NCBI RefSeq assembly: GCF_018687785.1
Contig: NZ_LTBL01000001.1
Location: 62,001 to 126,000 of the forward strand
From: Methanovulcanius yangii
Lineage (GTDB): Archaea; Halobacteriota; Methanomicrobia; Methanomicrobiales; Methanomicrobiaceae
Direction: 5' to 3'
DNA: 64,000 nt
Shown: positions 1 through 64,000 of the stretch, piece by piece
Position numbering within the stretch: the first letter of the stretch is position 1
How the letters are laid out: every line of letters begins with the position of its first letter
Notes under the pieces: generated by a model
The model's input: the letters and a program-made list of their open reading frames with translations, nothing else
The model's database searches: none
What the model was told of the DNA's origin: nothing
Translations under genes and position numbers: made by a program

Positions 1-342
1 TGAGTGCAGTTGCCTGCTGCCGCGGGAGCGGCACCCGGGGAATGGGATTTTCCAAATTTGTACGTATTTTTTGGGCATACACCGCTCCATTCAGGGAGAC
101 GGCAGGTGGTTCCGGGCCTCGGGGCCTCCAGTATTGACCCGGAGGACTTGTTCTCCTCCGGCAGAAAGGAGTAAAACCCATCTGGAGGCCCGATGTATTG
201 CTGATCGAAAAATATTGATTTTTCTGTGCCATCGACGCCATCGCGGGCGTCATTAGCTTTTTATATTCCCCCGGAAATAGGGAGGACTGTCACCCGATAT
301 CGTCACGGATACCCGGTGTTTTGAGAGGAGGGCATTTCATCA
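1..342. other. Leading spacer with promoter, no gene
   Basis: No convincing gene is seen here. The first three bases could be the stop codon of a gene left of the window, which cannot be tested. The right part holds the promoter and a roughly 50-base leader of the sulfur-trafficking operon. Confidence 0.5.
258..267 (+). promoter_or_regulatory. TATA box of TusA-DsrE-IscS-IscU operon
   Basis: TTTTTATATT is an archaeal TATA element. Transcription would start near 285-290, giving a leader of about 55 bases that ends in an AGGAGGG ribosome binding site before the ATG at 343. Confidence 0.5.
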
Positions 343-585
343 ATGACTGCTGAACCAGAGGCCGACGCCGAACTAGACTGTATCGGCATGTTCTGCCCGA
401 TGCCGATTGCCATGACCAGGGAGGAGATTGAAAAGATTGCCCCCGGGCAGGTGCTGAAGGTCGAGGCAGACGACCCGGCGGCCGAGGAGGACATCCTCCG
501 GTGGGCACGGCGTACCGGGCATGAGATTGTGAAATTTGAGAAGGAGGAGGGAATTATGACCTTCTATATCAGGAGGAAGACGTAA
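343..585 (+). CDS. TusA/SirA-family sulfurtransferase
   Basis: An 80-residue protein of the TusA fold. It has the family Cys-Pro-x-Pro motif (C18-P-M-P) plus an extra cysteine at C13. TusA proteins carry a persulfide on the CPxP cysteine and relay sulfur between proteins. AGGAGGG upstream supports the ATG. It is the first of four tightly packed genes and its stop directly abuts the DsrE start. Placement next to DsrE, an IscS-like and an IscU protein suggests sulfur delivery to Fe-S cluster assembly. Family assignment is firm; the partner is inferred. Confidence 0.85.
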   Translation: MTAEPEADAELDCIGMFCPMPIAMTREEIEKIAPGQVLKVEADDPAAEEDILRWARRTGHEIVKFEKEEGIMTFYIRRKT

Positions 586-945
586 ATGGGGAAGATATTG
601 TATGTGCAGACCAGCGGCACCGATACGCCGGAGCGGTTGTACGGACCGTTCATCCTCGGGGCGACGGCGGTGGCCATGGACGTCTCGGCATGTATTTTTT
701 TCATGATCAAGGGCATCACGGTCATGAAAAAAGGTGAGGCGGAGAAGATCCGTATGGGGTCTTTTCCACCACTCCGTGAAGTGATTGATCAGGCGGCGGC
801 AGCCGGGGTGGATTTTTATGTCTGCGAACAGAGCACCCGGCTTCTGGGGATGGAACGGGGAGACTTCATTGAGGGAGTTCGAATCGCAGGAGCGGCGACC
901 CTGAATGACCTCGCCCTTGAGGCGGACGCGGTGATCTCATTCTAA
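586..945 (+). CDS. DsrE-family protein
   Basis: A 119-residue DsrE/DsrF-like alpha/beta protein. It opens with GKILYVQTSG and has C80 in a 'VDFYVC' context, the place of the conserved reactive cysteine of DsrE-type sulfur carriers; C36 is a second candidate. The ATG follows the TusA stop with no gap, and its ribosome site (AGGAGGAAGA) lies inside tusA, so the two are translationally coupled. TusA and DsrE proteins often work as a persulfide relay pair, and here they precede the IscS/IscU-like genes. The function in this organism is inferred. Confidence 0.8.
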   Translation: MGKILYVQTSGTDTPERLYGPFILGATAVAMDVSACIFFMIKGITVMKKGEAEKIRMGSFPPLREVIDQAAAAGVDFYVCEQSTRLLGMERGDFIEGVRIAGAATLNDLALEADAVISF

Positions 946-958
946 AAGGGGGAGAGGG

Positions 959-2107
959 ATGATATATCTGGACCATAGCTCCGCCATGCCGGTCGACGAG
1001 AGGGTGGCTGCCTTTGCCTCTCCCTATCTGATGCAGCACTATGGCAATCCGTCCTCCCTGCACACGCGGGGGCTGGTGGCGAAGCGTGTGCTGGAGGAGG
1101 CACGGGGGAAGGTGGCAAAGCTTATCAATGCGGAGTCTCCGGAGACGATTCTCTTTACCAGCTGTGCCACCGAGTCGAACAACCTGGCCATCCGGGGGAC
1201 GGCACTCCGGAACAATAAAGCGGGGATGAGGGTGGTCTCGTCGGCCGTCGAGCATATCTCGGTCATAAACCCGATGAAAGAGCTTCAAAAGCAGGGATAT
1301 GCGTATGATGTTGTTCCGGTCAGTCCCGAAGGGTATGTGGATCTGGACATGCTGGCAGAGATGGTGACGAAGGATACGGTCGTTACATCGGTCAATTATG
1401 CGAATGACGAGATTGGCACGATCGAACGGATACGCGACGTCAGTCGCATCGTTCATGAAGAGGGTCGGTATCTCCATGTCAATGCGACGGCGGCAGCGGG
1501 ACGAATCCCCGTGGATGTGCAGGCGGACGGGATCGATCTTCTGACACTGTCCTCCAACGACATGTACGGCCCGCGGGGCGCCGCCGCCCTGTATGTCAGA
1601 AAAGGGGTGAAGCTCCAGACGCTTCTTCCCGGCGGCGGGCAGGAACGGGGGATTCGCTCCGGGACGGAGAACCTCTTCGCCATCGCCGGTATGGGGGAGG
1701 CGGCGATGATTGCCGGCCGGGAGATGGGCGCCGAAGGACGCCGCCTCCATGAAATCGCTGGTGCATACCTGAAGGATATACTGATGATCGAGGACGCCCA
1801 CCTGACCGGCCCCGCGACGGGGCGACTCCCCGGCCACCTGAGTTTTCGGTTTGGCAGGATCGAGGGGGAGAGTATCCTCCTCAACCTCGATACGGCTTTT
1901 GGCATCCAGGTGACGACGGGCTCGGCATGTTCGTCCCGGACGCTGGAACCGTCCCATGTCCTCCTTGCCATCGGCCTGAAGCACGAGGAGGCGCACGGCT
2001 CGATGATCATGATGATGGGGCGGTCGAATACGACAGAGGAGGTTCCCTATGTGGTTGATGCCGTCAGAAAGACTGTTGAACGTCTGCGGATGATAACCGC
2101 GATGTAA
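959..2107 (+). CDS. iscS: IscS/NifS-like protein lacking the PLP lysine
   Basis: A 382-residue class V aminotransferase-fold protein aligning along its length with cysteine desulfurases. The catalytic cysteine loop is kept (GSACSSRTLEPSH, C324), as is the histidine at H99. The pyridoxal-phosphate pocket is not: the SGHKxxGPKG lysine motif reads SSNDMYGPRG, putting Asp201 at the Schiff-base lysine, and the HVDATQ motif reads HVNATA, losing the ring-binding Asp and Gln. The protein should therefore not make a normal PLP aldimine. Archaeoglobus fulgidus IscS is reported to have a similar Lys-to-Asp change. It lies 14 bases before iscU with a strong ribosome site. It may be a structural or persulfide-relay partner of IscU rather than a cysteine desulfurase. 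Confidence 0.9.
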   Translation: MIYLDHSSAMPVDERVAAFASPYLMQHYGNPSSLHTRGLVAKRVLEEARGKVAKLINAESPETILFTSCATESNNLAIRGTALRNNKAGMRVVSSAVEHISVINPMKELQKQGYAYDVVPVSPEGYVDLDMLAEMVTKDTVVTSVNYANDEIGTIERIRDVSRIVHEEGRYLHVNATAAAGRIPVDVQADGIDLLTLSSNDMYGPRGAAALYVRKGVKLQTLLPGGGQERGIRSGTENLFAIAGMGEAAMIAGREMGAEGRRLHEIAGAYLKDILMIEDAHLTGPATGRLPGHLSFRFGRIEGESILLNLDTAFGIQVTTGSACSSRTLEPSHVLLAIGLKHEEAHGSMIMMMGRSNTTEEVPYVVDAVRKTVERLRMITAM

Positions 2108-2120
2108 GGAGTGGGTAAAA

Positions 2121-2546
2121 ATGGAAGATGTTCCCCAGATTGGATACTCGGAGAAGGTGATGGACCACTTCATGAACCCCAGGAATGTCGGGAGTGTCGA
2201 AAACCCCGACGGCGTAGGCAGGGTCGGCAACCCCGTCTGCGGGGATCTCATGGAAGTGAGCATAAAAGTGGAGGACGGCATCCTGACGGATGTGAAGTTC
2301 AAAACGTTTGGCTGCGGGTCGGCGATTGCGACGGCCAGCATGGTCACCGAGCTTGCGAAGGGCAAGACACTCGACGAAGCGGATAAAATAACGAGGCAGG
2401 ATGTGGCCGACGAACTCGAAGGGCTCCCGCCGCGAAAGATGCACTGTTCGAACCTTGCGGCAGATGCCCTGCACAAGGCGATTGAGGACTATCGCGAGCG
2501 GCATGGCGAGGGGAAGGAGAAGGCAGAGGAAGCGGCGGCGGAGTAG
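2121..2546 (+). CDS. iscU: Fe-S cluster assembly scaffold IscU
   Basis: A 141-residue IscU/NifU-N type scaffold. The three cluster-ligand cysteines are present: C40 in NPVCGD (with D42, needed for cluster release in the family), C65 in FGCGSA and C109 in LPPRKMHC. The LPPxK stretch matches the chaperone-binding motif of bacterial IscU, and a DnaK/DnaJ/GrpE set lies about 13 kb away. The last 20 residues are a charged Glu/Lys/Ala tail. AAGGAGTG precedes the ATG. It is the last gene of the operon, and a T8 tract follows after about 180 bases. Confidence 0.93.
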   Translation: MEDVPQIGYSEKVMDHFMNPRNVGSVENPDGVGRVGNPVCGDLMEVSIKVEDGILTDVKFKTFGCGSAIATASMVTELAKGKTLDEADKITRQDVADELEGLPPRKMHCSNLAADALHKAIEDYRERHGEGKEKAEEAAAE

Positions 2547-2725
2547 AAACCCCGCTGCAATGGTACCGAAAGTGCCGAAAGGGAGCGGACCCCTGTTCAC
2601 AGTGAGCCAACCGCTCAAGTGATCATACTCAGGACGATGTTCAGACGAAAAGGGTGTCCCTGTCTGACAATCAACGCGCGACCACATGGGTTGAGGATCA
2701 GGGTTCTGCCTCACCGGGAAAAATG

Positions 2726-2733
2726 TTTTTTTT
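2726..2733 (+). terminator. T8 tract downstream of iscU
   Basis: Eight T residues on the coding strand about 180 bases after the iscU stop. Oligo-T tracts are the usual archaeal termination signal. Confidence 0.4.
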
Positions 2734-2912
2734 GGGGTTTTCGTTGGAAGGGTCAGGATTGAACACTAATGGGTGTAGAATAGGAAATGACCTTTCCTCC
2801 AGACCATGAATAAACCGGATTTGGTTTCAAAATATCATTGTGGTATTTATTTGTTTCTATTTCTCAACATCCTTAAGTAATAGAAAGACGACGCTTAACC
2901 GTCCCTCAAATT

Positions 2913-2921
2913 GGGGGGGGG
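2913..2921 (+). repeat. G9 homopolymer at a ribosome binding site
   Basis: Nine consecutive G residues end eight bases before the ATG at 2930, where the Shine-Dalgarno element should be. The tract probably provides ribosome pairing, and its length could slip during replication. Confidence 0.55.
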
Positions 2922-2929
2922 ATTGAAGA

Positions 2930-3691
2930 ATGAAAAAACTATTTGTTGTAGCATTAGTACTGCTGGTTGCCGTTGGTATGACGGTGACGGCGGTAAGTGC
3001 GGCTCCGAAAGGAATTGACATCAACGGAGAGCACTACAACCTGAACATCCACTTCAAGAAGAATCTCAAAGAAGAGTGGAGCGCAAGTAGCACAGACAGA
3101 CACACCATCTTCCTGCCGTACATCACGCCTGAAGAATCCATCTACTTGGATGGTTGCATTGACTTTGACGGTGATGGTGTCATTGATAACTATGATGACG
3201 CGACAGAGTCCTGTATTCCCATGTACATCGATGGTGTGAAGATGGTGATCTCACAGGGAGAAGAATGGGCCGTCCTTGATGCCAACGGTGGTGACGGAGT
3301 CTGCGAACTTCAGTTGCCGGAAGGTAAATACAAGGTATTTGTCGTTGCACGGGGAAAACCCGGTGGTTATACCGACATCGATGGCTGGGTCTATTATGAC
3401 GGTTACACCGAGGAATATGGCGAAGACACCTATTTCTTTGATCTTGGCGATGTCCGTGTAACAAAGAAAACAGAATGGGATGAAATTACTGACCTGTTCT
3501 ATATAGAACCCAAACAGGACACCTATGGAGTTTTTGCTGACGAATTCTCACCATTCTATGAACAAAGCTCAGCATGGGTATTTGATTATCTCAACTATCT
3601 GTATGATGAGTATGAAGCGGATGGTGGATACTTCTGGCAGATCGTCAATGGCGGAAACAAACTGGTGAAAGTCAGGTTCTACCCGGTTTAA
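2930..3691 (+). CDS. Secreted acidic protein with DxDxDG motif
   Basis: A 253-residue protein that I do not recognise. Residues 1-24 form a signal peptide (MKKL, a hydrophobic stretch, then VSAAP). The mature part is rich in Asp, Glu, Tyr and Trp. Around residue 75 the stretch DFDGDGVIDNYDD resembles a calcium-binding loop (dockerin/thrombospondin-3 type), flanked by two cysteines that could pair. The C-terminal 60 residues are rich in aromatics. It stands alone between T-rich spacers, so there is no operon context. An extracellular calcium-binding or adhesive role is only inferred from composition. Confidence 0.75.
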   Translation: MKKLFVVALVLLVAVGMTVTAVSAAPKGIDINGEHYNLNIHFKKNLKEEWSASSTDRHTIFLPYITPEESIYLDGCIDFDGDGVIDNYDDATESCIPMYIDGVKMVISQGEEWAVLDANGGDGVCELQLPEGKYKVFVVARGKPGGYTDIDGWVYYDGYTEEYGEDTYFFDLGDVRVTKKTEWDEITDLFYIEPKQDTYGVFADEFSPFYEQSSAWVFDYLNYLYDEYEADGGYFWQIVNGGNKLVKVRFYPV

Positions 3692-3936
3692 TCAGAAACT
3701 CCTATTTTTCTTATTTTTCAAAATTAGGTTTCATATTGAGGATATGGCTATCTCGATTTATTGGATTTAGATCATCTTTTACCCAATCCTCAGACTTGTT
3801 GAAGAGACCACGGGATGAGTCCTGTTGTTAATGCCATGTAATCCTCTGGAATGAGTGCCGGAATAAATTGCATTGATGTGACTGGAATGTCTTCAAAAAA
3901 TTAAGGTTCTCTTTAAATTCAAAATTCTCCGATCCC

Positions 3937-3944
3937 TTTATCCC
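3937..3944 (+). promoter_or_regulatory. TATA box for leaderless flavodoxin gene
   Basis: CCTTTATCC is centred about 26 bases before the ATG at 3966, the normal TATA-to-start distance in archaea. No Shine-Dalgarno element precedes the ATG, so the transcript is probably leaderless. Confidence 0.45.
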
Positions 3945-3965
3945 TCCACACACGCATCCTCTCCC

Positions 3966-4484
3966 ATGACAACCAGGGTACTGGTCGTATACGCGAGCCG
4001 CTACGGCTCGACGATGGAGGTGGCGGAGGCCGTCGGGGATATGCTCGGTGACCGGGGGGCCGATGTGGAGGTCGGCGTCCTCGCCGCAAAGGAGGCGACA
4101 ACCTCGGGCGTGGACATTGGGTCGTACGGATTGGTCGTTGTCGGGAGCCCCGTCTACGCAGGCAAATGGCTGGGCGATGCAATCGACTTTGTAAAGAAGC
4201 ATGCCGATGCCCTGCGGGAGGTGCCGGTTGCCATCTTTTCGGTGGGCCTGACGATGAAGGAGGATACGCCGGAGAACCGGGCGACGATGGCGGAGGCCAC
4301 GAAAGGTATCACCGACATAATTTCACCCGTTGCCACCGGGATGTTTGCGGGAAAACTGGACACCAAGGTCCTCAACCTTCCGATGCGGATGATCATCAAG
4401 GCAATGAAGTCGCCCGAAGGGGACTTCCGGAACTGGGACGCGATACGGGAGTGGGCCGAAGGCCTGCCTCTGCCTGCGGCGTAG
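3966..4484 (+). CDS. Flavodoxin-domain protein (HemG-like)
   Basis: A 172-residue single-domain flavodoxin. The N-terminal VVYASRYGSTMEVAEAV is the FMN phosphate-binding loop, and 'VVGSPVYAGKW' is the ring-contacting loop. The size and C-terminal pattern (FAGKLDT, then a PEGDFRNWDAIREWA end) resemble menaquinone-dependent protoporphyrinogen oxidase (HemG)-type flavodoxins. Many archaeal members are simply annotated as flavodoxins, and the electron partner is unknown. It is a single-gene unit that is probably leaderless. Confidence 0.82.
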   Translation: MTTRVLVVYASRYGSTMEVAEAVGDMLGDRGADVEVGVLAAKEATTSGVDIGSYGLVVVGSPVYAGKWLGDAIDFVKKHADALREVPVAIFSVGLTMKEDTPENRATMAEATKGITDIISPVATGMFAGKLDTKVLNLPMRMIIKAMKSPEGDFRNWDAIREWAEGLPLPAA

Positions 4485-4636
4485 GCAGGCGTTTTGGTAG
4501 AGGAAGGATGATCTTCGCTTACTTGTGCCGCTGAAAAAAATGGATTCCGGTCACTTCGGCATGGGGCACCGTACGTGAATCGACCGGTCCGTCTCCCCCC
4601 GCAAAACGGGCCGCCTGAATTGCCGGGCTTCGGCCT

Positions 4637-4906
4637 TCAGATAATGGACTCGGGATGCCGCTCCCCGCTCAGGAAGACCGGGCGGGCGTCTTCGACCCTG
4701 AGGGTCCGCCCCCCGAATTCCTTTCCTGCCATCACTTCACGCGCCCGCTCGGCTCCTTCAAGGGTTTCGTAGGTAACAAATCCGAATCCGTCGGCCGCGT
4801 GCATCTCGATATCCGTGATCGTGCCAAATTCCGAAAACAGTTCCTTCAGGTCATCCTCACTGACCGAATGGCTGAGATTTCCGACATAGAGTTTATGACT
4901 CTCCAC
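4637..4906 (-). CDS. RRM-type RNA-binding protein
   Basis: An 89-residue protein made of one RNA recognition motif. RNP2 is LYVGNL near the start and RNP1 is GFGFVTYE in the middle, with the beta-alpha-beta order intact. The start is a GTG at 4906: a perfect AGGAGG lies eight bases before it, whereas longer readings upstream run through unrelated sequence. Small single-RRM proteins occur in bacteria and some methanogens, where they bind single-stranded RNA. A T6 tract on the coding strand lies about 100 bases downstream. Targets are unknown. Confidence 0.85.
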   Translation of the reverse strand: MESHKLYVGNLSHSVSEDDLKELFSEFGTITDIEMHAADGFGFVTYETLEGAERAREVMAGKEFGGRTLRVEDARPVFLSGERHPESII

Positions 4907-5051
4907 TACTGGCGCCTCCTGATACTGCGTAAGATGCCGCTCCTCCCCAATGAATCTTTGGTCACTGCGGGTTGGAAGGTTTCCCTGTCCGGGTCTGCCG
5001 CCTGCCAGCAAATCGCGGTGCGCAGCACTCTCCTGTATGCCCGCAATCCGA

Positions 5052-5303
5052 TCATGCAGGACGTTCCCAGACCGGGATGCCCTTGTAGAGGATCCTGAGG
5101 ATGCGGTGGTAGGGGATGGGGGTATCCTCTCCCGTCCCGGATGCCACCGTAAAGTAGTCCCGGTCGAGGCCGGCGATGATCCCGCCGGCGACGGACGACC
5201 GGTCGCCCGGAGCCCCGCGGTTGACATACTCAACCGTCACCTGTCCGAAATCGAATGCTGCATCATGCCACATGCGCAGGAGAAGGGCGTGGCTGGTACG
5301 CAT
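5052..5303 (-). CDS. DUF504 / MJ1316-domain protein
   Basis: An 83-residue protein matching the archaeal DUF504 family. It has the typical 'VTVEYVNRGAPGD' block and the ending 'IPYHRILRILYKG..VWE'. The family (UPF0248, MJ1316) has been linked to recognition of RNA cyclic-phosphate ends. No ribosome site precedes the ATG, but AAAATAGC is centred 26 bases upstream, so the message may be leaderless. It lies beside the RRM gene on the same strand with a 145-base gap, which fits two RNA-related genes. Confidence 0.8.
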   Translation of the reverse strand: MRTSHALLLRMWHDAAFDFGQVTVEYVNRGAPGDRSSVAGGIIAGLDRDYFTVASGTGEDTPIPYHRILRILYKGIPVWERPA

Positions 5304-5466
5304 GGAGGAAGGATTGCGGCAATGCTATTTTGTTTTTGTGGCAGTCGGTCCCTTTGTGCTCCGGCATCCGAAGGGGCTTTCACAGTGCCTGATTCCGGGG
5401 ACGGCCCCCCCATAGTTAAGCTTCTCTTCTTCTCGAAGCAGTGGACCGCCTCCAGGTTCTCTCTCT

Positions 5467-5474
5467 AAAAAAAA
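5467..5474 (-). terminator. T8 terminator of six-gene operon
   Basis: Eight T residues on the minus strand start five bases after the stop of the last operon gene (5480), a good archaeal terminator. Confidence 0.6.
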
Positions 5475-5479
5475 GGTTC

Positions 5480-5821
5480 TTATCCCTCTTTGAGCATTGA
5501 TTCTTCCTTCACTCCCGCCCGGGGCGGGGCCGTCGCCATGGTATGCAGCCGGATGATGCCGTGGCAGGAGTTGCAGACATAGTACTGCTCCGTCCAGCAT
5601 GAAGGACAGGACCATCTGCCGCAGAGGCTGCACTGCTTCATATCCGTGAGGGGAAACGAGTCATTGCAGAGATCGCAGAAATACCGTGAGAAGGTCGAGG
5701 GATCCTTCTGTGGCGGCTGCCCCTGTTTTCGCATCACCGGAATATTTCCCCTGAGGCGGGCATAGAAATTTTCCGGCGATTCTGATGGCTCATTCGCCGC
5801 ATATCTGCTTCTCGAGAACAT
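5480..5821 (-). CDS. Cys-rich zinc-binding protein, last gene of six-gene operon
   Basis: A 113-residue protein with eight cysteines in paired C-x2-C steps across one central stretch: FCDLC, CSLCGRWSCPSC and CNSC. This looks like a treble-clef or B-box/RING-like double zinc site. The ATG at 5821 follows GGAGG at nine bases and overlaps the preceding gene by 32 bases; a longer in-frame start at 5845 has no ribosome site. The N-terminus is basic/polar without a signal. Tight coupling to the coiled-coil genes upstream implies that it acts with them. No family assignment could be made. Confidence 0.75.
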   Translation of the reverse strand: MFSRSRYAANEPSESPENFYARLRGNIPVMRKQGQPPQKDPSTFSRYFCDLCNDSFPLTDMKQCSLCGRWSCPSCWTEQYYVCNSCHGIIRLHTMATAPPRAGVKEESMLKEG

Positions 5822-6131
5822 TGATGCGTTCCTCCAGTCCGGCAAGGGTGGTGTTCATCTCTTCTTCAAACGTTCTCAGGGCGGTCACCTTCTCTTCGCC
5901 CGCCGCAAGGGCCTTCTCCTTGTTTGCGCAGAAGGATTTGACCTGGTACCGGTCCATCAGGGACCATTCGGCGACCATCATCTCGAAATGCCGGTCGAGG
6001 TACTCGTCCACCCTGCTCTCCATCGGGCGTGTGATGGCCACATGACCACCGGTCCCCCGGAAGTAGTAATACAGTATGAATGCGGCAATGATGATGAGAA
6101 TGATGAGAAGAGCAATCTCTAGCCCCGTCAT
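5790..6131 (-). CDS. Membrane-anchored coiled-coil protein with Y..EW motif (1)
   Basis: A 113-residue protein. Residues 3-24 form one transmembrane helix (LEIALLIILIIIAAFILYYY). Then comes RVDEYLDRHFEMMVAEW and a C-terminal coiled coil. The stretch aligns without gaps with the two genes upstream in the operon: Y-[LF]-D-x2-[FM]-x3-[VI]-x-E-W. The ATG at 6131 overlaps the previous stop as ATGA, and GGAGG lies seven bases before it. The topology suggests a short outside end and the motif plus coiled coil in the cytoplasm. No named family is recognised. Confidence 0.8.
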   Translation of the reverse strand: MTGLEIALLIILIIIAAFILYYYFRGTGGHVAITRPMESRVDEYLDRHFEMMVAEWSLMDRYQVKSFCANKEKALAAGEEKVTALRTFEEEMNTTLAGLEERINVLEKQICGE

Positions 6132-6352
6132 TTCTTCGCCTCCCTGCACCGGGCAAGCCGCTGCTCCAGTACGGTAAGACGGGCAGCAGCGCCCCTTTCA
6201 AAGGCGCTGAGCTCCCGTATTTCTCCCTCGACAAACCCGAGGCGCTCGGTGAAATCCCCGAAATCCCTCCTGGTGCCAAGGTTCCACTCCTCGATGATGT
6301 CTTTCATGCGGCGGTCAAAGTAGGTGTTCATGTAATTGTCAATACCGCTCAT
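6128..6352 (-). CDS. Small coiled-coil protein with Y..EW motif (2)
   Basis: A 74-residue soluble protein that starts almost directly with the shared motif, IDNYMNTYFDRRMKDIIEEW, followed by a heptad-type helix to the end. It has no transmembrane part. The start overlaps the upstream stop (ATGA), and AGGAGGT lies about ten bases before it. It looks like the minimal form of the family represented three times in this operon. It probably forms a helical oligomer with its neighbours; the function is unknown. Confidence 0.8.
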   Translation of the reverse strand: MSGIDNYMNTYFDRRMKDIIEEWNLGTRRDFGDFTERLGFVEGEIRELSAFERGAAARLTVLEQRLARCREAKK

Positions 6353-6666
6353 TGTTTCTCTACCTCCTCCTCAAGCCCACGCAATTCCTCGTCCACTGCC
6401 CGGGCCCGGGTCTGGAGGGCGGCCCTCCCCTTTTCGAGGACCTGGATGTCCAGGCTGACCATGTCCAGTCGACGTTCAAGCTGTTCCAGCATGCTGAGGG
6501 TGACAAATCCCCATTCCTCAATGAGGCCTGGCATGTATTCATCGAAGTAGCGGTCCATTCGCTTGTCAAGCGTTGGCATTCTCGAATCGATGGTGCCGGG
6601 AATCGAGGTCAGGGTCTCGGAAAATGAATGTTTCCGTTTCGTTTCCGGAATCTCTGTCTCATACAT
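6349..6666 (-). CDS. Coiled-coil protein with Y..EW motif (3)
   Basis: A 105-residue protein. A 30-residue polar N-terminus leads into LDKRMDRYFDEYMPGLIEEW, the third copy of the motif, then a long heptad coiled coil rich in Leu, Glu and Arg. The ATG at 6666 is preceded by GGTGAT at five bases; a GTG at 6675 overlapping the upstream stop is an alternative. It has no transmembrane helix. It overlaps the next gene by four bases. Function unknown. Confidence 0.8.
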   Translation of the reverse strand: MYETEIPETKRKHSFSETLTSIPGTIDSRMPTLDKRMDRYFDEYMPGLIEEWGFVTLSMLEQLERRLDMVSLDIQVLEKGRAALQTRARAVDEELRGLEEEVEKQ

Positions 6667-6671
6667 CTCTA

Positions 6672-7073
6672 TCACCGGATCTTCCTCTCGTCTTCTTTTA
6701 TCTTCTCGACCATGTGGTCGAGCTTGGTGCTCTTCACCATATTTTCCAGCCGTTGAATTCTCTTCTCAACGGCACTCTGCTTGGCAAAGATGTCCGTTTC
6801 CAGCCGGATGTTCTCTTCATCAAGTTTGTTTATCTCTTCCAGCCGTTCAGGTGGAATCCTGAAAAACGGCTGCCCCCGGTGGGCGTACTCCAGCGTCATC
6901 AGTTTGAGTTTCTCCTTTTCCAGTTCGATCTCCGCAAGGCGCGGGGTCACTCTCCCCTCCTGTATCACCCGGATGATGTAATAGACGATGATGAGCCCGA
7001 TAAAGAGGAGAACCGCCCAAAGAACCGGCTGAAACCACTCCCACCATGCCGGATAGACATACTCTACGGCCAT
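6672..7073 (-). CDS. Membrane-anchored coiled-coil protein
   Basis: A 133-residue protein. A Trp-rich start (AWWEWFQPVLW) runs into one transmembrane helix (residues 16-36), followed by about 90 residues of strongly charged helix with heptads ending ...EKIKEDERKIR. It lacks the Y..EW motif found in the next three genes. A GGGAG element lies before the ATG. Second gene of the operon; it is likely a membrane anchor or scaffold for the soluble partners. No family recognised. Confidence 0.78.
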   Translation of the reverse strand: MAVEYVYPAWWEWFQPVLWAVLLFIGLIIVYYIIRVIQEGRVTPRLAEIELEKEKLKLMTLEYAHRGQPFFRIPPERLEEINKLDEENIRLETDIFAKQSAVEKRIQRLENMVKSTKLDHMVEKIKEDERKIR

Positions 7074-7088
7074 TATGGATGACTCCCT

Positions 7089-7511
7089 TTAGAGTTCCTT
7101 CTCGCCCGGTCCGGGCCTGATCTTCTCGCCGATGTCTTTTACCCCCTCCTCGATGGACTTTCCTGCCCTGCCCGCCCCTTCCTGGACGGCCTTTCCGGTG
7201 GCGCCCGCCTTCTTTGTAATCACCTCGGTGAGAGGGATTTTTCTCTGGACGATGACGCTATCCCCCTCGGCGATGCCGAGCCTGGCAATATCCTCAGCGC
7301 TCATCCGTATGACGTCCTCCTCGACCATTGCGTCGGCATAAGCAGAGAGGACCAGGGGTTTGGGGTGTTCTTCTTCTTCAAGAGGATATCTCTGGATTTC
7401 GATATTTTCCCCCACCTCTACGCCAAGTTTTGTTATCACCGATTCATGTAGCCTGGCGCGTCCGCGGCTGGGGACGGCCCGTGTCTTCACTTTCAAATAT
7501 ATTCCTTCCAT
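7089..7511 (-). CDS. Double-psi beta-barrel-like protein with repetitive tail
   Basis: A 140-residue protein. Residues 1-95 resemble a duplicated AbrB/CDC48-N-type barrel: two matching halves, 'ARLHESVITKLGVEVGENIEI' and, shorter, 'AEDIARLGIAEGDSVIV'. Residues 100-140 are a Gly/Ala/Lys/Glu-rich amphipathic tail (KAGATGKAVQEGAGRAGKS) like LEA-type helices. First gene of the six-gene operon. A strong TATA box sits about 30 bases upstream, so the leader is very short. The barrel might bind nucleic acid or a protein partner; this is an inference from fold resemblance only. Confidence 0.75.
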   Translation of the reverse strand: MEGIYLKVKTRAVPSRGRARLHESVITKLGVEVGENIEIQRYPLEEEEHPKPLVLSAYADAMVEEDVIRMSAEDIARLGIAEGDSVIVQRKIPLTEVITKKAGATGKAVQEGAGRAGKSIEEGVKDIGEKIRPGPGEKEL

Positions 7512-8007
7512 AGTAGGGACGGAATCGGTGACATGGTATTTATATATTGTGCTGAAAAGAACGACGTAGAATTAATATTTTTTTTCATTATTAAAATCTG
7601 TATGACCCCCTGCCTTCCTCTCTTCCGCATTCCTGTGGTGGGTGCCGGGATTCATGGCAAAGATGAGGAATCAGCCTGGTGCTATGACTGCTGATGGCTC
7701 AAAACGGTGATTATCCTCCCTCCTGTCCCCGAATATCAGGATTTTCTCCTCCGGTGCATCACCCGGAATAATTTCCGGAGTGTACCCCGCGACAAGGGTG
7801 GCCGCGACACCCGGAAGGGTACATCTTCCACGCTGTTTCAGCCGACTGTTCAGGGGCCGGAAACATCGATGTTGGAGATGAAGGGGGCGCTGAGGCGACG
7901 ACACTACCTGACTGCCCGAAGAGGTCCCCCCAAGGAGAACGGCCGGGGGATGGCGATGACCTCCCTATGTCGGGGCCAAAGATCGAACACCCCCCGGTAG
8001 ATCCGCA
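7512..8007. other. Divergence-free spacer with operon promoter
   Basis: About 500 bases without a supported gene. The left end carries the promoter of the six-gene operon and an AT-rich stretch (7570-7600). The right 300 bases are GC-rich with only implausible short reading frames in both directions. Confidence 0.45.
7537..7546 (-). promoter_or_regulatory. TATA box of six-gene coiled-coil operon
   Basis: TATATAAATA on the minus strand, centred about 30 bases before the ATG at 7511. The transcript would have a leader of only a few bases. It is one of the best TATA matches in the window. Confidence 0.6.
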
Positions 8008-8577
8008 TCAGTATCCCTTCATTGATATCGGAATCCGGGATATCTTCTCATAGAGCCTTCTCCTTCTCGCGATGCCGCGGAAATCATACAGGAAGTGTTC
8101 ATACGTATCCCAGATGGTTACCCAGTTCATGATGGTGATGAAGGCACCGATGAGAAATATCGGGGGCGATTCAATCGGGATGTCGTATACGGTGATGATG
8201 GAGATAAAAAGCAGGGCGATGAGAGCGTTGCCGATTGCGATGCAGAGGCTGTAGATTCCTTCCCGGCGGGAAATTCGCTGTTCATGGATGATGTCCCCGA
8301 TACCGAGGGCAAAATGCTGCCGAATGGCTTCCGGAATGAGCGTGCTGCCATCGGGTGGCATTTCCGCAGCCGGAAGAGAGATGATCATTTCCACCGGGGC
8401 CGGTATCCTGAACTCATTCAGGTACCCGGCAAGTGTCTCCTCAGCATGCCCGGTCAGTCCGGTTTCGGGCAGCGGTGCCGGGTCATCCGGGTCGAAGAGC
8501 ACGGAAATGCTTCTGAATGTGAATAAAAGTAGTGCCCCCTCATCGCCATTGCCCCTCTCGACTGCGATTGCTCTCAC
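8008..8577 (-). CDS. Two-helix membrane protein, unknown function
   Basis: A 189-residue protein. The first 110 residues are soluble, with mixed strands. Two transmembrane helices follow (about 113-130 and 140-157), then a short basic tail (RGIARRRRLYEKISR). The likely start is a GTG at 8577 with GGGA just upstream; TATATA at 8610-8615 would place the transcript start about 10 bases before it. No motif or family was recognised. It lies downstream of, and separate from, the antiporter gene on the same strand. Confidence 0.7.
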   Translation of the reverse strand: MRAIAVERGNGDEGALLLFTFRSISVLFDPDDPAPLPETGLTGHAEETLAGYLNEFRIPAPVEMIISLPAAEMPPDGSTLIPEAIRQHFALGIGDIIHEQRISRREGIYSLCIAIGNALIALLFISIITVYDIPIESPPIFLIGAFITIMNWVTIWDTYEHFLYDFRGIARRRRLYEKISRIPISMKGY

Positions 8578-8608
8578 AGATGTCCCGATGACTGGATGAT
8601 CCTGTCAG

Positions 8609-8617
8609 TATATAGGT
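8609..8617 (-). promoter_or_regulatory. TATA box upstream of two-helix membrane protein
   Basis: CTATATACT on the minus strand, about 35 bases before the GTG start at 8577. Confidence 0.4.
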
Positions 8618-8707
8618 CTGTGTATGCGGGGGGAGGAATGAGACGTCCTTCGTTTACTCCGGTCCCCTTCCCGACTGTCCGGGACAGTCATTTTCTTCCG
8701 GCTGTCC

Positions 8708-10033
8708 TCAGTCCTTCTCTCGTCTGTTTCCCAGCCGGCCCACATCCGCAAATATCTCCGAGAGGTCCCTCCCCAGCTTCGCGGGCAGCTCAAGGACGGC
8801 CTCATATTCAGGGGAGTCCTCCCGAAATGTCTCCGCATGCCGCGAATAGCGGGCGATACCCGGACCGGTGGACATTCCGTGGGCAAAGACGCTCAGGATG
8901 ACGGTGGTAATGGCGGCCGCGGTGATGGTCTCCATCCCGGGATATCCCTCCATCTCCTCCATCACCGTAAACAGCAGGACAATGGAAGCAAGTCCCCGGG
9001 GGCCGAACCATCCAAGGAAGAGAACGGTGTTTCTCTTCAGACCCGTGCCGATCATGGCAATGGCGACCGGCAGAAAACGAATGATCGTCAGACTCAGCAC
9101 AGCATAGGCGGCAATCCTCATGCTGAAGTGGTCCACCAGCAGGGAAGACCCGACGCCGAGAGTAAAAAATACCAGGTGGCCGAGGATCCTCCCCTGTGCC
9201 GTGGTAAAATCAACGAGTGTGGTGATGAGGCGCTGATGGCGGGTTCCGATCGCAAGTCCGGCAATGAATGCAGCGATAAACCCGGAAGACCCGAGGATAT
9301 CCGCGAGAATCCAGGCGGTGATGGCGAGTGCCATCAGGGAGATCCATGTGTACGTGCCTTCCATCCACCGTTTCTCCTCGGCCCGGTCGATGATCCATCC
9401 TCCCGCAAGCCCGACGGCGATCCCCACGCACACGGCGAGGATGATCTGAACGGCAGCTGAGACGATCCAGTACCCCGCTGAATAGGCCTCTGCACCGACG
9501 ATGGTGATGGTGACAAGAATGGTAAGCACGGGGATCACCGCACCGTCATTCAGCCCCGCCTCCACATTCAGGGCCTGACGAATTCTCAGGGGCACCTTCC
9601 TGTTGGTGACGATGGCCTCCCCGAGTGCTGCATCGGTAGGAGCAAGAAGGGTGGCCAGAATTCCTGCCCCGACGAAGCCAAGCCTGGGAAAAACAACGAT
9701 TGCTGCGATGAGTCCTGTGAGGATTGTGAGGGGAAGTCCAATTCCAAGGAGCCTCGGGGGGAGCGTGCCGCTGTCCTTTACCCCCCGCATCCCGATACGT
9801 GAGGCATCGGAGAAGAGGGTGAAGACGAGTGCAATCTCGGCGATGAGGAGGATGAAACCGCTCTCTGTCTGAAAGGAGATGATATCTGCACCTGCCGGCC
9901 CCAGAAGGAGACCTGCGGTGAGAAACACCATGGGTGCGGTGATCGGCGTTGCCTCTATCCGCCGGGATATACAGCTGAAGAGGAAGAGAATCACGGTAAA
10001 CAGAGCCAGATAAATAATTATTCCCTCTATCAT
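8708..10033 (-). CDS. Na+/H+ (cation/proton) antiporter, CPA1/NhaP type
   Basis: A 441-residue integral membrane protein with about 12 helices. The CPA1 signature is visible: an APTDAALGEAIV helix-break segment, then VEAGLNDGAVIP with the paired Asn-Asp of electroneutral antiporters. A conserved 'FGPRGLASIVLL' lies near the end, followed by a soluble 60-residue tail. The family exchanges cytoplasmic Na+ (or K+) for H+, important in methanogens whose energetics depend on sodium. The ATG at 10033 is chosen because AAGGTGATC, an excellent Shine-Dalgarno match, sits five bases upstream; a GTG at 10054 is less likely. Confidence 0.9.
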   Translation of the reverse strand: MIEGIIIYLALFTVILFLFSCISRRIEATPITAPMVFLTAGLLLGPAGADIISFQTESGFILLIAEIALVFTLFSDASRIGMRGVKDSGTLPPRLLGIGLPLTILTGLIAAIVVFPRLGFVGAGILATLLAPTDAALGEAIVTNRKVPLRIRQALNVEAGLNDGAVIPVLTILVTITIVGAEAYSAGYWIVSAAVQIILAVCVGIAVGLAGGWIIDRAEEKRWMEGTYTWISLMALAITAWILADILGSSGFIAAFIAGLAIGTRHQRLITTLVDFTTAQGRILGHLVFFTLGVGSSLLVDHFSMRIAAYAVLSLTIIRFLPVAIAMIGTGLKRNTVLFLGWFGPRGLASIVLLFTVMEEMEGYPGMETITAAAITTVILSVFAHGMSTGPGIARYSRHAETFREDSPEYEAVLELPAKLGRDLSEIFADVGRLGNRREKD

Positions 10034-10220
10034 TGCTTGATCACCTTCAGGCACCGCCCCCCATCCTCCTCTCCACCATCGACAGAGTGTCGATACGAGG
10101 AAATGAAGGGTATTGGAATGGCTCTCGGTAGTGACAGGAGGGTATCTTCCCTAATATATCTTCAGATCTTCAGTCCGCCCGTCCCGTCCCGGCCGCCGCC
10201 CCATATCTACCTGGTGCCGG

Positions 10221-10475
10221 ATGGACCACCAGTGGGTATGGACGAATACGGCGCCTGCCGCCGTCGCCGCCCGTCTCGCGCCGGTGTACGGGAACGACCC
10301 GGCGGCAGCCCTCACCGCCGCCTGTGCCGCGGTCTGCGGGTGCCCCACCCATCCGGGGGCGGTCATTGCCCCCTATCGTGCCCGGTGCCCGGTCACCCTC
10401 CATGAACCGTGGCGGAAGACCTGGGAACAAACGCGATCTCCGGGAAAAAGAGAGAGGACTATCCTTTTTGGTTGA
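10221..10475 (+). CDS. Possible small Cys/Ala-rich protein
   Basis: An 84-codon frame with GC-rich codon use like its neighbours and a TATA-like TAATATATC at 10152. It starts MDHQWVWTN and has an Ala-rich middle with three cysteines, but no recognisable family and only a poor ribosome site. Its 3' end overlaps the small gene on the opposite strand. It may be real or chance. Confidence 0.3.
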   Translation: MDHQWVWTNTAPAAVAARLAPVYGNDPAAALTAACAAVCGCPTHPGAVIAPYRARCPVTLHEPWRKTWEQTRSPGKRERTILFG

Positions 10476-10632
10476 TTGAGGAGAGTGCGATGTGGCACTC
10501 GCTGATACAGCCGTGGCTTGCAAAGACTTCGCGGATCTCCCTGCAGACCCGCTCACAAAGGATCTCAGCGTCGCACTGCTGGTCGGTGGCAAGCTCGATA
10601 AAACCGGAAAATTCTGCGTGGAACGTCTTCAT
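10459..10632 (-). CDS. 57-residue Cys-rich small protein
   Basis: A 57-residue protein running MKTFHAEFSGFIELATD... to ...SSINQKG. It has five cysteines (C20, C26, C30, C42, C46). AGAGGT lies eight bases before the ATG at 10632. The pattern C-x5-C-x3-C-x11-C-x3-C suggests a metal site or redox-active mini-domain, but no family is recognised. It lies 124 bases downstream of a mini-membrane protein on the same strand and could be cotranscribed. Confidence 0.6.
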   Translation of the reverse strand: MKTFHAEFSGFIELATDQQCDAEILCERVCREIREVFASHGCISECHIALSSINQKG

Positions 10633-10756
10633 GCCATGATACCTCTGAAAAATTGTTGAGCCGAGTGGGGCATGAAAGCACCGGAGCTGACAATAATAGC
10701 GGCGTGGCCGGCAGGTTCCTGTTCGAAAAGCCGTCCTCCTTCTGCCTTCAGGAAGC

Positions 10757-10924
10757 TCACATGTCGTCCGTCCGATGGCACCGGAGACATGCGTCGATCT
10801 CCTCGTCGATCGTCCAGCACCCTGCCTGCTGGATCACACCGGTCACAAAACAGACGAGAAAGGAGATGGCGAGTGCCACATCGACGAGATATTTCTGTCG
10901 TACCGCTCCGGAGAGTGCTGCCAT
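10757..10924 (-). CDS. Mini-membrane protein with CxxCH, DUF4405-like helix
   Basis: A 55-residue protein. After AVRQKYLVD comes one transmembrane helix (VALAISFLVCFVTGVIQ) that resembles the first helix of DUF4405 membrane proteins. It ends EEIDACLRCHRTDDM, which contains a CxxCH heme-type motif. The positive N-terminal side predicts the CxxCH faces outward. The ATG at 10924 has AAGGGA five bases upstream and a TATA box (GCATAAACGC, 10953-10962) about 33 bases upstream. It is either a genuine mini-protein or a truncated relic of a longer DUF4405 protein. Confidence 0.5.
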   Translation of the reverse strand: MAALSGAVRQKYLVDVALAISFLVCFVTGVIQQAGCWTIDEEIDACLRCHRTDDM

Positions 10925-10992
10925 AGCAATCCCTTGATGGGAAGGCACGATAGCGTTTATGCAACCCGGTCGTGGGGGGCCGTTTGCGGGCT

Positions 10993-10999
10993 AAAAAAA
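10993..10999 (-). terminator. T7 terminator of racemase-like gene
   Basis: Seven T residues on the minus strand, about 27 bases after the stop of the gene ending at 11026. Confidence 0.5.
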
Positions 11000-11025
11000 T
11001 TCGGCCCTCATGTAAAGAGGGAACG

Positions 11026-11715
11026 TTATTCGAGTGCCTTTTTCAGTGCCGCCCGGGCGAGGAGACGGGTGGAATCGAGCACCGGGAGCGGGCAGTCGTC
11101 CGGGTTGACGAGGAGCGGGATCTCCGTGCACCCGAGGACGACGGCATCGCACCCGCTGTCTTTGAGCTTCCGGATAACGTCGTTGAAGTAGAGCCGGGAC
11201 TCCTCGGTGAAGATGCCGTTGACGAGTTGCGTGAAGATGATGGTGTCGATGCGTTCCCGGTCCGCTTCGTCCGGAATTTCGCAGGCGATGCCGACCTCGG
11301 CGAGCCGCCGGGGATAGACCGGGCCGGTCATCAGGTACTTCGTCCCGGTGATCCCGAGTTTCGTGTACCCTTGCAGTTTCGCCTCATGGCCGACGGCGTC
11401 TGCAATGTGAATCCACGGAACGGGTGACGTCTCCGTGACCTTGTCGAATGCCTCATGGATGGTGTTGTCCGGGCAGATGAGAATCTCGGCCCCGATAGCG
11501 ACCAGTTTCTCCGCGGTTCCCGTCATAAGGGATGCAACGCCGTCCCAGTCGCCGGAGCGGATGTATGGCATATACTCTCCCAGCGGGTAGGTGTGCATCG
11601 ATACTTCGGGATGCATGTGCTCCCCCATGACCGCGGGCGCCTCGCCGCAGAGGGTGCGGTAACAGAGCGCGGCTCCCTCGGCGCTGCACGCAACGATTCC
11701 GACATGCTTTGGCAT
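11026..11715 (-). CDS. Aspartate/glutamate racemase-family protein
   Basis: A 229-residue protein of the Asp/Glu racemase superfamily. The start is GIVACSAEGA and the second active-site loop is intact (VVLGCTEIPLL, C195 region). The first active-site loop, normally C-N-T-x-H, reads PDNTIH, so the first catalytic cysteine is replaced by Asp. Two-cysteine racemases use both residues as acid/base; related enzymes with Thr here show changed specificity. Substrate and direction are therefore uncertain, and it may not be a racemase. AGGA precedes the ATG. It is monocistronic, with a T7 tract downstream. Confidence 0.82.
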   Translation of the reverse strand: MPKHVGIVACSAEGAALCYRTLCGEAPAVMGEHMHPEVSMHTYPLGEYMPYIRSGDWDGVASLMTGTAEKLVAIGAEILICPDNTIHEAFDKVTETSPVPWIHIADAVGHEAKLQGYTKLGITGTKYLMTGPVYPRRLAEVGIACEIPDEADRERIDTIIFTQLVNGIFTEESRLYFNDVIRKLKDSGCDAVVLGCTEIPLLVNPDDCPLPVLDSTRLLARAALKKALE

Positions 11716-11840
11716 AGTGTCCTATTGTTGTGGATGAACCATCTTCATTCTTTTGCGGCATTGATGCAAACAACGGGAGAACGGGACGGAAACATTGATG
11801 CCTCCGGTACGAGAAGAGTGATCAACGGTTCGTGCCCGCC

Positions 11841-12659
11841 ATGAAAACCACATCTCCTGATCTTTCCGGCCGGACGGCCCCGCCGCTCCTCGAATTCGAC
11901 GACGTCACCGTGATAGTGGGCGGAAAACCGGTCCTCGATTCCCTTACGGTGCGAATCTGCGAGGGCGAACACATCGCCATCCTCGGCCCGAACGGTGCGG
12001 GCAAGTCGACCTTCATCAAGACCGTCACCCGCGAGTACTACCCCGCCTACCGCGAGGGCGGGGTGACGTTTCGCATCTGGGGAAAGGACGTGTGGCGAAT
12101 TGCCGACCTGCGCTCGCTTCTGGGCATCGTCTCCGGCGACCTCCAGTTCCGCTTTGCCCGCGATATCACGGGCAGGGAGGCTGTCCTCTCGGGGTTCTTC
12201 TCCTCCATCGGGCTCTTCACCTACACCGTGACGCCTGCGATGGAAAAGAAGGCGGACGAGATTCTTCGGTTCCTCGAGTGTGAGCACCTGCGGGACCGGC
12301 CGATGACGGCGATGTCCACCGGAGAGGCACGCCGGATACTCATCGGACGGGCGCTCGTGCACGACCCCAAGGCGCTCATCCTCGATGAACCGACGACGAG
12401 CCTCGACCTCAGTGCCCTCCACACCTTCCGGGCGACGCTGCGAAGGATAGCGGGCACCGGGACGGGCATCATCATGGTCACCCACAACCTTCATGACATC
12501 ATCCCGGAGATCTCCCGCGTCATTCTCATGAAGGACGGTCGGTTCGTTGCCGACGGCCCGAAGGAGGAGATCCTCACCGACGAGCGGATCGGCGGGCTCT
12601 TCGGGGTCCCGGTGCACATCCGCGAAGAGGGCGGCTGGTATTATGCGACGGGGTACTGA
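11841..12659 (+). CDS. ABC-type ATPase without a linked permease
   Basis: A 272-residue ABC nucleotide-binding protein: Walker A GPNGAGKST near residue 50, signature MSTGEARR, Walker B LILDEPTTSLD, and switch histidine in VTHNLHDI. The signature is STGEA rather than LSGGQ, as in the molybdate/iron-type and YlmA-like ATPases. No permease or binding-protein gene lies nearby, so it either serves a distant transporter or acts as a soluble ATPase. The ATG at 11841 is used; a GTG nine bases upstream (11832) is also possible. Confidence 0.85.
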   Translation: MKTTSPDLSGRTAPPLLEFDDVTVIVGGKPVLDSLTVRICEGEHIAILGPNGAGKSTFIKTVTREYYPAYREGGVTFRIWGKDVWRIADLRSLLGIVSGDLQFRFARDITGREAVLSGFFSSIGLFTYTVTPAMEKKADEILRFLECEHLRDRPMTAMSTGEARRILIGRALVHDPKALILDEPTTSLDLSALHTFRATLRRIAGTGTGIIMVTHNLHDIIPEISRVILMKDGRFVADGPKEEILTDERIGGLFGVPVHIREEGGWYYATGY

Positions 12660-12977
12660 CCGGGGTGATGGAGATGCGGACTCCGGGGATGCGGGATGCG
12701 GTGGAGAGGGCGTCAACGGGTGGGCATGGCGGTGAGGGGGTTTTGGATGTTTCAGCCGGAGAATGCGCACATTCCGGATTCCGGTAGCGACTTCTCTCTC
12801 GATTGCGTATGCGGGAATGGCCGCATGCCGCCTCCTGTGCATGTCCTGCCGTGGAAGCGAAAATCAGGTTTTGCACTGACGGACAGAGGTCCGACCGTGG
12901 ATGGTCATCATGCGAACCACTGGGGAAGGTATTTCTTTTCTCCACCCTCCTCTGTATTTTAGGAATATCTGGTCGCG
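12660..12977. other. Spacer, no gene seen
   Basis: About 320 bases. Short frames in both directions have no ribosome sites or recognisable content. TGTATTTTAGG (12952-12962) at the right end is a plausible TATA element for the permease gene, about 25 bases before its ATG. Confidence 0.4.
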
Positions 12978-14753
12978 ATGTTCGATATGGCAATCGTCTT
13001 TGGGACGCTCCTCCTTGCGCTGATTCTCTTTGCGACCGGCAAGGTCCGCTACGACATCGTCGCGGTAATTGCGCTTCTTATTGTCACAATCACGGGCATC
13101 ATCGATCCGGTGGATGCCTTTCTTGGATTTGGCCACCCGGCGGTGGTGACCGTTGCCGCCGTCCTGATCCTCAGCAGGGGACTCCAGAACTCGGGGCTGA
13201 TCGATATGCTGACCCGGTGGGTTGCGCGGATCGGGGACGGACGAGTGCGCCAGGTCTTCTCGCTTACGGGTATCGTTGCAGTCCTCTCTGCCTTCATGAA
13301 CAATGTCGGGGCGCTGGCTCTTATGATGCCCGTCGCCATCAGGACGGCCAGAAAGAGCGGACGGGCTCCCTCCTACCTCCTGATGCCGATCGCATTCGGT
13401 TCACTGCTCGGTGGGATGACCACCCTCATCGGTACCCCGCCGAATATCATCATCGCCACCTATCGTGCCCAGAACGGCGGGGAACCATTCATGATCTTCG
13501 ACTTTACCTATGTGGGGGCCGGGGTTGCCATATGCGGGATTCTCTTTATCGCCTTCCTGGGGTGGAGGCTGATCCCGTCCCGCAAGAGCCCTGCATCCAG
13601 TGAAGAGCTCTTTGCCATCAGGGATTACCTGACCGAGGTCAGGGTCCCGGAAGGTTCGAAACTTGCAGGGAGGATGATCTACGATATCGGGGCCGCCACC
13701 GAGGCCGAGGTGGTGGTGGTGGGGCTGATACGAAATGGCAGAAATATCGTCGCTCCGTCTGTCTACGAGACGATCCGGGAAAAGGACATCCTGGTCATCA
13801 GGGCGGATTCGGGCGACCTTCAGACCCTCCTTGATGCCACACGCCTCGAACTGGCGGGAAAGGAGGAGATCACGGAGGAGATGATCGGCTCCGATACAAT
13901 CGGGATCATCGAGGCGATCATAAAACCGGACTCCCCAATCCTGAACCGCACCGCGTATACCGCAAATCTCCGCTGGCTTCACGGCCTCAATCTCCTTGCG
14001 GTCGCACGGGAAGGGGGGCGTATCCAGAGCCGGCTGAAGCAGATAAGGTTCCAGCCGGGCGACATCCTCCTTCTCCAGGGGAAGAAGGACGACGTTCAGG
14101 CAGCCCTGCCGAATATCGGGTGCCTTCCCCTTGCCGAGCGGGGCATCCGGATCGGGGGGCCGAAACAGGCACTGCTCGCCGTCGCCATTTTCGGCTCGGC
14201 CCTCGCCGTCTCCGCGCTCGGCCTCCTGCCGGTCCAGATTACCTTCACTGCGGCGGTCGTCCTGATGATTCTGACCTCGATCGTCTCCCTTCGTGACGCG
14301 TATGACAGCGTGGAATGGCCGATCATTATTCTCCTCGGCGCGATGATCCCGGTCGGGCAGGCGCTTGAGGTGAGCGGCGGAGCGGCTCTCATCGCCGGGA
14401 GCATCGTGACCGCTGCATCCACCTTCCCGCCGGAGGCAACGCTCGTCCTGCTGCTGATCATCACCATGTTCCTCTCGGACCTCGTGAACAATGCCGCGTC
14501 CACGGTGCTGATGGCACCGATTGCCATGGGGATCGCGGTCGATCTCGGGGCCTCCATCGACCCGTTTCTTATGGCCGTTGCCATCGGAGCGTCCTGCGCC
14601 TTTCTGACCCCCATCGGGCACCAGTCGAATACCCTCGTCATGGGGCCGGGGGGCTACCGCTTCACCGATTACTGGAGGATGGGGCTGGTGCTCGAGGTGA
14701 TCATCGTCATTGTCGCTATCCCGCTCCTTCTCCATTTCTGGCCGATGTACTGA
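12978..14753 (+). CDS. SLC13/DASS-type permease with two TrkA-C domains
   Basis: A 591-residue membrane protein. Two blocks of transmembrane helices (about 1-200 and 400-591) carry the duplicated family motif around 'NNVGALALMMPVA' and 'NNAASTVLMAPIA', plus GTPPN and 'TPIGHQSN' substrate loops. Between them (about 215-390) lie two TrkA-C/RCK-C-like domains, one starting VPEGSKLAGR and the other SPILNRTAY, which are regulatory ligand-binding modules. The family moves sulfate, dicarboxylates or other anions with Na+. No downstream metabolic gene identifies the substrate. The start is probably nearly leaderless. Confidence 0.88.
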   Translation: MFDMAIVFGTLLLALILFATGKVRYDIVAVIALLIVTITGIIDPVDAFLGFGHPAVVTVAAVLILSRGLQNSGLIDMLTRWVARIGDGRVRQVFSLTGIVAVLSAFMNNVGALALMMPVAIRTARKSGRAPSYLLMPIAFGSLLGGMTTLIGTPPNIIIATYRAQNGGEPFMIFDFTYVGAGVAICGILFIAFLGWRLIPSRKSPASSEELFAIRDYLTEVRVPEGSKLAGRMIYDIGAATEAEVVVVGLIRNGRNIVAPSVYETIREKDILVIRADSGDLQTLLDATRLELAGKEEITEEMIGSDTIGIIEAIIKPDSPILNRTAYTANLRWLHGLNLLAVAREGGRIQSRLKQIRFQPGDILLLQGKKDDVQAALPNIGCLPLAERGIRIGGPKQALLAVAIFGSALAVSALGLLPVQITFTAAVVLMILTSIVSLRDAYDSVEWPIIILLGAMIPVGQALEVSGGAALIAGSIVTAASTFPPEATLVLLLIITMFLSDLVNNAASTVLMAPIAMGIAVDLGASIDPFLMAVAIGASCAFLTPIGHQSNTLVMGPGGYRFTDYWRMGLVLEVIIVIVAIPLLLHFWPMY

Positions 14754-14977
14754 TCTTGAAATATGTCTTCATCGCCGTCATGATCCATATGGGCATGAAG
14801 ATCATGGGGATCTTCACCTGTTTGGTCCTCCCTCTCCAAACCGCCATTCCCTCTTTTTTTTGAATCGGTGCAAAAGGCTGCGACTGCGGGGATGGCAGGA
14901 CAAGGGCGGCGGCGAACAACCCGTCCCGGTCTTCAGGGCGGATCATACCCTGCGGTGCGACAGCGGTGCATCAGCTG

Positions 14978-16039
14978 TCAGGCAAGGGAGGGGAAGGCCT
15001 CACGAACCATCTCCCTCTGTTTTTCGGTCAGGTGCTTTGGAATCGTCACAACGACCTTTACCAAAAGGTCGCCCCTGCTCTTCGAGCCGATATGCGGCAT
15101 CCCCTGTCCCCGCAGCCGAAAGAGCGTATGGCTCTGGGTCCCCGCCGGGATGGTCAGCCGTGCGGTGCCGGTGAGGGTCGCAACCGTGATCTCTCCGCCG
15201 AGAAGGGCGGTGCGAAGCCCCACCTCCGCCGTGCTGTGGAGGTCGGCGCCGTGCCGCTCGAAGGACGGATGCGGGTGCACATGGACGACGACGTAGAGGT
15301 CGCCCGGCGGGCCCGTATCCATGCCGGGTTCGCCCTCGCCTGCGATGCGCAGAAATTGTCCGTCGCCGACACCGCTGGGGATGGAGACCTCGATGTGGCG
15401 TGTTTTTCGTATCGTCCCCCGTCCCCCGCAGGTCTCGCACGGCTTTCCGATGATCGTTCCCCGACCGCCGCAGTCCGGGCACGGACGGATCATCACCACC
15501 TGCTGCTGACCGCTCTGCTGCACCTGGCGGACCTCACCGGTGCCATGGCATGTGGGGCAGTCCCGCATAAACCCCGGCTGCCCGCCGGTGCCGTGGCAGG
15601 TCGTGCATTCGTAGTCATGGGGGACATCCACGGTTGTTTTGATGCCGGAGAACGCGTCCATCAAAGAGATTGCGATATCATACCTGAGATCCGCCCCCGC
15701 ACGGCTGCGGGGCCGTCCGGTCCTGCCGGAAAAAACATTGAATATGTCCCCCAGCCCGAAGTCGCGGAAGAGGTCGTCATACCGGGGGGGTGTATACCCG
15801 GCAAAGTCCTCCGGCGAGAAGGCCGCATGCCCGGCCTGGTCGTACTCGGTCCTTTTCTGCGGGTCGCCGAGCACCTGGTAGGCTTCATTGACCTCCTTGA
15901 ATCTGGCTTCCGCTTCCTTGCTGCCTTTGTTGAGGTCCGGGTGGTATTTGCGGGCGAGCTGCCGGAATGCCTTTTTAATCTCATCCTGCGACGCATCGCG
16001 CCCGACGCCGAGGGTCTCGTAGTAGTCTCTTTTGTCCAT
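14978..16039 (-). CDS. dnaJ: Chaperone DnaJ (Hsp40)
   Basis: A 353-residue type I DnaJ. The J domain (1-68) contains the HPD motif (YHPDLNKG) that stimulates DnaK. A short G/F-like linker follows, then the zinc domain with four CxxCxGxG repeats ([32 protein letters not shown]), and C-terminal substrate-binding domains. It delivers unfolded proteins to DnaK and may also serve IscU. It lies 17 bases after dnaK on the same strand, so grpE-dnaK-dnaJ form one operon. The set is bacterial in origin and found in only some archaea. Confidence 0.96.
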
Positions 16040-16056
16040 CCGTCGGTAAAAAGGAA

Positions 16057-17922
16057 TTATTTCTCGTCATGGACCTCGAAATCGGCATCGACGACGTCCT
16101 CGCCGCCCTTCCCTTCCCCTCTCTCCCCGCTGCCGGTATACCCCGGCTGCGGGCCCGCCGCCTGCTGCCCGGCCGTCTGCTGGTAGACGGCGCTGCCCGC
16201 CTCACTCAGGGCGGTCCTGAGACGGTCGGTCTCGCTTCGGATCGTGTCCATGTCATTCTCCGCGAGGGCCGCCTTCACGGCTGCTATCGCCGTGTTCACC
16301 TTGTCCGTCTGCTCGGTGGTGAGTTTCCCGGCAAGTTCGGCAATGGTCTTTTCCGCCGTATAGACAAGGGAATCGGCGTTGTTGCGGACCTCGACCTCCT
16401 CTTTTCGCCGCCGGTCCTCCTCTTCGTATTCCTCCGCCTCATGCACCATCTTCTCGACATCGGACTCCGCAAGCTTCGTCGAGGCGGTGATCGTCATCTT
16501 CTGCTCCTTCCCTGTCCCGAGGTCTTTGGCGGAGACATTGAGGATGCCGGACGAGTCGATATCAAAGGTCACCTCAATCTGGGGGACACCCCGCGGGGCG
16601 GGAGGGATGCCGACGAGATTGAACTGGCCGAGGCTGACATTGTCCGCCGCCATCGGCCGTTCGCCCTGAAGCACATGCACCGTAACGGAGGTCTGGAGGT
16701 CTGCCGCGGTGGTGAAGATCTGGCTCTTTTTGGTGGGGATGGTGGTGTTTCGTTCGATGAGCTGGGTCCGCACCCCCCCGAGCGTCTCGATGCCGAGGGT
16801 GAGCGGGGTGACGTCGAGGAGCACCATGTCGGTGATCTCGCCTGCGAGGATGCCGCCCTGAATGGCGGCGCCGATTGCAACACACTCCATCGGGTCGATG
16901 CCGCGTTCCGCCTTTCTTCCGATATGGTCTTCGATGAATTTCTGGACGACCGGCATCCGGGTCGGACCCCCGACGAGGATGACCTTCTCGATATCGTCCC
17001 TGGTCAGTCCGGCATCCTTGAGCGCCTGTTCGAACGGGGTGATGCAGCGTTTGATCGTCGGTTCGACGAGCTGTTCGAGCTTTGCCCGGGAGAGCTTCAT
17101 CGAGAGATGTTTTGGCCCTTCCTGGGTGGCGGAGACATAGGGCAGGTTGATCTCGGTCTCGAGCACGGTCGAGAGTTCGATCTTCGCCTTCTCCGCCGCC
17201 TCCCTGACCCGGTTAACCGCCATCTTATCCTTGCGGATATCGATGCCCTCCTGTTTCTGGTACTCGGCGGCGATCCATTCGAAGACGGCGTCATCCATAT
17301 CCGTTCCGCCGAGATGGGTGTCGCCGGCCGTTGCAAGCACCGTGAACGTCCCGCCACCGAACTCCATGATTGTCACATCCAGCGTGCCGCCGCCCAAATC
17401 GAAGACGAGGATCTTGTACTCCCCGCCCCGGTCGAGCCCGTAGGCCATCGATGCGGCGGTGGGTTCGTTGACGAGCCGGACGACATCGAGACCGGCGATC
17501 TTCCCGGCATCCTTCGTTGCCGTCCTCTGGTTGTCATTGAAGTAGGCCGGGACCGTGATCACGGCCTTCGTCACCGTCTCACCCAGAAACGCCTCCGCAT
17601 CCCGTTTGATCTTTTTGAGGAGAAACGCCGAGATCTGCTGCGGCGTATAGTCCTTGCCGCGAATATGGTAGACATGGCTCGTGCCGATCTTTCGTTTTGC
17701 CGCCGTGACCGTCCCTTCGGGGTTGCTCACCGCCTGCCGCCGTGCCGGTTCTCCCACGAGGAGCTGGCCGTCGGCCGCAAATGCGATATACGAGGGAAAC
17801 ATCTTCCCTGCGACCGTCGCCCCCTCCGCCGAGGGGATGATGGTGGGTTTGCCGCCCATCATCACCGCCGCCTCGCTGTTCGATGTTCCCAGATCAATTC
17901 CGATTATCTTCTCTTTGCCCAT
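16057..17922 (-). CDS. dnaK: Chaperone DnaK (Hsp70)
   Basis: A 621-residue Hsp70. The ATPase domain has [13 protein letters not shown] at the N-terminus, [10 protein letters not shown], the phosphate loop [13 protein letters not shown], and the linker region [13 protein letters not shown]. The substrate-binding domain follows, and a Gln/Gly-rich tail ends EVHDEK. The protein binds hydrophobic peptides in an ATP-dependent cycle run by DnaJ and GrpE. The ATG at 17922 has AGGTGAGGAG just upstream; a GTG at 17931 is an alternative. It overlaps the grpE 3' end by 29 bases, giving translational coupling. Confidence 0.97.
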
Positions 17923-18442
17923 TCTCCTCACCTTCTTCTCCGGATGTCTTCTCCGCGACCATCACCTTCGATGGCCGGATCACTTTTGATTTCAGGCGGT
18001 AGCCCTTCCCGATCTCGCCGACGATGGTGCCGGGCTCTTCGGCACAGTGCTCTTTGCAGAGGACCTCATGGAGGGCGGGGTCGGCCTTCTTTCCCATGCA
18101 AACGATTGGTTCGAGCCCGTATGCCGCGAGGATCTTCACCATCTTCCGGTAGACCATGCCGACCCCTTCCCGGTTCTCTTCGTCCTTTAGTGACGGGAGC
18201 GCCTGCTCGAAATCGTCGAGTATGACGAGGAGATCGGTGATCAGGCGCTCGTTTGCACGGGACGCCATCGCCCCCTTCTCCTTTTCAGACCATTTCCGGT
18301 AGTTGTCGAACTCTGCCTGAAGGTACTTGAGCTGTTCCAGCCGCTCCTCTGCAAGATGCGTCATCTCAGCAAGCTCGGTTTTCAGCCGTTCTCTCTCGTC
18401 GGCCGGTTCGGTCCCTGCCGCCGTGCCGGGTTCTGCCGCCAT
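17894..18442 (-). CDS. grpE: Nucleotide exchange factor GrpE
   Basis: A 182-residue GrpE. A long N-terminal helix (about 15-90, with '[17 protein letters not shown]') forms the dimer stalk. The C-terminal beta domain contains 'ALHEVLC' and '[22 protein letters not shown]', the DnaK-contacting signature, here quoted in two parts by residue order. It releases ADP from DnaK. It is the first gene of the chaperone operon and the start lies about 30 bases after a TATA element, so the leader is extremely short. Confidence 0.95.
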
Positions 18443-18468
18443 TATGGAGTGCTTACCTCTTCAGGAGG

Positions 18469-18475
18469 TATTTAA
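18469..18475 (-). promoter_or_regulatory. TATA box of grpE-dnaK-dnaJ operon
   Basis: TTAAATA on the minus strand centred 30 bases before the grpE ATG (18442). The preceding bases CAAACC are a plausible BRE. No separate heat-shock operator was recognised. Confidence 0.5.
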
Positions 18476-18684
18476 GGTTTGTTGCGGAGAGGCCATCCAC
18501 ATGCCGGGGAAGGGCTCCTTGATATACTGCAAGTAGCCATTGACCACTGTCCCCTCGTTGACATCGACGAAAATGGTGATTATTCAAATATCGGCATTAA
18601 GGGATCAAAAGCTGATGCTTGGGATGAAGACCATCCGGGCGGATCGAACCCGCCCTGCCGGTTGCATCGAAAGTGCGGGAAGGT

Positions 18685-18843
18685 TCAGCCCCCGACCATC
18701 GTCGTTTCACATTTCGGGCATCTCATGCTCCAGCAGGGCACCGCCGGGCTCTTGTCGGCCTTGTAGCCGCACTGGGGGCAGATGCACTTCGAAGGTGGGT
18801 TGCCCCGCCGCTGCTGGCCTGCCCCATGATGAGTATCGGGCAT
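18685..18843 (-). CDS. 52-residue zinc-ribbon protein (paralogue A)
   Basis: A 52-residue protein with cysteines arranged CICPQCG near residue 20 and CWSMRCPKC near residue 37, a zinc ribbon or rubredoxin-like knuckle pair. The N-terminus is Gly/Gln/Arg-rich (GAGQQRRGNPPSK). A second protein of exactly the same length and pattern is encoded at 20490-20648 on the same strand. A GGGCGG/CCGCCC hairpin lies in the spacer just downstream (about 18637-18655). The function is unknown; such proteins may bind nucleic acid or partner proteins. Confidence 0.7.
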   Translation of the reverse strand: MPDTHHGAGQQRRGNPPSKCICPQCGYKADKSPAVPCWSMRCPKCETTMVGG

Positions 18844-18894
18844 ATCGTTTACCGCCCGAGTATAGGGCCGATGAAAGATAAGTATTTGCGGGAA

Positions 18895-19440
18895 TCAGCC
18901 GTCGAGGAGATACGACAACGTTCCTTCCTCGATGCCTTCGCCCTCTTCCTTCGTGCCGGCGTAGATGAAACCGGTTTTTTCCAGCACCCGGATAGATGAG
19001 GGAAGGTCGGGCGAGGTGGTGGCCTGGATGCGGACGACCCCCGGGAGCTCAAAGATGACGGGAAGAAGGGCCCCGACGGCCTCCGTCGCGTACCCCCTGC
19101 CCTGAAAGGCGTCCAGAACGGAATAGCCGATGCCGACGGTGCCGGGCTCTCCCCGAATAGCAGTGATGCCTCCGCTCCCGATGAGGGTGCGCTCCCCTGT
19201 GTCGGCGCCCCGCAGTATCCAGTACCAGAAGGCAAAATGGGGGTCGGATGGTTCCTCCGCCATTTGGCAGAAGGCTTTGCGGACGGTCTCGTCGAGGAGA
19301 GTGGGGGGCCATTTCGTGGGGACGTCTGCGTGGAGAAGACGGCGAAGGGCGTCGTGTCCATTGAGATCCGCCGCCAGCATTGCATGGGTGGCGGGAATCA
19401 GTTCCAGACGGTCCGTGGTGATGGATAATAAGGTGTCCAT
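18895..19440 (-). CDS. GNAT-family N-acetyltransferase (RimJ-like)
   Basis: A 181-residue GNAT protein of the RimJ/RimL type. It opens 'ITTDRLELIPATHAM', has the acetyl-CoA pyrophosphate loop GRGYATEA (Q/R-x-x-G-x-G/A) and a C-terminal 'SSIRVLEKTGFIYAG'. The family moves acetyl groups from acetyl-CoA to protein N-termini or small amines; the substrate here is unknown. The ATG at 19440 follows AGGACGAG; an ATG at 19461 is also in frame but has no ribosome site. Confidence 0.85.
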   Translation of the reverse strand: MDTLLSITTDRLELIPATHAMLAADLNGHDALRRLLHADVPTKWPPTLLDETVRKAFCQMAEEPSDPHFAFWYWILRGADTGERTLIGSGGITAIRGEPGTVGIGYSVLDAFQGRGYATEAVGALLPVIFELPGVVRIQATTSPDLPSSIRVLEKTGFIYAGTKEEGEGIEEGTLSYLLDG

Positions 19441-19668
19441 AACTCGTCCTGTGTCATCCAATGGGTTGGGGCGCAGAAGCGATTGAACCTTCCTTTCAGA
19501 GACGCGCCGCTATCCGTGACCCCCCGCAGGGAGAGAGTAAAAAAATTCGGGGGGTGGATAGGTTCACCACACATGCCTCCTCCTGGTACATCGAATCATT
19601 CTTCTTTTCAGGGATTGTTTAATTGAACTATTCTAAACGGAGCTTCGCCATAGAGGGGGCGTTCGTGC

Positions 19669-20364
19669 ATGTATCAGGAGGCAATCATCGAAATGGCAGA
19701 GAAGGGAACGCACCCGGACCGGAAGGGCGGCAAAAAAGGCGCCGGCAACATGGATGAGATAGCAAAGACGATCTTCGCACCGATCTACCCGGTCATCGCC
19801 CGGAATATCGTCGATCGATTCGGGATTGTAAGCGGGGTCTGCGTCGATATCGGGAGCGGGCCTGCATCCCTTGCGATCGCCATCGCGGGACTCACGGACC
19901 TTGCGGTCATCGCCCTCGACTACTCGGACGAGATGCACGAGGCCGCCCGGCGCAATATCGCCGATGCAGGACTCGCCGATCGCATCGAGCTCCTCTGCGG
20001 CGACGTGCACGCGATCCCGCTCCCCGATGACTCTGCCGACCTCATCATCAGCCGCGGCTCGATGTTCTTCTGGGACGACATCCACACTGCCTTCAGGGAA
20101 ATCTACCGGATCCTGAAGCCCGGCGGGAAGACCTGCATCGGCGGCGGGTTTGGAAATGCGGAGCTCTTTGCCTCGGTCTCCGCCGCGATGATCAAAAAAT
20201 TCCCCGAGTGGGAGGAGAAGAACAAGCGGCACATGTCCCCCGAGAACGTGGCGCGGTACCGTACGATGCTCGAGGAGATCGGTGTTCCGCACTACGAGAT
20301 CATCGTGGGCGACGGGGGGTTCTGGATTGTCATCTCCAAATCTGCGGCCGGACGACTCCCCTGA
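19669..20364 (+). CDS. Class I SAM-dependent methyltransferase
   Basis: A 231-residue methyltransferase. The SAM-binding motif I is VDIGSGPASLAIAIA, the acidic residue ending motif II is in ALDYSDEM, and motif IV is 'ADLIISRGSMFFW'. The C-terminal half is short, as in UbiE-like or small-molecule methyltransferases. Two starts are possible: 19669 (AGGGGG upstream) and 19693 (GGAGG eleven bases upstream). GTTTAATTG near 19616 may be the promoter. The substrate is unknown. Confidence 0.85.
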   Translation: MYQEAIIEMAEKGTHPDRKGGKKGAGNMDEIAKTIFAPIYPVIARNIVDRFGIVSGVCVDIGSGPASLAIAIAGLTDLAVIALDYSDEMHEAARRNIADAGLADRIELLCGDVHAIPLPDDSADLIISRGSMFFWDDIHTAFREIYRILKPGGKTCIGGGFGNAELFASVSAAMIKKFPEWEEKNKRHMSPENVARYRTMLEEIGVPHYEIIVGDGGFWIVISKSAAGRLP

Positions 20365-20489
20365 TGATGCAGGCTGTTGCGATTACCTGGTGATGCATGG
20401 CCGGTATGGCGCAGGCTGATGGAAGGTGATACGCCTCTCTGCTGTTAACTGCAATATCGCTGGCTGAAGCGGGAAAAGTCCTTCCTGTC

Positions 20490-20648
20490 CTATTCTCCCA
20501 TCAGCGGCACGCCGCACTTCGGGCACTTCATGCTCCGGCAGGGGACGCCGGGGGTCTTCTCCGCCGTGTGTCCGCACTGGGGGCAGACGCACTTCGTCGG
20601 CGGGTTGCCGCGGCGCTGCCGCCCCCTGCCGTAGGGTATGTCGGTCAT
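20490..20648 (-). CDS. 52-residue zinc-ribbon protein (paralogue B)
   Basis: A 52-residue protein, a close paralogue of the one at 18685-18843: RQRRGNPPTKCVCPQCG, then CRSMKCPKCG. The shared parts are the basic RRGNPP stretch and both cysteine pairs; the linkers differ. The ATG at 20648 is chosen because the matching length and N-terminal block begin there, although longer in-frame starts exist. It lies immediately downstream of the UbiA-like gene on the same strand and may be cotranscribed. Confidence 0.7.
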   Translation of the reverse strand: MTDIPYGRGRQRRGNPPTKCVCPQCGHTAEKTPGVPCRSMKCPKCGVPLMGE

Positions 20649-20700
20649 GTACGCGGCAATATCCCGGTTCTGGATGATAAGAGTATGGACGCTCACAATG

Positions 20701-21666
20701 CTATGGAATGCCGTTTCCCGTCAGATACGACCAGATGAGCACGGCGGTGATGATCGTGATGCAGAGGACGAGGGCTGCGACCGTCCGTGCCGCCGACCGC
20801 CTCCCCGCCGTCCGCGACCCGTCGCACTCCCGCCACCCCACGGCCGCGACGCCGAGGACGGGAAGCGAGGAGACCGCCGGGAGGATGCCCGCCGACGGAG
20901 TGGTGGCAAGGACGAAGAGGAGGGTCGCCGTCCCCGCCGCGGCAAGGATCAGGGTGGCGGAGCGTCGCCGACCCAACCGCACCACGGCCGTTTTTTTGCC
21001 GTGTGCCCGGTCGCATTCGCAGTCGGGGAGTTCGACGGCGAGGATGAAGACCACGCCGAGGGAAGTGAGGGGGAGGGCGAACGGCAGGAAGGCTGCATCG
21101 AGCGTACCTGTTGCGATGAGATACCCCATCCCCGGCATCAGAATGCCGAATGCGGCGGCGGTCGCCCCCTCCCCGAGGCCGCGGGCGGCAAGGCGAACCG
21201 GCGGGGCGGAGTAGGCCCAGCCGATGACGTTGCCGGCGACGACCCATGCCCAGAGGAGGGGCGACCACCCATACCGTCCACTGTACAGGATGAGAAGGAG
21301 AATTGAAGCGGCGGTGAGGAGGACGGCGCAGGCGAGCGCCGCCGGGGCGAGATGGCCCTTTCGCTGCAGGACGCCGCTTCCCCCCGAGACGGGGCTTTCC
21401 TCCGGGCAGTCGGAGAAGCGGTCGTAGTACTCGTTGCTGTAGGAGAGCGCGAGGTGGGCGCACCCGAAAACCGCGTAGCCGAGCACGAGTTGTCCTGCCG
21501 GTGGCCACCCGGCGTGGAGGGCTCCCGCCGCCGCCCCAAGGAGAAAGAGAATGGCGCCTGCCAAAAGAAAGGGGAACCTCCCGAGGGCGATGATGTCGCG
21601 GAGTGTGCCCGCGAGGAGCTCACTTCTCTTCGCGTGCGTGGTGGCGGAGGACGGTATAGACGGCAT
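20701..21666 (-). CDS. UbiA-family prenyltransferase
   Basis: A 321-residue membrane protein with about eight or nine helices. Both Asp-rich diphosphate-binding motifs are visible: SNEYYDRFSD (first motif, NxxxD type) and ELPDCECDRAHGKK (second motif, DxxxD followed by GK). UbiA enzymes attach prenyl chains to aromatic or glycerol acceptors (quinones, hemes, archaeal lipids). The start overlaps the end of the UbiB-like gene by 47 bases, suggesting a linked function. Methanomicrobiales are not known to make quinones or methanophenazine, so the acceptor is unclear. Confidence 0.85.
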   Translation of the reverse strand: MPSIPSSATTHAKRSELLAGTLRDIIALGRFPFLLAGAILFLLGAAAGALHAGWPPAGQLVLGYAVFGCAHLALSYSNEYYDRFSDCPEESPVSGGSGVLQRKGHLAPAALACAVLLTAASILLLILYSGRYGWSPLLWAWVVAGNVIGWAYSAPPVRLAARGLGEGATAAAFGILMPGMGYLIATGTLDAAFLPFALPLTSLGVVFILAVELPDCECDRAHGKKTAVVRLGRRRSATLILAAAGTATLLFVLATTPSAGILPAVSSLPVLGVAAVGWRECDGSRTAGRRSAARTVAALVLCITIITAVLIWSYLTGNGIP

Positions 21667-23284
21667 AGATTCCGATGATCACGGCGACGATGTAGCCGAT
21701 GAGCGTAAGGTCGACGATCGTGGTGCAGGCGGCGGTGTCGAACGGGAGGCCCGCGGCGAGGATGATGAGGGAGGAGCCGATGACAAGCGAGGAGATGACG
21801 AGGCCGATGAGGAGCATCGAGGATGCATACTTCATCGCAAGCGCCATCTCGCGGGTGCTCGTGTCCTTCAGTTCGATGGCGAAGTCGCCGCCCGCAAGCC
21901 GGTGGAGGGCCCGGTTGAGCGTGAGAGGAAAGTCGCGGACGCTCGCCGCCACATCGGAGGCGTGGCGGGCGGCCCGGTGGATGTCGCCTCTCTGGTAGAG
22001 GCGGGGGGTGGCAAGCCCGGCCAGAAACGGGGAGACGCTCCGGGTGAAATTGAACGACGCGTCGAGCCGTTCGGCCACGGAGAGCATCATCACGATCACC
22101 TTGATGACGAGCATCATCGTCGTCGGGACGGTGAGGCGGTACTTGCGCAGGATCTCCGGGATCTGCGTGAGCACGAGGGCCATGTCGAACTGGTTCGCCT
22201 CGACGTTGCGGTACTGCTGGAAGACCGCATAGGTGTCGTCCATGAAGGCGTCCGCATCGACGTCGGTGATCGCCACCCCGAGGCGCCGGTAGCACGCGGC
22301 AACCTCCTCGATGTCGTCGTCGGCGATCGCAAGCAGAAGGCGGGTATAGGTCTCGCGGCGCTGGGGGCGCAGGACGCCCACCATCCCGAAGTCGAGGAAG
22401 ACCACCCTGCCGTCCGGGCCGACCAGCAGGTTGCCGGGGTGCGGGTCGGCGTGAAAGAACCCGTCCTCGAAGATCTGTTTGATGTACGCCGTGAAGACCG
22501 CCGTGCAGATGGCACGGGTGTCGTGGTGCAGGGCCCGGAGGGCATCGACGTCATCGATGCGCACCCCCTCGCGGTACTCCATCGTGAGCACCTCGTGGGT
22601 CGTCGTCTCCCAGTAGATGCGGGGGACGACGACGCCGTCCACGGTTCTCATATTCCGGCGGAGCTGGTCGGCGTTCTTCCCGTCGAGGATGAAGTCGATC
22701 TCGCTTCTGATTTGCCGGGCGAATTCGCCAACGAGTCCGGTCGGGTTGTAGACCCGCAGGTGGGGGTACCGCTCCTCGATGCGGCGGGCGAGGTTTTCGA
22801 GGATGACGAGGTCGTTTTCGATCGTCTCCGCGATCCCCGGCCGGCGGACCTTGACGGCGACCCGCCTGCCGCCGGCGAGCGTCGCCAGATGAACCTGCGA
22901 GAGCGACGCCGCTGCAACGGGCTCCTCATCAAAGACGACCTCCGCTTCATCAAGGGGCCCGAACGCCTCCTCGAGGGCGGGACGGATCTCCGAAAACGGG
23001 ACGGGGGGGACGTCGTCGGTGAGCGTTTTGAGTTCGGCGACGAGCCCCGGCGGGAGGAGGTCGCTTCTCGTGCTCAGGATCTGGCCGAATTTGATGAAGA
23101 CCGGGCCCAACTCGACGATCGCCTCGCGGATGGAGACATAGGTCGCCGCATGCTCCGTGTCGGGATGTTTCTTCAGCTTCTCCAGCGGTGCCGATCCTGG
23201 ATAGATCTCATTGACCACGACGCCGAACCCGTGCCGAACGAGGATCTGCACCATCTCACGATACCGCCGGAGAAGCCGCACCAT
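21620..23284 (-). CDS. ABC1/AarF/UbiB-family atypical kinase
   Basis: A 554-residue UbiB-type protein. The family marks are present: the KxGQ motif in FIKFGQILSTRSDLLP, the Ala-rich loop VAAASLSQVH, the catalytic HADPHPGN and the metal-binding FLDFGMVG. Two C-terminal transmembrane helices follow (about 495-550). In bacteria and mitochondria these ATPases support ubiquinone synthesis by handling prenyl lipids in the membrane. It is cotranscribed with the overlapping UbiA-like gene. TATA (TTAATATACC, 23303-23312) is centred 24-26 bases before the ATG, so it is leaderless. Confidence 0.92.
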   Translation of the reverse strand: MVRLLRRYREMVQILVRHGFGVVVNEIYPGSAPLEKLKKHPDTEHAATYVSIREAIVELGPVFIKFGQILSTRSDLLPPGLVAELKTLTDDVPPVPFSEIRPALEEAFGPLDEAEVVFDEEPVAAASLSQVHLATLAGGRRVAVKVRRPGIAETIENDLVILENLARRIEERYPHLRVYNPTGLVGEFARQIRSEIDFILDGKNADQLRRNMRTVDGVVVPRIYWETTTHEVLTMEYREGVRIDDVDALRALHHDTRAICTAVFTAYIKQIFEDGFFHADPHPGNLLVGPDGRVVFLDFGMVGVLRPQRRETYTRLLLAIADDDIEEVAACYRRLGVAITDVDADAFMDDTYAVFQQYRNVEANQFDMALVLTQIPEILRKYRLTVPTTMMLVIKVIVMMLSVAERLDASFNFTRSVSPFLAGLATPRLYQRGDIHRAARHASDVAASVRDFPLTLNRALHRLAGGDFAIELKDTSTREMALAMKYASSMLLIGLVISSLVIGSSLIILAAGLPFDTAACTTIVDLTLIGYIVAVIIGIYAVYTVLRHHAREEK

Positions 23285-23302
23285 GGGTAAGGGAATGGTG
23301 CC

Positions 23303-23312
23303 GGTATATTAA
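23303..23312 (-). promoter_or_regulatory. TATA box of UbiB-UbiA pair (leaderless)
   Basis: TTAATATACC on the minus strand, centred about 24 bases before the ATG at 23284; no Shine-Dalgarno element is present. Confidence 0.5.
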
Positions 23313-23439
23313 TAGGTTGTCGCCGCTCGGGGAAAGGGAACTGTTGGAACATTCGTTACGCTGTAAGTCTCGTTTGAATGGTGAGAATATGGGGAGAAAC
23401 GGGTGAACTGCGCCGTTTGGCCTGTGGCCAACGCGGTTT

Positions 23440-23466
23440 CACGCAAGAGCGTGTTTCAAAAAAAAA
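23440..23466 (-). terminator. T9 tract and hairpin after giant surface protein
   Basis: On the minus strand a T9 run (23458-23466) is followed by CACGC-TCTT-GCGTG (23440-23453). A further inverted repeat TTGGCC-TGT-GGCCAA lies at 23417-23431. Together they form a likely strong transcription end. Confidence 0.55.
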
Positions 23467-23492
23467 GTGGGTGATGCAAATCGACTGCCGGT

Positions 23493-26400
23493 TCAGCGCC
23501 GCTTCCAGAGGAGGGCGAAGGCGCCGAGGGCAATCAGGGGGATGCAGCCGAGCGGTGCCGACCGGGTCGGTCCGGGTGCAGGGGTGGTGTCGGCCGCTGC
23601 GGTTGTCTCCGTCAGGCCGGGTGCGGTGGTGTCGGGGACCACGGTGGGTTGGGTCGTCGAGACTGTCGTTGCGGAAGCATCACCGGCGAAGAGACCGTAG
23701 ATGCTGAAGTGGGTGATCTCTGCGGTGATCGTGCGGGTCGCCGTGTTCACCGTTGCCGGGAGTTCGACCCAAACGCCGGTCTTTTCGTCATAGAACCGGA
23801 TGTTCAGTTCGTCTGCGTCAAGGTCGTCCCATTCGTCGGCGGGGATGGCAAACGTGAGCAGGATCGACGGTGCGAAGGTGGCACCGGTGGGCGTGCACCG
23901 GTAGGCATGGCCGGCGAAGGTGAAGGCGCTGTTCAGGTTGTCGGGCAGTTCTGATGCATTGATCGCCACGATGGCGATCTCCCCGACGGAGGTGCCGTCC
24001 GCATTGTGCGCAACGACGCCCTGTGCAAGCGTGAGCGTGGCAAGACCGTCATCGGCATGGATGAGGGTCTTCTTGAGAACCTTGCCCTCGAAGGAGGTGA
24101 GGATCGTGCCCGTGCCGCCGTCATAGACGAACGGGGTGGTGCTGCTGCCGCTGCCGGAGCCGTGGCGCACCGGGGTCGGCGTAGGGGTGGGTGCGGGGTT
24201 GGTGACGGTGATGAGACCTGTCTTCGTCTCGGTGTCGTTGACCGCTCCGAGGCCGGCCGTGAGGGTGACACTGTAGGTCCCCGCAGTGGTGTAGGCATGC
24301 GACGGGTTCTGCTCCGTTGCAGTGGCACCGTCGCCGAAGTCCCATGCCCAGGTGTCCGGGGCACCGAGCGAGGTGTCATTGAACTGGACGGTCATGCCGG
24401 TAAGCCCTTCCAGCGGTGTTGCGGTGAAGTTTGCGAGCATCGCAACGGTGATTCCGGTCGTTGCCGAGTCGGTGCCGCCCGGCGAGGTCACGAAGAGCGT
24501 TGCCGTGTAGGCACCGGCGGTATCGTACGTGTGTGAGGGGTTCTTCAGGGCCGAATTGGTCGTGTTGAACCATGTGTCATCGCCGAACGACCAGTTCCAG
24601 CAGGCGATCTCGACGCCGGTGGATGCATCGGTGAAGTTGACGGTCAGGTTCGCAGGGCCGGATACCTGGTCGACGGTGAAATCCGCAACCGGCGGGAGCG
24701 GTGTGAGGGTGAAGGCCGCCTCCGTGGTCGTGCCGTTGGTGATGGTCACGTCCTGGACGACGGGGGCTGCATACCCGGTCTTTGCGATGGTGACGTTGTG
24801 GGGCCCTGCAATGACGTTGGTGAGGGTGGTATTGGTCTGCCGGGTGGTGTTGGCCCCGTCGAGCCATATCCATGCATCAGCGGGGGTGGAGTTGACCGAG
24901 AGGTTGCCGTACTCGTGTGCGAGAAGGAAATCCTGCGTGAGCGAGCACCCGTCGGTGATCGTCACCGTGCTGTTGGCCGGGGTGACGTAGTAGTCGAGGC
25001 GGACGGTCACGTTGTGGTCGCCGATCGGCAGGGTGAATTCGTGTTCGGTTGTCTGCGTGGTATTTGCGCCGTCAATCCAGACCCATGCGTCCGATGGGGT
25101 GGAGGTGACGGTGACGTTGCCGGTGAGCAGTTCGAGGGAGAAGTCCGCCGTGGTCGTCGTGGCGTTGGTCACCGTGACGGTCCGGTTTGCCGGGACCTGA
25201 TAATCGGTCTTCGTCACCGTGACATTGTACTCGCCGACGAGCATATCGGTGAGGGTGAAGGGAGTCGTCCGGGTGATATTCATCCCGTCGAGCCATATCC
25301 ACGCGCCTGCCGGGTCGGAGGTGACGGTGATATTACCCATCTCGGGTGTCAGGGCAAAGGTCATCTCCGCCGTCGTGCCGTTGGTGACGGTGACATCCTG
25401 GGGAATTGGGGTGATGTAATCGGTCATCCGGACGGTCACGTTGTGGGGGCCCGCCTCGACATTGAGAAGGGTGCTGTTGGTCTGTCGGGTCGTGTTTGCC
25501 CCGTCGAGCCATATCCATGCGTCCGAGGGAGTGGAGTTGACGGAGATGTTGCCGTACTCGTGTGCGAGGGTGAACTCTTCTGCAAGCGTACAGCCGTCGG
25601 TGATGGTGACGGTCCTGTTTGCGGGGGTGACGTAGTAGTCGAGCCGGACGGAGACGTTGTGATCGCCAATGGGGAGGGAGAATTCATGCCCTGTCTGTTC
25701 GGTGGTGTTCGCGCCGTCGATCCAGACCCATGCGCCGGTCGGAACGGAGGTGACGGTCACATTGCCGGTGAGCGGTGCAAGAGTGAAGTCCACCGTTGTC
25801 GTGGTGGCGTTGGTGATGGTGACCGTCTCGTTCAGGGGGATTTCGTATCCCTCTTTCTGGACCGTGACGTTGCGGGTTCCCACCAGCATATTTGGAATGG
25901 TAAAGGGGGTCTGCTGGGAGATGTTTCCTCCCTCGATCCAGATCCATGCCCCAGCCGGGTCGGAGGTGACGGTCAGGTTGCCCGTCTGCGGCGTCAGTGC
26001 AAAGGACACCGGTGTGGTATTGCCCTCCGTCACCGCGACGTTCTGGGCCGCAGGGGTGACGAACCCGTCCTTTTGTACCGTGACCGCATAGGTCCCGACG
26101 GGAAGGTTCGTGAGCGTGGTATTGGTCACCTCTCCGCGGGGCGTACCGTCAAGGACGATCGTCGCGCCCGAGGGAACGGAGGTGACGTTCAGGTTGCCGA
26201 CGGGGCTTCCGTAGGCGTAGAGGAGGTCGATTGAGAGTCCAAACCAGTTATCAAGATTATCATAACTGATACCAGGGTTGCCGTTGGAATCGGTGGCAAG
26301 GGATACTGTCCCGACCCCATAATCAGGCGTGGCGATGGTCGCAAGCTCCCATCCTGTTCCGTTGTATGAGGCGAACCGTACTGTGTCGCTGTGTCGCGAA

Positions 26401-27287
26401 TAAGCGATAACGGGGTCGCCACCGGCATCAAAGTCAAGCGAGGTGGAACCGTAGCTGGAGCTTGATTCTTCGACGGTGTCGAATTGCCAGACACTCCCGT
26501 CATAGCTGGCATACCTAACCGATTTTAGTGTCGAGGAATAGACATAACTTATACAGGGATGGTCGCTGCCATCGAATGCAAGGGAATTCCAGGAACCGAC
26601 ACTTGCAACAGACGTTACGGTCTCATTCGACCACGTTCCGGCATCGCAGGATGCATATTTCAGGTTCCCGTGTGAGCCTGAATCATAGTAGCTGATTGCC
26701 GGAGTATCCATGCCGTCGAAGGCCATCGAGGTCTTAGCAACGCCGTCACACGTGGCGTCAACGGTGACATTTTGCCATTCATCGCCGCTCTTCTCCGCAT
26801 ATTTCAGGGAACCGGCGGATGAATTCACGTAACTGATACCGATAATACCGGTCGTGTCGATGGCAAGCGAGGAGAATGAGCCGACATCGCCGGTGGCGTC
26901 GACAGTGGTGTTGTGCCACGAGGCACCGTCGTACCAGGCACATTTCAGGGCCGTGTTCCCTTGGTCATAGTAACTGATCACAGGATTGTCACTGCCATCG
27001 AAGGCAAGTGAGGTATACATCCCTGCAACGCCGGTGTTGTCAACCGTTTCTTTATTCCACGTGGTCCCGTCGTAATATGCATATATCAGGGCCGTGTTTT
27101 CATCATCGTAGTAGCTGATGCCGGGATGGTTGCCGGAATCATAAGCGAGTGCATTGAACTGGCCGGCACTGCCGACATCATTTATGGTCTGTGTCTGCCA
27201 CACCAGGTCGGCCGCAACCGGCATGACGAGTGCCATCGCTGCGATAACCAGGATGGCACCGAGTAGTTGTGGGGATATTTTCTGCAT
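23493..27287 (-). CDS. Giant secreted repeat protein with PEGA and PKD domains
   Basis: A 1264-residue surface protein. There is a signal peptide (1-24, ending PVAAD). About 330 residues of roughly 45-residue propeller-like repeats follow (core 'SLAFDGSDNPVISYYD...'). Then come seven PEGA domains of about 70 residues (carbohydrate/cell-surface anchoring modules), two PKD domains, a 170-residue beta domain, a Thr/Pro-rich spacer and a C-terminal hydrophobic segment with KRR, suggesting membrane anchoring. PEGA 2-4 and 5-7 form a duplicated block. The ATG at 27287 has GGAGGA upstream. It was probably built by repeat expansion; its role in adhesion or envelope function is inferred. Confidence 0.9.
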   Translation of the reverse strand: MQKISPQLLGAILVIAAMALVMPVAADLVWQTQTINDVGSAGQFNALAYDSGNHPGISYYDDENTALIYAYYDGTTWNKETVDNTGVAGMYTSLAFDGSDNPVISYYDQGNTALKCAWYDGASWHNTTVDATGDVGSFSSLAIDTTGIIGISYVNSSAGSLKYAEKSGDEWQNVTVDATCDGVAKTSMAFDGMDTPAISYYDSGSHGNLKYASCDAGTWSNETVTSVASVGSWNSLAFDGSDHPCISYVYSSTLKSVRYASYDGSVWQFDTVEESSSSYGSTSLDFDAGGDPVIAYSRHSDTVRFASYNGTGWELATIATPDYGVGTVSLATDSNGNPGISYDNLDNWFGLSIDLLYAYGSPVGNLNVTSVPSGATIVLDGTPRGEVTNTTLTNLPVGTYAVTVQKDGFVTPAAQNVAVTEGNTTPVSFALTPQTGNLTVTSDPAGAWIWIEGGNISQQTPFTIPNMLVGTRNVTVQKEGYEIPLNETVTITNATTTTVDFTLAPLTGNVTVTSVPTGAWVWIDGANTTEQTGHEFSLPIGDHNVSVRLDYYVTPANRTVTITDGCTLAEEFTLAHEYGNISVNSTPSDAWIWLDGANTTRQTNSTLLNVEAGPHNVTVRMTDYITPIPQDVTVTNGTTAEMTFALTPEMGNITVTSDPAGAWIWLDGMNITRTTPFTLTDMLVGEYNVTVTKTDYQVPANRTVTVTNATTTTADFSLELLTGNVTVTSTPSDAWVWIDGANTTQTTEHEFTLPIGDHNVTVRLDYYVTPANSTVTITDGCSLTQDFLLAHEYGNLSVNSTPADAWIWLDGANTTRQTNTTLTNVIAGPHNVTIAKTGYAAPVVQDVTITNGTTTEAAFTLTPLPPVADFTVDQVSGPANLTVNFTDASTGVEIACWNWSFGDDTWFNTTNSALKNPSHTYDTAGAYTATLFVTSPGGTDSATTGITVAMLANFTATPLEGLTGMTVQFNDTSLGAPDTWAWDFGDGATATEQNPSHAYTTAGTYSVTLTAGLGAVNDTETKTGLITVTNPAPTPTPTPVRHGSGSGSSTTPFVYDGGTGTILTSFEGKVLKKTLIHADDGLATLTLAQGVVAHNADGTSVGEIAIVAINASELPDNLNSAFTFAGHAYRCTPTGATFAPSILLTFAIPADEWDDLDADELNIRFYDEKTGVWVELPATVNTATRTITAEITHFSIYGLFAGDASATTVSTTQPTVVPDTTAPGLTETTAAADTTPAPGPTRSAPLGCIPLIALGAFALLWKRR
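24690..25990 (-). repeat. Duplicated block of three PEGA domains
   Basis: Two tandem direct repeats of about 650 bases each (about 25340-25990 and 24690-25340). Each encodes three different PEGA domains in the same order, beginning GN[LI]TVTSDPAGAWIW, GNVTVTS and YGN[IL]SVNSTP. Boundaries are approximate. Confidence 0.6.
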
Positions 27288-27737
27288 GTGTCCTCCGATA
27301 AAAATCAATAGATAAAATTTTTTGTCCGAATTGCGATAATATTTGCCATTTAAAATGAACAAATTCGAATTTTAATGCACAAAAATGTTCATTCATTTTA
27401 AATTGGAAATTATTCTTAAAAAGCATCCATAAATGGAGGTATTTGTTCTGGTGTTGACGATTGCCATCCTTTGGGGACGGGGTTTGGGGGCGGATGCTTT
27501 TGCCTGGGATGCTGTCCTTTCCTGCGGGAAGTGATGGGGACTCTTCCGGGGCCGTTCGCCGCCTCTTCTTCCTCTTCTCCTTTTCCACCTCACCTCCCCC
27601 CACTCTGCATCAGAGCCCCACCTTTTCTCTTCCTCCTTCCCGTATCCCATCGTCACGTTTCTCCCCCGTGCTCACCCCTCTCCCAACAACCCTTTTGTAT
27701 CATGACCGCCCCCATTGCCTTACATTGATGTGATCCC
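27288..27737. other. AT-rich regulatory spacer between divergent genes
   Basis: About 450 bases without a gene. The left third is very AT-rich and holds an imperfect inverted repeat and a palindrome (27348-27403) upstream of the giant surface protein. The right part, pyrimidine-rich, precedes the UPF0182 gene; GTGATC just before its ATG may act in initiation. Confidence 0.5.
27348..27403. promoter_or_regulatory. Inverted repeat upstream of giant surface protein
   Basis: ATTTAAAATGAAC (27348-27360) faces GTTCAT-TC-ATTTTAAAT (27387-27403), matching except for a four-base insertion in the right arm. The perfect palindrome AAATTCGAATTT (27361-27372) lies directly beside the left arm. The block is 60-115 bases upstream of the ATG at 27287 and may be an operator. 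Confidence 0.45.
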
Positions 27738-30410
27738 ATGAATCTCCCTCGAACCATCCTCGTCACCCTTGCCGTCGCCCTTGCACTCGTGCTGGTCGTC
27801 TTCGGCATCCTCGGCAACTGGTACTGGTTTCTCACCGTCGGGTACGAAGAGATCTACTACTCGATCCTTGTGACGAGGGTCGTGCTCTTTGTTGCAGGCT
27901 TTCTGGTCTTCTTCGGCTTTGCCTACCTGAATATCCGGTATGCATATCGCAAGGCCGCCCGCCTGCGGGGCGAGAAGCCGGACGCCATCCCTGCCGCCGG
28001 ATTCTTTGCGGGGGTCGCCGCAATATTTGCGGGCCTATCGGTCGCCGGCGCGTGGGAGACGGTTCTCAAATATCTCAATCAGACGCCGTTCGGGTTCACC
28101 GACCCGATCTTCGGCCTGGACATCGGCTTCTACGTCTTTGCGCTTCCGCTCTACGGTCTCGTCCTCAACTTCCTTGTCATCCTCTTCATCGTGACCATCA
28201 TCCTCTGCGCCCTGCCGTACCTCTCCGGCGGTATCGGCGTCCGCATCTCCGGCGGGGCACGTCCGACGGTCGTTGTCGAGGAGGGTGCCACCACTTCGCT
28301 GCGTGATTCCCTGCGGGGCTATGTTCCGCAGCTGAGTTTCCTTCTCTTCCTCACCTTCCTCACCATCGCGGCACGTCTCTGGCTCGCCCGGTACAATGTC
28401 CTCTTCTCCACCGGCGGGGCGGTGATCGGGGCCGGATACACGGATGTCCACGTAACACTTCCCGTGCTTGCCATCCTGACGGTGGTAGCGGTTGTCATCG
28501 GCGTCGGGTTTCTGGTGAACGAGAAGTTCAAACAGCTGAAGGTGATCACGTACGGTGTTGCGGCGTTCTTTGCCATCGCCTTCGTCGGCATCGTCGCGGG
28601 TGCCGTCATGCAGGGGCTCATCGTGGAACCAGACGAACTGACACTCGAGGAGCCGTACCTCGACCACAACATCAAATTCACGCTTGCCGCCTACGACCTC
28701 GATTCCGCCGAGGAGGAGGTCTTCCCGGTCTCGTACAACCTCACCCGCCGCGACATCCTCGAGAACAATGCAACGATAGAAAATATCCGTTTGTGGGACT
28801 GGCGCCCGCTGAAGACCACCTATGAACAGCTCCAGCTCTTTCGGACCTATTACCACTTCAACGACGTGGATGTGGACCGGTACACCTTCGACGACACCTA
28901 CCAGGAAGTGCTGATATCAGCCCGTGAGATGAACATCGACGGCCTCCCCTCGCAGGCCCGGACGTGGGTGAACCGCCACCTCGTCTACACCCACGGGTTT
29001 GGGGCGGTGATGAACCCGGTCGACGAGGTGACGGCCGAAGGGCTCCCGGTTTTCTACATGAAGGACATTCCGCCTGTCTCACCGTATCTCACCCTTGATG
29101 AGTCCCGGATCTACTACGGCGAGGATACCGGCAACTATGTCGTGACGATGACCACCACCGACGAATTCGACTACCCGGCCGGTGATCGCAATGTCTACCA
29201 GAACTATGGCGGCCGGGGCGGGGTCGCTCTGGACGGATTTGTCAAGCGGCTCATCTACGCCCTCAAATTCGGCTCGGTCGAGATCCTCGTCTCGGGATCG
29301 CTGACCGACGAGAGCAGGATCCTCTTCTACCGGAGCATAGGGGAGCGGGCCCGGACGGTCGCCCCGTTCCTCTCCTACGACTCCGACCCCTACCTCGTCG
29401 TGGCGGACGGAAGGCTCTACTGGATTATTGATGCCTACACCACCGCCGAACGTTTCCCCTATTCCGAGCCGGTCCGGGTTCCGTCGCTCGAGGGCAAACG
29501 GCTCAACTACATCAGAAACAGTGTGAAAGTGGTCATCGATGCTTATAACGGCAACATCGACTATTATGTCATCGAACCGGAAGACCCGCTCATCCGGACC
29601 TACGGCGAGATGTTCCCCGGCCTTCTGAAGGATTTTGACGAGATGCCCGCCTCCCTGCAGTCCCATGTCCGCTACCCCCAGGGACTCTTCGAGGTCCAGG
29701 CATACCTGTATGCGACCTACCATATGAAGGACCCGCGGGTCTTCTACAACCGCGAGGACGCCTGGGTGATCCCCGATGAGATCTACCGGGGTTCCCGGCA
29801 GCAGATGGAGCCCTACTACGTGATCATGAAGCTGCCCGGCGAGGCGTCCGAGGAGTTCATTTTGATGCTCCCGTTCACCCCGAGAAACAAGGAGAACATG
29901 ATCGGGTGGATGGCGGCCCGCTCCGACGGGGAGAACTATGGATCGCTCATCGTCTACCAGTTCTCCAAACAGGAGCTGACCTACGGCCCGATGCAGATCG
30001 AGGCGCGTATCGACCAGGACACGGAGATCTCACAGGATATCACCCTCTGGTCGCAGTCGGGCTCCTCCGTCCTGCGGGGCAACACGCTTGTGATTCCCAT
30101 AGAGGACTCGATCATCTACGTCGAACCGCTCTACCTCGAGGCGACCGAGCGGGGGACGCTTCCGCAGCTCCAGCGGGTGATCGTCGCCTACAATGACCGC
30201 CTGACGATGGAGGAGACCCTTGCGGAGGCGCTCGCCGTGATCTTCGAGGACGGCACGGATGGCGTCGTCCCGCCTATCGACGAGACGGACCGGGAGAAGC
30301 TCCTGCGCATCGCCGACCTCTATGATAAGGCCAACCGTGCCCTTGCCGAGGGCGACCTGGGGCTCTACCAGGAGTATGTGGACGAGATTGGACGAATCGT
30401 GGAGTCCTGA
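27738..30410 (+). CDS. UPF0182 family membrane protein
   Basis: An 890-residue protein of the UPF0182 (COG1615) family. About seven transmembrane helices occupy the first 310 residues (first: TILVTLAVALALVLVVFGIL). A large outward domain of about 550 residues follows, with typical family blocks such as 'NIRLWDWRPLKTTYEQLQ', 'ATYHMKDPRVFYNREDAW' and 'PYYVIMKLPG'. The C-terminus is acidic. The family is widespread in actinobacteria, cyanobacteria and methanogens, and its function is unknown. A T8 tract at 30455-30462 follows, so it is probably monocistronic. Confidence 0.93.
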   Translation: MNLPRTILVTLAVALALVLVVFGILGNWYWFLTVGYEEIYYSILVTRVVLFVAGFLVFFGFAYLNIRYAYRKAARLRGEKPDAIPAAGFFAGVAAIFAGLSVAGAWETVLKYLNQTPFGFTDPIFGLDIGFYVFALPLYGLVLNFLVILFIVTIILCALPYLSGGIGVRISGGARPTVVVEEGATTSLRDSLRGYVPQLSFLLFLTFLTIAARLWLARYNVLFSTGGAVIGAGYTDVHVTLPVLAILTVVAVVIGVGFLVNEKFKQLKVITYGVAAFFAIAFVGIVAGAVMQGLIVEPDELTLEEPYLDHNIKFTLAAYDLDSAEEEVFPVSYNLTRRDILENNATIENIRLWDWRPLKTTYEQLQLFRTYYHFNDVDVDRYTFDDTYQEVLISAREMNIDGLPSQARTWVNRHLVYTHGFGAVMNPVDEVTAEGLPVFYMKDIPPVSPYLTLDESRIYYGEDTGNYVVTMTTTDEFDYPAGDRNVYQNYGGRGGVALDGFVKRLIYALKFGSVEILVSGSLTDESRILFYRSIGERARTVAPFLSYDSDPYLVVADGRLYWIIDAYTTAERFPYSEPVRVPSLEGKRLNYIRNSVKVVIDAYNGNIDYYVIEPEDPLIRTYGEMFPGLLKDFDEMPASLQSHVRYPQGLFEVQAYLYATYHMKDPRVFYNREDAWVIPDEIYRGSRQQMEPYYVIMKLPGEASEEFILMLPFTPRNKENMIGWMAARSDGENYGSLIVYQFSKQELTYGPMQIEARIDQDTEISQDITLWSQSGSSVLRGNTLVIPIEDSIIYVEPLYLEATERGTLPQLQRVIVAYNDRLTMEETLAEALAVIFEDGTDGVVPPIDETDREKLLRIADLYDKANRALAEGDLGLYQEYVDEIGRIVES

Positions 30411-30454
30411 GAGGTCCGGGAGAAACCGGTTCTTCTATCCTTCCCGCTCTCCCA

Positions 30455-30462
30455 TTTTTTTT
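30455..30462 (+). terminator. T8 tract after UPF0182 gene
   Basis: Eight T residues 45 bases after the stop at 30410, immediately before the uracil-DNA glycosylase gene. Confidence 0.5.
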
Positions 30463-30478
30463 CACAGGAGCATACGAG

Positions 30479-31081
30479 ATGACACATTCGCATGAACGAG
30501 GGAACATTGACGACGCCGTGCGGACCTGTACGCGCTGCCCCCTTGCAGAGACACGGACCACCGCCGTCCCGGGGGAGGGCCCTATACCCGCCCGCATCCT
30601 CTTCATCGGCGAGGCGCCGGGGAGAAACGAGGATGCACAGGGTCGCCCCTTCGTCGGCCGTGCGGGGAAGATCCTCGACGATCTCCTCGCGGGCATCGGG
30701 GTCGCCCGCGGGGAGGTCTTCATCACCAATATCGTCAAGTGCCGTCCGCCGGGCAACCGGGACCCGACCCCGGCGGAGATCGAGGCCTGCCGCCCCTACC
30801 TCGAGCGCCAGATTGCGCTCATCCGCCCGGAGGTGATCGTCACGCTGGGACGGTTTGCGATGCACTGGGTGCTCGAGTCGCACGGGGTCAAACCCGGCCC
30901 CATCTCGGAGATGCACGGAAAGGTCGTGACAATTCAGTGGTCGGGCGGCGAGCGGACGGTCGTCCCCGTCTACCACCCGGCGGCGACGATCTACCGGCCC
31001 GCGTTCCGTGAGGTGCTGGCGGCCGATTTCGGGACGATACGCGAGGTCATCGGGGACTGCTGTGCAGGTGGAGGTGATTGA
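30479..31081 (+). CDS. Uracil-DNA glycosylase, family 4 (Fe-S)
   Basis: A 200-residue type 4 uracil-DNA glycosylase. It has the catalytic-site motif GEAPGRNEDAQGRPFVGRAG, the C-terminal HP(A/S) loop in VYHPAATIYRP, and cysteines C17, C20 and those in VKCRPP and ACRPYL that hold a 4Fe-4S cluster in the family. It removes uracil formed by cytosine deamination, starting base-excision repair. AGGAG lies upstream of the ATG. It ends directly before the flavoprotein gene, which carries its ribosome site inside this gene's end. Confidence 0.94.
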   Translation: MTHSHERGNIDDAVRTCTRCPLAETRTTAVPGEGPIPARILFIGEAPGRNEDAQGRPFVGRAGKILDDLLAGIGVARGEVFITNIVKCRPPGNRDPTPAEIEACRPYLERQIALIRPEVIVTLGRFAMHWVLESHGVKPGPISEMHGKVVTIQWSGGERTVVPVYHPAATIYRPAFREVLAADFGTIREVIGDCCAGGGD

Positions 31082-31083
31082 GG

Positions 31084-31665
31084 TTGAAGGTGCTTGGCAT
31101 ATCCGGAAGCCCCCGTGCGGGCGGTAACACCGACACCCTGCTCGCCGCCCTCCTCGACGGAGCGGCGTCGGCGGGGGCACAGACGGAGGCGGTGTACCTG
31201 CGAGATTATGCGATCGCCCCCTGCACGGGCTGCGAGCGGTGCCGCCGGGACCTGACCTGCACCCGGGTCCTCGACGGGATGCACCTCCTCTACCCGAAGG
31301 TAGAGGCGGCCGACGCCCTCATCCTCGGCTCGCCGACCTACAACTACAACATCACCCCGGAGATGAAGGCCTTCATCGACCGGCTCTACCCGTACTACCG
31401 GTTTTCGGCAGAGCGTCCCGGTCCCTACTCGAGCGCCTTTGCCGGGCTGGGGAAGGCGGCGCTCGTCTTCTCCGTTGCCGAACAGAAGGATCCTGCCGAG
31501 CGGGGCTTTGCTATTCCAGCGATGCAGCGGCCGCTCGAGGCACTGGGGATTGCGGTGACGTCCGTCTTCCCCGCAGAGGGATACTTCGCGAAGGGGGCGG
31601 TCGCCGCCGACCCCGCCATTCTGGATCGGGCCCGCGAAGCCGGCACGCGGTTCGCTCTCCAGTGA
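31084..31665 (+). CDS. Iron-sulfur flavoprotein (NADPH-dependent FMN reductase family)
   Basis: A 193-residue flavodoxin-fold protein. The FMN loop is GISGSPRAGGNTD, and 'SPTYNYNITPEMKAFIDR' is the second flavin loop. Between them CTGCERCRRDLTC (C-x2-C-x2-C-x5-C) is the compact 4Fe-4S motif of methanogen Isf proteins, which take electrons from ferredoxin and reduce O2 or peroxide in studied cases. The start is a TTG at 31084, six bases after a perfect GGAGGTGA; a TTG at 31078 is too close to that site. It is coupled to the uracil-DNA glycosylase gene. Confidence 0.88.
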   Translation: MKVLGISGSPRAGGNTDTLLAALLDGAASAGAQTEAVYLRDYAIAPCTGCERCRRDLTCTRVLDGMHLLYPKVEAADALILGSPTYNYNITPEMKAFIDRLYPYYRFSAERPGPYSSAFAGLGKAALVFSVAEQKDPAERGFAIPAMQRPLEALGIAVTSVFPAEGYFAKGAVAADPAILDRAREAGTRFALQ

Positions 31666-31713
31666 ACAGAAATGGGCTGGGGTTCGAATGAAAGAACCTC
31701 CTTCTCGTTCAAC

Positions 31714-31722
31714 TTTTTTTTT
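31714..31722. terminator. T9 tract between convergent genes
   Basis: Nine T residues about 50 bases after the flavoprotein stop, serving the plus-strand transcript; the neighbouring gene ends at 31727 from the other side. Confidence 0.45.
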
Positions 31723-31726
31723 ATTT

Positions 31727-31996
31727 TTATTCGGCCTCTTTCACCTTGAGGTAGAGAAAGAGGGCAAGCGCCGCCGTGGCGTCGATGAGGAGCAGGAGGA
31801 CGAGGAGTCCCGGCGGCAGTATGCCGGGGTCGCTGACCGGCGGCCCCTCCATGTCCGGCGCCTCTTCGAAGGTATAGGGATAGTCGCCGGTCGCGACCGG
31901 GAGGAGTGCCTGGAAAATAAAAATGCCCAGCACGACGGCGACCCCGAGGGTGGTATACAGGAGACGGCGTGCATGCCGGTGATCGGGAGAGGTCAT
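31727..31996 (-). CDS. Small two-helix membrane protein
   Basis: An 89-residue protein. A basic N-terminus (SPDHRHARR) leads into helix 1 (LYTTLGVAVVLGIFIFQALL), a 30-residue acidic outside loop (DYPYTFEEAPDMEGPP) and helix 2 (LLVLLLLIDATAALALFLYL), with KVKEAE at the end. Both termini should be cytoplasmic. No family is recognised. It is monocistronic. Confidence 0.7.
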   Translation of the reverse strand: MTSPDHRHARRLLYTTLGVAVVLGIFIFQALLPVATGDYPYTFEEAPDMEGPPVSDPGILPPGLLVLLLLIDATAALALFLYLKVKEAE

Positions 31997-32050
31997 TGTC
32001 CAGATGTACGTAGGTGTGTCCGAAATACCTTGTGGGTGGACAACGGGTGG

Positions 32051-32058
32051 AAAAAAAA
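32051..32058 (-). terminator. T8 terminator of REC-PAS-PAS gene
   Basis: Eight T residues on the minus strand, 44 bases after the stop at 32102. Confidence 0.5.
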
Positions 32059-32101
32059 GAGATGTGTGCCCCGATGGGCAGGGCTGATATTCAGGTCCGT
32101 A

Positions 32102-33346
32102 TCAGAGGATGCCCGAGTACAGGTCCGTCCTGCAGTCGAAGATCTGCCGAATGGGTTCAACGGATCTGCGTCCGGTGATATCGGTAAGGATGACCTGTCC
32201 TCCGGTTATCCGGTCATCCGTCATAAACGGCGAGACATGACACCAGTACCGGATGTTCTCCCCGTCTTTTGCCCGGCATTCGATCTCCAGCGGCTCTTCC
32301 GTCTCTCCCATGACGAGCGTCCGCCGGAGGATCTCCGCGATGCCGATCATCTCCAGTGGCGGGAAAGTGAGGAGGTTGATGTCGGCTGCCTTTTCTTCGG
32401 AGGCAAGGCCCAGCATCGCCCGCATCGTCGGGTTGATGTAGTCAATGAGGCCGTCTTCGTCGCAGGTGACGATGCCAATCGGCGAGTGCTCGGCAAGCGA
32501 GCGGTAGCGCTCCTCGCTTTGGCGAAGTGCCCGCTCGGCCTCTTTGCGCCAGGAAATATTGCGGGAAATCCCGAGGACCCCGATATGGCGCCCCGCATCG
32601 TCCCGCATTGCCCGGACGGCGTTTTCCACCCAGATGGTCGAGCCATCCTTGCAGTACTCCTCGGTCTCGAAGAGGATGACGCGGTCCGGGTCGGCAGTGC
32701 CGGTCGCTTCCAGTGCCATCTCCTCCTGGAAGCGCTGCATCACAATTGCACATGATTCGGGGGTCATCTTCTGGTCGAGGGACTGGGCAAGGTCCTCCTC
32801 GACCGTGAAGCCCCGCATCTTCTTCACCGCAGGACTGACATAGGTGAGTTTGAAGCTCATGTCGAAGATCCAGATATTGTCTGCGGTATTGTCAGCGATG
32901 AGCCGGTAGCGCTCCTCGCTCTCCCGCAGGGCCTCCTCGGCTCTGCGGCGGGAGACGGCGTAGCGGATCTTGTTGATGAGCTCGGCAAATTGGGATTTCG
33001 GGTCGCCGCCCTTCTGGATATAGAAATCGGCACCGTTGTTGAGCGCCTCGATGACCACCTCTTCCCGGCCCTTGCCGGTGAAGATCAGAAACGGTGTCGC
33101 GTCCTTCTTCTCCCTGAGGTGCTTGAGAAACGCGATCCCGTCCATCTCAGGCATCTGGTAGTCGGAGAGGATGGCATCGAAGTGATGTTCCGAGAGAAGA
33201 CGGAGCCCTTCCGGTGCACCCTGTGCTATCGTAACGGAAATATCTCCCGACCGCTCCAGAAATATTTTACAGAGATCGAGAAGGGCGGGTTCGTCATCGA
33301 CGTAAAGAAGAGATATGTTCGATACGTCTTGCCCGGTGACTACCAT
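32102..33346 (-). CDS. Response regulator with two PAS domains (REC-PAS-PAS)
   Basis: A 414-residue signalling protein. The receiver domain is at 10-125: DD in 'LYVDDEP', phospho-acceptor Asp in 'ILSDYQMPEMDG', Thr in IFTGKG and a Lys in IQKGGD. Two PAS domains follow (about 150-265 and 272-395), each introduced by 'SEERYR'. No histidine-kinase, DNA-binding or cyclic-nucleotide output domain follows, as is common for methanogen REC-PAS proteins that pass the signal by protein contact. No cognate kinase is nearby. An AATACG/CGTATT inverted repeat (33403-33421) lies upstream. Confidence 0.9.
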   Translation of the reverse strand: MVVTGQDVSNISLLYVDDEPALLDLCKIFLERSGDISVTIAQGAPEGLRLLSEHHFDAILSDYQMPEMDGIAFLKHLREKKDATPFLIFTGKGREEVVIEALNNGADFYIQKGGDPKSQFAELINKIRYAVSRRRAEEALRESEERYRLIADNTADNIWIFDMSFKLTYVSPAVKKMRGFTVEEDLAQSLDQKMTPESCAIVMQRFQEEMALEATGTADPDRVILFETEEYCKDGSTIWVENAVRAMRDDAGRHIGVLGISRNISWRKEAERALRQSEERYRSLAEHSPIGIVTCDEDGLIDYINPTMRAMLGLASEEKAADINLLTFPPLEMIGIAEILRRTLVMGETEEPLEIECRAKDGENIRYWCHVSPFMTDDRITGGQVILTDITGRRSVEPIRQIFDCRTDLYSGIL

Positions 33347-33644
33347 TGTTATAGAAAAGGTCGCTGTTCAATTGTGATAACAGTATTGCACGACGCACGA
33401 TGAATACGCAAAAAACGTATTAATGGCGGCGGAAAATTATGCCAATAAGGGATAAAACGCGGGAGTTCCGGCGGGAATGGTGGCCCCCCCGTCTCCCATG
33501 CCCGCTCCCTCCGCCTGACCCCGTCCGTTCTCTCCGGTGCGTCTCATCGCTTCCATTCCGGGAAGGCTCTTTCGGCCACCCCCGACGTCCGGATTGAAGA
33601 TATTCCCTGGGTTCGCCTCCATTCTGCTTTTGTTCGATCCTTTG

Positions 33645-34949
33645 TTACAACGGAAGGACCATGAACCAGAGCCAGTAGACGAGGGCCTGTGCCGCCGTGA
33701 GGGGTGCCCCGATACGGGCGAATTCCAAAAATCCGATGGTTGTGCCCTCCTTCTCGGCATTCTGGATGATGATGACGTTGCTTGCGGCGCCGAGGACCAG
33801 CAGATTGCCTGCAAGGGTACTCCCGGCGGCGAGTGCCATCAGGGTGGCATCCGATGCTCCCGTCGCCGTCACCAGCGGGAGGGCAAGGGCCACGAAGGGG
33901 ACATTGGAGATGAACTGGCTGACGACGATGCCGAGGATGAAGATTACCGTCACACTGGTGACGGGATAGGCGGCGGACGCCACCCCTTGCTGGAAGATGC
34001 CGGTGTCCCACACGCTCTGCATGAGGACGAAGAGAGCGGCAAAGAAGATGAGCGTGGTCCAGTCGATGCTCCGGACAATCTGCACCCGCTGCGGTGAGAG
34101 GATCACCACCGGGAGCGCAGCGACGACGGCGATGGCGGTGAGAGGGATGGTGATGCCGGTTCCAAGGAGGACGAGGAGCACTTTGAGGGCGATGGTTGCG
34201 AAGATGAGGGCCGCCGAGATCAGGGCGGGTCTCCTGAGGGCTGCATCCCTGACGGGCATATCGTCATGGGGGAGGATGCACTTCTCAAATTCCCGGGGAT
34301 AGAATACCTTCATTGCCCCGTAGATGAGGGCAAGCCCTGCAAGGGTGGGGACGGCGAGATAGATACAGAAGGTGAGGAAGGGGTTGGGAAGCCCCCCTTC
34401 GAGGGCGATGAGGAGATTTTGCGGGTTTCCGATCGGGCTTGCGACGCTCCCCGTGGTGACCGAGAAGGCGAGGACGAGGAGGAGCATCACCGGCGGGATG
34501 GTGTATTTTCTCGCGAGGAAGAGGACGAAGGGGGTGCCGATGATTGCCACGGTATCGTTCATCAGGACGGCCGAGAAGAACCCCGTGGCCGCGATGAGCA
34601 TGAGGATGAGGACATCCATGCTCATCTCGCGCCGGACCAGCCGGTCGGTGATTTCAGTCAGAATACCGCTTCGGACAATCGCCTCCCCGACGATGAACAT
34701 CCCGAAGAGAAAGACCATCACATCGATGTTGATGGCAAGGAGGGCGTCTGTTGGGGAGATCTGCCCGAAAAGGAGGACGGCAAGGGCTCCTCCCAGCATG
34801 ATCTGCCAGATGGCAGGCCTGATGCCGCCGGTGTTGCGCAGGGCAATCAGGACGAGGACGAGAGCCAGAATGATGAGCGGAAGTATCGTGGAGAAGAGTG
34901 CTCCGTTGTGGTATTTGAGCGTGCTGTTGCAGGGGGTCGGTGGAGGCAT
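33645..34949 (-). CDS. ArsB/SLC13-type anion permease
   Basis: A membrane protein of about 434 residues and 11 helices, of the ion-transporter (IT) superfamily. Helix-loop signatures include 'LMNDTVAIIGTPFVLFLA' and, in the second half, 'FISNVPFVALALPLV' and 'GNLLVLGAASNVIII', matching ArsB/Na+-dicarboxylate type carriers. The ATG at 34949 is used; an in-frame start at 35021 would add a less convincing, non-hydrophobic extension, and ribosome sites are weak for both. There are no arsenic genes nearby, so the substrate is open. Confidence 0.85.
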   Translation of the reverse strand: MPPPTPCNSTLKYHNGALFSTILPLIILALVLVLIALRNTGGIRPAIWQIMLGGALAVLLFGQISPTDALLAINIDVMVFLFGMFIVGEAIVRSGILTEITDRLVRREMSMDVLILMLIAATGFFSAVLMNDTVAIIGTPFVLFLARKYTIPPVMLLLVLAFSVTTGSVASPIGNPQNLLIALEGGLPNPFLTFCIYLAVPTLAGLALIYGAMKVFYPREFEKCILPHDDMPVRDAALRRPALISAALIFATIALKVLLVLLGTGITIPLTAIAVVAALPVVILSPQRVQIVRSIDWTTLIFFAALFVLMQSVWDTGIFQQGVASAAYPVTSVTVIFILGIVVSQFISNVPFVALALPLVTATGASDATLMALAAGSTLAGNLLVLGAASNVIIIQNAEKEGTTIGFLEFARIGAPLTAAQALVYWLWFMVLPL

Positions 34950-35162
34950 CTGCCCATCGGACGCCTTAAGAGACGAAACACCGGGGAGAGGGAGCCTGGC
35001 TGATGCCGACAACATTTGCACGTTGGCATCGGGAAGGGACGCAATTCCCCCCGGAAGAAGAGCGCCGACGTTTTCTCTTCCCGTTCCATGAAGGAGTGTT
35101 TTCTCTTATGGAGGGCTCACATTTTTATAGGAGGCTTGCTTCTGTGCAGTTTGTGAAAAACT

Positions 35163-35534
35163 ATGCCGAGTGACTATTTCGAACTGATGCTCCGGACGCT
35201 GCATCTGACAGCGGAGGAGCGCGAGCTCATCCTTGAGAAGAGGAAGAAGCAGTGCATCTGCGATATGTGTCCAACCTACAAGGCCTGCGTCCTGAAACAG
35301 AAGGGGACGGAAGCGGCGGCCGGCGGAGGGCCGGCTGAAGGGGAGAGTGAATGGAAATTGGAGGGGGAATGTGCCTTCTGCACGGTCGGGGGCAGCAGTT
35401 GTATCGACGAGGAGATCGAATGCCTCTGTTCGACCTGTCCACTCTCGCGGGAGATGGGGCTCCGGTACTCGTTCTACTGCACCCGCGGGTCCGAGACGCA
35501 GCAGAAGATCCGGGATGTCATCGGGGTGGGGTGA
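35163..35534 (+). CDS. DUF2769-type cysteine-rich protein
   Basis: A 123-residue protein with two cysteine clusters: CICDMCPTYKAC near residue 32 and CLCSTCPLSREMGL near 86, the second followed by YCTRG. Between them is a Gly/Glu-rich linker and ECAFC. The CxCxxCP pattern fits the DUF2769 family seen in methanogens, probably a zinc or Fe-S binder. It stands alone on the plus strand between two minus-strand genes. The function is unknown. Confidence 0.75.
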   Translation: MPSDYFELMLRTLHLTAEERELILEKRKKQCICDMCPTYKACVLKQKGTEAAAGGGPAEGESEWKLEGECAFCTVGGSSCIDEEIECLCSTCPLSREMGLRYSFYCTRGSETQQKIRDVIGVG

Positions 35535-35561
35535 CCCCCCGGTTTTGCCCGTTCCGGAATA

Positions 35562-36224
35562 CTATCCGAGGGTATAGCGGAGATGAACGACACCCCCGTC
35601 CAGCCGCTGAGCGTCTGCAAGGGCGAGGCGTATCGGTGCAGGAACGGACCCGAAGAGCTTCTTCTCCCCTGCCCCCGCAAGGACGGGAACGACGAGCAGG
35701 CTCAGCTGATCCGCCAGATGCTCGTTGAGGAGGACGCCGTTTAACCCGCCGCCGCTGTCCGATACGACGCGGGCGATGCCGTACTCTTCACCAAGCCGTT
35801 CCAGTGCCTCCCGGAGTGCCACGTGATCCGTCCCGCACCGGATGAACGGATACGCCCGCTCACGGAGGTACTCCAGATATTCCTCCGGCGTTGCATCGGA
35901 GACGAGAACGATGACGTCTTTGGTGTATTCCATGCGACGGTAGATGTGCAGGAGTCCATGAAGCACGCCCCGGCTGTCCACGATGACGGTCACCGGCCGG
36001 GTATCGTCCGGCTCCGGCTCCGGTCGGACAAGGTCGCTCCCCTCTTCCGGCGGCACGGAATCCAGGAACATGTCGATCCCGTACCGGGCCGTCGCCGACC
36101 CGACGAGGATGGCATCGGGTTCGAATGCGAGGAGTGTCGAGTAATGGAGCCCGAGGTCAATGTCGAACCCGAGGACGGCATTGTCGAGGCTGACGGTGTT
36201 GTGGATGATGACCTCGGGAATCAT
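35562..36224 (-). CDS. RibD C-terminal / dihydrofolate-reductase-like protein
   Basis: A 220-residue protein of the RibD-C/DHFR-like fold. The N-terminus has HNTVSLDNAVLG in place of the usual 'SLDG' loop. A 'VTVIVDSRGVLHG' strand-loop follows, and 'VSDSGGGLNGVLLNEHLAD' is the NADPH-binding Gly-rich block. Archaeal members reduce the ribosylamino-pyrimidine intermediate of riboflavin (and F420) synthesis, but the substrate loop here differs from the canonical form, so the exact reaction is uncertain. It is single on the minus strand, with a short AT-rich promoter region upstream. Confidence 0.78.
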   Translation of the reverse strand: MIPEVIIHNTVSLDNAVLGFDIDLGLHYSTLLAFEPDAILVGSATARYGIDMFLDSVPPEEGSDLVRPEPEPDDTRPVTVIVDSRGVLHGLLHIYRRMEYTKDVIVLVSDATPEEYLEYLRERAYPFIRCGTDHVALREALERLGEEYGIARVVSDSGGGLNGVLLNEHLADQLSLLVVPVLAGAGEKKLFGSVPAPIRLALADAQRLDGGVVHLRYTLG

Positions 36225-36323
36225 AACAATTGGGAGATTCGGTTCTATTTATGTTCTACCGGTGGAGGGTGCAAATTATTCCTGGATTCATCCCCCGCCT
36301 GTCCTCCGGTGCCCGCGAATGAC

Positions 36324-37541
36324 TCATAGTACATCCCTGTGTTGTCGGATATACTCCTCAATCGGCACGGCGCTCTTCCGGTAATACTCGAATGTCCGTT
36401 CGGCCCATGCGAGCGCCCCCGGTGCGGTGCTCACGAATCCGTTCATGAAATCATACGTATCCGAACCTTTGAGGAACAGTTTCATGGAGAGATATGCGTC
36501 CGTGACCGTCATGCACGGGGGGATGGGAAGTTCCGTGACGAGAAACCGAAAGTGCGGGATGGTGGAAATATACTGGACCTTATCCCGGTAGTGATCCTCA
36601 AACAGGTAGCATGCAAGCTCGGGGGTGACGATGATCTCTCCGGGGAATCCTTCGATCACCCGGCGGGTGATGGCGTCTGCAATACCGGGATTTGCCATGC
36701 CGGTGATGCCGTGGATATGGCGTGCCGATGCGATGATACCGAGGTAATGCTCATAGGTTGTGAAGTATTCTTTCCCGTCATCATGGATGATCTCGGATTC
36801 GGCGAGATCCCCGATGGCTGCAAGGGCGAACCATGGGAGATTTTTCAGTTCATGGTTTTGCCAGAATTTCTGGTGCCTGAGGATCAGTGCCGTAACGGGG
36901 ACGATTTCACTGAGGAGGGAGGTGAGTTCCTCTCCGCGGGGCGTGAGGAATATCCCGTCCATGGACTCATTGAGAAGTTCTGCATCGATCAGTTTACGGA
37001 TGTTGGTCCGGAAATGTGACGCTCCGCAGCCGGTTGCCCGGCGCAGATCATCACGGTCCGTTGTGCCCTCGAGAAGAAGAAGGAGCATCCGTGTCCGGAT
37101 AGCTGATCGACAAACGAGGTTGATCTCCTTCATCCGCTGTTGATAGTGGTCCTTCAGGTCGGGGGGTGGGGCGAACGATGGCATTTTGGCGATATTCCCG
37201 TGGATGGGGGAACCCGGCGCCGGAGGTGTGTCGTGTATCTTCTCCTCTTCTCTGTTCACTGCTGCAACTCTGTCTGTGTAGAGGGGCAAAACCTTCGTTG
37301 CGAGCACCGTTCCGAGAGTTGTAAGGGTGTATGTTTCAGTTTGATGCGATAATATTCCATGTTCTTCAAGCCGCCGGATCCTTGTTAGCACAGCAGCATG
37401 GACATGGCCCGTCCTGGCACAAATACTGGGGATGGAATAGTCACTCTCTAGGAGGAGCAGGAGGATTTTGATGCTTACCGCTGAAGAGAAGAGGTCACGA
37501 ATGCCTGAGCCGAACCGGTCGTAGAGGGATACAACTGACAT
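36324..37541 (-). CDS. FilR1-type transcription regulator with two winged helices
   Basis: A 405-residue protein. Two winged-helix domains occur in tandem: about 15-90 (core KILLLLLESDYSIPSICART) and about 145-215 (core RMLLLLLEGTTDRDDLRRAT). The C-terminal half matches the DUF1724 / FilR1 middle domain, with 'GITGMANPGIADAITRRVI' and 'LKGSDTYDFMNGFVS'. Most relatives have only one winged helix. FilR-type regulators control methanogenesis and cell shape through acyl-homoserine-lactone-type signals in Methanothrix. Targets here are unknown. A TATA-like CTATAAG lies 20-25 bases upstream of the ATG. Confidence 0.85.
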   Translation of the reverse strand: MSVVSLYDRFGSGIRDLFSSAVSIKILLLLLESDYSIPSICARTGHVHAAVLTRIRRLEEHGILSHQTETYTLTTLGTVLATKVLPLYTDRVAAVNREEEKIHDTPPAPGSPIHGNIAKMPSFAPPPDLKDHYQQRMKEINLVCRSAIRTRMLLLLLEGTTDRDDLRRATGCGASHFRTNIRKLIDAELLNESMDGIFLTPRGEELTSLLSEIVPVTALILRHQKFWQNHELKNLPWFALAAIGDLAESEIIHDDGKEYFTTYEHYLGIIASARHIHGITGMANPGIADAITRRVIEGFPGEIIVTPELACYLFEDHYRDKVQYISTIPHFRFLVTELPIPPCMTVTDAYLSMKLFLKGSDTYDFMNGFVSTAPGALAWAERTFEYYRKSAVPIEEYIRQHRDVL

Positions 37542-37951
37542 CGATAATCGTTGATGTACTTATAGTAGCATTGGGCATGTGACATTACATGAAATTTTCC
37601 TATTGGGGGTGGTGGAATAATTCGAAATTGTGCCGCCGATTATCAATTTAACGTTTAATTTTAGTTTAGAATTTGTATTTAAATATTAATTAACCTATGA
37701 TTCAAAAATAGATTGACAATTACAAATTTATGGGATTAATGAGCCTAAATTGTGGTTTATTGTGCGTTCACATTTCCTTGAACAGCACCCTCAGCAGCTC
37801 GTATTCTATACAATCAGGGGCCGAAATTGAAAAAAACCGGGTGTAGGCATCCTGTTTGGGGCTGTCATACTGGTCTTTCTGGTTCTGATCCCTGCGCTGG
37901 TGCCGCTTTCAGTGGTCCGGATGGTGCAGAACAGGGCCCGGGTCAGCGCGC
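37542..37951. other. AT-rich spacer, regulator promoter side
   Basis: About 400 bases; the left 250 are strongly AT-rich (TTTAATTTTAGTTTAG and similar) and hold no gene. The right part contains a short hydrophobic reading (about 37840-37950) that may be a transmembrane segment of the adjacent decayed gene. Confidence 0.45.
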
Positions 37952-38405
37952 TCCGGAGAATACCCGGAGGGCGATGACGTGACCCTCATCGTCATGAGCA
38001 ATCCCGGGACGATTTCGCCGGTCCGGATCGAACATGACCTGGAGACGATCGTGTTCGGTGAGCCGTATACGGTCCCGGAGATCCTAGATCGGAAATGCCA
38101 TCGAGGTGAACCCGGACGTCCATGACGACTACGCGGCCGGGTACCGGTTTGCGATCGACGCCGCAATGATCGCATCATATCCCGCGAAGACGACCGCCTC
38201 TTCTACCGCGAGGCAGGGTGCCGCCGTGCCCTTGAGCTGTTCCCGGAAGCGGAGGACGCCGTCTTCATCTCGCCGGACGCCGGGGACATAGGTCACCTTC
38301 ACCCGCGGCGACGACCGGCAGGTCACCGGGCTGGTGGTCACCGCGTACTGGGGAATGAACTTCTCCGCGGAGATGATCGGACGAGAGGCTGGAGGATATG
38401 AACGA
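37952..38405 (+). pseudogene. Remnant of serine hydrolase (class C beta-lactamase family)
   Basis: Reading across at least three frame changes gives, in order: VTLIVMSNPGTISPVRIEHD, then LETIVFGEPYTVPEI, then IEVNPDVHDDYAAGYRFAID, then EDDRLFYREAGCRRALELFP, then VTFTRGDDRQVTGLVVTAYW. This is the C-terminal end of beta-lactamase-family serine hydrolases (last catalytic-domain strands plus the DUF3471-type extension, with the usual LFGEPYxxP and 'RxxDGRVTGL' marks). The catalytic SxxK and YxN parts are missing, so the gene is truncated at its 5' side and frame-shifted near 38090, 38175 and 38290. It is a dead relic or a sequencing-damaged gene. Confidence 0.7.
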
Positions 38406-38609
38406 GAACATAACCGGCTGAGGGTTTTCCTGCGTTTTCCGGGTAATGAGGGCGGATGTTGCCCTCGCGGTTACCGCAACAGGCTCTATTCACTCAGCCA
38501 CCCCCGGTGCCATTTGCAGGGAGTGTGGATCCGATCATATCAACAACGGGCGGGTCTAAAAGAACCCCGGAATAGTGTGATGAGCGGGGTATCTATGGGG
38601 TGGTTTACG

Positions 38610-40850
38610 ATGCCGGTTCGTGAGGATGTCGCGACACTTCTTCGCGTGCTGGATGCAGCTGAAGACACTGAGACGATCCAAGCGTTCCGGCATCTCCGGG
38701 AGGACGAAACAGGGCCGTGGATAGCAACCGTCGTCGATCTGCTGGAGGACCGCCGGGGTGTGGTGAAGGATGTCGCCCACTGGCTGCTGGTCGGCGTCGG
38801 AGCACCGGCAGTTCCGTTCCTCATCGACGGGTTTTGCCGGTGCAACCGGGGAGGGGAATTGGACATTCGCCGGATACTCCGGAAGATCGGGCCGGGGGCA
38901 ACGAACCCGCTCGTGGAGGCCCTTCGTTCGTCGCATCCGTCCATCCGCAAGGCGGCGGCAACAACCCTTGGTGAGATGCAGGTATTGGCGGCATCAGCTG
39001 CCCTCATGGCACTGTTGCGCGACCCGGTCATGTCTGTCAGACAGGCCGCCGCCGACGCGCTGGGGGCGATGGCCCGGTCGACGGAATGTCCCGTGCTCCT
39101 GTGGTTCGCCATCGCCTCCCCGGACGCACGGATGAGGAAGGGGGGACTCCGGGCGATTGGAGTGTCGGGCGACCCGGCATGGTGTCCTTTCCTGAAGACG
39201 CTCCTCTCGTCGCCGGACTGCACCCTGCGGCATGCGGCCGTCTTGGCACTGCACCGATGCGGTCCTCAGGCAGCAGGGATCCTCGAAGGTACTCTTGCCG
39301 ATGAACACGATCTCGTGCGCCTCTCGGCTGTTCGGGGACTGAAGCACATTGCCGCACCGTCGTCCGTCGGAGCACTCGCGGGTGCACTCAGCGATCCTGT
39401 CCCGGAGATCCAGGCGGAAGCGGCCCGGGGCCTCTCGCGTATCGGCCGTCCCGCCGTTTCGTCGCTCATGGATGCCCTGTCCCATCCCAATCCGGGCGTT
39501 CGGGCGGCCGCGGCCGATGCGCTCGGGGAATTGGGAGAGGTTGCTGCCGTCTTCCCCCTCCTCCGGGCTTTGGAGCGGCATGACGATGAGCGGGCGTTCT
39601 GTGCGCTGGTTCGGATGGGGGATGCAGCGGTACCGGCGCTTCTCGCACATCTGGCGAATCAGGAGATGCCACCCTCTCTCATCGAGGGTGTGCTCGTCGC
39701 TATCGGCAGACGTGCGGTGGACCGGCTCTGCCTCGCCCTTGACAGTCCGGACCCGACCGTGCAGCTGACCGCAGTGGCGGCGTTGACGAAAATTGAAGCG
39801 CGGGAGAGGAGGCCACCTTTGGTATGCGTCTGGGAGGGGCCGGTACGCGTGCGAAAGAGGATCCGCTCCATGGCACGCGAAGGGCTCGGTGCATGGCTGG
39901 ACCCGGCGATTCCGCTGCTTCTCCGGTTCCTGCATCACGACGATCCGGATATGAGGAGACAGGCCGCCGATGCCCTTGGTGAATTCCGCTGTACGGATGC
40001 GCTCGGTCCGCTCTCCCGTCTCTACGAACGGGAACCGGAGAACGTGGTCCGTGCTGCCGCCCTGAATGCCATCGGACGGATCGGCGGCGATGATGCGGCC
40101 CCGTCGCTCATCCGTGTTCGTGGGGATGCCGATGCTGCGGCCCGGCGGGAAGCAGCCGACCACCCCGGCGAGAGCGGGTGCCCGGAAGAAGGCATCCGGG
40201 TGCGGGTGAGCGGCAAGGGCCATGTGGTAGCGGGGAGCATCCCTGATGTCCGTGCCGAGACCGCACGATTGTCCGGGGAGGGCGCGGACCCGTGGGTGCC
40301 CCCTCATCTCCCCGGCATGGCTCCGCTCGTGGCCTGCCTCCGCGATGAGGATGCCGGCGTCCGGGCCCGTGCGGCGGAGGCGCTCGGCACCCTCGGTTGG
40401 GATGCCGGGTCCGAAGAGGATCGGGCCCTCCTGTACTTTGCCCGGCAGGAGTGGGAAAAGCTTTCCGGCATGGGGGATGCCGCCGTGGAGCTCCTGATCC
40501 ATACCCTGGAGCATGACAGGAAGAAAACCATCCGCAAGCATGCGCTCGACATCCTGCGCAGACGTGGCGATCCCCGGGCACTCGCAGTCTTCACCCATGC
40601 CCTCCGTGACGATTACTCCCTGATCCGGTGGGAAGCGCCGCTCGCGCTGGAAGGGCTCGGTGCCATCGCCGTCCCCGCTCTTATCGGTGCCCTCGACCAC
40701 GAGGACCGTTTGACGAGGAGGTGGGCGGTCGAAGCCTTGGGAAGAATCGGGGACGCGTCTGTTCTTCCGCAGATCAGCCGGATGGCGTGGGACGAGGATA
40801 TCGAGGTGAGCAGGGCGGCGATGGAGGCCGTGGAGGCGCTTGGCGGGTGA
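38610..40850 (+). CDS. HEAT/PBS-lyase repeat protein
   Basis: A protein of about 746 residues, almost wholly of 30-residue HEAT-like alpha repeats (pattern 'DPxxxVRxxAAxALGxxGxxxAVPxLxxAL'), roughly 20 copies in two blocks. They are separated by a Gly/Arg-rich stretch near residues 505-545. Such proteins are flexible scaffolds; in methanogens and cyanobacteria some assist cofactor or chromophore attachment, but nothing here identifies a partner. The start is uncertain: ATGs at 38580, 38595 and 38610 are all in frame. The last is chosen because GGGGTGG precedes it and a TATA-like TCTAAAAG lies near 38556. Confidence 0.85.
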   Translation: MPVREDVATLLRVLDAAEDTETIQAFRHLREDETGPWIATVVDLLEDRRGVVKDVAHWLLVGVGAPAVPFLIDGFCRCNRGGELDIRRILRKIGPGATNPLVEALRSSHPSIRKAAATTLGEMQVLAASAALMALLRDPVMSVRQAAADALGAMARSTECPVLLWFAIASPDARMRKGGLRAIGVSGDPAWCPFLKTLLSSPDCTLRHAAVLALHRCGPQAAGILEGTLADEHDLVRLSAVRGLKHIAAPSSVGALAGALSDPVPEIQAEAARGLSRIGRPAVSSLMDALSHPNPGVRAAAADALGELGEVAAVFPLLRALERHDDERAFCALVRMGDAAVPALLAHLANQEMPPSLIEGVLVAIGRRAVDRLCLALDSPDPTVQLTAVAALTKIEARERRPPLVCVWEGPVRVRKRIRSMAREGLGAWLDPAIPLLLRFLHHDDPDMRRQAADALGEFRCTDALGPLSRLYEREPENVVRAAALNAIGRIGGDDAAPSLIRVRGDADAAARREAADHPGESGCPEEGIRVRVSGKGHVVAGSIPDVRAETARLSGEGADPWVPPHLPGMAPLVACLRDEDAGVRARAAEALGTLGWDAGSEEDRALLYFARQEWEKLSGMGDAAVELLIHTLEHDRKKTIRKHALDILRRRGDPRALAVFTHALRDDYSLIRWEAPLALEGLGAIAVPALIGALDHEDRLTRRWAVEALGRIGDASVLPQISRMAWDEDIEVSRAAMEAVEALGG

Positions 40851-40951
40851 AGGATTGTGGATTGAACACCTCGGTACAGCACACTGTAGGGAAATCAATC
40901 TCATGGGGGTATTTGGATACCTTTTTCGCCCTCCTCCCGCAACCACCCCAT

Positions 40952-41353
40952 ATGGAACCCACCACCAACCCCGAAACATTCTTCGCAGCCGACACCTTCG
41001 CCCGGGAAAACGGCATTGAACTGGTGGATGCTTCGCCGGGCCGGGCACGGGTGAAGATGAACATCCAAGACCGGCACCGCAACAGTCACGGTACCGTCCA
41101 TGGCGGAGCGCTCTTTACGCTTGCGGACGTCGCGTTCGCGCTTGCCTCCAACTCCCACGGCATCCCGGCGGCGGCGATCAACGCCCATATCTCCTACCTG
41201 AACGCCGCCCGCGAGGGGACGCTCTTTGCCGAGGCGGAAGAGTTCGCCCTCACCCCGAAACTCGCCTCCTATACTGTCCATATCACGGACGGGCAGGGTG
41301 GGCCCATTGCGATCTTTCAGGGGATGGTGTACAGGAAGACGCCGCGGCGGTAA
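40952..41353 (+). CDS. PaaI-type hotdog-fold thioesterase
   Basis: A 133-residue hotdog protein of the PaaI family. The active-site block is NSHGTVHGGALFTLADVAFA (HGG and Asp), followed by 'YLNAAREGTLFAEAE'. PaaI-type enzymes hydrolyse acyl-CoA thioesters; the natural substrate is unknown. The ATG at 40952 begins just before the conserved start of the domain. No Shine-Dalgarno element is seen, and a weak TATA-like TTTGGATA lies about 35 bases upstream. Confidence 0.87.
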   Translation: MEPTTNPETFFAADTFARENGIELVDASPGRARVKMNIQDRHRNSHGTVHGGALFTLADVAFALASNSHGIPAAAINAHISYLNAAREGTLFAEAEEFALTPKLASYTVHITDGQGGPIAIFQGMVYRKTPRR

Positions 41354-41854
41354 GGGGAGGACCATCTGCCGCGATGCGGCCTGGCATTTGCACCCGCCTG
41401 AACGAGATCGGGATTGGGATTGAGCTTGAGAATGAGATTATGGATGGTAGGCCGTTTTGAGGTATTGGCGGGCATCATGAATTGCAGCATGATGGAACCG
41501 GGCGAAGAAAGCGCCATTTTTCCGGGCTTCGGGGGCGTTACCCGGAAAATGAGTGCATCCATTGTGGGGCGGATGGCGTTATCTTGTCTGATGTTATTCT
41601 ACTGCATGAAGAAAGAACGGGTGGTATTCAAAATCACAATTGAAAGGAAAATTCTGAATTGCTGATTTTATTTGACTTTTATGTATATACAGAATTATAA
41701 GGGCATTTTGTTTGGTTTCAACAAGAAAATAAAATAATTGATACGGCTTGCATGTGGCTTTTTTTGAGATATGGGGTTTATTCGTGGCGTATTCGGATGG
41801 CAGTCCCGGGCATATTTTATATAGTCTGACTCTATAGGGAGGCGTGTGGTCATT
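41354..41854. other. Spacer with promoter of TM-channel-like gene
   Basis: About 500 bases without a supported gene. The left part is of mixed composition, and the right 200 bases are AT-rich, ending in TATTTTATATAG (41813-41824), a strong TATA element about 35 bases before the next ATG. Confidence 0.45.
41813..41824 (+). promoter_or_regulatory. TATA box upstream of MscS-like TM protein
   Basis: TATTTTATATAG precedes the gene start by about 35 bases, with GGGAGG (41837-41842) in between. Confidence 0.55.
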
Positions 41855-42553
41855 ATGGCAATAACAGATGTAGCCGTACAAACCGTGGGCTCGATTGGGG
41901 ATGCCCTCATGCAGGCCCTCTATTCGGTGATTGCGTTTCTTCCGAACATCATCGCCGCAGTCATCATACTGATCATCGGATGGATTATCGGGCGTGTTCT
42001 GGGAAGCGTCATATCAAAAGTCCTCGATAAAATCGGGGTCGACGATGCCCTGCGCAAAACTTCACTGGGAAAGGCGATTGAAGATTCCGGCACCAATATC
42101 GTGCATCTCTTCGACCTCATCGTCAGATGGTTCGTCTACCTGATAGCAATCCTTGCTGCAATTGACGTTCTCCAGTTTGCGTTCCTCAGCGATCTCTTCC
42201 AGGACTTCATTCTCTATCTGCCCCGGATAGTGATGTTCCTCATCATCCTGATTGCCGGATTCATCCTCGTCGATTACTTCGCCGACCTCATCCAGGGCTG
42301 GGGAAAGACGAGGGAGATTGAGTTCTTTGGTGCGATCGTCCTCCTGCTCCGGGTATTCTTCTACTTTGTCGTTCTCATCCTTGCCCTCTCGCAGCTGCTC
42401 ATCGATCTTACCATCATCTACACCTTCCTCGTCCCGATTGCATGGGGCGTGGGGCTCGGCATCGGCGTCGGCATTGCAGCCTTCTTCGCGTACGGCCTGA
42501 AGGACAGGGCTCCGGAACTGATGGACAGGATGCTTGAGAAGTTCGAAAAGTAA
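41855..42553 (+). CDS. Mechanosensitive-channel-like TM-helix protein
   Basis: A 232-residue membrane protein with about five helices. The N-terminal 'AFLPNIIAAVIILIIGWIIG' plus 'VLDKIGVDDALRKT' is the conserved TM-helix repeat (PF05552 type) found at the N-terminus of some MscS channels. The pattern recurs as 'YLPRIVMFLIILIAGFILVD'. The MscS beta-domain itself is missing. Proteins with this repeat alone are common in archaea and may form or regulate small channels. The start may be the ATG at 41855 or a GTG at 41846; GGGAGG is at 12 or 3 bases respectively. Confidence 0.8.
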   Translation: MAITDVAVQTVGSIGDALMQALYSVIAFLPNIIAAVIILIIGWIIGRVLGSVISKVLDKIGVDDALRKTSLGKAIEDSGTNIVHLFDLIVRWFVYLIAILAAIDVLQFAFLSDLFQDFILYLPRIVMFLIILIAGFILVDYFADLIQGWGKTREIEFFGAIVLLLRVFFYFVVLILALSQLLIDLTIIYTFLVPIAWGVGLGIGVGIAAFFAYGLKDRAPELMDRMLEKFEK

Positions 42554-42564
42554 CCCCTTTCACA

Positions 42565-42573
42565 TTTTTTTTT
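42565..42573 (+). terminator. T9 tract after TM-helix protein
   Basis: Nine T residues 12 bases after the stop at 42553. Confidence 0.6.
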
Positions 42574-42800
42574 CGAATGAAACGATTGATGGGGCCGGTG
42601 GTCCACCGCGACCGTCCTGTCGCGAGGGAATAGAAAACCCCGTGGCGTGTGTGTTCTCTGGTGATGATGCAGGAGGGCATCCTGCCTGACGCCTCCCACG
42701 ATTGTGGTCGAGAGCGTTTGTCACCACGCGACGCGATACATGGCCGGGTGTTTCGGACTGTCCGGCCTCCCTTGCGTCCGCCGATTCCGGGTGCATCTCC

Positions 42801-43403
42801 TCATCGGGTAACTTCGACAGCGACCGGATGGAATACGACATATTTGTTCCAGCGATCCCCGGTCCCGGAGAGCTTTGCGGAGATGGAGATGATAAATACA
42901 TCAGGGTGCTCCGCCTCCATGAACGGGTGAATCAGGTAATCGAACCGGAGGGAGCCCCTCCCCTGTGGGCCCACATCGGGAATGTCGAGGACACTGATCG
43001 TCTTTCCTGCTTCGGTATCGGTATGATACGAGATCATGGGGGTGGGATTCCCTTCCAGGGTCTTCAAAAAGATGTCCCCGTAGGGTAATGCCGTCCCGGT
43101 TCCGGGCGGGTGGATACTGACGGTCAGGCTGTCGATGCGGACATCGTCGGGGTGGGTCAGCACCACCATCATGGGAAAGGTGGAGTTGCCCGTGAAGGCG
43201 CCGGGCATCGCCCGCACCAGAACCGTGAGGATCTCCTCGCCGTGGTGGAGGAAGGTGACCTGCCGTTCGTTGTCGTCGACCACTTCCCGGTAGTCCTTCA
43301 GGTTCGTCCGGGACAGACCGGTGGTGGCGGCAAAGGCGATGAGGAGGACGACGAGGGCACAGATGGCGAGGATGCCCAGGATTTTCCTCGACTTTTTGTC
43401 CAT
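42801..43403 (-). CDS. Membrane-anchored extracellular protein, unknown
   Basis: A 200-residue protein. MDKKSRK is followed by a single transmembrane helix (residues 8-27, ILGILAICALVVLLIAFAA), then about 170 outward residues with beta-rich pattern and conserved-looking segments ('PMMVVLTHPDDVRIDSLTVS', 'GSLRFDYLIHPFMEAEHPD'). No family recognised. The N-in, C-out topology is predicted. It could interact with the lipoprotein encoded divergently at 43673. Confidence 0.7.
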   Translation of the reverse strand: MDKKSRKILGILAICALVVLLIAFAATTGLSRTNLKDYREVVDDNERQVTFLHHGEEILTVLVRAMPGAFTGNSTFPMMVVLTHPDDVRIDSLTVSIHPPGTGTALPYGDIFLKTLEGNPTPMISYHTDTEAGKTISVLDIPDVGPQGRGSLRFDYLIHPFMEAEHPDVFIISISAKLSGTGDRWNKYVVFHPVAVEVTR

Positions 43404-43672
43404 GGTGCAGTGTATTCTCAGCCCTTGTTTACATTCTTTTCCCCGGTGTCAATGATCGGTGCCTGACAGGATGTACATGACTTCATTATCCTGTTGTGGA
43501 TTCCCGATTGGAACATGCATTGTTCCGGCAATCTGCCGGATGACTCCTTCTCCATCACCATTAGGCTGGGTGGAAAAGGAGTATCTATAACGTTCAATAC
43601 CACTCACTGTTGCCTGAGGATGGATGTTTCACACCACACTGGTGAGATCTCCATCGGAGAGGTGTTCCGGGT

Positions 43673-44836
43673 ATGCGGGGAGATGGAACCATTGCAGTGG
43701 TATCGGTCATCGGAATGGTTTTTGTTATACTTTGCAGCTGCTTTGCCGGTGGGTGCATCAATATTGATGGAGATGATACCCCTCCCCTGCCATCGCCCAA
43801 CGACATCATGGTCACGAAGACGGACGGGAACGGTGCCACCCTTTGGGTCACCGTCCTCGATACCGCTGAATTTGAAGGGTTCGAGGATGCCACGGAAACG
43901 ACGGACGGGAGATTTGCCATCGTCTGCATCGAATACGGTCATGACCGCATCCAGAGGCTCGCCTTCGTGGAGGGCGACGGGACCGTGGGCACGGTGACGG
44001 TCTTTGACGAGAATCCGGGGGGTTCATGGGATTCCGAGGTGTCCGCCCTTGCCGGAGGGAGCGTCTCCGTTTTCGACGGCGAGAGCGATTTTGTCGTTAT
44101 CGACCTCGACGGGACGGTGGCAACGGAGATCAATGTCAGGAATACGGCCCCTCCTGTGTGGCCCATCGTCGCCGCCTCACCCGGACCGGGGGATCGCACG
44201 GTTGTCGGATGGGGAGAGTACTACGCCGTCATTGAAGAGACCGGCGAGGTGGTATGGCAGGAGGCGTACGGCGACCCCGAACTTGCCTCGCGCCATCCGG
44301 TGCTCGGACTCAGAAACGGCGATGTCGCGATCCTTGCGGCAAAAAATACGAATCCTGACGCCCGGCTCACGTCCGATATCCTACACCTTCTTCGGCTCGA
44401 TGCGGCGGGCACGATTCTCTGGGACAGTTCATTCCCCGGCGATGAGAGCCAAATCTGGCGGACGGGGATCGAATGGTCGCTTCAGGAGGATGCGGACGGG
44501 AACCTGCTCCTTCTGACGACCGAAGAGAAGACGAAGTCCGGCCTCTTCGGGGACCGCACCTCGGTGGTGTATACCGTACGCGCCTTCGACGGAGCGTCCG
44601 GTGACATAGTCTCGGAGAGATCATCCGGCGGTCACGGTTCGTGGGAATGTGCCCTCCTCGCTCCCGACGGGTCGGTGGATTCATTCGCGATCGCAGACGA
44701 CGCCCTCACGCTTCGCAGGTACGATAGCGATCTGGAGCAGGTCTCGCCGGAGATCACGATCGAGGGAGAGTATGACCGGCAGCCCGAAGTGATTGCAACG
44801 AGAGACGGCGGGTACCTGATTGTAAGTGTCTTGTGA
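43673..44836 (+). CDS. Lipoprotein, beta-propeller-like
   Basis: A 387-residue secreted protein. Residues 5-27 form a signal peptide with a lipobox-like FAGGC before the likely lipidated cysteine (followed by INIDGDDTPP). The rest consists of repeated strand pairs with 'TDGxxAIV', 'LDxxGTILWDSSF' and 'EEDADGNLLLL'-like elements that resemble PQQ/WD-type beta-propellers. Such archaeal surface lipoproteins usually bind ligands or partners; no catalytic motif is seen. A weak ribosome site precedes the start. Confidence 0.75.
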   Translation: MRGDGTIAVVSVIGMVFVILCSCFAGGCINIDGDDTPPLPSPNDIMVTKTDGNGATLWVTVLDTAEFEGFEDATETTDGRFAIVCIEYGHDRIQRLAFVEGDGTVGTVTVFDENPGGSWDSEVSALAGGSVSVFDGESDFVVIDLDGTVATEINVRNTAPPVWPIVAASPGPGDRTVVGWGEYYAVIEETGEVVWQEAYGDPELASRHPVLGLRNGDVAILAAKNTNPDARLTSDILHLLRLDAAGTILWDSSFPGDESQIWRTGIEWSLQEDADGNLLLLTTEEKTKSGLFGDRTSVVYTVRAFDGASGDIVSERSSGGHGSWECALLAPDGSVDSFAIADDALTLRRYDSDLEQVSPEITIEGEYDRQPEVIATRDGGYLIVSVL

Positions 44837-45019
44837 GGGAGGGCGAAATAGATCTGATCTCCTCCATCGTGTCGACTGGATGAAACACCCGAGCTCAACC
44901 GGAACTCAGGGTGTCCCGTGCACCAGTATCAGTGCCGGGAACGCCTGCTCTCTCAATGGACTGCCTCATCTTCAAGACACCGAGTCCGAATTATCGGCGC
45001 ACCCGCGGAAGCGCCGTCA

Positions 45020-45508
45020 TCAGCTCCCGGCCATCTCCTCCAGCCAGCCGTTCACCTCATCGATATCCGGCACCGAGTGCACGGGGTATATCTTCACCCG
45101 GACAACCGTCCCCTCCTCGTCGATGATGACGTTGGCCCGTTCGGAAAATCCGTTTGCCTCCCGGAAGAGGCCGTACTGCCGGGCCACCTCACCATGGGGC
45201 CAGAAATCACACAAAAGCGGCGTGTGTTCAATATTGAGGGTCCCTGCCCATGCCCGTTTGCAGGGGAGGGAGTCGACGCTGATGCCGAGCGCGACAGTGT
45301 TCATCCGCTCGAACCGTTCCCGGTTCTCTTCGAGGGACATCATCTGGGCGTTGCAGTACTCCGTCCAGGCGAGCGGGTGAAACGAGAGGAGCACCCGTTT
45401 TCCCATCAGCTCGTAGAGATCGACGGTTTTATCCCGCTGGTCCTTCAGGGAGAAATTTTTTGCCGCATCTCCCGGACGAATGAGCCGTGGCTGTTGCATG
45501 GTAACCAT
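45020..45508 (-). CDS. Peroxiredoxin (AhpC/TSA family)
   Basis: A 162-residue thioredoxin-fold peroxidase. The active-site loop is SFHPLAWTEYCNAQ (P-x5-T-x2-C type, peroxidatic Cys near residue 52). A possible second Cys lies in SLPCKRAW. The protein reduces H2O2 and organic peroxides, useful in an anaerobe. The start is 45508 or 45499; the palindromic TATA element CTGATATATCAG (45526-45537) lies 23-32 bases upstream, so the message has almost no leader. Confidence 0.88.
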   Translation of the reverse strand: MVTMQQPRLIRPGDAAKNFSLKDQRDKTVDLYELMGKRVLLSFHPLAWTEYCNAQMMSLEENRERFERMNTVALGISVDSLPCKRAWAGTLNIEHTPLLCDFWPHGEVARQYGLFREANGFSERANVIIDEEGTVVRVKIYPVHSVPDIDEVNGWLEEMAGS

Positions 45509-45525
45509 CTGTTCACTACTCCGTG

Positions 45526-45537
45526 CTGATATATCAG
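45526..45537 (-). promoter_or_regulatory. Palindromic TATA element upstream of peroxiredoxin
   Basis: CTGATATATCAG, a perfect 12-base palindrome containing TATATA, at the normal TATA distance from the peroxiredoxin start. It may be read on either strand, as the genes beyond are divergent. Confidence 0.45.
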
Positions 45538-45588
45538 TCCTGTGGCAGCCACCGGTGATGGATAGTATAAGGATTTATGGGCTCAAGC

Positions 45589-45602
45589 ATCAGATATCTG
45601 AT
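45589..45602. promoter_or_regulatory. Palindrome at start of mini-membrane/YbjQ operon
   Basis: ATCAGATATCTGAT is a perfect 14-base palindrome ending two bases before the ATG at 45605, downstream of AGTATAAGG (about 45564-45572). The position between promoter and start fits an operator. Confidence 0.45.
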
Positions 45603-45604
45603 CA

Positions 45605-45784
45605 ATGCAGAGCCAAATTGCGTGGGGGATCCTGCTGATGGCGGCGGGACTTGCCATCACGGTCATCTCGCTTATATTCGTCCCGTTCTTAGCTCTCTTC
45701 TACGGCCTTCCGCTCATTGCGATCGGAGCGGCGCTTTTCATCTTCCGGAAGAGGGAGGACGTCATCGAAGAGGCTCGCGACTGA
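45605..45784 (+). CDS. 59-residue two-helix membrane protein
   Basis: A 59-residue protein. After MQSQIAWG come two transmembrane helices with a very short turn (ILLMAAGLAITVISLIFVPF, then LFYGLPLIAIGAALFIF) and a charged tail (RKREDVIEEARD). Codon use matches its neighbours. It ends 11 bases before the YbjQ-like gene, whose ribosome site (GAGGTA) overlaps this stop, so the two form an operon. No family recognised; it may be the membrane partner of the YbjQ protein. Confidence 0.7.
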   Translation: MQSQIAWGILLMAAGLAITVISLIFVPFLALFYGLPLIAIGAALFIFRKREDVIEEARD

Positions 45785-45795
45785 GGTACATAGAA

Positions 45796-46107
45796 ATGAT
45801 CATCACGACAACAGAACGAATACCGGGACATGAATACGAAATCATCGGCATCGTCTCCGGCAACACCGTCCGGGCAAAACACCTCGGCAAGGACATCATG
45901 TCGGGCCTAAAAAGCGTCGTCGGCGGGGAATTGCAGGAGTACACCGACATGCTCTCCGATGCCCGCAAGGAGTCGCTCAACCGGATGGTAAACGACGCGA
46001 AACAGGTGGGTGCCGACGCCGTCGTCAACGTCCGCTTCACCACGTCGCAGACGACCGCAGGAGCAGCGGAGCTCCTCGCGTTCGGGACTGCGGTGAAGCT
46101 GGTGTGA
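45796..46107 (+). CDS. YbjQ/UPF0145 (DUF74) family protein
   Basis: A 103-residue protein of the YbjQ family: MIITTTERIPGHEY at the start, then GIVSGNTVRAKHLGKD, and 'GADAVVNVRFTTSQ' near residue 76. The family forms pentameric rings and is often called a heavy-metal-binding domain, but the function is not established. The ATG at 45796 follows GAGGTA at about seven bases. It is preceded by the mini-membrane gene, which suggests membrane recruitment. Confidence 0.88.
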   Translation: MIITTTERIPGHEYEIIGIVSGNTVRAKHLGKDIMSGLKSVVGGELQEYTDMLSDARKESLNRMVNDAKQVGADAVVNVRFTTSQTTAGAAELLAFGTAVKLV

Positions 46108-46121
46108 CAGCCGGACGTCGA

Positions 46122-46130
46122 TTTTTTTTT
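46122..46130 (+). terminator. T9 terminator after YbjQ gene
   Basis: Nine T residues 15 bases after the stop at 46107. Confidence 0.6.
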
Positions 46131-46351
46131 AATTTCAGCCCCGGGCCATGGGAGAGGAGAGTTCCCTTCCCTTTCTCCATTCGCGCAGAGAGGGACGATT
46201 GTTCCACTTTTCAAAGCCGGAACTCAACAGAATACCCGGGACGGTGCGTTCCTCTGATTTGAAGTCCACGTAAATTCCAATCGTTTCTCGGGTGAGGGTG
46301 GGACAATAGGTATATCATCCACTATGCACATCTTGAAAACTGATCAGACCT

Positions 46352-46630
46352 ATGAGCGGGAAAAAGACATTCACCAATACCGAAGGGAAGGAAATTGGGG
46401 AACAACTTGGAATTCGGTGGGACAGGTTTACCGTTGAGGATTTTACCGCGGGAATGAACGTGGAGCTCGAACACGGGCAGCGGGATCCCGCAACAAACGT
46501 GACGAATGACGATCCCCTGATGACCGGGAAGATCGCCCTCGCCCACCTGAACGAATTCCCCGACTATTACGAACGGCTCGAAAAAATGGAAGCCGAGGCC
46601 GAGGAATTCTGGGAGAAGCGTTCTGAGTAA
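46352..46630 (+). CDS. DUF5661-family protein
   Basis: A 92-residue protein fitting DUF5661: 'EQLGIRWDRFTVEDFTAGM', VELEHGQRDP, and 'GKIALAHLNEFPDYYERL'. The His in ELEHG and in LAHLNE are conserved in the family and could bind a metal. The function is unknown; members are found in many methanogens. It is a single gene with a T9 tract directly after it (46641-46649). Confidence 0.82.
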   Translation: MSGKKTFTNTEGKEIGEQLGIRWDRFTVEDFTAGMNVELEHGQRDPATNVTNDDPLMTGKIALAHLNEFPDYYERLEKMEAEAEEFWEKRSE

Positions 46631-46640
46631 GGATGGCATC

Positions 46641-46649
46641 TTTTTTTTT
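46641..46649 (+). terminator. T9 terminator after DUF5661 gene
   Basis: Nine T residues 11 bases after the stop at 46630. Confidence 0.6.
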
Positions 46650-46698
46650 AATTGACTAGGGTTTTCTGTTCATAAACCGCCTTGGGGCAAATGCGCTG

Positions 46699-46708
46699 CT
46701 TATTTAAG
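46699..46708 (+). promoter_or_regulatory. TATA box of leaderless CPA2 antiporter
   Basis: CTTATTTAAG is centred exactly 26 bases before the ATG at 46730. No ribosome binding site follows, so transcription and translation start at the same point. Confidence 0.6.
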
Positions 46709-46729
46709 CGCATACTTCCCTTTCAGTGC

Positions 46730-47914
46730 ATGGAGAGCATTGTTACATCGATTGAATTTCAGATGAGCCTGCTCCTCTTCCTCGCACTTGCCGGCTACCT
46801 TCTGGCATCGAGGATAAACCAGTCGGCCGTCATCGGAGCAATTCTGATCGGGCTTCTGGTGGGGCCGAGCATGCTGGGCCTCATCACCTATACGGACTTT
46901 GTGAAGAGCATTGCGCACCTCGGTGCGATCATCCTTCTCTTTGTGATAGGCTTCGAGTTCAACGTCCGGGATATCCTGAAAGTCCGCTATGGAGTCATCG
47001 GGATCATCGGGGTGATCATCCCATGGATAGGGGGATATGGCATCACCGTCCTCTTCGGGTTTGACACAGCAAGCGCGGTCTTTGTCGGAACGGCGCTGAC
47101 GGCAACGAGCATCGCCATCACCGCCAACGTCCTCAAGGAGATAGGGATGCTTCAGACCGAAGCGGCACGTGCCATCGTCGGGGTGGCGATCATCGATGAC
47201 ATCCTCTCCCTGCTGGCACTATCGCTCACCGGGGATCTGGTCGCAGGGAGCATCTCCGCCGCCTCCATCGGTCTGGTGTTCGTCAAGGCCCTCGGGTTCA
47301 TCATCATCGGCGGGGCCCTCGGGATCTTCGGGGTCAGCCGGCTCATCGAGCGGGTGGACAAATCGAATCTTGCCGTGAAGTACCCTGAATTCGTCTTCAT
47401 ATTCGCGATGATGATCGCCTTTCTCTACGCGATGTTCGCCGACCTGATGGGGCTCTCCGGGATCGTCGGCGCCTTCATCGCGGGGGTTGCGTTCGAAGGG
47501 GTCGGGCTGAAGAACAGCAAGGACGTAAAAGAGGGGGCGGAATACCTGCAGATCATCTTCGCCTCGATCTTCTTCATATCGCTCGGCATCCTTGCCGACT
47601 TTACGGCGGTGACGACGGAGATCCTGATCTTCCTCGTGGTGCTGACGGTGGTGGCCATCATCACCAAGGTGGTCGGGTGCGGCCTTCCCGCCCGGGCGAT
47701 GGGCATGTGCCGGGAGGATTCGCTCATCATCGGGTTCGGGATGGCCCCGCGGGGGGAGGTGGCGATGATCGTCGCCCTCATTGGGCTGGAACAGGGCCTC
47801 ATCGGTCAGGGAATCTTCGTTGCCATCGTCCTGATGAGCCTTCTGACGACTGTTATCACCCCCATCGTCTACCGGAACTGGTTCTTCAAAGGAGCCTACT
47901 GCACGTATGAGTGA
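46730..47914 (+). CDS. Kef-type (CPA2) cation/proton antiporter
   Basis: A 394-residue membrane protein with about 12 helices. It has the CPA2 Asp-Asp motif in VGVAIIDDILSLLAL, 'GTALTATSIAITA' in the unwound helix, and 'FGMAPRGEVAMIVALIG' near the end. The family exchanges Na+ or K+ for protons electrogenically. There is no TrkA-N domain, unlike full KefB/C. The ATG at 46730 is chosen because the promoter position fits a leaderless message; a longer frame from 46682 lacks a ribosome site. A T9 tract follows. Confidence 0.9.
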   Translation: MESIVTSIEFQMSLLLFLALAGYLLASRINQSAVIGAILIGLLVGPSMLGLITYTDFVKSIAHLGAIILLFVIGFEFNVRDILKVRYGVIGIIGVIIPWIGGYGITVLFGFDTASAVFVGTALTATSIAITANVLKEIGMLQTEAARAIVGVAIIDDILSLLALSLTGDLVAGSISAASIGLVFVKALGFIIIGGALGIFGVSRLIERVDKSNLAVKYPEFVFIFAMMIAFLYAMFADLMGLSGIVGAFIAGVAFEGVGLKNSKDVKEGAEYLQIIFASIFFISLGILADFTAVTTEILIFLVVLTVVAIITKVVGCGLPARAMGMCREDSLIIGFGMAPRGEVAMIVALIGLEQGLIGQGIFVAIVLMSLLTTVITPIVYRNWFFKGAYCTYE

Positions 47915-47932
47915 ACGGTAACCACGAACTCC

Positions 47933-47941
47933 TTTTTTTTT
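47933..47941 (+). terminator. T9 terminator after CPA2 antiporter
   Basis: Nine T residues 18 bases after the stop at 47914. Confidence 0.6.
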
Positions 47942-48056
47942 ATCAGGGCGGCCGCCGGCACCTGCTGGAAGGTGACTGCTGAAGGGAGCAGGAATAAGCC
48001 ACTCCTTGGATGCAATTGTAAGAATGCCGGTTTTTAACGAATTTTTTCGGTGCGTA

Positions 48057-48827
48057 TCAGCGCACATGCAGAGCGTTGCTCTTAGCGATCTTCCTCTTCA
48101 CCTTCCCCCACGACCCTGTCGTAAGAAAACTCTCTTCCATGAACCCGACCATTCGCTCGAACGTCTTCATGGGGACGGCAAAGGTGAGAACGTCTATCGG
48201 GACGCAGGGCCGGGCCGAGGGGTCGAACATCCCGAAGACCGCCTTGGGGTTTTCTTTCTGCTGTTCGAGCCAGGGATAGTGGACGACGGAGCTGCACCCG
48301 GCGCCGAACGGACAGACGACGCCGTACGGGTCGGACTGATCGAAGTTTGCGAGCGTAAAGAGCCCTGAGAGAACTTCTCCGCGTGCGAAGAAGACGACGG
48401 CGTCCGGGTGGTCGGTCTCCGTCAGGCGGTCCCAGCGTTTGAAGAGGTAGTTCTTTCCTCCTGCGGGGATACGAGCGGTCCCGGCATCGAGAGCGTCAAC
48501 GATCTCCGGCGTCTGCTTGTAGCGCTCACCCTCGACACCTCCGGGCTTTCCATACGAGAGAAAGTAGCGGAAGTCCTCGAACCGTTCGCCCTCGTAGCCG
48601 AGATAGAACCTCGCCCCCCGGCACCCGACGGACTCCTCCCCAAAGACCAGGTCCTGCCCCCTTCGCACCTTCGCAAGGTCACAGACGAAGCAGCGCCATC
48701 CCGTCGGGGCGAAAGCCCGCTCCACCCCTCTGGCCTTCCCGCCCAGCTCGAAGGTGATGGGCAGCTCGGCGCCGGGGAAATACCTGTTCCAGCGGTGTAT
48801 GAAGGTGTCACGCAGTCCGGTGTCCAT
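48057..48827 (-). CDS. DUF169-family protein
   Basis: A 256-residue protein of the DUF169 family common in methanogens. Family-like features are an N-terminal 'ELPITFELGG', WRCFVCDLAKVRRG with cysteines, GCRGARFYLG, and a conserved 'GVVCPFGAGCSSVVHYPW'. Several Cys and Gly-rich loops suggest a cofactor or metal site, but the function is unknown. The ATG at 48827 is chosen because the domain begins there; upstream in-frame codons give an unlikely Pro/Arg-rich stretch. Confidence 0.82.
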   Translation of the reverse strand: MDTGLRDTFIHRWNRYFPGAELPITFELGGKARGVERAFAPTGWRCFVCDLAKVRRGQDLVFGEESVGCRGARFYLGYEGERFEDFRYFLSYGKPGGVEGERYKQTPEIVDALDAGTARIPAGGKNYLFKRWDRLTETDHPDAVVFFARGEVLSGLFTLANFDQSDPYGVVCPFGAGCSSVVHYPWLEQQKENPKAVFGMFDPSARPCVPIDVLTFAVPMKTFERMVGFMEESFLTTGSWGKVKRKIAKSNALHVR

Positions 48828-49024
48828 GGATGGTCTATATTCGGGACGGGGTGATGAAGGTTGGGGTTGGGCGAAGGGGGCTATGAGATGGACGGCCCTG
48901 CGAGAAAGGGATGGGATAAGGAAATGAAGTGGGAAGGGAAGAACTACCTGCAAGGTCCGTCGCCGGATCCGGTCACGTTCATTCACTTCGAAAGATTTAG
49001 GGCTGTTGATCGGGATTCTTAGGA

Positions 49025-49438
49025 ATGGAATTGAAATGGCAAATATCCGTTATTTTTGTCATTGCGGTGGTATGCGCCTGTGGTTGCGTGAGCAGTCCGA
49101 AATATGCATCCGGGGATATTGTCGATGGTGTGGGCCCGGCATCAACGGCAGTATATATCGTGGAGTATGATGAAGGAAGGGACGCCTACAGGATTGCCGT
49201 TGTGGCACAATCGGAGAACGATGACTGGGCAATTCCGTATAACTGGGATTCACTGGATTTCGATCCAGCCGGGCTCACCAGGGAGGATCTGGGAAACTGG
49301 ATGGATGCCGGAGAGGTCGAGTCGCGAAATCCCCTGAAGATCGACAATGTATCCTTTGATGACCTCAAGGCCAATACCGTCCACCTCCATGAACTGTCTC
49401 TTTTGGATTCTCAGGAGCATCCAATTTCTGGGATCTGA
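49025..49438 (+). CDS. Small lipoprotein-like secreted protein
   Basis: A 137-residue protein. The N-terminus (ISVIFVIAVVCACGCVSS) is a lipoprotein signal with the candidate lipidated Cys at C21. The mature part is acidic, with YASGDIVDG and 'YRIAVVAQSENDDWAIPYNW' and no recognisable domain. A similar 'GDIV' start is seen in small methanogen lipoproteins of unknown function. It stands alone. Confidence 0.7.
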   Translation: MELKWQISVIFVIAVVCACGCVSSPKYASGDIVDGVGPASTAVYIVEYDEGRDAYRIAVVAQSENDDWAIPYNWDSLDFDPAGLTREDLGNWMDAGEVESRNPLKIDNVSFDDLKANTVHLHELSLLDSQEHPISGI

Positions 49439-49895
49439 AATCGGGGGAGTGTAGACGATCGCATCGTCGTGGTGTGCACAAGAAACGCTTAAATAACTCT
49501 ATTTTGACCGGAATGACAGGGAATCAACGATTGACACAGATGCGAAATACAGCCTGATCACGCTCTTCGCCGCCCCTCGGCCCCTCTGAAAACCGACGGT
49601 CTGTACAGGGCCATGATACTCCCCGCAATATCGTCCGTTACGCGTGAAAAAGGATAGAGGTGGTTCTTTTTTTGTGCACCAGAAAACCCCGGAAACGAGG
49701 GTAGAATCGGCTTTCTTTCAGCCGGAAACAGTACTCACGGTCCTGTGAATCTGGTGTTCTGCGGGGGTCGACTGGTCTGCCGTTCGTGAAGGAGTTCCTG
49801 TGGAGGGGTGTCCCCAAACCGGCATGGAAAGGTGTATGGGCTATGGGTGTGTGAGAGGTCGGTGCAGGGAATTCCTTCACCCGAATATGGTTCGG
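49439..49895. other. Spacer with orphan promoter and T7 tract
   Basis: About 450 bases with no supported protein gene. It holds a strong TATA element and a downstream T7 tract (see candidate RNA). The rest is mixed in composition without features. Confidence 0.4.
49488..49669 (+). ncRNA. Candidate small RNA between orphan TATA box and T7 tract
   Basis: ACGCTTAAATAACTC (49487-49501) is an excellent TATA/BRE element, but only a 14-codon frame follows. About 150 bases after the expected start (near 49519) there is a T7 run (49662-49669 region). No known RNA family is recognised, and a decayed gene is the alternative. Confidence 0.3.
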
Positions 49896-50075
49896 TCACT
49901 TGTGCCGGATAAAATAACACTCCCCCCAGTCCTTCCGCTCACCGGGCTTCATCCCAACCAGCATATCTTCGGCATGGTCTTCACAGACATTCTGCTTGAC
50001 GCATCCGAGAATCTGGATGCCGATCGCCTTCTTTCCGCAAAAATCACATCTGGTATTCAGCAGTGGATTGTTCAT
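49896..50075 (-). CDS. 59-residue zinc-finger-like protein (leaderless)
   Basis: A 59-residue protein: NTRCDFCGKKAIG near the start, then ILGCVKQNVCEDHAED, and ECYFIRHK at the end. The CxxC plus C-x5-C-x2-H pattern indicates one zinc site. The ATG at 50075 lies 26 bases from the centre of the TATA element at 50097-50105 and has no ribosome site, so it is leaderless. It lies downstream of the mcr terminator as its own unit. The function is unknown. Confidence 0.65.
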   Translation of the reverse strand: MNNPLLNTRCDFCGKKAIGIQILGCVKQNVCEDHAEDMLVGMKPGERKDWGECYFIRHK

Positions 50076-50096
50076 CTATTATAGTTTACATATTGG

Positions 50097-50105
50097 AATA
50101 TTTAA
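50097..50105 (-). promoter_or_regulatory. TATA box of small zinc-finger-like gene
   Basis: TTAAATATT on the minus strand, centred 26 bases before the ATG at 50075. Confidence 0.55.
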
Positions 50106-50391
50106 TCATATTTCATGAATCTATCTGCAGTGAAATGTACCTGATTAACATCACGGGCCTCCAACAAACCTCCGCGCAAAAACCACCCTTCCGGCCGGAA
50201 TGCGCTGACGGTCAGGCAGGTCCCTTCACCTGATGGGAAATGGCAGGTATCATCAGAGGATCAAATGCCACTCGATGCATACGCAATGGCACAAAACAGT
50301 ATCTTCCCACTAAATCGGGGTGTAAAATGAATTACCCCGATCTCTATTCGGATGGAAAAGCCCAATTTTTTTTGTTTATGCGGGAACGGGT

Positions 50392-50398
50392 AAAAAAA
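50392..50398 (-). terminator. T7 terminator of mcr operon
   Basis: Seven T residues on the minus strand, about 18 bases after the mcrA stop codon (50416). Confidence 0.6.
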
Positions 50399-50415
50399 TT
50401 GGAATATTGGGTGTC

Positions 50416-52122
50416 TTACCGTGCAGGTATGACGAGTGAGCGCTCTCCGGCGGGCATGAACTCGCGGATTGCACCACGTGCGAACTCGCGACGCGGGTCG
50501 GAGAAGTCGAAACTGAGTGACGGGTCTGCAAAGGTGATCTTCACGAGCGGACTGTAACAGAACTCGTCGCCACGGCCGTAGTGTGCACCGGAGACAATAG
50601 CTGCGTATTCTCCCTGGTGACCGACGTTCATTGCATAGTTCGGGTAGTTCGGTCCACGAAGCTCGCCCATCAGACCGCGGTCGCCGTCCATGGCAAGAGA
50701 GTTTGCTGAACCACACTGGTCCTGCAGGTCGTATCCGAAGAAGCCGAGACGTGACCAGCCTTCCTTGTGCATGAGCATGGAAAGGTACCATCCGTTCAGA
50801 CCGGCGTTGGAGTTGCCGGTACCGATGGAACAGGTCAGACCACAGGCTGCTGCCATAACACCAGCACGCTGGGAACCTCCGAAGTGGTCCTCCATCATGG
50901 TGGGGAACTGTTCGTACTGCTCCATTGCATTGAGGTTGACCTCGGTTGCAAGGTCGTTGACGATGTCCTGGGTAGGCTCGATGACCTGGTCGGGTGACGG
51001 TGCGGTGTAGTCGAAGTTGTACTTGTCCTTCAGGTAGTCCATACCGTAGTAGGTGAACTCATCGAGGATGTTGTCGGTGTATGCTGCGGTGGCGTACTGG
51101 GTGAACCCGACACCACCGGACATGTAGGAACCGAGCCAGATCTGGTCGAAGAGCATGACACCGGCACCGACAACCTCGAGGGAGGCACGGGCGGGGTCAT
51201 TGGGGTGCTTGCGGTCTGCCTGAATGATATCTCCGAACAGACCGAACTTGATACCACCGGGCTCGTTCGGGCCACGGGCACGGCGGGCAGGCAGGAGTGA
51301 TCCCATCTGGACAACGCCGGCGTGCTTTGCTGCGTAGGAAAGGTCAGCGACTGCTGCTTCACCGGCGCACATCCTGTATGCTGCGATGAAGGACATACCG
51401 ATCTGCATTGCAGACCACCTGGAGGTGGTTCCACCATCACACGTACGGGAGACGATGGTCGGGATGTGGATTGCCTGGTACATCGACTTGCCGACTTCCT
51501 TCTTGAGTTCCTCGGCTGCGTCTTCGGAGAAGAGCTTGTTGATGTCGATGAGGAACTGGGGCTCGATGTCATCGGCCATCTCGTCGTCACCGGTGAAGAC
51601 CTTCACGTAACAGTCATCGACGAGGCCGGGGTGGGTCTCGACCATGTGTTCCTGAACCACTGCTGCACCGGGCATGGCGTGGTTGAGGATGTGGAGGTAT
51701 TCGTTGATGGTCTCGGGGGTAACTTCCTTGCCGAGACGCTTCTGGAGGGTGGCGTGTGCCATGTCCATGCCGACGATGACGGTACGGCGGATGTCGTCCC
51801 AGAACTGCTGCATTGCAGCGTTGTTGACGAAGTGAAGGTCGTCACCCTCACAGTAGATGCCGGACTGGGAGACCTGGTAGGTCATGAGCTGTCTCTGACC
51901 CATCGGGATACCGCCAAGGTGGCAGCGCTCGGGGTCGTACATGGAGATGCCACGTTCCTTCTCGATTGCCTCGGTTGCCTTCATGAACTCGCGCTTACGC
52001 GGAGACTGGCGGACACCATTGAAGTTGTAGAAAGTGGTTTTCTCGGATTCAATATCCTGTCCCTTAAATTTCTCGTTGAGTGAATCAAGGAAAAGTTTCT
52101 GTGCTCTCTCGATTTTTGCCAT
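50416..52122 (-). CDS. mcrA: Methyl-coenzyme M reductase subunit alpha
   Basis: A 568-residue McrA, the catalytic subunit that joins methyl-CoM and CoB to release methane. Positions equivalent to the known active site are all present: Q157 (the F430 nickel ligand, in VVQEHM), H267 (methyl-His site, AAKHAGV), R281 (methyl-Arg site, PARRARG), Q418 (methyl-Gln site, GGSQRAG), G463 (thioglycine site), D468 and C470 (GYDLQDQCG). The sequence in the 330-350 region, [16 protein letters not shown], is the universal mcrA primer region. Last gene of the operon, with GGAGTGAT before the ATG. Whether the modifications occur cannot be seen. Confidence 0.99.
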
Positions 52123-52127
52123 TTAAA

Positions 52128-52892
52128 TCACTCCTCTTTCGGCATGAAGCCGTATTTTGTCCTGAGCGTGTGGACACGCACGATGTACTCGACATATTCC
52201 TTGTCATCGCGGTATGCTGTTCCGACGAGTGAGTGGAAGATGGTGGAGTGTGCCTTGAGCCATTCCTCGTCCATGGGCTTGCCGACGGCAACCTCGCGGT
52301 CGAGGGGGACACCGATCTGGTCCTTCACGTATTTGACGACGCCGTCATCGGAAAGAACGCAGCGCTGGAGCATGTCGAACTGCATGCCGTCTTCAGAGAG
52401 ACGCAGGGAGTGTCCGTGGACGGTTGCACCACGCATGCTGACGAGGGCGGGGTCGAACATCTCGGTCTCGATGAGGAGCTTGGAGTACTGCTCGAGGTCA
52501 CGCTCGCGGCACTCGACGATCTGACGACCGGAGAGGGTACCGGGGTCGATACCGCGGAAGCGGTACATCTCTGCGTAGGTACGCTGGTACGGCTGGGACG
52601 GTGCGTTGAACATCGAGTCTGCAAACTGTACGTAGCGGACGCGGTCTCCTGCCTTTGCACCCTCGGTCGGTGTGACGAGCTTGCGCATCGGGCAGTCTGG
52701 TTCCTGCTGCTCCGCGAGTGGCGGGTGGGCGGTCGGGTATGCAGAACCCGGTGCACGGTGGCCGAGTACCATGACGACATCTTCGTCGGTGACGTCGCGG
52801 ATCTTTTCGAGTTCGTAGTTGGGGTTCATCTGGTTACGCCTGTTTTCAGCGACAACCGATGTACCGGGGCCATACTGTGGTGTATATGCCAT
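52128..52892 (-). CDS. mcrG: Methyl-coenzyme M reductase subunit gamma
   Basis: A 254-residue McrG, the gamma subunit of the (alpha-beta-gamma)2 reductase. It starts MAYTPQYGPGTSVVAENRR and contains 'DEDVVMVLGHRAPGSAYPT' and 'GSVRGATVHGHSLRL'-type family blocks (here VSMRGATVHGHSLRL). It contributes to the F430/coenzyme B channel. GAGGTGA lies seven bases before the ATG. It directly follows mcrD and precedes mcrA by five bases. Confidence 0.98.
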   Translation of the reverse strand: MAYTPQYGPGTSVVAENRRNQMNPNYELEKIRDVTDEDVVMVLGHRAPGSAYPTAHPPLAEQQEPDCPMRKLVTPTEGAKAGDRVRYVQFADSMFNAPSQPYQRTYAEMYRFRGIDPGTLSGRQIVECRERDLEQYSKLLIETEMFDPALVSMRGATVHGHSLRLSEDGMQFDMLQRCVLSDDGVVKYVKDQIGVPLDREVAVGKPMDEEWLKAHSTIFHSLVGTAYRDDKEYVEYIVRVHTLRTKYGFMPKEE

Positions 52893-52959
52893 TTATTTTT
52901 CACCTCAATTGTTTGGTTAACCTATTTTCAGTGGAATGATGTCTGCCAGTGTGCGTCCG

Positions 52960-53430
52960 TCAGCGCAGCCCCTGTATGATGATGGGGGCTTCCTTTCGTC
53001 GCGGGTCGGTCAGCCCGATGATGGTATCGTCTGCATCCGGTCCGTATTTTGCGTAATCCGTGAGCGTGGCCTGCGTCTTCATGAACTGCCCTTTCTGAAG
53101 CTGGTAGGGAAATTTCGTGAAGATGTCGTCGCATGTTTGCTCGATCTCTGCAATGACGGATGCATCGGTGACTTCTGCGGTGACCATGCCCACCTGCACC
53201 CGGAGCTCCACATCCGTATCGCCGACCGTAATTGTTCGTCGGTTGGTGTTGGGGTTGGGCTTGCCGCGTGCGGGACCATAGGGCACGGTTGCCGGCAGAC
53301 TCGGGCCGCTGATCATCAGCCGGCGGATGCCTGAAATGCCGGCGACTGCGTTGAGGAGGCGCTCGGCCGTTTCGGGTCCTAATATGCGAAGAGGCACGAT
53401 TCTGCACTGTGGATATCTGGCGTCTGTCAT
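52960..53430 (-). CDS. mcrD: Methyl-coenzyme M reductase operon protein D
   Basis: A 156-residue McrD. It starts MTDARYPQCRIVPLRILG and contains the family blocks SGPSLPATVPYGPARG and 'DDIFTKFPYQLQKGQFMKTQ'. McrD interacts with MCR and is thought to act in assembly or activation, but is not part of the mature enzyme. The ATG at 53430 is used; a TTG at 53439 is in frame. It lies between mcrB and mcrG, and only 67 bases separate it from mcrG, so mcrC is absent from its usual place. Confidence 0.96.
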   Translation of the reverse strand: MTDARYPQCRIVPLRILGPETAERLLNAVAGISGIRRLMISGPSLPATVPYGPARGKPNPNTNRRTITVGDTDVELRVQVGMVTAEVTDASVIAEIEQTCDDIFTKFPYQLQKGQFMKTQATLTDYAKYGPDADDTIIGLTDPRRKEAPIIIQGLR

Positions 53431-53450
53431 TCGAATCAACGGGTGTTTGT

Positions 53451-54755
53451 TCAGACTCCGTTTGCGATCTGGTGGATCGGTTTGTTGAACACGTCGATCT
53501 GACCGTAGGTCTCTCCCATGATCTTGGAAGTGCTCTCCGGCGAGAACATCTGGGTTCCTGCGTCAAGTGCACAGGCTGCAACCACACACGGAATTGCGAT
53601 TCCGTTTGCGTGACGGGTCACGACGTGGTTTCCGTTGAAGATACCGGGGCCACCGCCACCGTAGATGGAGTGGCTGAAGAAGGAGAATCCGACTGCGGTT
53701 CCCATCATACGACCGAAGTCTGCACTGGGAAGTCCGGTCTCGTGTTCGAGAAGGTCGTTGAAGTACAGAAGGGTCGAGGAGACTGCCTGTGCGAAACGGC
53801 CTGCACCACAGTTGACGATGGTTGCTGCCATGGAACCGGCTGCTGCGTATGCGTTCCACATCATCGGGTCCTTCGTGTCGTAGAACTGGAAGTACTCTCC
53901 CTTCTTGCCCGGCAGGATGACCTTGTCCTCGATGGCACGCTCGACGAGCGACTGAACGACGGTACCGACGGTTCCGGTCTCGCCGTTTGCCTTCACGAGG
54001 TCGTAGACCATGTTGTTGGCGTTGAGGCCCTGGTATGCGTAGCTGAGGAGCTGGTTGCGCTCGAACTGGCCGATTGCCATACCCATCTCGAACTCACCGG
54101 CGGTCTCGAGGGTTGCTGCGAGTGCTGCGCCCTGGAGTGCATTCTTGCCGGTCATCATCACGTAGTGGTTGACCGGGATGTTGCGGAGTGCGTACCCGAT
54201 ACCTTCGTTGTTCTGAGGGATGTTCAGGATGGAGGTGACGAGTGCACCGTTCATGTCCTGGGTGTGCGGGTATCCGCCCCAGCAGGCTGCCTTGACTGTG
54301 GATGCGTGGAATGCGTTGATGTCGAACTGGTCGACGATTGCATAGGTGACTGCAGATGCGACTGCGGTGATTGCTGCATCGTAGGTTGCGGCATTGTCCA
54401 GACGCTTGCGCGGTACCTGGACGAGAAGGAGCTTTCCATCGTTGAACTGGAGGATCTCTGTGTCGTCGCCTTCTTCGATCTGGACCATTTCCTTGATCTG
54501 TGCGATGATGGCGTCCTTGTTCTCCATGATGGGGAGATTGAGCTCACGGCCCTTGATCTTTCCTTTGCCAAGGTTACCTGACTTGAGGGCAGCTTCGATG
54601 CCCGCAAGGTTGACATTAATCGTTCTCTTGGTCAGGTCGATGATCTTGCTTGTTGCAGGGTTGACCATGGGGCTAACCTTGTCAAGTGAGACATCACTCT
54701 TCAGCAACTTGCCGTCGTCTGAGTAGAGGTCGATTGTTTCTGAATATCTTGCCAT
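53451..54755 (-). CDS. mcrB: Methyl-coenzyme M reductase subunit beta
   Basis: A 434-residue McrB. It has the active-site tyrosine Y365 in FSHSIYGGGGPGIFNGNH and blocks such as 'LRNIPVNHYVMMTGKNALQG' and 'YAYQGLNANNMVYDLV'. The beta subunit completes the active-site pocket around F430 and coenzyme B. It is the first gene of the operon; the leader is about 105 bases long, with AAAGGA about nine bases before the ATG and a hairpin at the predicted 5' end. Confidence 0.99.
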   Translation of the reverse strand: MARYSETIDLYSDDGKLLKSDVSLDKVSPMVNPATSKIIDLTKRTINVNLAGIEAALKSGNLGKGKIKGRELNLPIMENKDAIIAQIKEMVQIEEGDDTEILQFNDGKLLLVQVPRKRLDNAATYDAAITAVASAVTYAIVDQFDINAFHASTVKAACWGGYPHTQDMNGALVTSILNIPQNNEGIGYALRNIPVNHYVMMTGKNALQGAALAATLETAGEFEMGMAIGQFERNQLLSYAYQGLNANNMVYDLVKANGETGTVGTVVQSLVERAIEDKVILPGKKGEYFQFYDTKDPMMWNAYAAAGSMAATIVNCGAGRFAQAVSSTLLYFNDLLEHETGLPSADFGRMMGTAVGFSFFSHSIYGGGGPGIFNGNHVVTRHANGIAIPCVVAACALDAGTQMFSPESTSKIMGETYGQIDVFNKPIHQIANGV

Positions 54756-54838
54756 GTTATTCTGTCCTTTTCAGTTTGTGCAAATTGGATTTTGGAGAAA
54801 GAAACCGGTACACTACTCCCAGCCCTTTTCGAAGATAT

Positions 54839-54861
54839 CTACTGCAGGTTCCCGCAGGTAG
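54839..54861 (-). promoter_or_regulatory. Hairpin at predicted 5' end of mcr transcript
   Basis: On the minus strand CTAC-C-TGC pairs with GCA-GTAG around the loop GGGAACCT. The hairpin starts within about one base of the predicted transcription start, about 95 bases upstream of mcrB. Confidence 0.4.
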
Positions 54862-54883
54862 ACTATACGAATTTTCTAGAATA

Positions 54884-54891
54884 GAATATAA
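54884..54891 (-). promoter_or_regulatory. TATA box of mcr operon
   Basis: TTATATTC on the minus strand in a very AT-rich context, predicting a start near 54862 and a leader of about 105 bases. Other AT-rich stretches nearby could serve instead. Confidence 0.5.
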
Positions 54892-55433
54892 GTTTTCTTA
54901 AATCGTGTGAATATTTTTGTAAAATAATATTTTTCGGCCATGGTTGGAAAAGGCATTTATTGATCAATTTGTGATCAGAATTGAAATTGGTGCCCAATAT
55001 GAATTTTGTCGGAATGGTATCCTCGTAATACAATATGAACTTTTTGAAAGTTATAATTCATACTATGTAAGTTAAATGGTAATTTTATTATGATATAATG
55101 CTAATAAATTTGAATATAGTATTATATTTGGTTATGTGCTTACACCTGTTAAACTCGATGGTATATAGCTTTTTTTAGATTCCGCCTGATTTTTGTGTCT
55201 GATATAGCAAAACCGAGTCAAAATGAGCATTATATATAAAAATTACGAATTGAAGGTTCTTGATTGGTATTTAAAGGCTTTTTATGGGTTTATATGCGGC
55301 GCGTGGAGTTGTACTGGAATTTTTGGTGGGCGATATGTGATGCTTTATTGTGGGGGGTTCGATTATCCCCTCCGGGTTGTGGTAGTTGGTTGTTTGATTG
55401 ATTGATTTTGATTGGATGTAAGATTGATTGTAT

Positions 55434-55475
55434 GGTTGGTTGGTTGGTTGGTTGGTTGGTTGGTTGGTTGGTTGG
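55434..55475 (+). repeat. Tetranucleotide repeat (GGTT)10.5
   Basis: Forty-two bases of uninterrupted GGTT units, preceded by a shorter TTGA/GATT repeat (55392-55410). The tract lies about 150-195 bases upstream of the start of the PEF-CTERM surface protein. Such tracts gain and lose units by slippage. Confidence 0.85.
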
Positions 55476-55627
55476 GCAGACCGCACGGGTTTGAGCAGGT
55501 ATGACGTGGGTGTTTGCTGTTCAGTTGTGCCTGACATACTACTAATAAGACCTGGACGGATTTTCCGTCGGATTCGGAGAGGGGAGCGGGGCTTCCCTGA
55601 TGAACCACAGATGATGGAGGAATCTAT

Positions 55628-57238
55628 GTGAAGAGAATAATGCTATGGGTATGTTTCGTCATTGGTCTCGTCCTCCTCTGCACCGGAGCGGGTGCTGCGG
55701 CAACCCCCGGGGAGATTGGAGATTCGATCGATGATGGAATCGACTGGCTGGTGTCAGTCCAGAATGCCGACGGCTCGTGGGGGCCGGCCGGCTCGGATCG
55801 ATATGGTACAACCGGTCTAATTCTCGTGAAACTGGAGGATCGGGCGTTTGAGCTGGGATACGACGGCCCGTTCGATCCCGATTATCCGCTGAAGGACAAT
55901 GTCGAGGATGGTCTGGGGTATCTCCTGCCATATGCCAATACAATGGCCATTTCAGTACAGGCGGCAGGAAATGCGGATACCAATGGCAATGGCCTCGGTG
56001 TCAGCGTCAACAACCGGATATATGATACCGGCATCCTGATGATGGCGATTGCTGCCGGCAGGGACCCCGATCAGGTCGTGGCGTCCGGTCCGCTGGCGGG
56101 ATGGACCTATGGTGAAGTCCTGCAGGATCTGACGGATTATATGGCATACGCCCAGACGGATGCCGGGAATGGCCGTGGCGGCTGGTATTATAATGCGGTA
56201 AGCGGTGGGTCGTCAGCGGATCAATCGAATGCCGGGTATGCAATGCTGGGCATACTGTATGCCGTCAACCCGTTCTATGGGTATGAGTGCGATCTCCCGG
56301 CCTTCGTTGAGGATGAGCTGGATTACTGGATTGATTACATCCAGAGCGACTGGATCCCCGCAGGAGTAAATGAGGACTGGGACGGTGGCTCCGGCTATAC
56401 TGTCCCCGACAACTGGGTCAACTCGCTGAAGACGGGCAATCTGCTCACCCAGATGGCGTTCGTCGGTGATGACTCTTCGGACGAGCGGGTTCAGGAAGCC
56501 CTCAACTACATCGGTCGCCACTGGGACGAGGACTGGGTCCAGGGGTGGGGAATGACCGGCTCTGTCCAGTATCAGGCAACATACTGTCTGATGAAGGGAT
56601 TTGAGAGCATGGGCACTTCCCTGGACGGTGTGCCGGGCGTTGCGGACTGGTACGATGACATGGCAACTGAAATCATCGGCGAACAGAACGCTGATGGGTC
56701 CTGGCCGTCGACACCTGCATACATCCAGACCACCGGAGGGACATCCCACTGGGTCAGTAAGGAGCTTTCCACCGCGTGGGCGCTCCTGACCCTCGAACGG
56801 TTTGCTCCCCCGCCGCCTGAGGCCGACTTCAATGTGGTCAAGTCCGCGTCCGATACGGTAGTCAGTGCCGGCGAATCCGTGACCTATTCCTACTACGTCG
56901 AGAACAACGGTGATCTGCCGATCGTAGACGTCGTCCTCACCGATGACCAGCTCGGCGTCATTGCAGGGCCGGACAGTGGTGATACCGACGGTGACGGAGA
57001 GCTGGATCCGGGCGAGACCTGGGTGTACACGGCAACGACCACCGTGCTTGAAACCACGACCAACACCGCAGAGGCGACCGGAGCCGATCCTGCCGGTGCC
57101 CCGCTTGATGCAACCAGCAACGAGGTGACGGTCACGGTGGAAGGAGCACCGCCGGTGCCCGAGTTCCCGGCACTCTATGTGCCGTTGATGGTGATCGGGG
57201 CGGTCTTCCTGCTCGCGGCGTATGTCCGGCGGAAGTAG
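55628..57238 (+). CDS. PEF-CTERM surface protein with terpene-cyclase-like toroid
   Basis: A 536-residue surface protein. It has a signal peptide (1-25). An alpha/alpha-toroid domain (about 30-395) follows, with prenyltransferase/squalene-cyclase repeat marks such as 'DWLVSVQNADGSWG', 'EQNADGSWPSTPAYIQT' and 'WALLTLERF'. A DUF11-type domain (about 400-500) has 'GESVTYSYYVENNGDLPI'. The end VPEFPALYVPLMVIGAVFLL followed by AAYVRRK is a PEF-CTERM archaeosortase signal. The start is a GTG at 55628 with GGAGGA six bases upstream. No catalytic Asp motif is seen, so the toroid is likely structural or ligand-binding. Confidence 0.9.
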   Translation: MKRIMLWVCFVIGLVLLCTGAGAAATPGEIGDSIDDGIDWLVSVQNADGSWGPAGSDRYGTTGLILVKLEDRAFELGYDGPFDPDYPLKDNVEDGLGYLLPYANTMAISVQAAGNADTNGNGLGVSVNNRIYDTGILMMAIAAGRDPDQVVASGPLAGWTYGEVLQDLTDYMAYAQTDAGNGRGGWYYNAVSGGSSADQSNAGYAMLGILYAVNPFYGYECDLPAFVEDELDYWIDYIQSDWIPAGVNEDWDGGSGYTVPDNWVNSLKTGNLLTQMAFVGDDSSDERVQEALNYIGRHWDEDWVQGWGMTGSVQYQATYCLMKGFESMGTSLDGVPGVADWYDDMATEIIGEQNADGSWPSTPAYIQTTGGTSHWVSKELSTAWALLTLERFAPPPPEADFNVVKSASDTVVSAGESVTYSYYVENNGDLPIVDVVLTDDQLGVIAGPDSGDTDGDGELDPGETWVYTATTTVLETTTNTAEATGADPAGAPLDATSNEVTVTVEGAPPVPEFPALYVPLMVIGAVFLLAAYVRRK

Positions 57239-57364
57239 GGATACCTCCCTTCTTCTCGATTTTTCTTCTTTTTCTCACTCTGCCCTTGAGGAACGCATGG
57301 ATGGTCAGGCGAAACATCCATGTGGGGGGAGGGATAGTATACCCCGTACAGGAGATGAACGGAG

Positions 57365-57883
57365 ATGACGGAGACCGTCCCCTATGAGATCACCGGCACG
57401 GCGGGAGAGATCGAGTTTCGGAAGTACCCTCCGCTGGTGCTGGCAACCGTCGAGAGTCCCGGGGATGACTCCGGGTTTAACCTGCTCTTTGCCTATATCT
57501 CGGGGCACAATTCCACAAGGGATACCATCTCGATGACCTCTCCGGTCATCACCTCCGAGAAGATCCCGATGACGGCGCCGGTCGTGTCCGATACGGCATC
57601 GATGTCGTTCGTGATGCCGCCGGGGAAGAGGCGGGACGAGATCCCGGCCCCGGTGGACGGCCGGGTGCGGATCGTTCCGGTGCCGGAACGGGAGGTGGCC
57701 GTCATCCGCTTCAGGGGATATGCCCGGCGTGACGAGGTGGCGGCGGTGGAGGTGCGGCTGAAAGAAGGTCTCCGAAAGGCCGGCGTCCACCTGGGAGGGG
57801 AGCCGTTTCTCATGCGGTACAATCCGCCGTGGACTCCGGGGTTCCTGCGGCGAAACGAGGTGGGGGTGGAGATCCGGCGGTGA
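57365..57883 (+). CDS. SOUL heme-binding family protein
   Basis: A 172-residue SOUL/HEBP protein: PYEITGTAGEIEFRKYPPLV at the start, 'ISMTSPVITSEKIPMTAPV' in the middle, then 'VIRFRGYARRDEV' and the ending 'MRYNPPWTPGFLRRNEVGV'. The family binds heme in eukaryotes, but prokaryotic members are of uncertain function. No heme operon is nearby. Single gene; a weak ribosome site (GGAG) lies before the ATG. Confidence 0.9.
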   Translation: MTETVPYEITGTAGEIEFRKYPPLVLATVESPGDDSGFNLLFAYISGHNSTRDTISMTSPVITSEKIPMTAPVVSDTASMSFVMPPGKRRDEIPAPVDGRVRIVPVPEREVAVIRFRGYARRDEVAAVEVRLKEGLRKAGVHLGGEPFLMRYNPPWTPGFLRRNEVGVEIRR

Positions 57884-58010
57884 TGATGGGTTGCGATGGA
57901 TCAACCGCCGTTCGCGGATGACGACGGCGACCGTCGATGTTCGCCGGTTCTCACCTGCGTCCCCGTAAATTTTGATGAAAGAGGAGGGTGGGTATTTGAG
58001 GAACGCTTCT

Positions 58011-58403
58011 TTACGCCTTCCCGAACCACTGCTTCACATTCTCCTTGAACAGGTACCACAGGATGATCAGCGGAATGATGAGTCCCACGGCCGTGCCCAG
58101 CAGGCCTCCCATCGTGTGTCCTGCAACCCACCAGTTGTAGAGGGCGAGAAGGATATTGAGAACTCCGAAGACGACGGCAACGGTCCAGACCCAGCCCCAG
58201 CCTTTGAAGCATCCCCATCCGAGCAGGAGATCAATTATTCCGATGATAATGAGCGGGACGCCTGCGAGAGCTCCCAGCCCGGCAACGCCGATCAGGGAAC
58301 CTGCCCCGATCGCTCCAATGCCCCCGATGAGCGCGAGTATCCCTATGATGAAATACAAAGCGCCAATGATAGTAACCCCAAGGGGTCTTGATAATTCAGG
58401 CAT
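58011..58403 (-). CDS. Four-helix small membrane protein (leaderless)
   Basis: A 130-residue membrane protein. PLGVTIIGALYFIIGILALI opens helix 1; about four helices in all, one with 'GIIDLLLGWGCFKGWGW'. The C-terminus is KENVKQWFGKA. It resembles small archaeal membrane proteins with the 'RPxGVTIIAxLYxIxGxL' start but has no assigned function. TTAATATACATA (58421-58432) is centred 25 bases before the ATG at 58403, so it is leaderless. Confidence 0.78.
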   Translation of the reverse strand: MPELSRPLGVTIIGALYFIIGILALIGGIGAIGAGSLIGVAGLGALAGVPLIIIGIIDLLLGWGCFKGWGWVWTVAVVFGVLNILLALYNWWVAGHTMGGLLGTAVGLIIPLIILWYLFKENVKQWFGKA

Positions 58404-58420
58404 GGGGGGAAATCGTCAAT

Positions 58421-58432
58421 TATGTATATTAA
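58421..58432 (-). promoter_or_regulatory. TATA box of leaderless four-helix membrane protein
   Basis: TTAATATACATA on the minus strand, about 25 bases before the ATG at 58403. Confidence 0.55.
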
Positions 58433-58607
58433 TCTATCTCGCGTGATTGCTGTGGGAAGAGGATTGCGACGTACAATGGGGGCATTATGATACGATTCTC
58501 TGTCATCCGGGGCTGATGGTGCAGTTTTGTTCGCCGGATAGGCTGGGTTGATCCGGCCGGGCACGGTGAATGTGCACGTCAGGGATATGGCGGTATTTTC
58601 ACTCCTG

Positions 58608-58928
58608 TCATATCCCGTACTCCCCCGTAACCCTCGTCCCCAGATACGTTCTCGATTCCACATATCTGAACGTCGCCAGCTCTTCCTTTTCAAATATCGC
58701 CCGCGCCTCAAGAGATTCCAGGGTCGGCCATTCCTCAAGCCCGATATAATCCCACTCTTCATTCGACCACCGGCAGTCAATCGTCATGATGAGTTTCATC
58801 CCGCATTCGTCCATCTGCCTGCGGTCCTTTTGCATGAACGCGGCCTTTTCTTCATCAGAAAGGTCGTAAAATGCGTCCTTCATTTTGGCGAAATACAGTC
58901 TGATAATTGGTTTTGTCTCTGCCTTCAT
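58608..58928 (-). CDS. Conserved-looking small protein, unknown (alpha/beta)
   Basis: A 106-residue protein without signal or membrane helix: TKPIIRLYFAKMKDAFYDLS, then 'ECGMKLIMTIDCRWSNEEWD' and 'YIGLEEWPTLESLEARAIF'. The pattern (strand, helix with DLSDEEK, strand, long helix) resembles dimeric alpha/beta-barrel proteins. The ATG at 58928 has GGTGAT seven bases upstream; a longer in-frame start at 58967 lacks one. The function is unknown. Confidence 0.75.
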   Translation of the reverse strand: MKAETKPIIRLYFAKMKDAFYDLSDEEKAAFMQKDRRQMDECGMKLIMTIDCRWSNEEWDYIGLEEWPTLESLEARAIFEKEELATFRYVESRTYLGTRVTGEYGI

Positions 58929-59050
58929 ATTGATATCACCGCTCCCCGCTGTTCTTAGATGTTCCACGCTGTCATGTCACATGAAATGCGTGACTGATGA
59001 TAATGGAATCGGTGACGTGGTGCAAAAATCTGAGGTCGATGGGAAAAAAG

Positions 59051-62032
59051 TTATGGATCTTGGATCCAGAAATCCGTCTGGACCAACTTATTTGCCTTGA
59101 GTGCGACAGACGCCCCCTCTCCTCCGGTCGAGAGGGTCCATGTCTGCTCTTTTCCGGTGTGCTTGTAGTAGTAGAAGTAGAACCCGTCCTCGTTGGTCTG
59201 CACGGTCGCAAACACCTCTCCGTTCGGGTCCGTGATGGTTAGTGTCGCCCCCGCCACCGGTTCTCCGTCTGCATCAAAGACGAACCCGGCAAAGCCCGGA
59301 TCCCTCTTGAAGACGTTCTCGTTCTGGATGGTCCGGGTATCGGACTCATCGGTGTCGGTCACCGTGAAGTCATACCATTGGAGATCCAGAATTGTGCCGA
59401 CCCCTGGAATGTCACCATGGTAGATGGCATCGTTCCCGCTCTTCCTGTACATGGTCTCCTTCTTCCATCCGAAGTCCAGGTGAACTGTGAGGTAGATGAG
59501 GCCTCCCTCGGGTACCGTCGCATCGACCGTGATTGTATTCCCTGCGATGGTGGAGGCGGACGGAATTTCGTTCACCGCTGTATAGCAGTCTCCGGCGACG
59601 ATCACATCGCTGTAGGCATGGATCGGGCGTGCTCCCTTGGTGATAAACGGTGTCGGCAATTCGATGGTGAAGGTCTCCTCATCCCCGGCCTCTCCGGTAA
59701 AGAAGACGTTGTAATAGAATTGGCCGGGGTTACTTGCCGAGAGTTTGTAGATTCCGTTCCCCGAGGGGTAATCCGGCGTAAAGATCAGGCGGAACTGCTG
59801 TCCTTCGGTTCCCGTGTCCGTGTCAAACTCACAGAGGTCGCTGGTCGTCACCTTGCTCCAGGGGAGGACGGTCACCGACCAGTCATCGCAGTTGTTGCAG
59901 AGATTGGCGTCGCCTCCCATCCGGTATTCGGCGGGTTCATTCGCATCGGCCACGCAGGCTTCGTTCACCAGCTCGGTGTCCACCGGGGTGTCGGCGGGAA
60001 CCGTATACTCGCATTCGAAGGTCCACTCCTCTCCGGGATCGATCCGGCAATTGCCATTCGCATCCCCGTCGACATATGTCACGGGACTACAGGTATCGTC
60101 CGTCACCTCGGGCGAAACACTGGCGGGTCCGGCATTCGTTACCAGATACGAGTAGGTGATGGTCTCTCCGGGATGGGCATAGTCGGGGCCGCTCTTTTCC
60201 ACCGCCAGATCGTAGTGGATGATGTTGGTGAATGTGATGTCGTTCCAGCCACCCGTATTTTCCGGGTCGATGGTCCAGGTTTTTCCTGCACACAGGATCT
60301 CAAAGCCGTCCGGCAGATCGGTTGCCCGCTCCTCCGCTCTCCAGGAGCCCTCGCTCAGCCAGAGCTCGGCCGGGTCGTTTAACCAGGAGGGATTCGTGTT
60401 CCAGCCATAAATCGAAGTGGTGCCGACGTCCATTCCTCCCTTCTGGAGGTACACCGGGAAGTACGGGAGGGGATTTTCTGCGGGAGGGGTATATTGCACA
60501 CCGTAATAGCAGTGGTAGCAGTTGCATTTCGGATCTTTGGTCTGATAGAGATAGACGTTCTTGCGTACGATAGCTGCCCGTAAGTAGTAACTGTCGCTGG
60601 CGCTCACCTGAGACGAATCATACTGTCCCGTTGCCGTCACTGTGTTGTTGATATACGCCGCAGGGTTGAAGTCGGCGGGGTTGGGGGTAAAGGTGCATTC
60701 GTACGTCCATTCCTCGCCCGGGTCCAGCGTGTCGTCCACGGCATCTCCTGCCACATACCCGACCGGGCAACAGGTGTCATCCTCGACACTCACATCGGTA
60801 ATGCCGATACTTCCGGTGTTGGTCACCAGATAGGTGTACGTGAGGGCGTCTCCTTTCTCTGCCCAGACAGGACCCTCCTTTTCCACGTGGAGGGGGTTTG
60901 CACGTATTCCCTTGGCAAACTTCAGGTCCCCATTCGACCCGAAGGCAAAGTAGCTGATCCGGGGGTCGCCCGTGATCGGGTCCACCGCCAGCGACGTGTC
61001 TTCACCGACGTTTTCCGCATCATCCGCGGTCTCGATCTGCCATGCGGCCCCGTCCCATGCGGCATACTTCAGGTAATAATTGGTCTGATCAAAGTAGCTG
61101 ATCCGGGGATACCCGGTTGCCGGGTCCAGTGCGAGGGACGTGTATTTACCGACGTTTCCCACACCATCCACGGTCTCGATCTGCCATGCGGCCCCGTCCC
61201 ATGCGGCAAATTTCAGGTTATCTCCTGTAGCATCCCAGTAGCTGATCCGGGGGTACCCGGCACTGTCGAGTGCGAGGGACGTGTGTTCACCGACGTCTCC
61301 TGCATCATCCACGGTCTCGATCTGCCATGCGGCCCCGTCCCATGCGGCATACTTCAATGTAATGTCAGTTGGCCATTCGCAGTAACTGATCCGCGGATAG
61401 CCGGTACCGGGGTCCAGTGCGAGGGAACAATCCCGGCCTGCACCGTCTCCGGAATCGACGGTCTCGATCTGCCATGCGGCCCCGTCCCATGCGGCATACC
61501 TGAGTTCATGAGCCGGGGAATGTACATATTGATAGCTGATCCGGGGGTTTCCGGCACTGTCGAGTGCGAGGGACATGTAGTAATACGTAGTATAGCCACT
61601 CTCAGATTCCACGGTCTCGATCTGCCATGCGGCCCCGTCCCATGCGGCATACTTCACCGCATTCGTTGTCTGATCCCAGTAACTGATCCGGGGATACCCG
61701 GTGGTGGGATCGAGTGCAAGGGACGTATGAAGGCCGGTGTCTCCCGCAGAATCCACGGTTTCGATCTGCCATGCGGCCCCGTCCCATGCGGCATACTTCA
61801 GGTCACTTCTTGTCGGAGCATCATCCCAGTAGCTGATTCGGGGATACCTGCTGATTGGGTCCAGCGCAAGGGACGAAAACTGGCCGGTCCAGCCATCGGC
61901 ATCGACCGTTTCGATCTGCCAGGTATTGATTGCCGATACCGAACTGATGCCAAGAGCGATCAACAGCAGGATTGCAAGGGGTGTACAGGGTTTGTGTACT
62001 CTCCGATCTCTCATGTAAGAATTGCGTTTCAT
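59051..62032 (-). CDS. Giant secreted repeat protein with DUF11 and CarboxypepD-like domains
   Basis: A 993-residue secreted protein. The signal peptide is about residues 12-35 (ending SVSA). Next are seven ~48-residue repeats, six of which carry the near-identical AAWDGAAWQIETV core. Two DUF11-type domains follow ('GDALTYTYLVTNTGSIGITD' and a second with 'GETITYSYLVTNAGPASV'), each with a Cys-containing DDTC loop. Near the end is a CarboxypepD-regulatory-like domain (GFVFDADGEPVAGATLTI). There is no C-terminal anchor. GAGGTGA lies five bases before the ATG. The repeat type is shared with the giant protein at 23493-27287. Confidence 0.9.
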   Translation of the reverse strand: MKRNSYMRDRRVHKPCTPLAILLLIALGISSVSAINTWQIETVDADGWTGQFSSLALDPISRYPRISYWDDAPTRSDLKYAAWDGAAWQIETVDSAGDTGLHTSLALDPTTGYPRISYWDQTTNAVKYAAWDGAAWQIETVESESGYTTYYYMSLALDSAGNPRISYQYVHSPAHELRYAAWDGAAWQIETVDSGDGAGRDCSLALDPGTGYPRISYCEWPTDITLKYAAWDGAAWQIETVDDAGDVGEHTSLALDSAGYPRISYWDATGDNLKFAAWDGAAWQIETVDGVGNVGKYTSLALDPATGYPRISYFDQTNYYLKYAAWDGAAWQIETADDAENVGEDTSLAVDPITGDPRISYFAFGSNGDLKFAKGIRANPLHVEKEGPVWAEKGDALTYTYLVTNTGSIGITDVSVEDDTCCPVGYVAGDAVDDTLDPGEEWTYECTFTPNPADFNPAAYINNTVTATGQYDSSQVSASDSYYLRAAIVRKNVYLYQTKDPKCNCYHCYYGVQYTPPAENPLPYFPVYLQKGGMDVGTTSIYGWNTNPSWLNDPAELWLSEGSWRAEERATDLPDGFEILCAGKTWTIDPENTGGWNDITFTNIIHYDLAVEKSGPDYAHPGETITYSYLVTNAGPASVSPEVTDDTCSPVTYVDGDANGNCRIDPGEEWTFECEYTVPADTPVDTELVNEACVADANEPAEYRMGGDANLCNNCDDWSVTVLPWSKVTTSDLCEFDTDTGTEGQQFRLIFTPDYPSGNGIYKLSASNPGQFYYNVFFTGEAGDEETFTIELPTPFITKGARPIHAYSDVIVAGDCYTAVNEIPSASTIAGNTITVDATVPEGGLIYLTVHLDFGWKKETMYRKSGNDAIYHGDIPGVGTILDLQWYDFTVTDTDESDTRTIQNENVFKRDPGFAGFVFDADGEPVAGATLTITDPNGEVFATVQTNEDGFYFYYYKHTGKEQTWTLSTGGEGASVALKANKLVQTDFWIQDP
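61020..61800 (-). repeat. Six near-identical repeat units in giant protein gene
   Basis: A 30-base core (on the plus strand GATCTGCCATGCGGCCCCGT and the following bases) recurs at about 61034, 61174, 61319, 61469, 61619 and 61763, spaced 140-150 bases apart. The near-identity at the DNA level suggests recent amplification or gene conversion. Confidence 0.75.
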
Positions 62033-62422
62033 AGACTCACCTCATGAGGATCCTGTTGAGGGACCGTTCCGGCGTTGTTCCATCGTCCTGCAACTCCGGG
62101 ACGGTTAGGATCCCTTCTTCCGCCCACGCAGTATCTGGTTAGTAGGGTGTCCCAATCGGCACGTCAGAGCTCTGATTCAATAGGGGCAGGTGTGGATACG
62201 ATCCCAAGCATGCTATAAATACGTTACGTCAACTATGGCGGAGTTGTTCCGGAGGGATACAATATATTGTTCGTCCAGCAACTGCGCTGATTGTTGTTGC
62301 CGGGTACACTTTCATCCGAAAGGCATGAGGTACTGCATGAGCCGCTCCGGTCTGCATGGTCTTTTTTTTGCAATTTAGGGAACCTTCCTTATTATCCGAT
62401 CAGACATCCCATGATACCGGTA
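62033..62422. other. Spacer between divergent genes
   Basis: About 390 bases with no gene. A T8 run lies at 62362-62369 and a TATA-like TTATTATCC at 62389-62397, the latter suited to the downstream methyltransferase. Confidence 0.45.
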
Positions 62423-63166
62423 ATGGATATTTCATTTCTCTTAAAAATGCACGAGGGTCTTCCCCGCCAGGGGCCGGGAAGCAACGAGTGCACCCGAAAA
62501 GCCTTCTCGATGCTGAAAAATCTCCCCGAACACCCGGAGATCCTCGATATCGGGTGCGGGTCGGGGATGCAGACGGTCGAGCTGGCCCGTATCTGCCCGG
62601 AAGGGCATGTGACTGCGGTCGACATCCACCCGCCGTTCCTCGATGATCTCGCCCGAAGGGCGGAAGCGGCAGGCGTGGGGGAGCGGATTACGACGGTGCG
62701 GGCGTCCATGGACGACCTGCCGTTCGGGGACGGCTCCTTCGACGTCCTCTGGGCGGAGAGCTCCATCTTCATTGTGGGGTTCGGGGAGGGCCTTTCCCTG
62801 TGGAAGCGGCTGCTCCGGCCGGGCGGCTACGCCTGCATCACGGAGGCGGTCTGGTTCACCGACGAACCCTCGCCTGCGGCTGTCGGGTTCTGGAACGACT
62901 GCTACCCTGCGATCACCTCGGTCGAGGAGACGTGTGCGAAGGCCGAAGATGCCGGGTACGAGGTGGTTGCGACCTTCCGCCTCCCCGGCTCCGTCTGGTG
63001 GGACTACTATACGCCGCTCGAAAAAAGGCTCCCCGAGCTGAAGAAGGCGGCCGTGGGCGACCCCGTCGCAGAATCGTTCGTCGCGTTCTCGGAGGGGGAG
63101 ATGGCAGTGTACCGGGAGCACGGGGATGAGTATGGGTACGCGTTCTTTGTTCTGAGGAGGAGGTGA
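62423..63166 (+). CDS. Class I SAM-dependent methyltransferase
   Basis: A 247-residue methyltransferase: an N-terminal 'HEGLPRQGPGSNECTRKAF' block, SAM-binding motif I ILDIGCGSGMQTVELA, an acidic end of motif II in TAVDIHPP, and motif IV 'FDVLWAESSIFIVGF'. The QGPGS block is typical of a family of small methyltransferases in archaea and bacteria with unknown substrate. The start may be 62423 or an in-frame ATG at 62411; the TATA-like element suggests a leaderless or nearly leaderless message. Confidence 0.87.
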   Translation: MDISFLLKMHEGLPRQGPGSNECTRKAFSMLKNLPEHPEILDIGCGSGMQTVELARICPEGHVTAVDIHPPFLDDLARRAEAAGVGERITTVRASMDDLPFGDGSFDVLWAESSIFIVGFGEGLSLWKRLLRPGGYACITEAVWFTDEPSPAAVGFWNDCYPAITSVEETCAKAEDAGYEVVATFRLPGSVWWDYYTPLEKRLPELKKAAVGDPVAESFVAFSEGEMAVYREHGDEYGYAFFVLRRR

Positions 63167-63297
63167 ACCGTCCGGGGGAGGTCAGGAGGTGGATTTCAGC
63201 TGAATGATCCCTCTTCCCGAATCCTTCTCTGTACTCACGGGGGGCCCTCTTCATGATGAGCTCTTCGGTACGCTGTGGAAATCCGGGAAGGGGATCT

Positions 63298-64000
63298 CTA
63301 TTCATCCGTATTTGCCACCCACACCGAAAGAGCGCCCATCTGCCTGAACGCTTCCATCATGGGGAGTTTGATCCCGGAACGACGAGCGCTCAGGAAAAAC
63401 CTCCATCGATCCCGCAGCCTCGGCCCGCCCGTCCCTTCTGAGGAGAGAAGGTAATCGAGCGTTTCCCGCTCCCGTTTCATCCAGGCGAACCGGGAAAGCA
63501 CCGCCCCGGCATACCTCTCGGGACCCGGCCAGGTGTCTGCCAGTATTTTTGCACATTCGAGGGAATGCACGATCCCTTCTCCGGTGAAGGGGGAAACCGT
63601 CCCGATCGATTCACCAACTCCGACGACCAACTGGGATGTACCGTCACTGCGCTCCCGTCTGAGGTACAATGGCCTCGAATGGTACGGGGAAGCGACCCGT
63701 ATGGAACCCCGGCAACTGCATTTGACGGTGAACGAGAACTTTTCTGACGTCTCCCGGTAAAAGCGTTCCAATATACTCTCGTGCCGGATCGGGCCGACAC
63801 CGCCGACGCCGATGTGATACTGACTGTGACCGACGGGAAAGATCCACAGGTACCCGAGGCCCGGTATCCGGTTCCCGTACACCCCCGCTCCGAGGTGCCT
63901 GTCCCCTTCGGACGTCACGGCGACCCGGTGCTGCAGCGTCGGCATCGTCAGTTCCGACCGGCAGGGAGGAAGGAGGGCCCGCCGGATGCCGGTTGCATCC
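63298..64000 (-). CDS. Geranylgeranyl-reductase-family flavoprotein, 5' part outside window
   Basis: The C-terminal 233 residues of an FAD-dependent oxidoreductase. The reading frame stays open to the window edge through DATGIRRALLPP, the site after the FAD-binding domain in geranylgeranyl reductases. Next come GYLWIFPVG and 'GESIGTVSPFTGEGIVHSLE', the FAD-contacting GD/GE-x-P motif of the family. Such enzymes saturate isoprenoid chains of archaeal membrane lipids or act on other substrates. The N-terminal Rossmann part (GxGxxG) lies right of the window. Confidence 0.85.
   Translation of the reverse strand, partial: DATGIRRALLPPCRSELTMPTLQHRVAVTSEGDRHLGAGVYGNRIPGLGYLWIFPVGHSQYHIGVGGVGPIRHESILERFYRETSEKFSFTVKCSCRGSIRVASPYHSRPLYLRRERSDGTSQLVVGVGESIGTVSPFTGEGIVHSLECAKILADTWPGPERYAGAVLSRFAWMKRERETLDYLLSSEGTGGPRLRDRWRFFLSARRSGIKLPMMEAFRQMGALSVWVANTDE

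Follow-up and report, generated by a model that had tools for sequence, protein, structure and literature searches.

A conserved six-gene cassette in one methanogen order, proposed to encode a membrane-associated coiled-coil assembly

A stretch of 64,000 nucleotides of Methanovulcanius yangii DNA, here called the window, carries a compact unit of six genes (A to F) that is inherited as an ordered set within a single methanogen order and in which three adjacent genes, C, D and E, are related to each other by descent. That the six genes act together is well supported by their co-inheritance, and their co-conservation suggests that the products form one physical complex. A sequence-only reading of the window had proposed a membrane-associated assembly of tandem paralogues, a proposal supported by the paralogy of C, D and E and by the ordered co-conservation. 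In the interpretation that we favour, and to which we give an even chance of being right, the cassette specifies a membrane-anchored coiled-coil scaffold or assembly on the cytoplasmic face, with a putative role in the homeostasis of the membrane or envelope or of osmotic balance. The parts are known folds, and the six-gene set corresponds to no known system within the databases and literature searched.

Table 1. Features of the cassette in the window, and A genes with a fused TrkA-C domain at three loci.
Feature	Position	Strand	Description	Basis
Gene A	7089-7511	-	140 aa; predicted double-psi beta-barrel (~1-93) and 11-residue-repeat amphipathic helix (~94-123)	
Gene B	6672-7073	-	133 aa; single N-terminal TM helix, then conserved charged helical/coiled-coil region	sequence
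Gene C	6349-6675	-	108 aa; soluble motif paralogue 1	AlphaFold model, heptad periodicity, paralogy
Gene D	6128-6352	-	74 aa; soluble motif paralogue 2, minimal form (motif helix and coiled coil)	paralogy, periodicity
Gene E	5790-6131	-	113 aa; membrane-anchored motif paralogue 3	paralogy, periodicity
Gene F	5480-5821	-	113 aa; binuclear treble-clef zinc finger, eight invariant Cys	Pfam, invariant columns
TATA-like box AATATATAAATA	7537-7548	-	5' of gene A	sequence and position
T8 run	5468-5475	-	directly after gene F	sequence
A with C-terminal TrkA-C	L079 5163-5975		lineage-specific sensor fusion	
A with C-terminal TrkA-C	L085 4334-5071		lineage-specific sensor fusion	
A with C-terminal TrkA-C	L201 3518-4330		lineage-specific sensor fusion	

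The six open reading frames lie head to tail on the minus strand at 5480-7511 (sequence and ORF list; Table 1) and form the unit that had been described as having one promoter, overlapping gene ends and one terminator. Neighbouring frames overlap by 4 bp at B/C (GTGA), C/D (ATGA) and D/E (ATGA) and by 32 bp at E/F, with a gap of 15 bp between A and B; a possible alternative start of gene C is the ATG at 6666. The TATA-like box lies about 32 nt upstream of the gene A ATG, and most relatives have an AT-rich box at the equivalent distance 5' of A. No ribosome-binding site precedes A, which is leaderless-like, while genes B to F have G/A-rich upstream sites. A hairpin terminator was sought at the 3' end of gene F and none was found there; the T8 run past F is likely to be a T-tract terminator of the archaeal type. 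The tight packing of the six frames, the TATA-like box, the T8 run and the AT-rich boxes of the relatives are the reasons for regarding the unit, and the motif that it contains, as real.

Of 93 loci from one order (some genomes being counted twice), 82 have the genes collinear, on one strand and in the sequence ABCDEF, and most of the remaining loci are cut by contig ends. Named contigs that carry the cassette belong to Methanogenium, Methanoregula, Methanolinea and Methanospirillum. Gene B occurs in 55 of the 135 near-complete genomes of the order, which are exactly the cassette-bearing genomes, and D in the identical 55 plus one weak single match (p about 3e-39 for their co-occurrence, uncorrected for shared descent). 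The main family has the cassette in 45 of its 59 good genomes. Within the family to which the window belongs, genera g3, g6 and g8 are without it, which points to gain or loss within families, and since these sister genera live without the cassette its role is not essential to the order. A search across 40 relatives and then the phylum confined the strong matches of the D profile and of a merged motif profile to the window's order. None of the flanking genes is conserved when families are compared, and none names a pathway; the cassette is therefore a self-contained unit.

Several genomes hold two or three full or partial cassettes (L146 and L182, with L156 and L143/L152 from the same bins; G357, G448 and G498). 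In two bins the second copy is without F, and contamination of the bins is possible. A cassette fragment comprising A, B, C and the start of D lies on a contig labelled Bacteroidota (L188), most likely through a binning error. In Methanogenium and in the genus of the window, a gene for a single-RRM RNA-binding protein (window 4637-5233; L062-L065, L067 and L068) lies no more than about 4 kb from the cassette, on a side that varies, and adjoining it in the window (5052-5303) is a small protein that matches the MJ1316 RNA cyclic group end recognition domain (PF04457).

The sequence-only reading had drawn attention to a motif, Y-[LF]-D-x2-[FM]-x3-[VI]-x-E-W, common to three small proteins and followed in each by coiled coil, with one copy membrane-anchored and two soluble. 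Both observations hold: the motif is exact in all three of C (YFDEYMPGLIEEW), D (YFDRRMKDIIEEW) and E (YLDRHFEMMVAEW), and E has an N-terminal TM helix ahead of its motif helix and of a coiled coil with a 4-residue insert, whereas C and D are soluble. The family profiles of C, D and E each recognise both sister proteins of the window, with scores of 23.3-45.4 bits, compared with a best score of 8.5-15.1 bits, depending on the profile, among 3,000 shuffled C, D and E sequences; a chance motif is ruled out by this difference. Generic coiled-coil similarity is ruled out as well, since the C, D and E profiles gave no match to the coiled-coil protein B, and the merged profile outside the order finds only coil regions, mostly of long proteins (E ~1e-5 to 1e-3). 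Judged by these profile comparisons, C, D and E are true paralogues, and in the merged alignment the paralogy reaches beyond the 20 residues of the motif to span motif helix, hinge and the whole coiled coil. Each of the three forms a single clade in a tree of 104 sequences (support 100/97, 90/83 and 99/97 for C, D and E), which places the triplication before the diversification of the sampled genera.

The coils of C, D and E have a heptad peak at 102.9 degrees (mean z 3.6, 3.6 and 3.1, respectively, versus z 0.2-1.6 at 98.2 degrees), and for B the part of the coiled region that was analysed has no clear heptad peak. In the AlphaFold model of C, a motif helix (36-55) is joined through a hinge (56-59) to a single coiled-coil helix of 48 residues (60-107); a Foldseek search with this model returned no match at E < 8. 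B, C, D and E have no match among the named families of Pfam or NCBIfam, nor do the motif proteins C, D and E match anything in PHROGs or PADLOC. The profile search and the comparison of neighbourhoods across the order thus connect the motif with no characterised family, and find the genes conserved together.

Gene A had been taken to encode a barrel-like protein, a description that can be refined to a predicted CDC48-N-type double-psi barrel with an apolipoprotein- or synuclein-like helix. The barrel is modelled by AlphaFold with a pLDDT of about 90 across most of its length and aligns with the N-domain of p97/CDC48 (VIA-align Z 15.6, rmsd 1.5 over 86 aa); according to this model it is a double-psi barrel of the CDC48/p97 Nn type. 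Its match to Pfam CDC48_N (PF02359; E 9.7e-6) scores 26.1, under the curated cut-off of 35.1, which makes A a divergent relative and not CDC48. Barrel profile scores are 94-145 bits in cassettes and then at most 33 bits elsewhere, and nearly all of the latter matches sit in ORFs of ~730-1,000 aa, the size of CDC48 ATPases, so that the closest relatives outside the cassette lie at the N-terminal start of CDC48-size proteins. Unlike CDC48/p97/VAT, with which it shares the fold, A stands alone, has an amphipathic helix after the barrel and is without the Nc sub-domain and the AAA domains D1 and D2 (140-aa model; no AAA match in Pfam).

The tail of A has a helical peak at 95-100 degrees per residue (11/3) in every A (z 1.3-6.4), is Lys-rich and varies in length among members. 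Its profile matches apolipoprotein A-IV and alpha-synuclein chains, with the caveat that a low-complexity repeat can yield apolipoprotein-like matches without homology. The A tail shares with these proteins an amphipathic 11-residue repeat, but it is short and joined to a barrel and the likeness is probably convergent; the 11/3 repeat would accordingly be a sign of an amphipathic surface helix and not of common descent. This tail, together with one anchored and two soluble paralogues of matched coil length, is also what speaks for SNARE- or ESCRT-like coiled-coil paralogues that remodel or tether membranes (fission, fusion, vesicles or the division site). We consider such a function unlikely, because neither sequence nor fold gave a convincing match to SNARE, ESCRT-III or PspA and the unit is without an ATPase.

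A TrkA-C domain (RCK_C, PF02080; E 2.6e-9 and 3.4e-6, above the Pfam cut-off) follows the tail of A in the Methanospirillum group and in a related uncultured clade, but is absent from the window's A and from most other A proteins. The same fusion is present in a genome that we take to be M. hungatei JF-1. This type of domain is a binder of small ligands, c-di-AMP being one of them in some bacteria (PMC12453120), and in Haloferax osmotic homeostasis is affected by c-di-AMP levels (PMC6741144). Both the fusion and the presence of c-di-AMP cyclase in relatives would suit a regulator of ion transport or turgor, with c-di-AMP or a ligand like it acting through the scaffold on a channel or transporter. 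This, too, is unlikely: only one clade has the fusion, and the cassette has no conserved transporter next to it. The cyclase domain, found in 39 of 40 relatives, is so nearly universal that it carries little information on the cassette.

Gene F, which had been read as a Cys-rich zinc protein, belongs to a named zinc-finger family, Prok-RING_2 (PF14445; E 4.1e-26, 91.4 bits against a curated cut-off of 22.4). The Cys residues of the window's F are spaced C-x2-C-x11-C-x2-C-x4-C-x2-C-x7-C-x2-C, every one of them kept in relatives, which also have an invariant CGRW-x-C core. This pattern does not fit the RING cross-brace C-x2-C..C-x(1-3)-H-x(2-3)-C-x2-C..C-x2-C; ligands 3 and 4 are two apart and ligands 4 and 5 four apart, a spacing of the FYVE/PHD type and not of the classical RING, and nothing about activity as a ubiquitin ligase can thus be read from the RING name. 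In the phylum sample, strong Prok-RING_2 matches come from cassette genomes and only weak ones from elsewhere. Another family of the phylum (f8) has stand-alone Prok-RING_2-like fingers of 58-70 aa with no cassette around them (L096, L097 and L098). F is missing at three loci that have space for it (L146, L170 and L182), for two of which the same metagenome bin also holds a full cassette; it thus seems to be the least essential part of the cassette.

The names attached to A and F invite the idea of a quality-control adaptor for membrane proteins, in which A would imitate the N-domain of CDC48 or compete with it, F would recruit in the way of a RING protein and the coils would keep clients ready for CDC48 or the proteasome, as on a minimal ERAD platform. 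The A barrel is indeed nearest to the N-domain of CDC48/p97, and F carries the Prok-RING_2 name. We nevertheless hold this to be rather improbable, given that A is without the Nc half and the AAA domains, that the spacing of F is nearer to FYVE/PHD than to RING, and that no neighbour is conserved across families. No ubiquitin-system gene is linked to F across families. A ubiquitin-type E3 complex is not supported; the E2 domain PF00179 gave no match in 40 relatives, nor in any control genome, so that this search had no working control.

That the cassette stands in for PspA in phage-shock membrane repair is very improbable: PspA has been reported as a signature of Methanosarcinales (PMC2686161), and few genomes of the order have it (9 of 135 over the cut-off), but there is no exclusion at the level of the order (4 of 55 genomes with the cassette and 5 of 80 without, p 1.0), the main family has a weak tendency (4 of 45 versus 4 of 14, p 0.08), and the cassette-less genera are mostly without PspA too. 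PspA/Vipp1 and ESCRT-III, as small helical proteins at the inner membrane face, offer an analogy only; no sequence similarity to them was found (none of the six proteins matches PspA_IM30, PF04012, in Pfam at E up to 1), and the domain architecture of the cassette is different. A viral, defence or mobile origin is unsupported by the searches of PHROGs (no match), PADLOC (all six proteins without a match at E up to 0.01) and IMG/VR (no relative of D). The earlier impression that no described system has this gene set stands throughout Pfam, NCBIfam, PHROGs, PADLOC and the literature searched, which contained nothing on PF14445 or the gene set; a study of prokaryotic RING fingers (Burroughs et al. 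2011) was outside this search, and an earlier mention of the neighbourhood is possible.

As a membrane-anchored scaffold, the products of the cassette would form a single obligate assembly at the cytoplasmic side of the membrane, held there by one TM helix each of E and B, whose C-termini would lie inside, as the positive residues after the TM helix suggest. C and D would join E through the motif helix and the heptad coiled coil, so that the three paralogues make a heteromeric bundle in which one chain is anchored and two are soluble. A would dock on the scaffold by its CDC48-type double-psi barrel and place its 11-residue-repeat helix on the lipid surface, where it may coat or sense the membrane, while F, the most dispensable part, would recruit a partner. 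The assembly would probably organise or protect the membrane or envelope under stress, and in the Methanospirillum group the TrkA-C domain on A could add control by a small ligand, possibly c-di-AMP or osmotic in nature. Its likeliest role would be homeostasis of the membrane or envelope, controlled by a ligand in one clade.

Overall, an ordered six-gene unit in cultured methanogens (Methanogenium, Methanospirillum and others), four of whose proteins belong to no Pfam or NCBIfam family, points to a membrane function that has been conserved and is nowhere assigned in the literature searched. Tentatively, and with a confidence that falls a little short of even, we see in it an undescribed membrane-organising machine of one methanogen order, which would combine a scaffold of three ancient paralogues, a captured CDC48 N-domain as adaptor to the lipid surface, a FYVE-like finger and, in one clade, a ligand sensor. 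The cassette is small enough to be expressed and reconstituted as a whole, and a CDC48 N-domain that has no ATPase attached and continues into a synuclein-like helix bears on how archaea reuse eukaryote-like adaptor domains.
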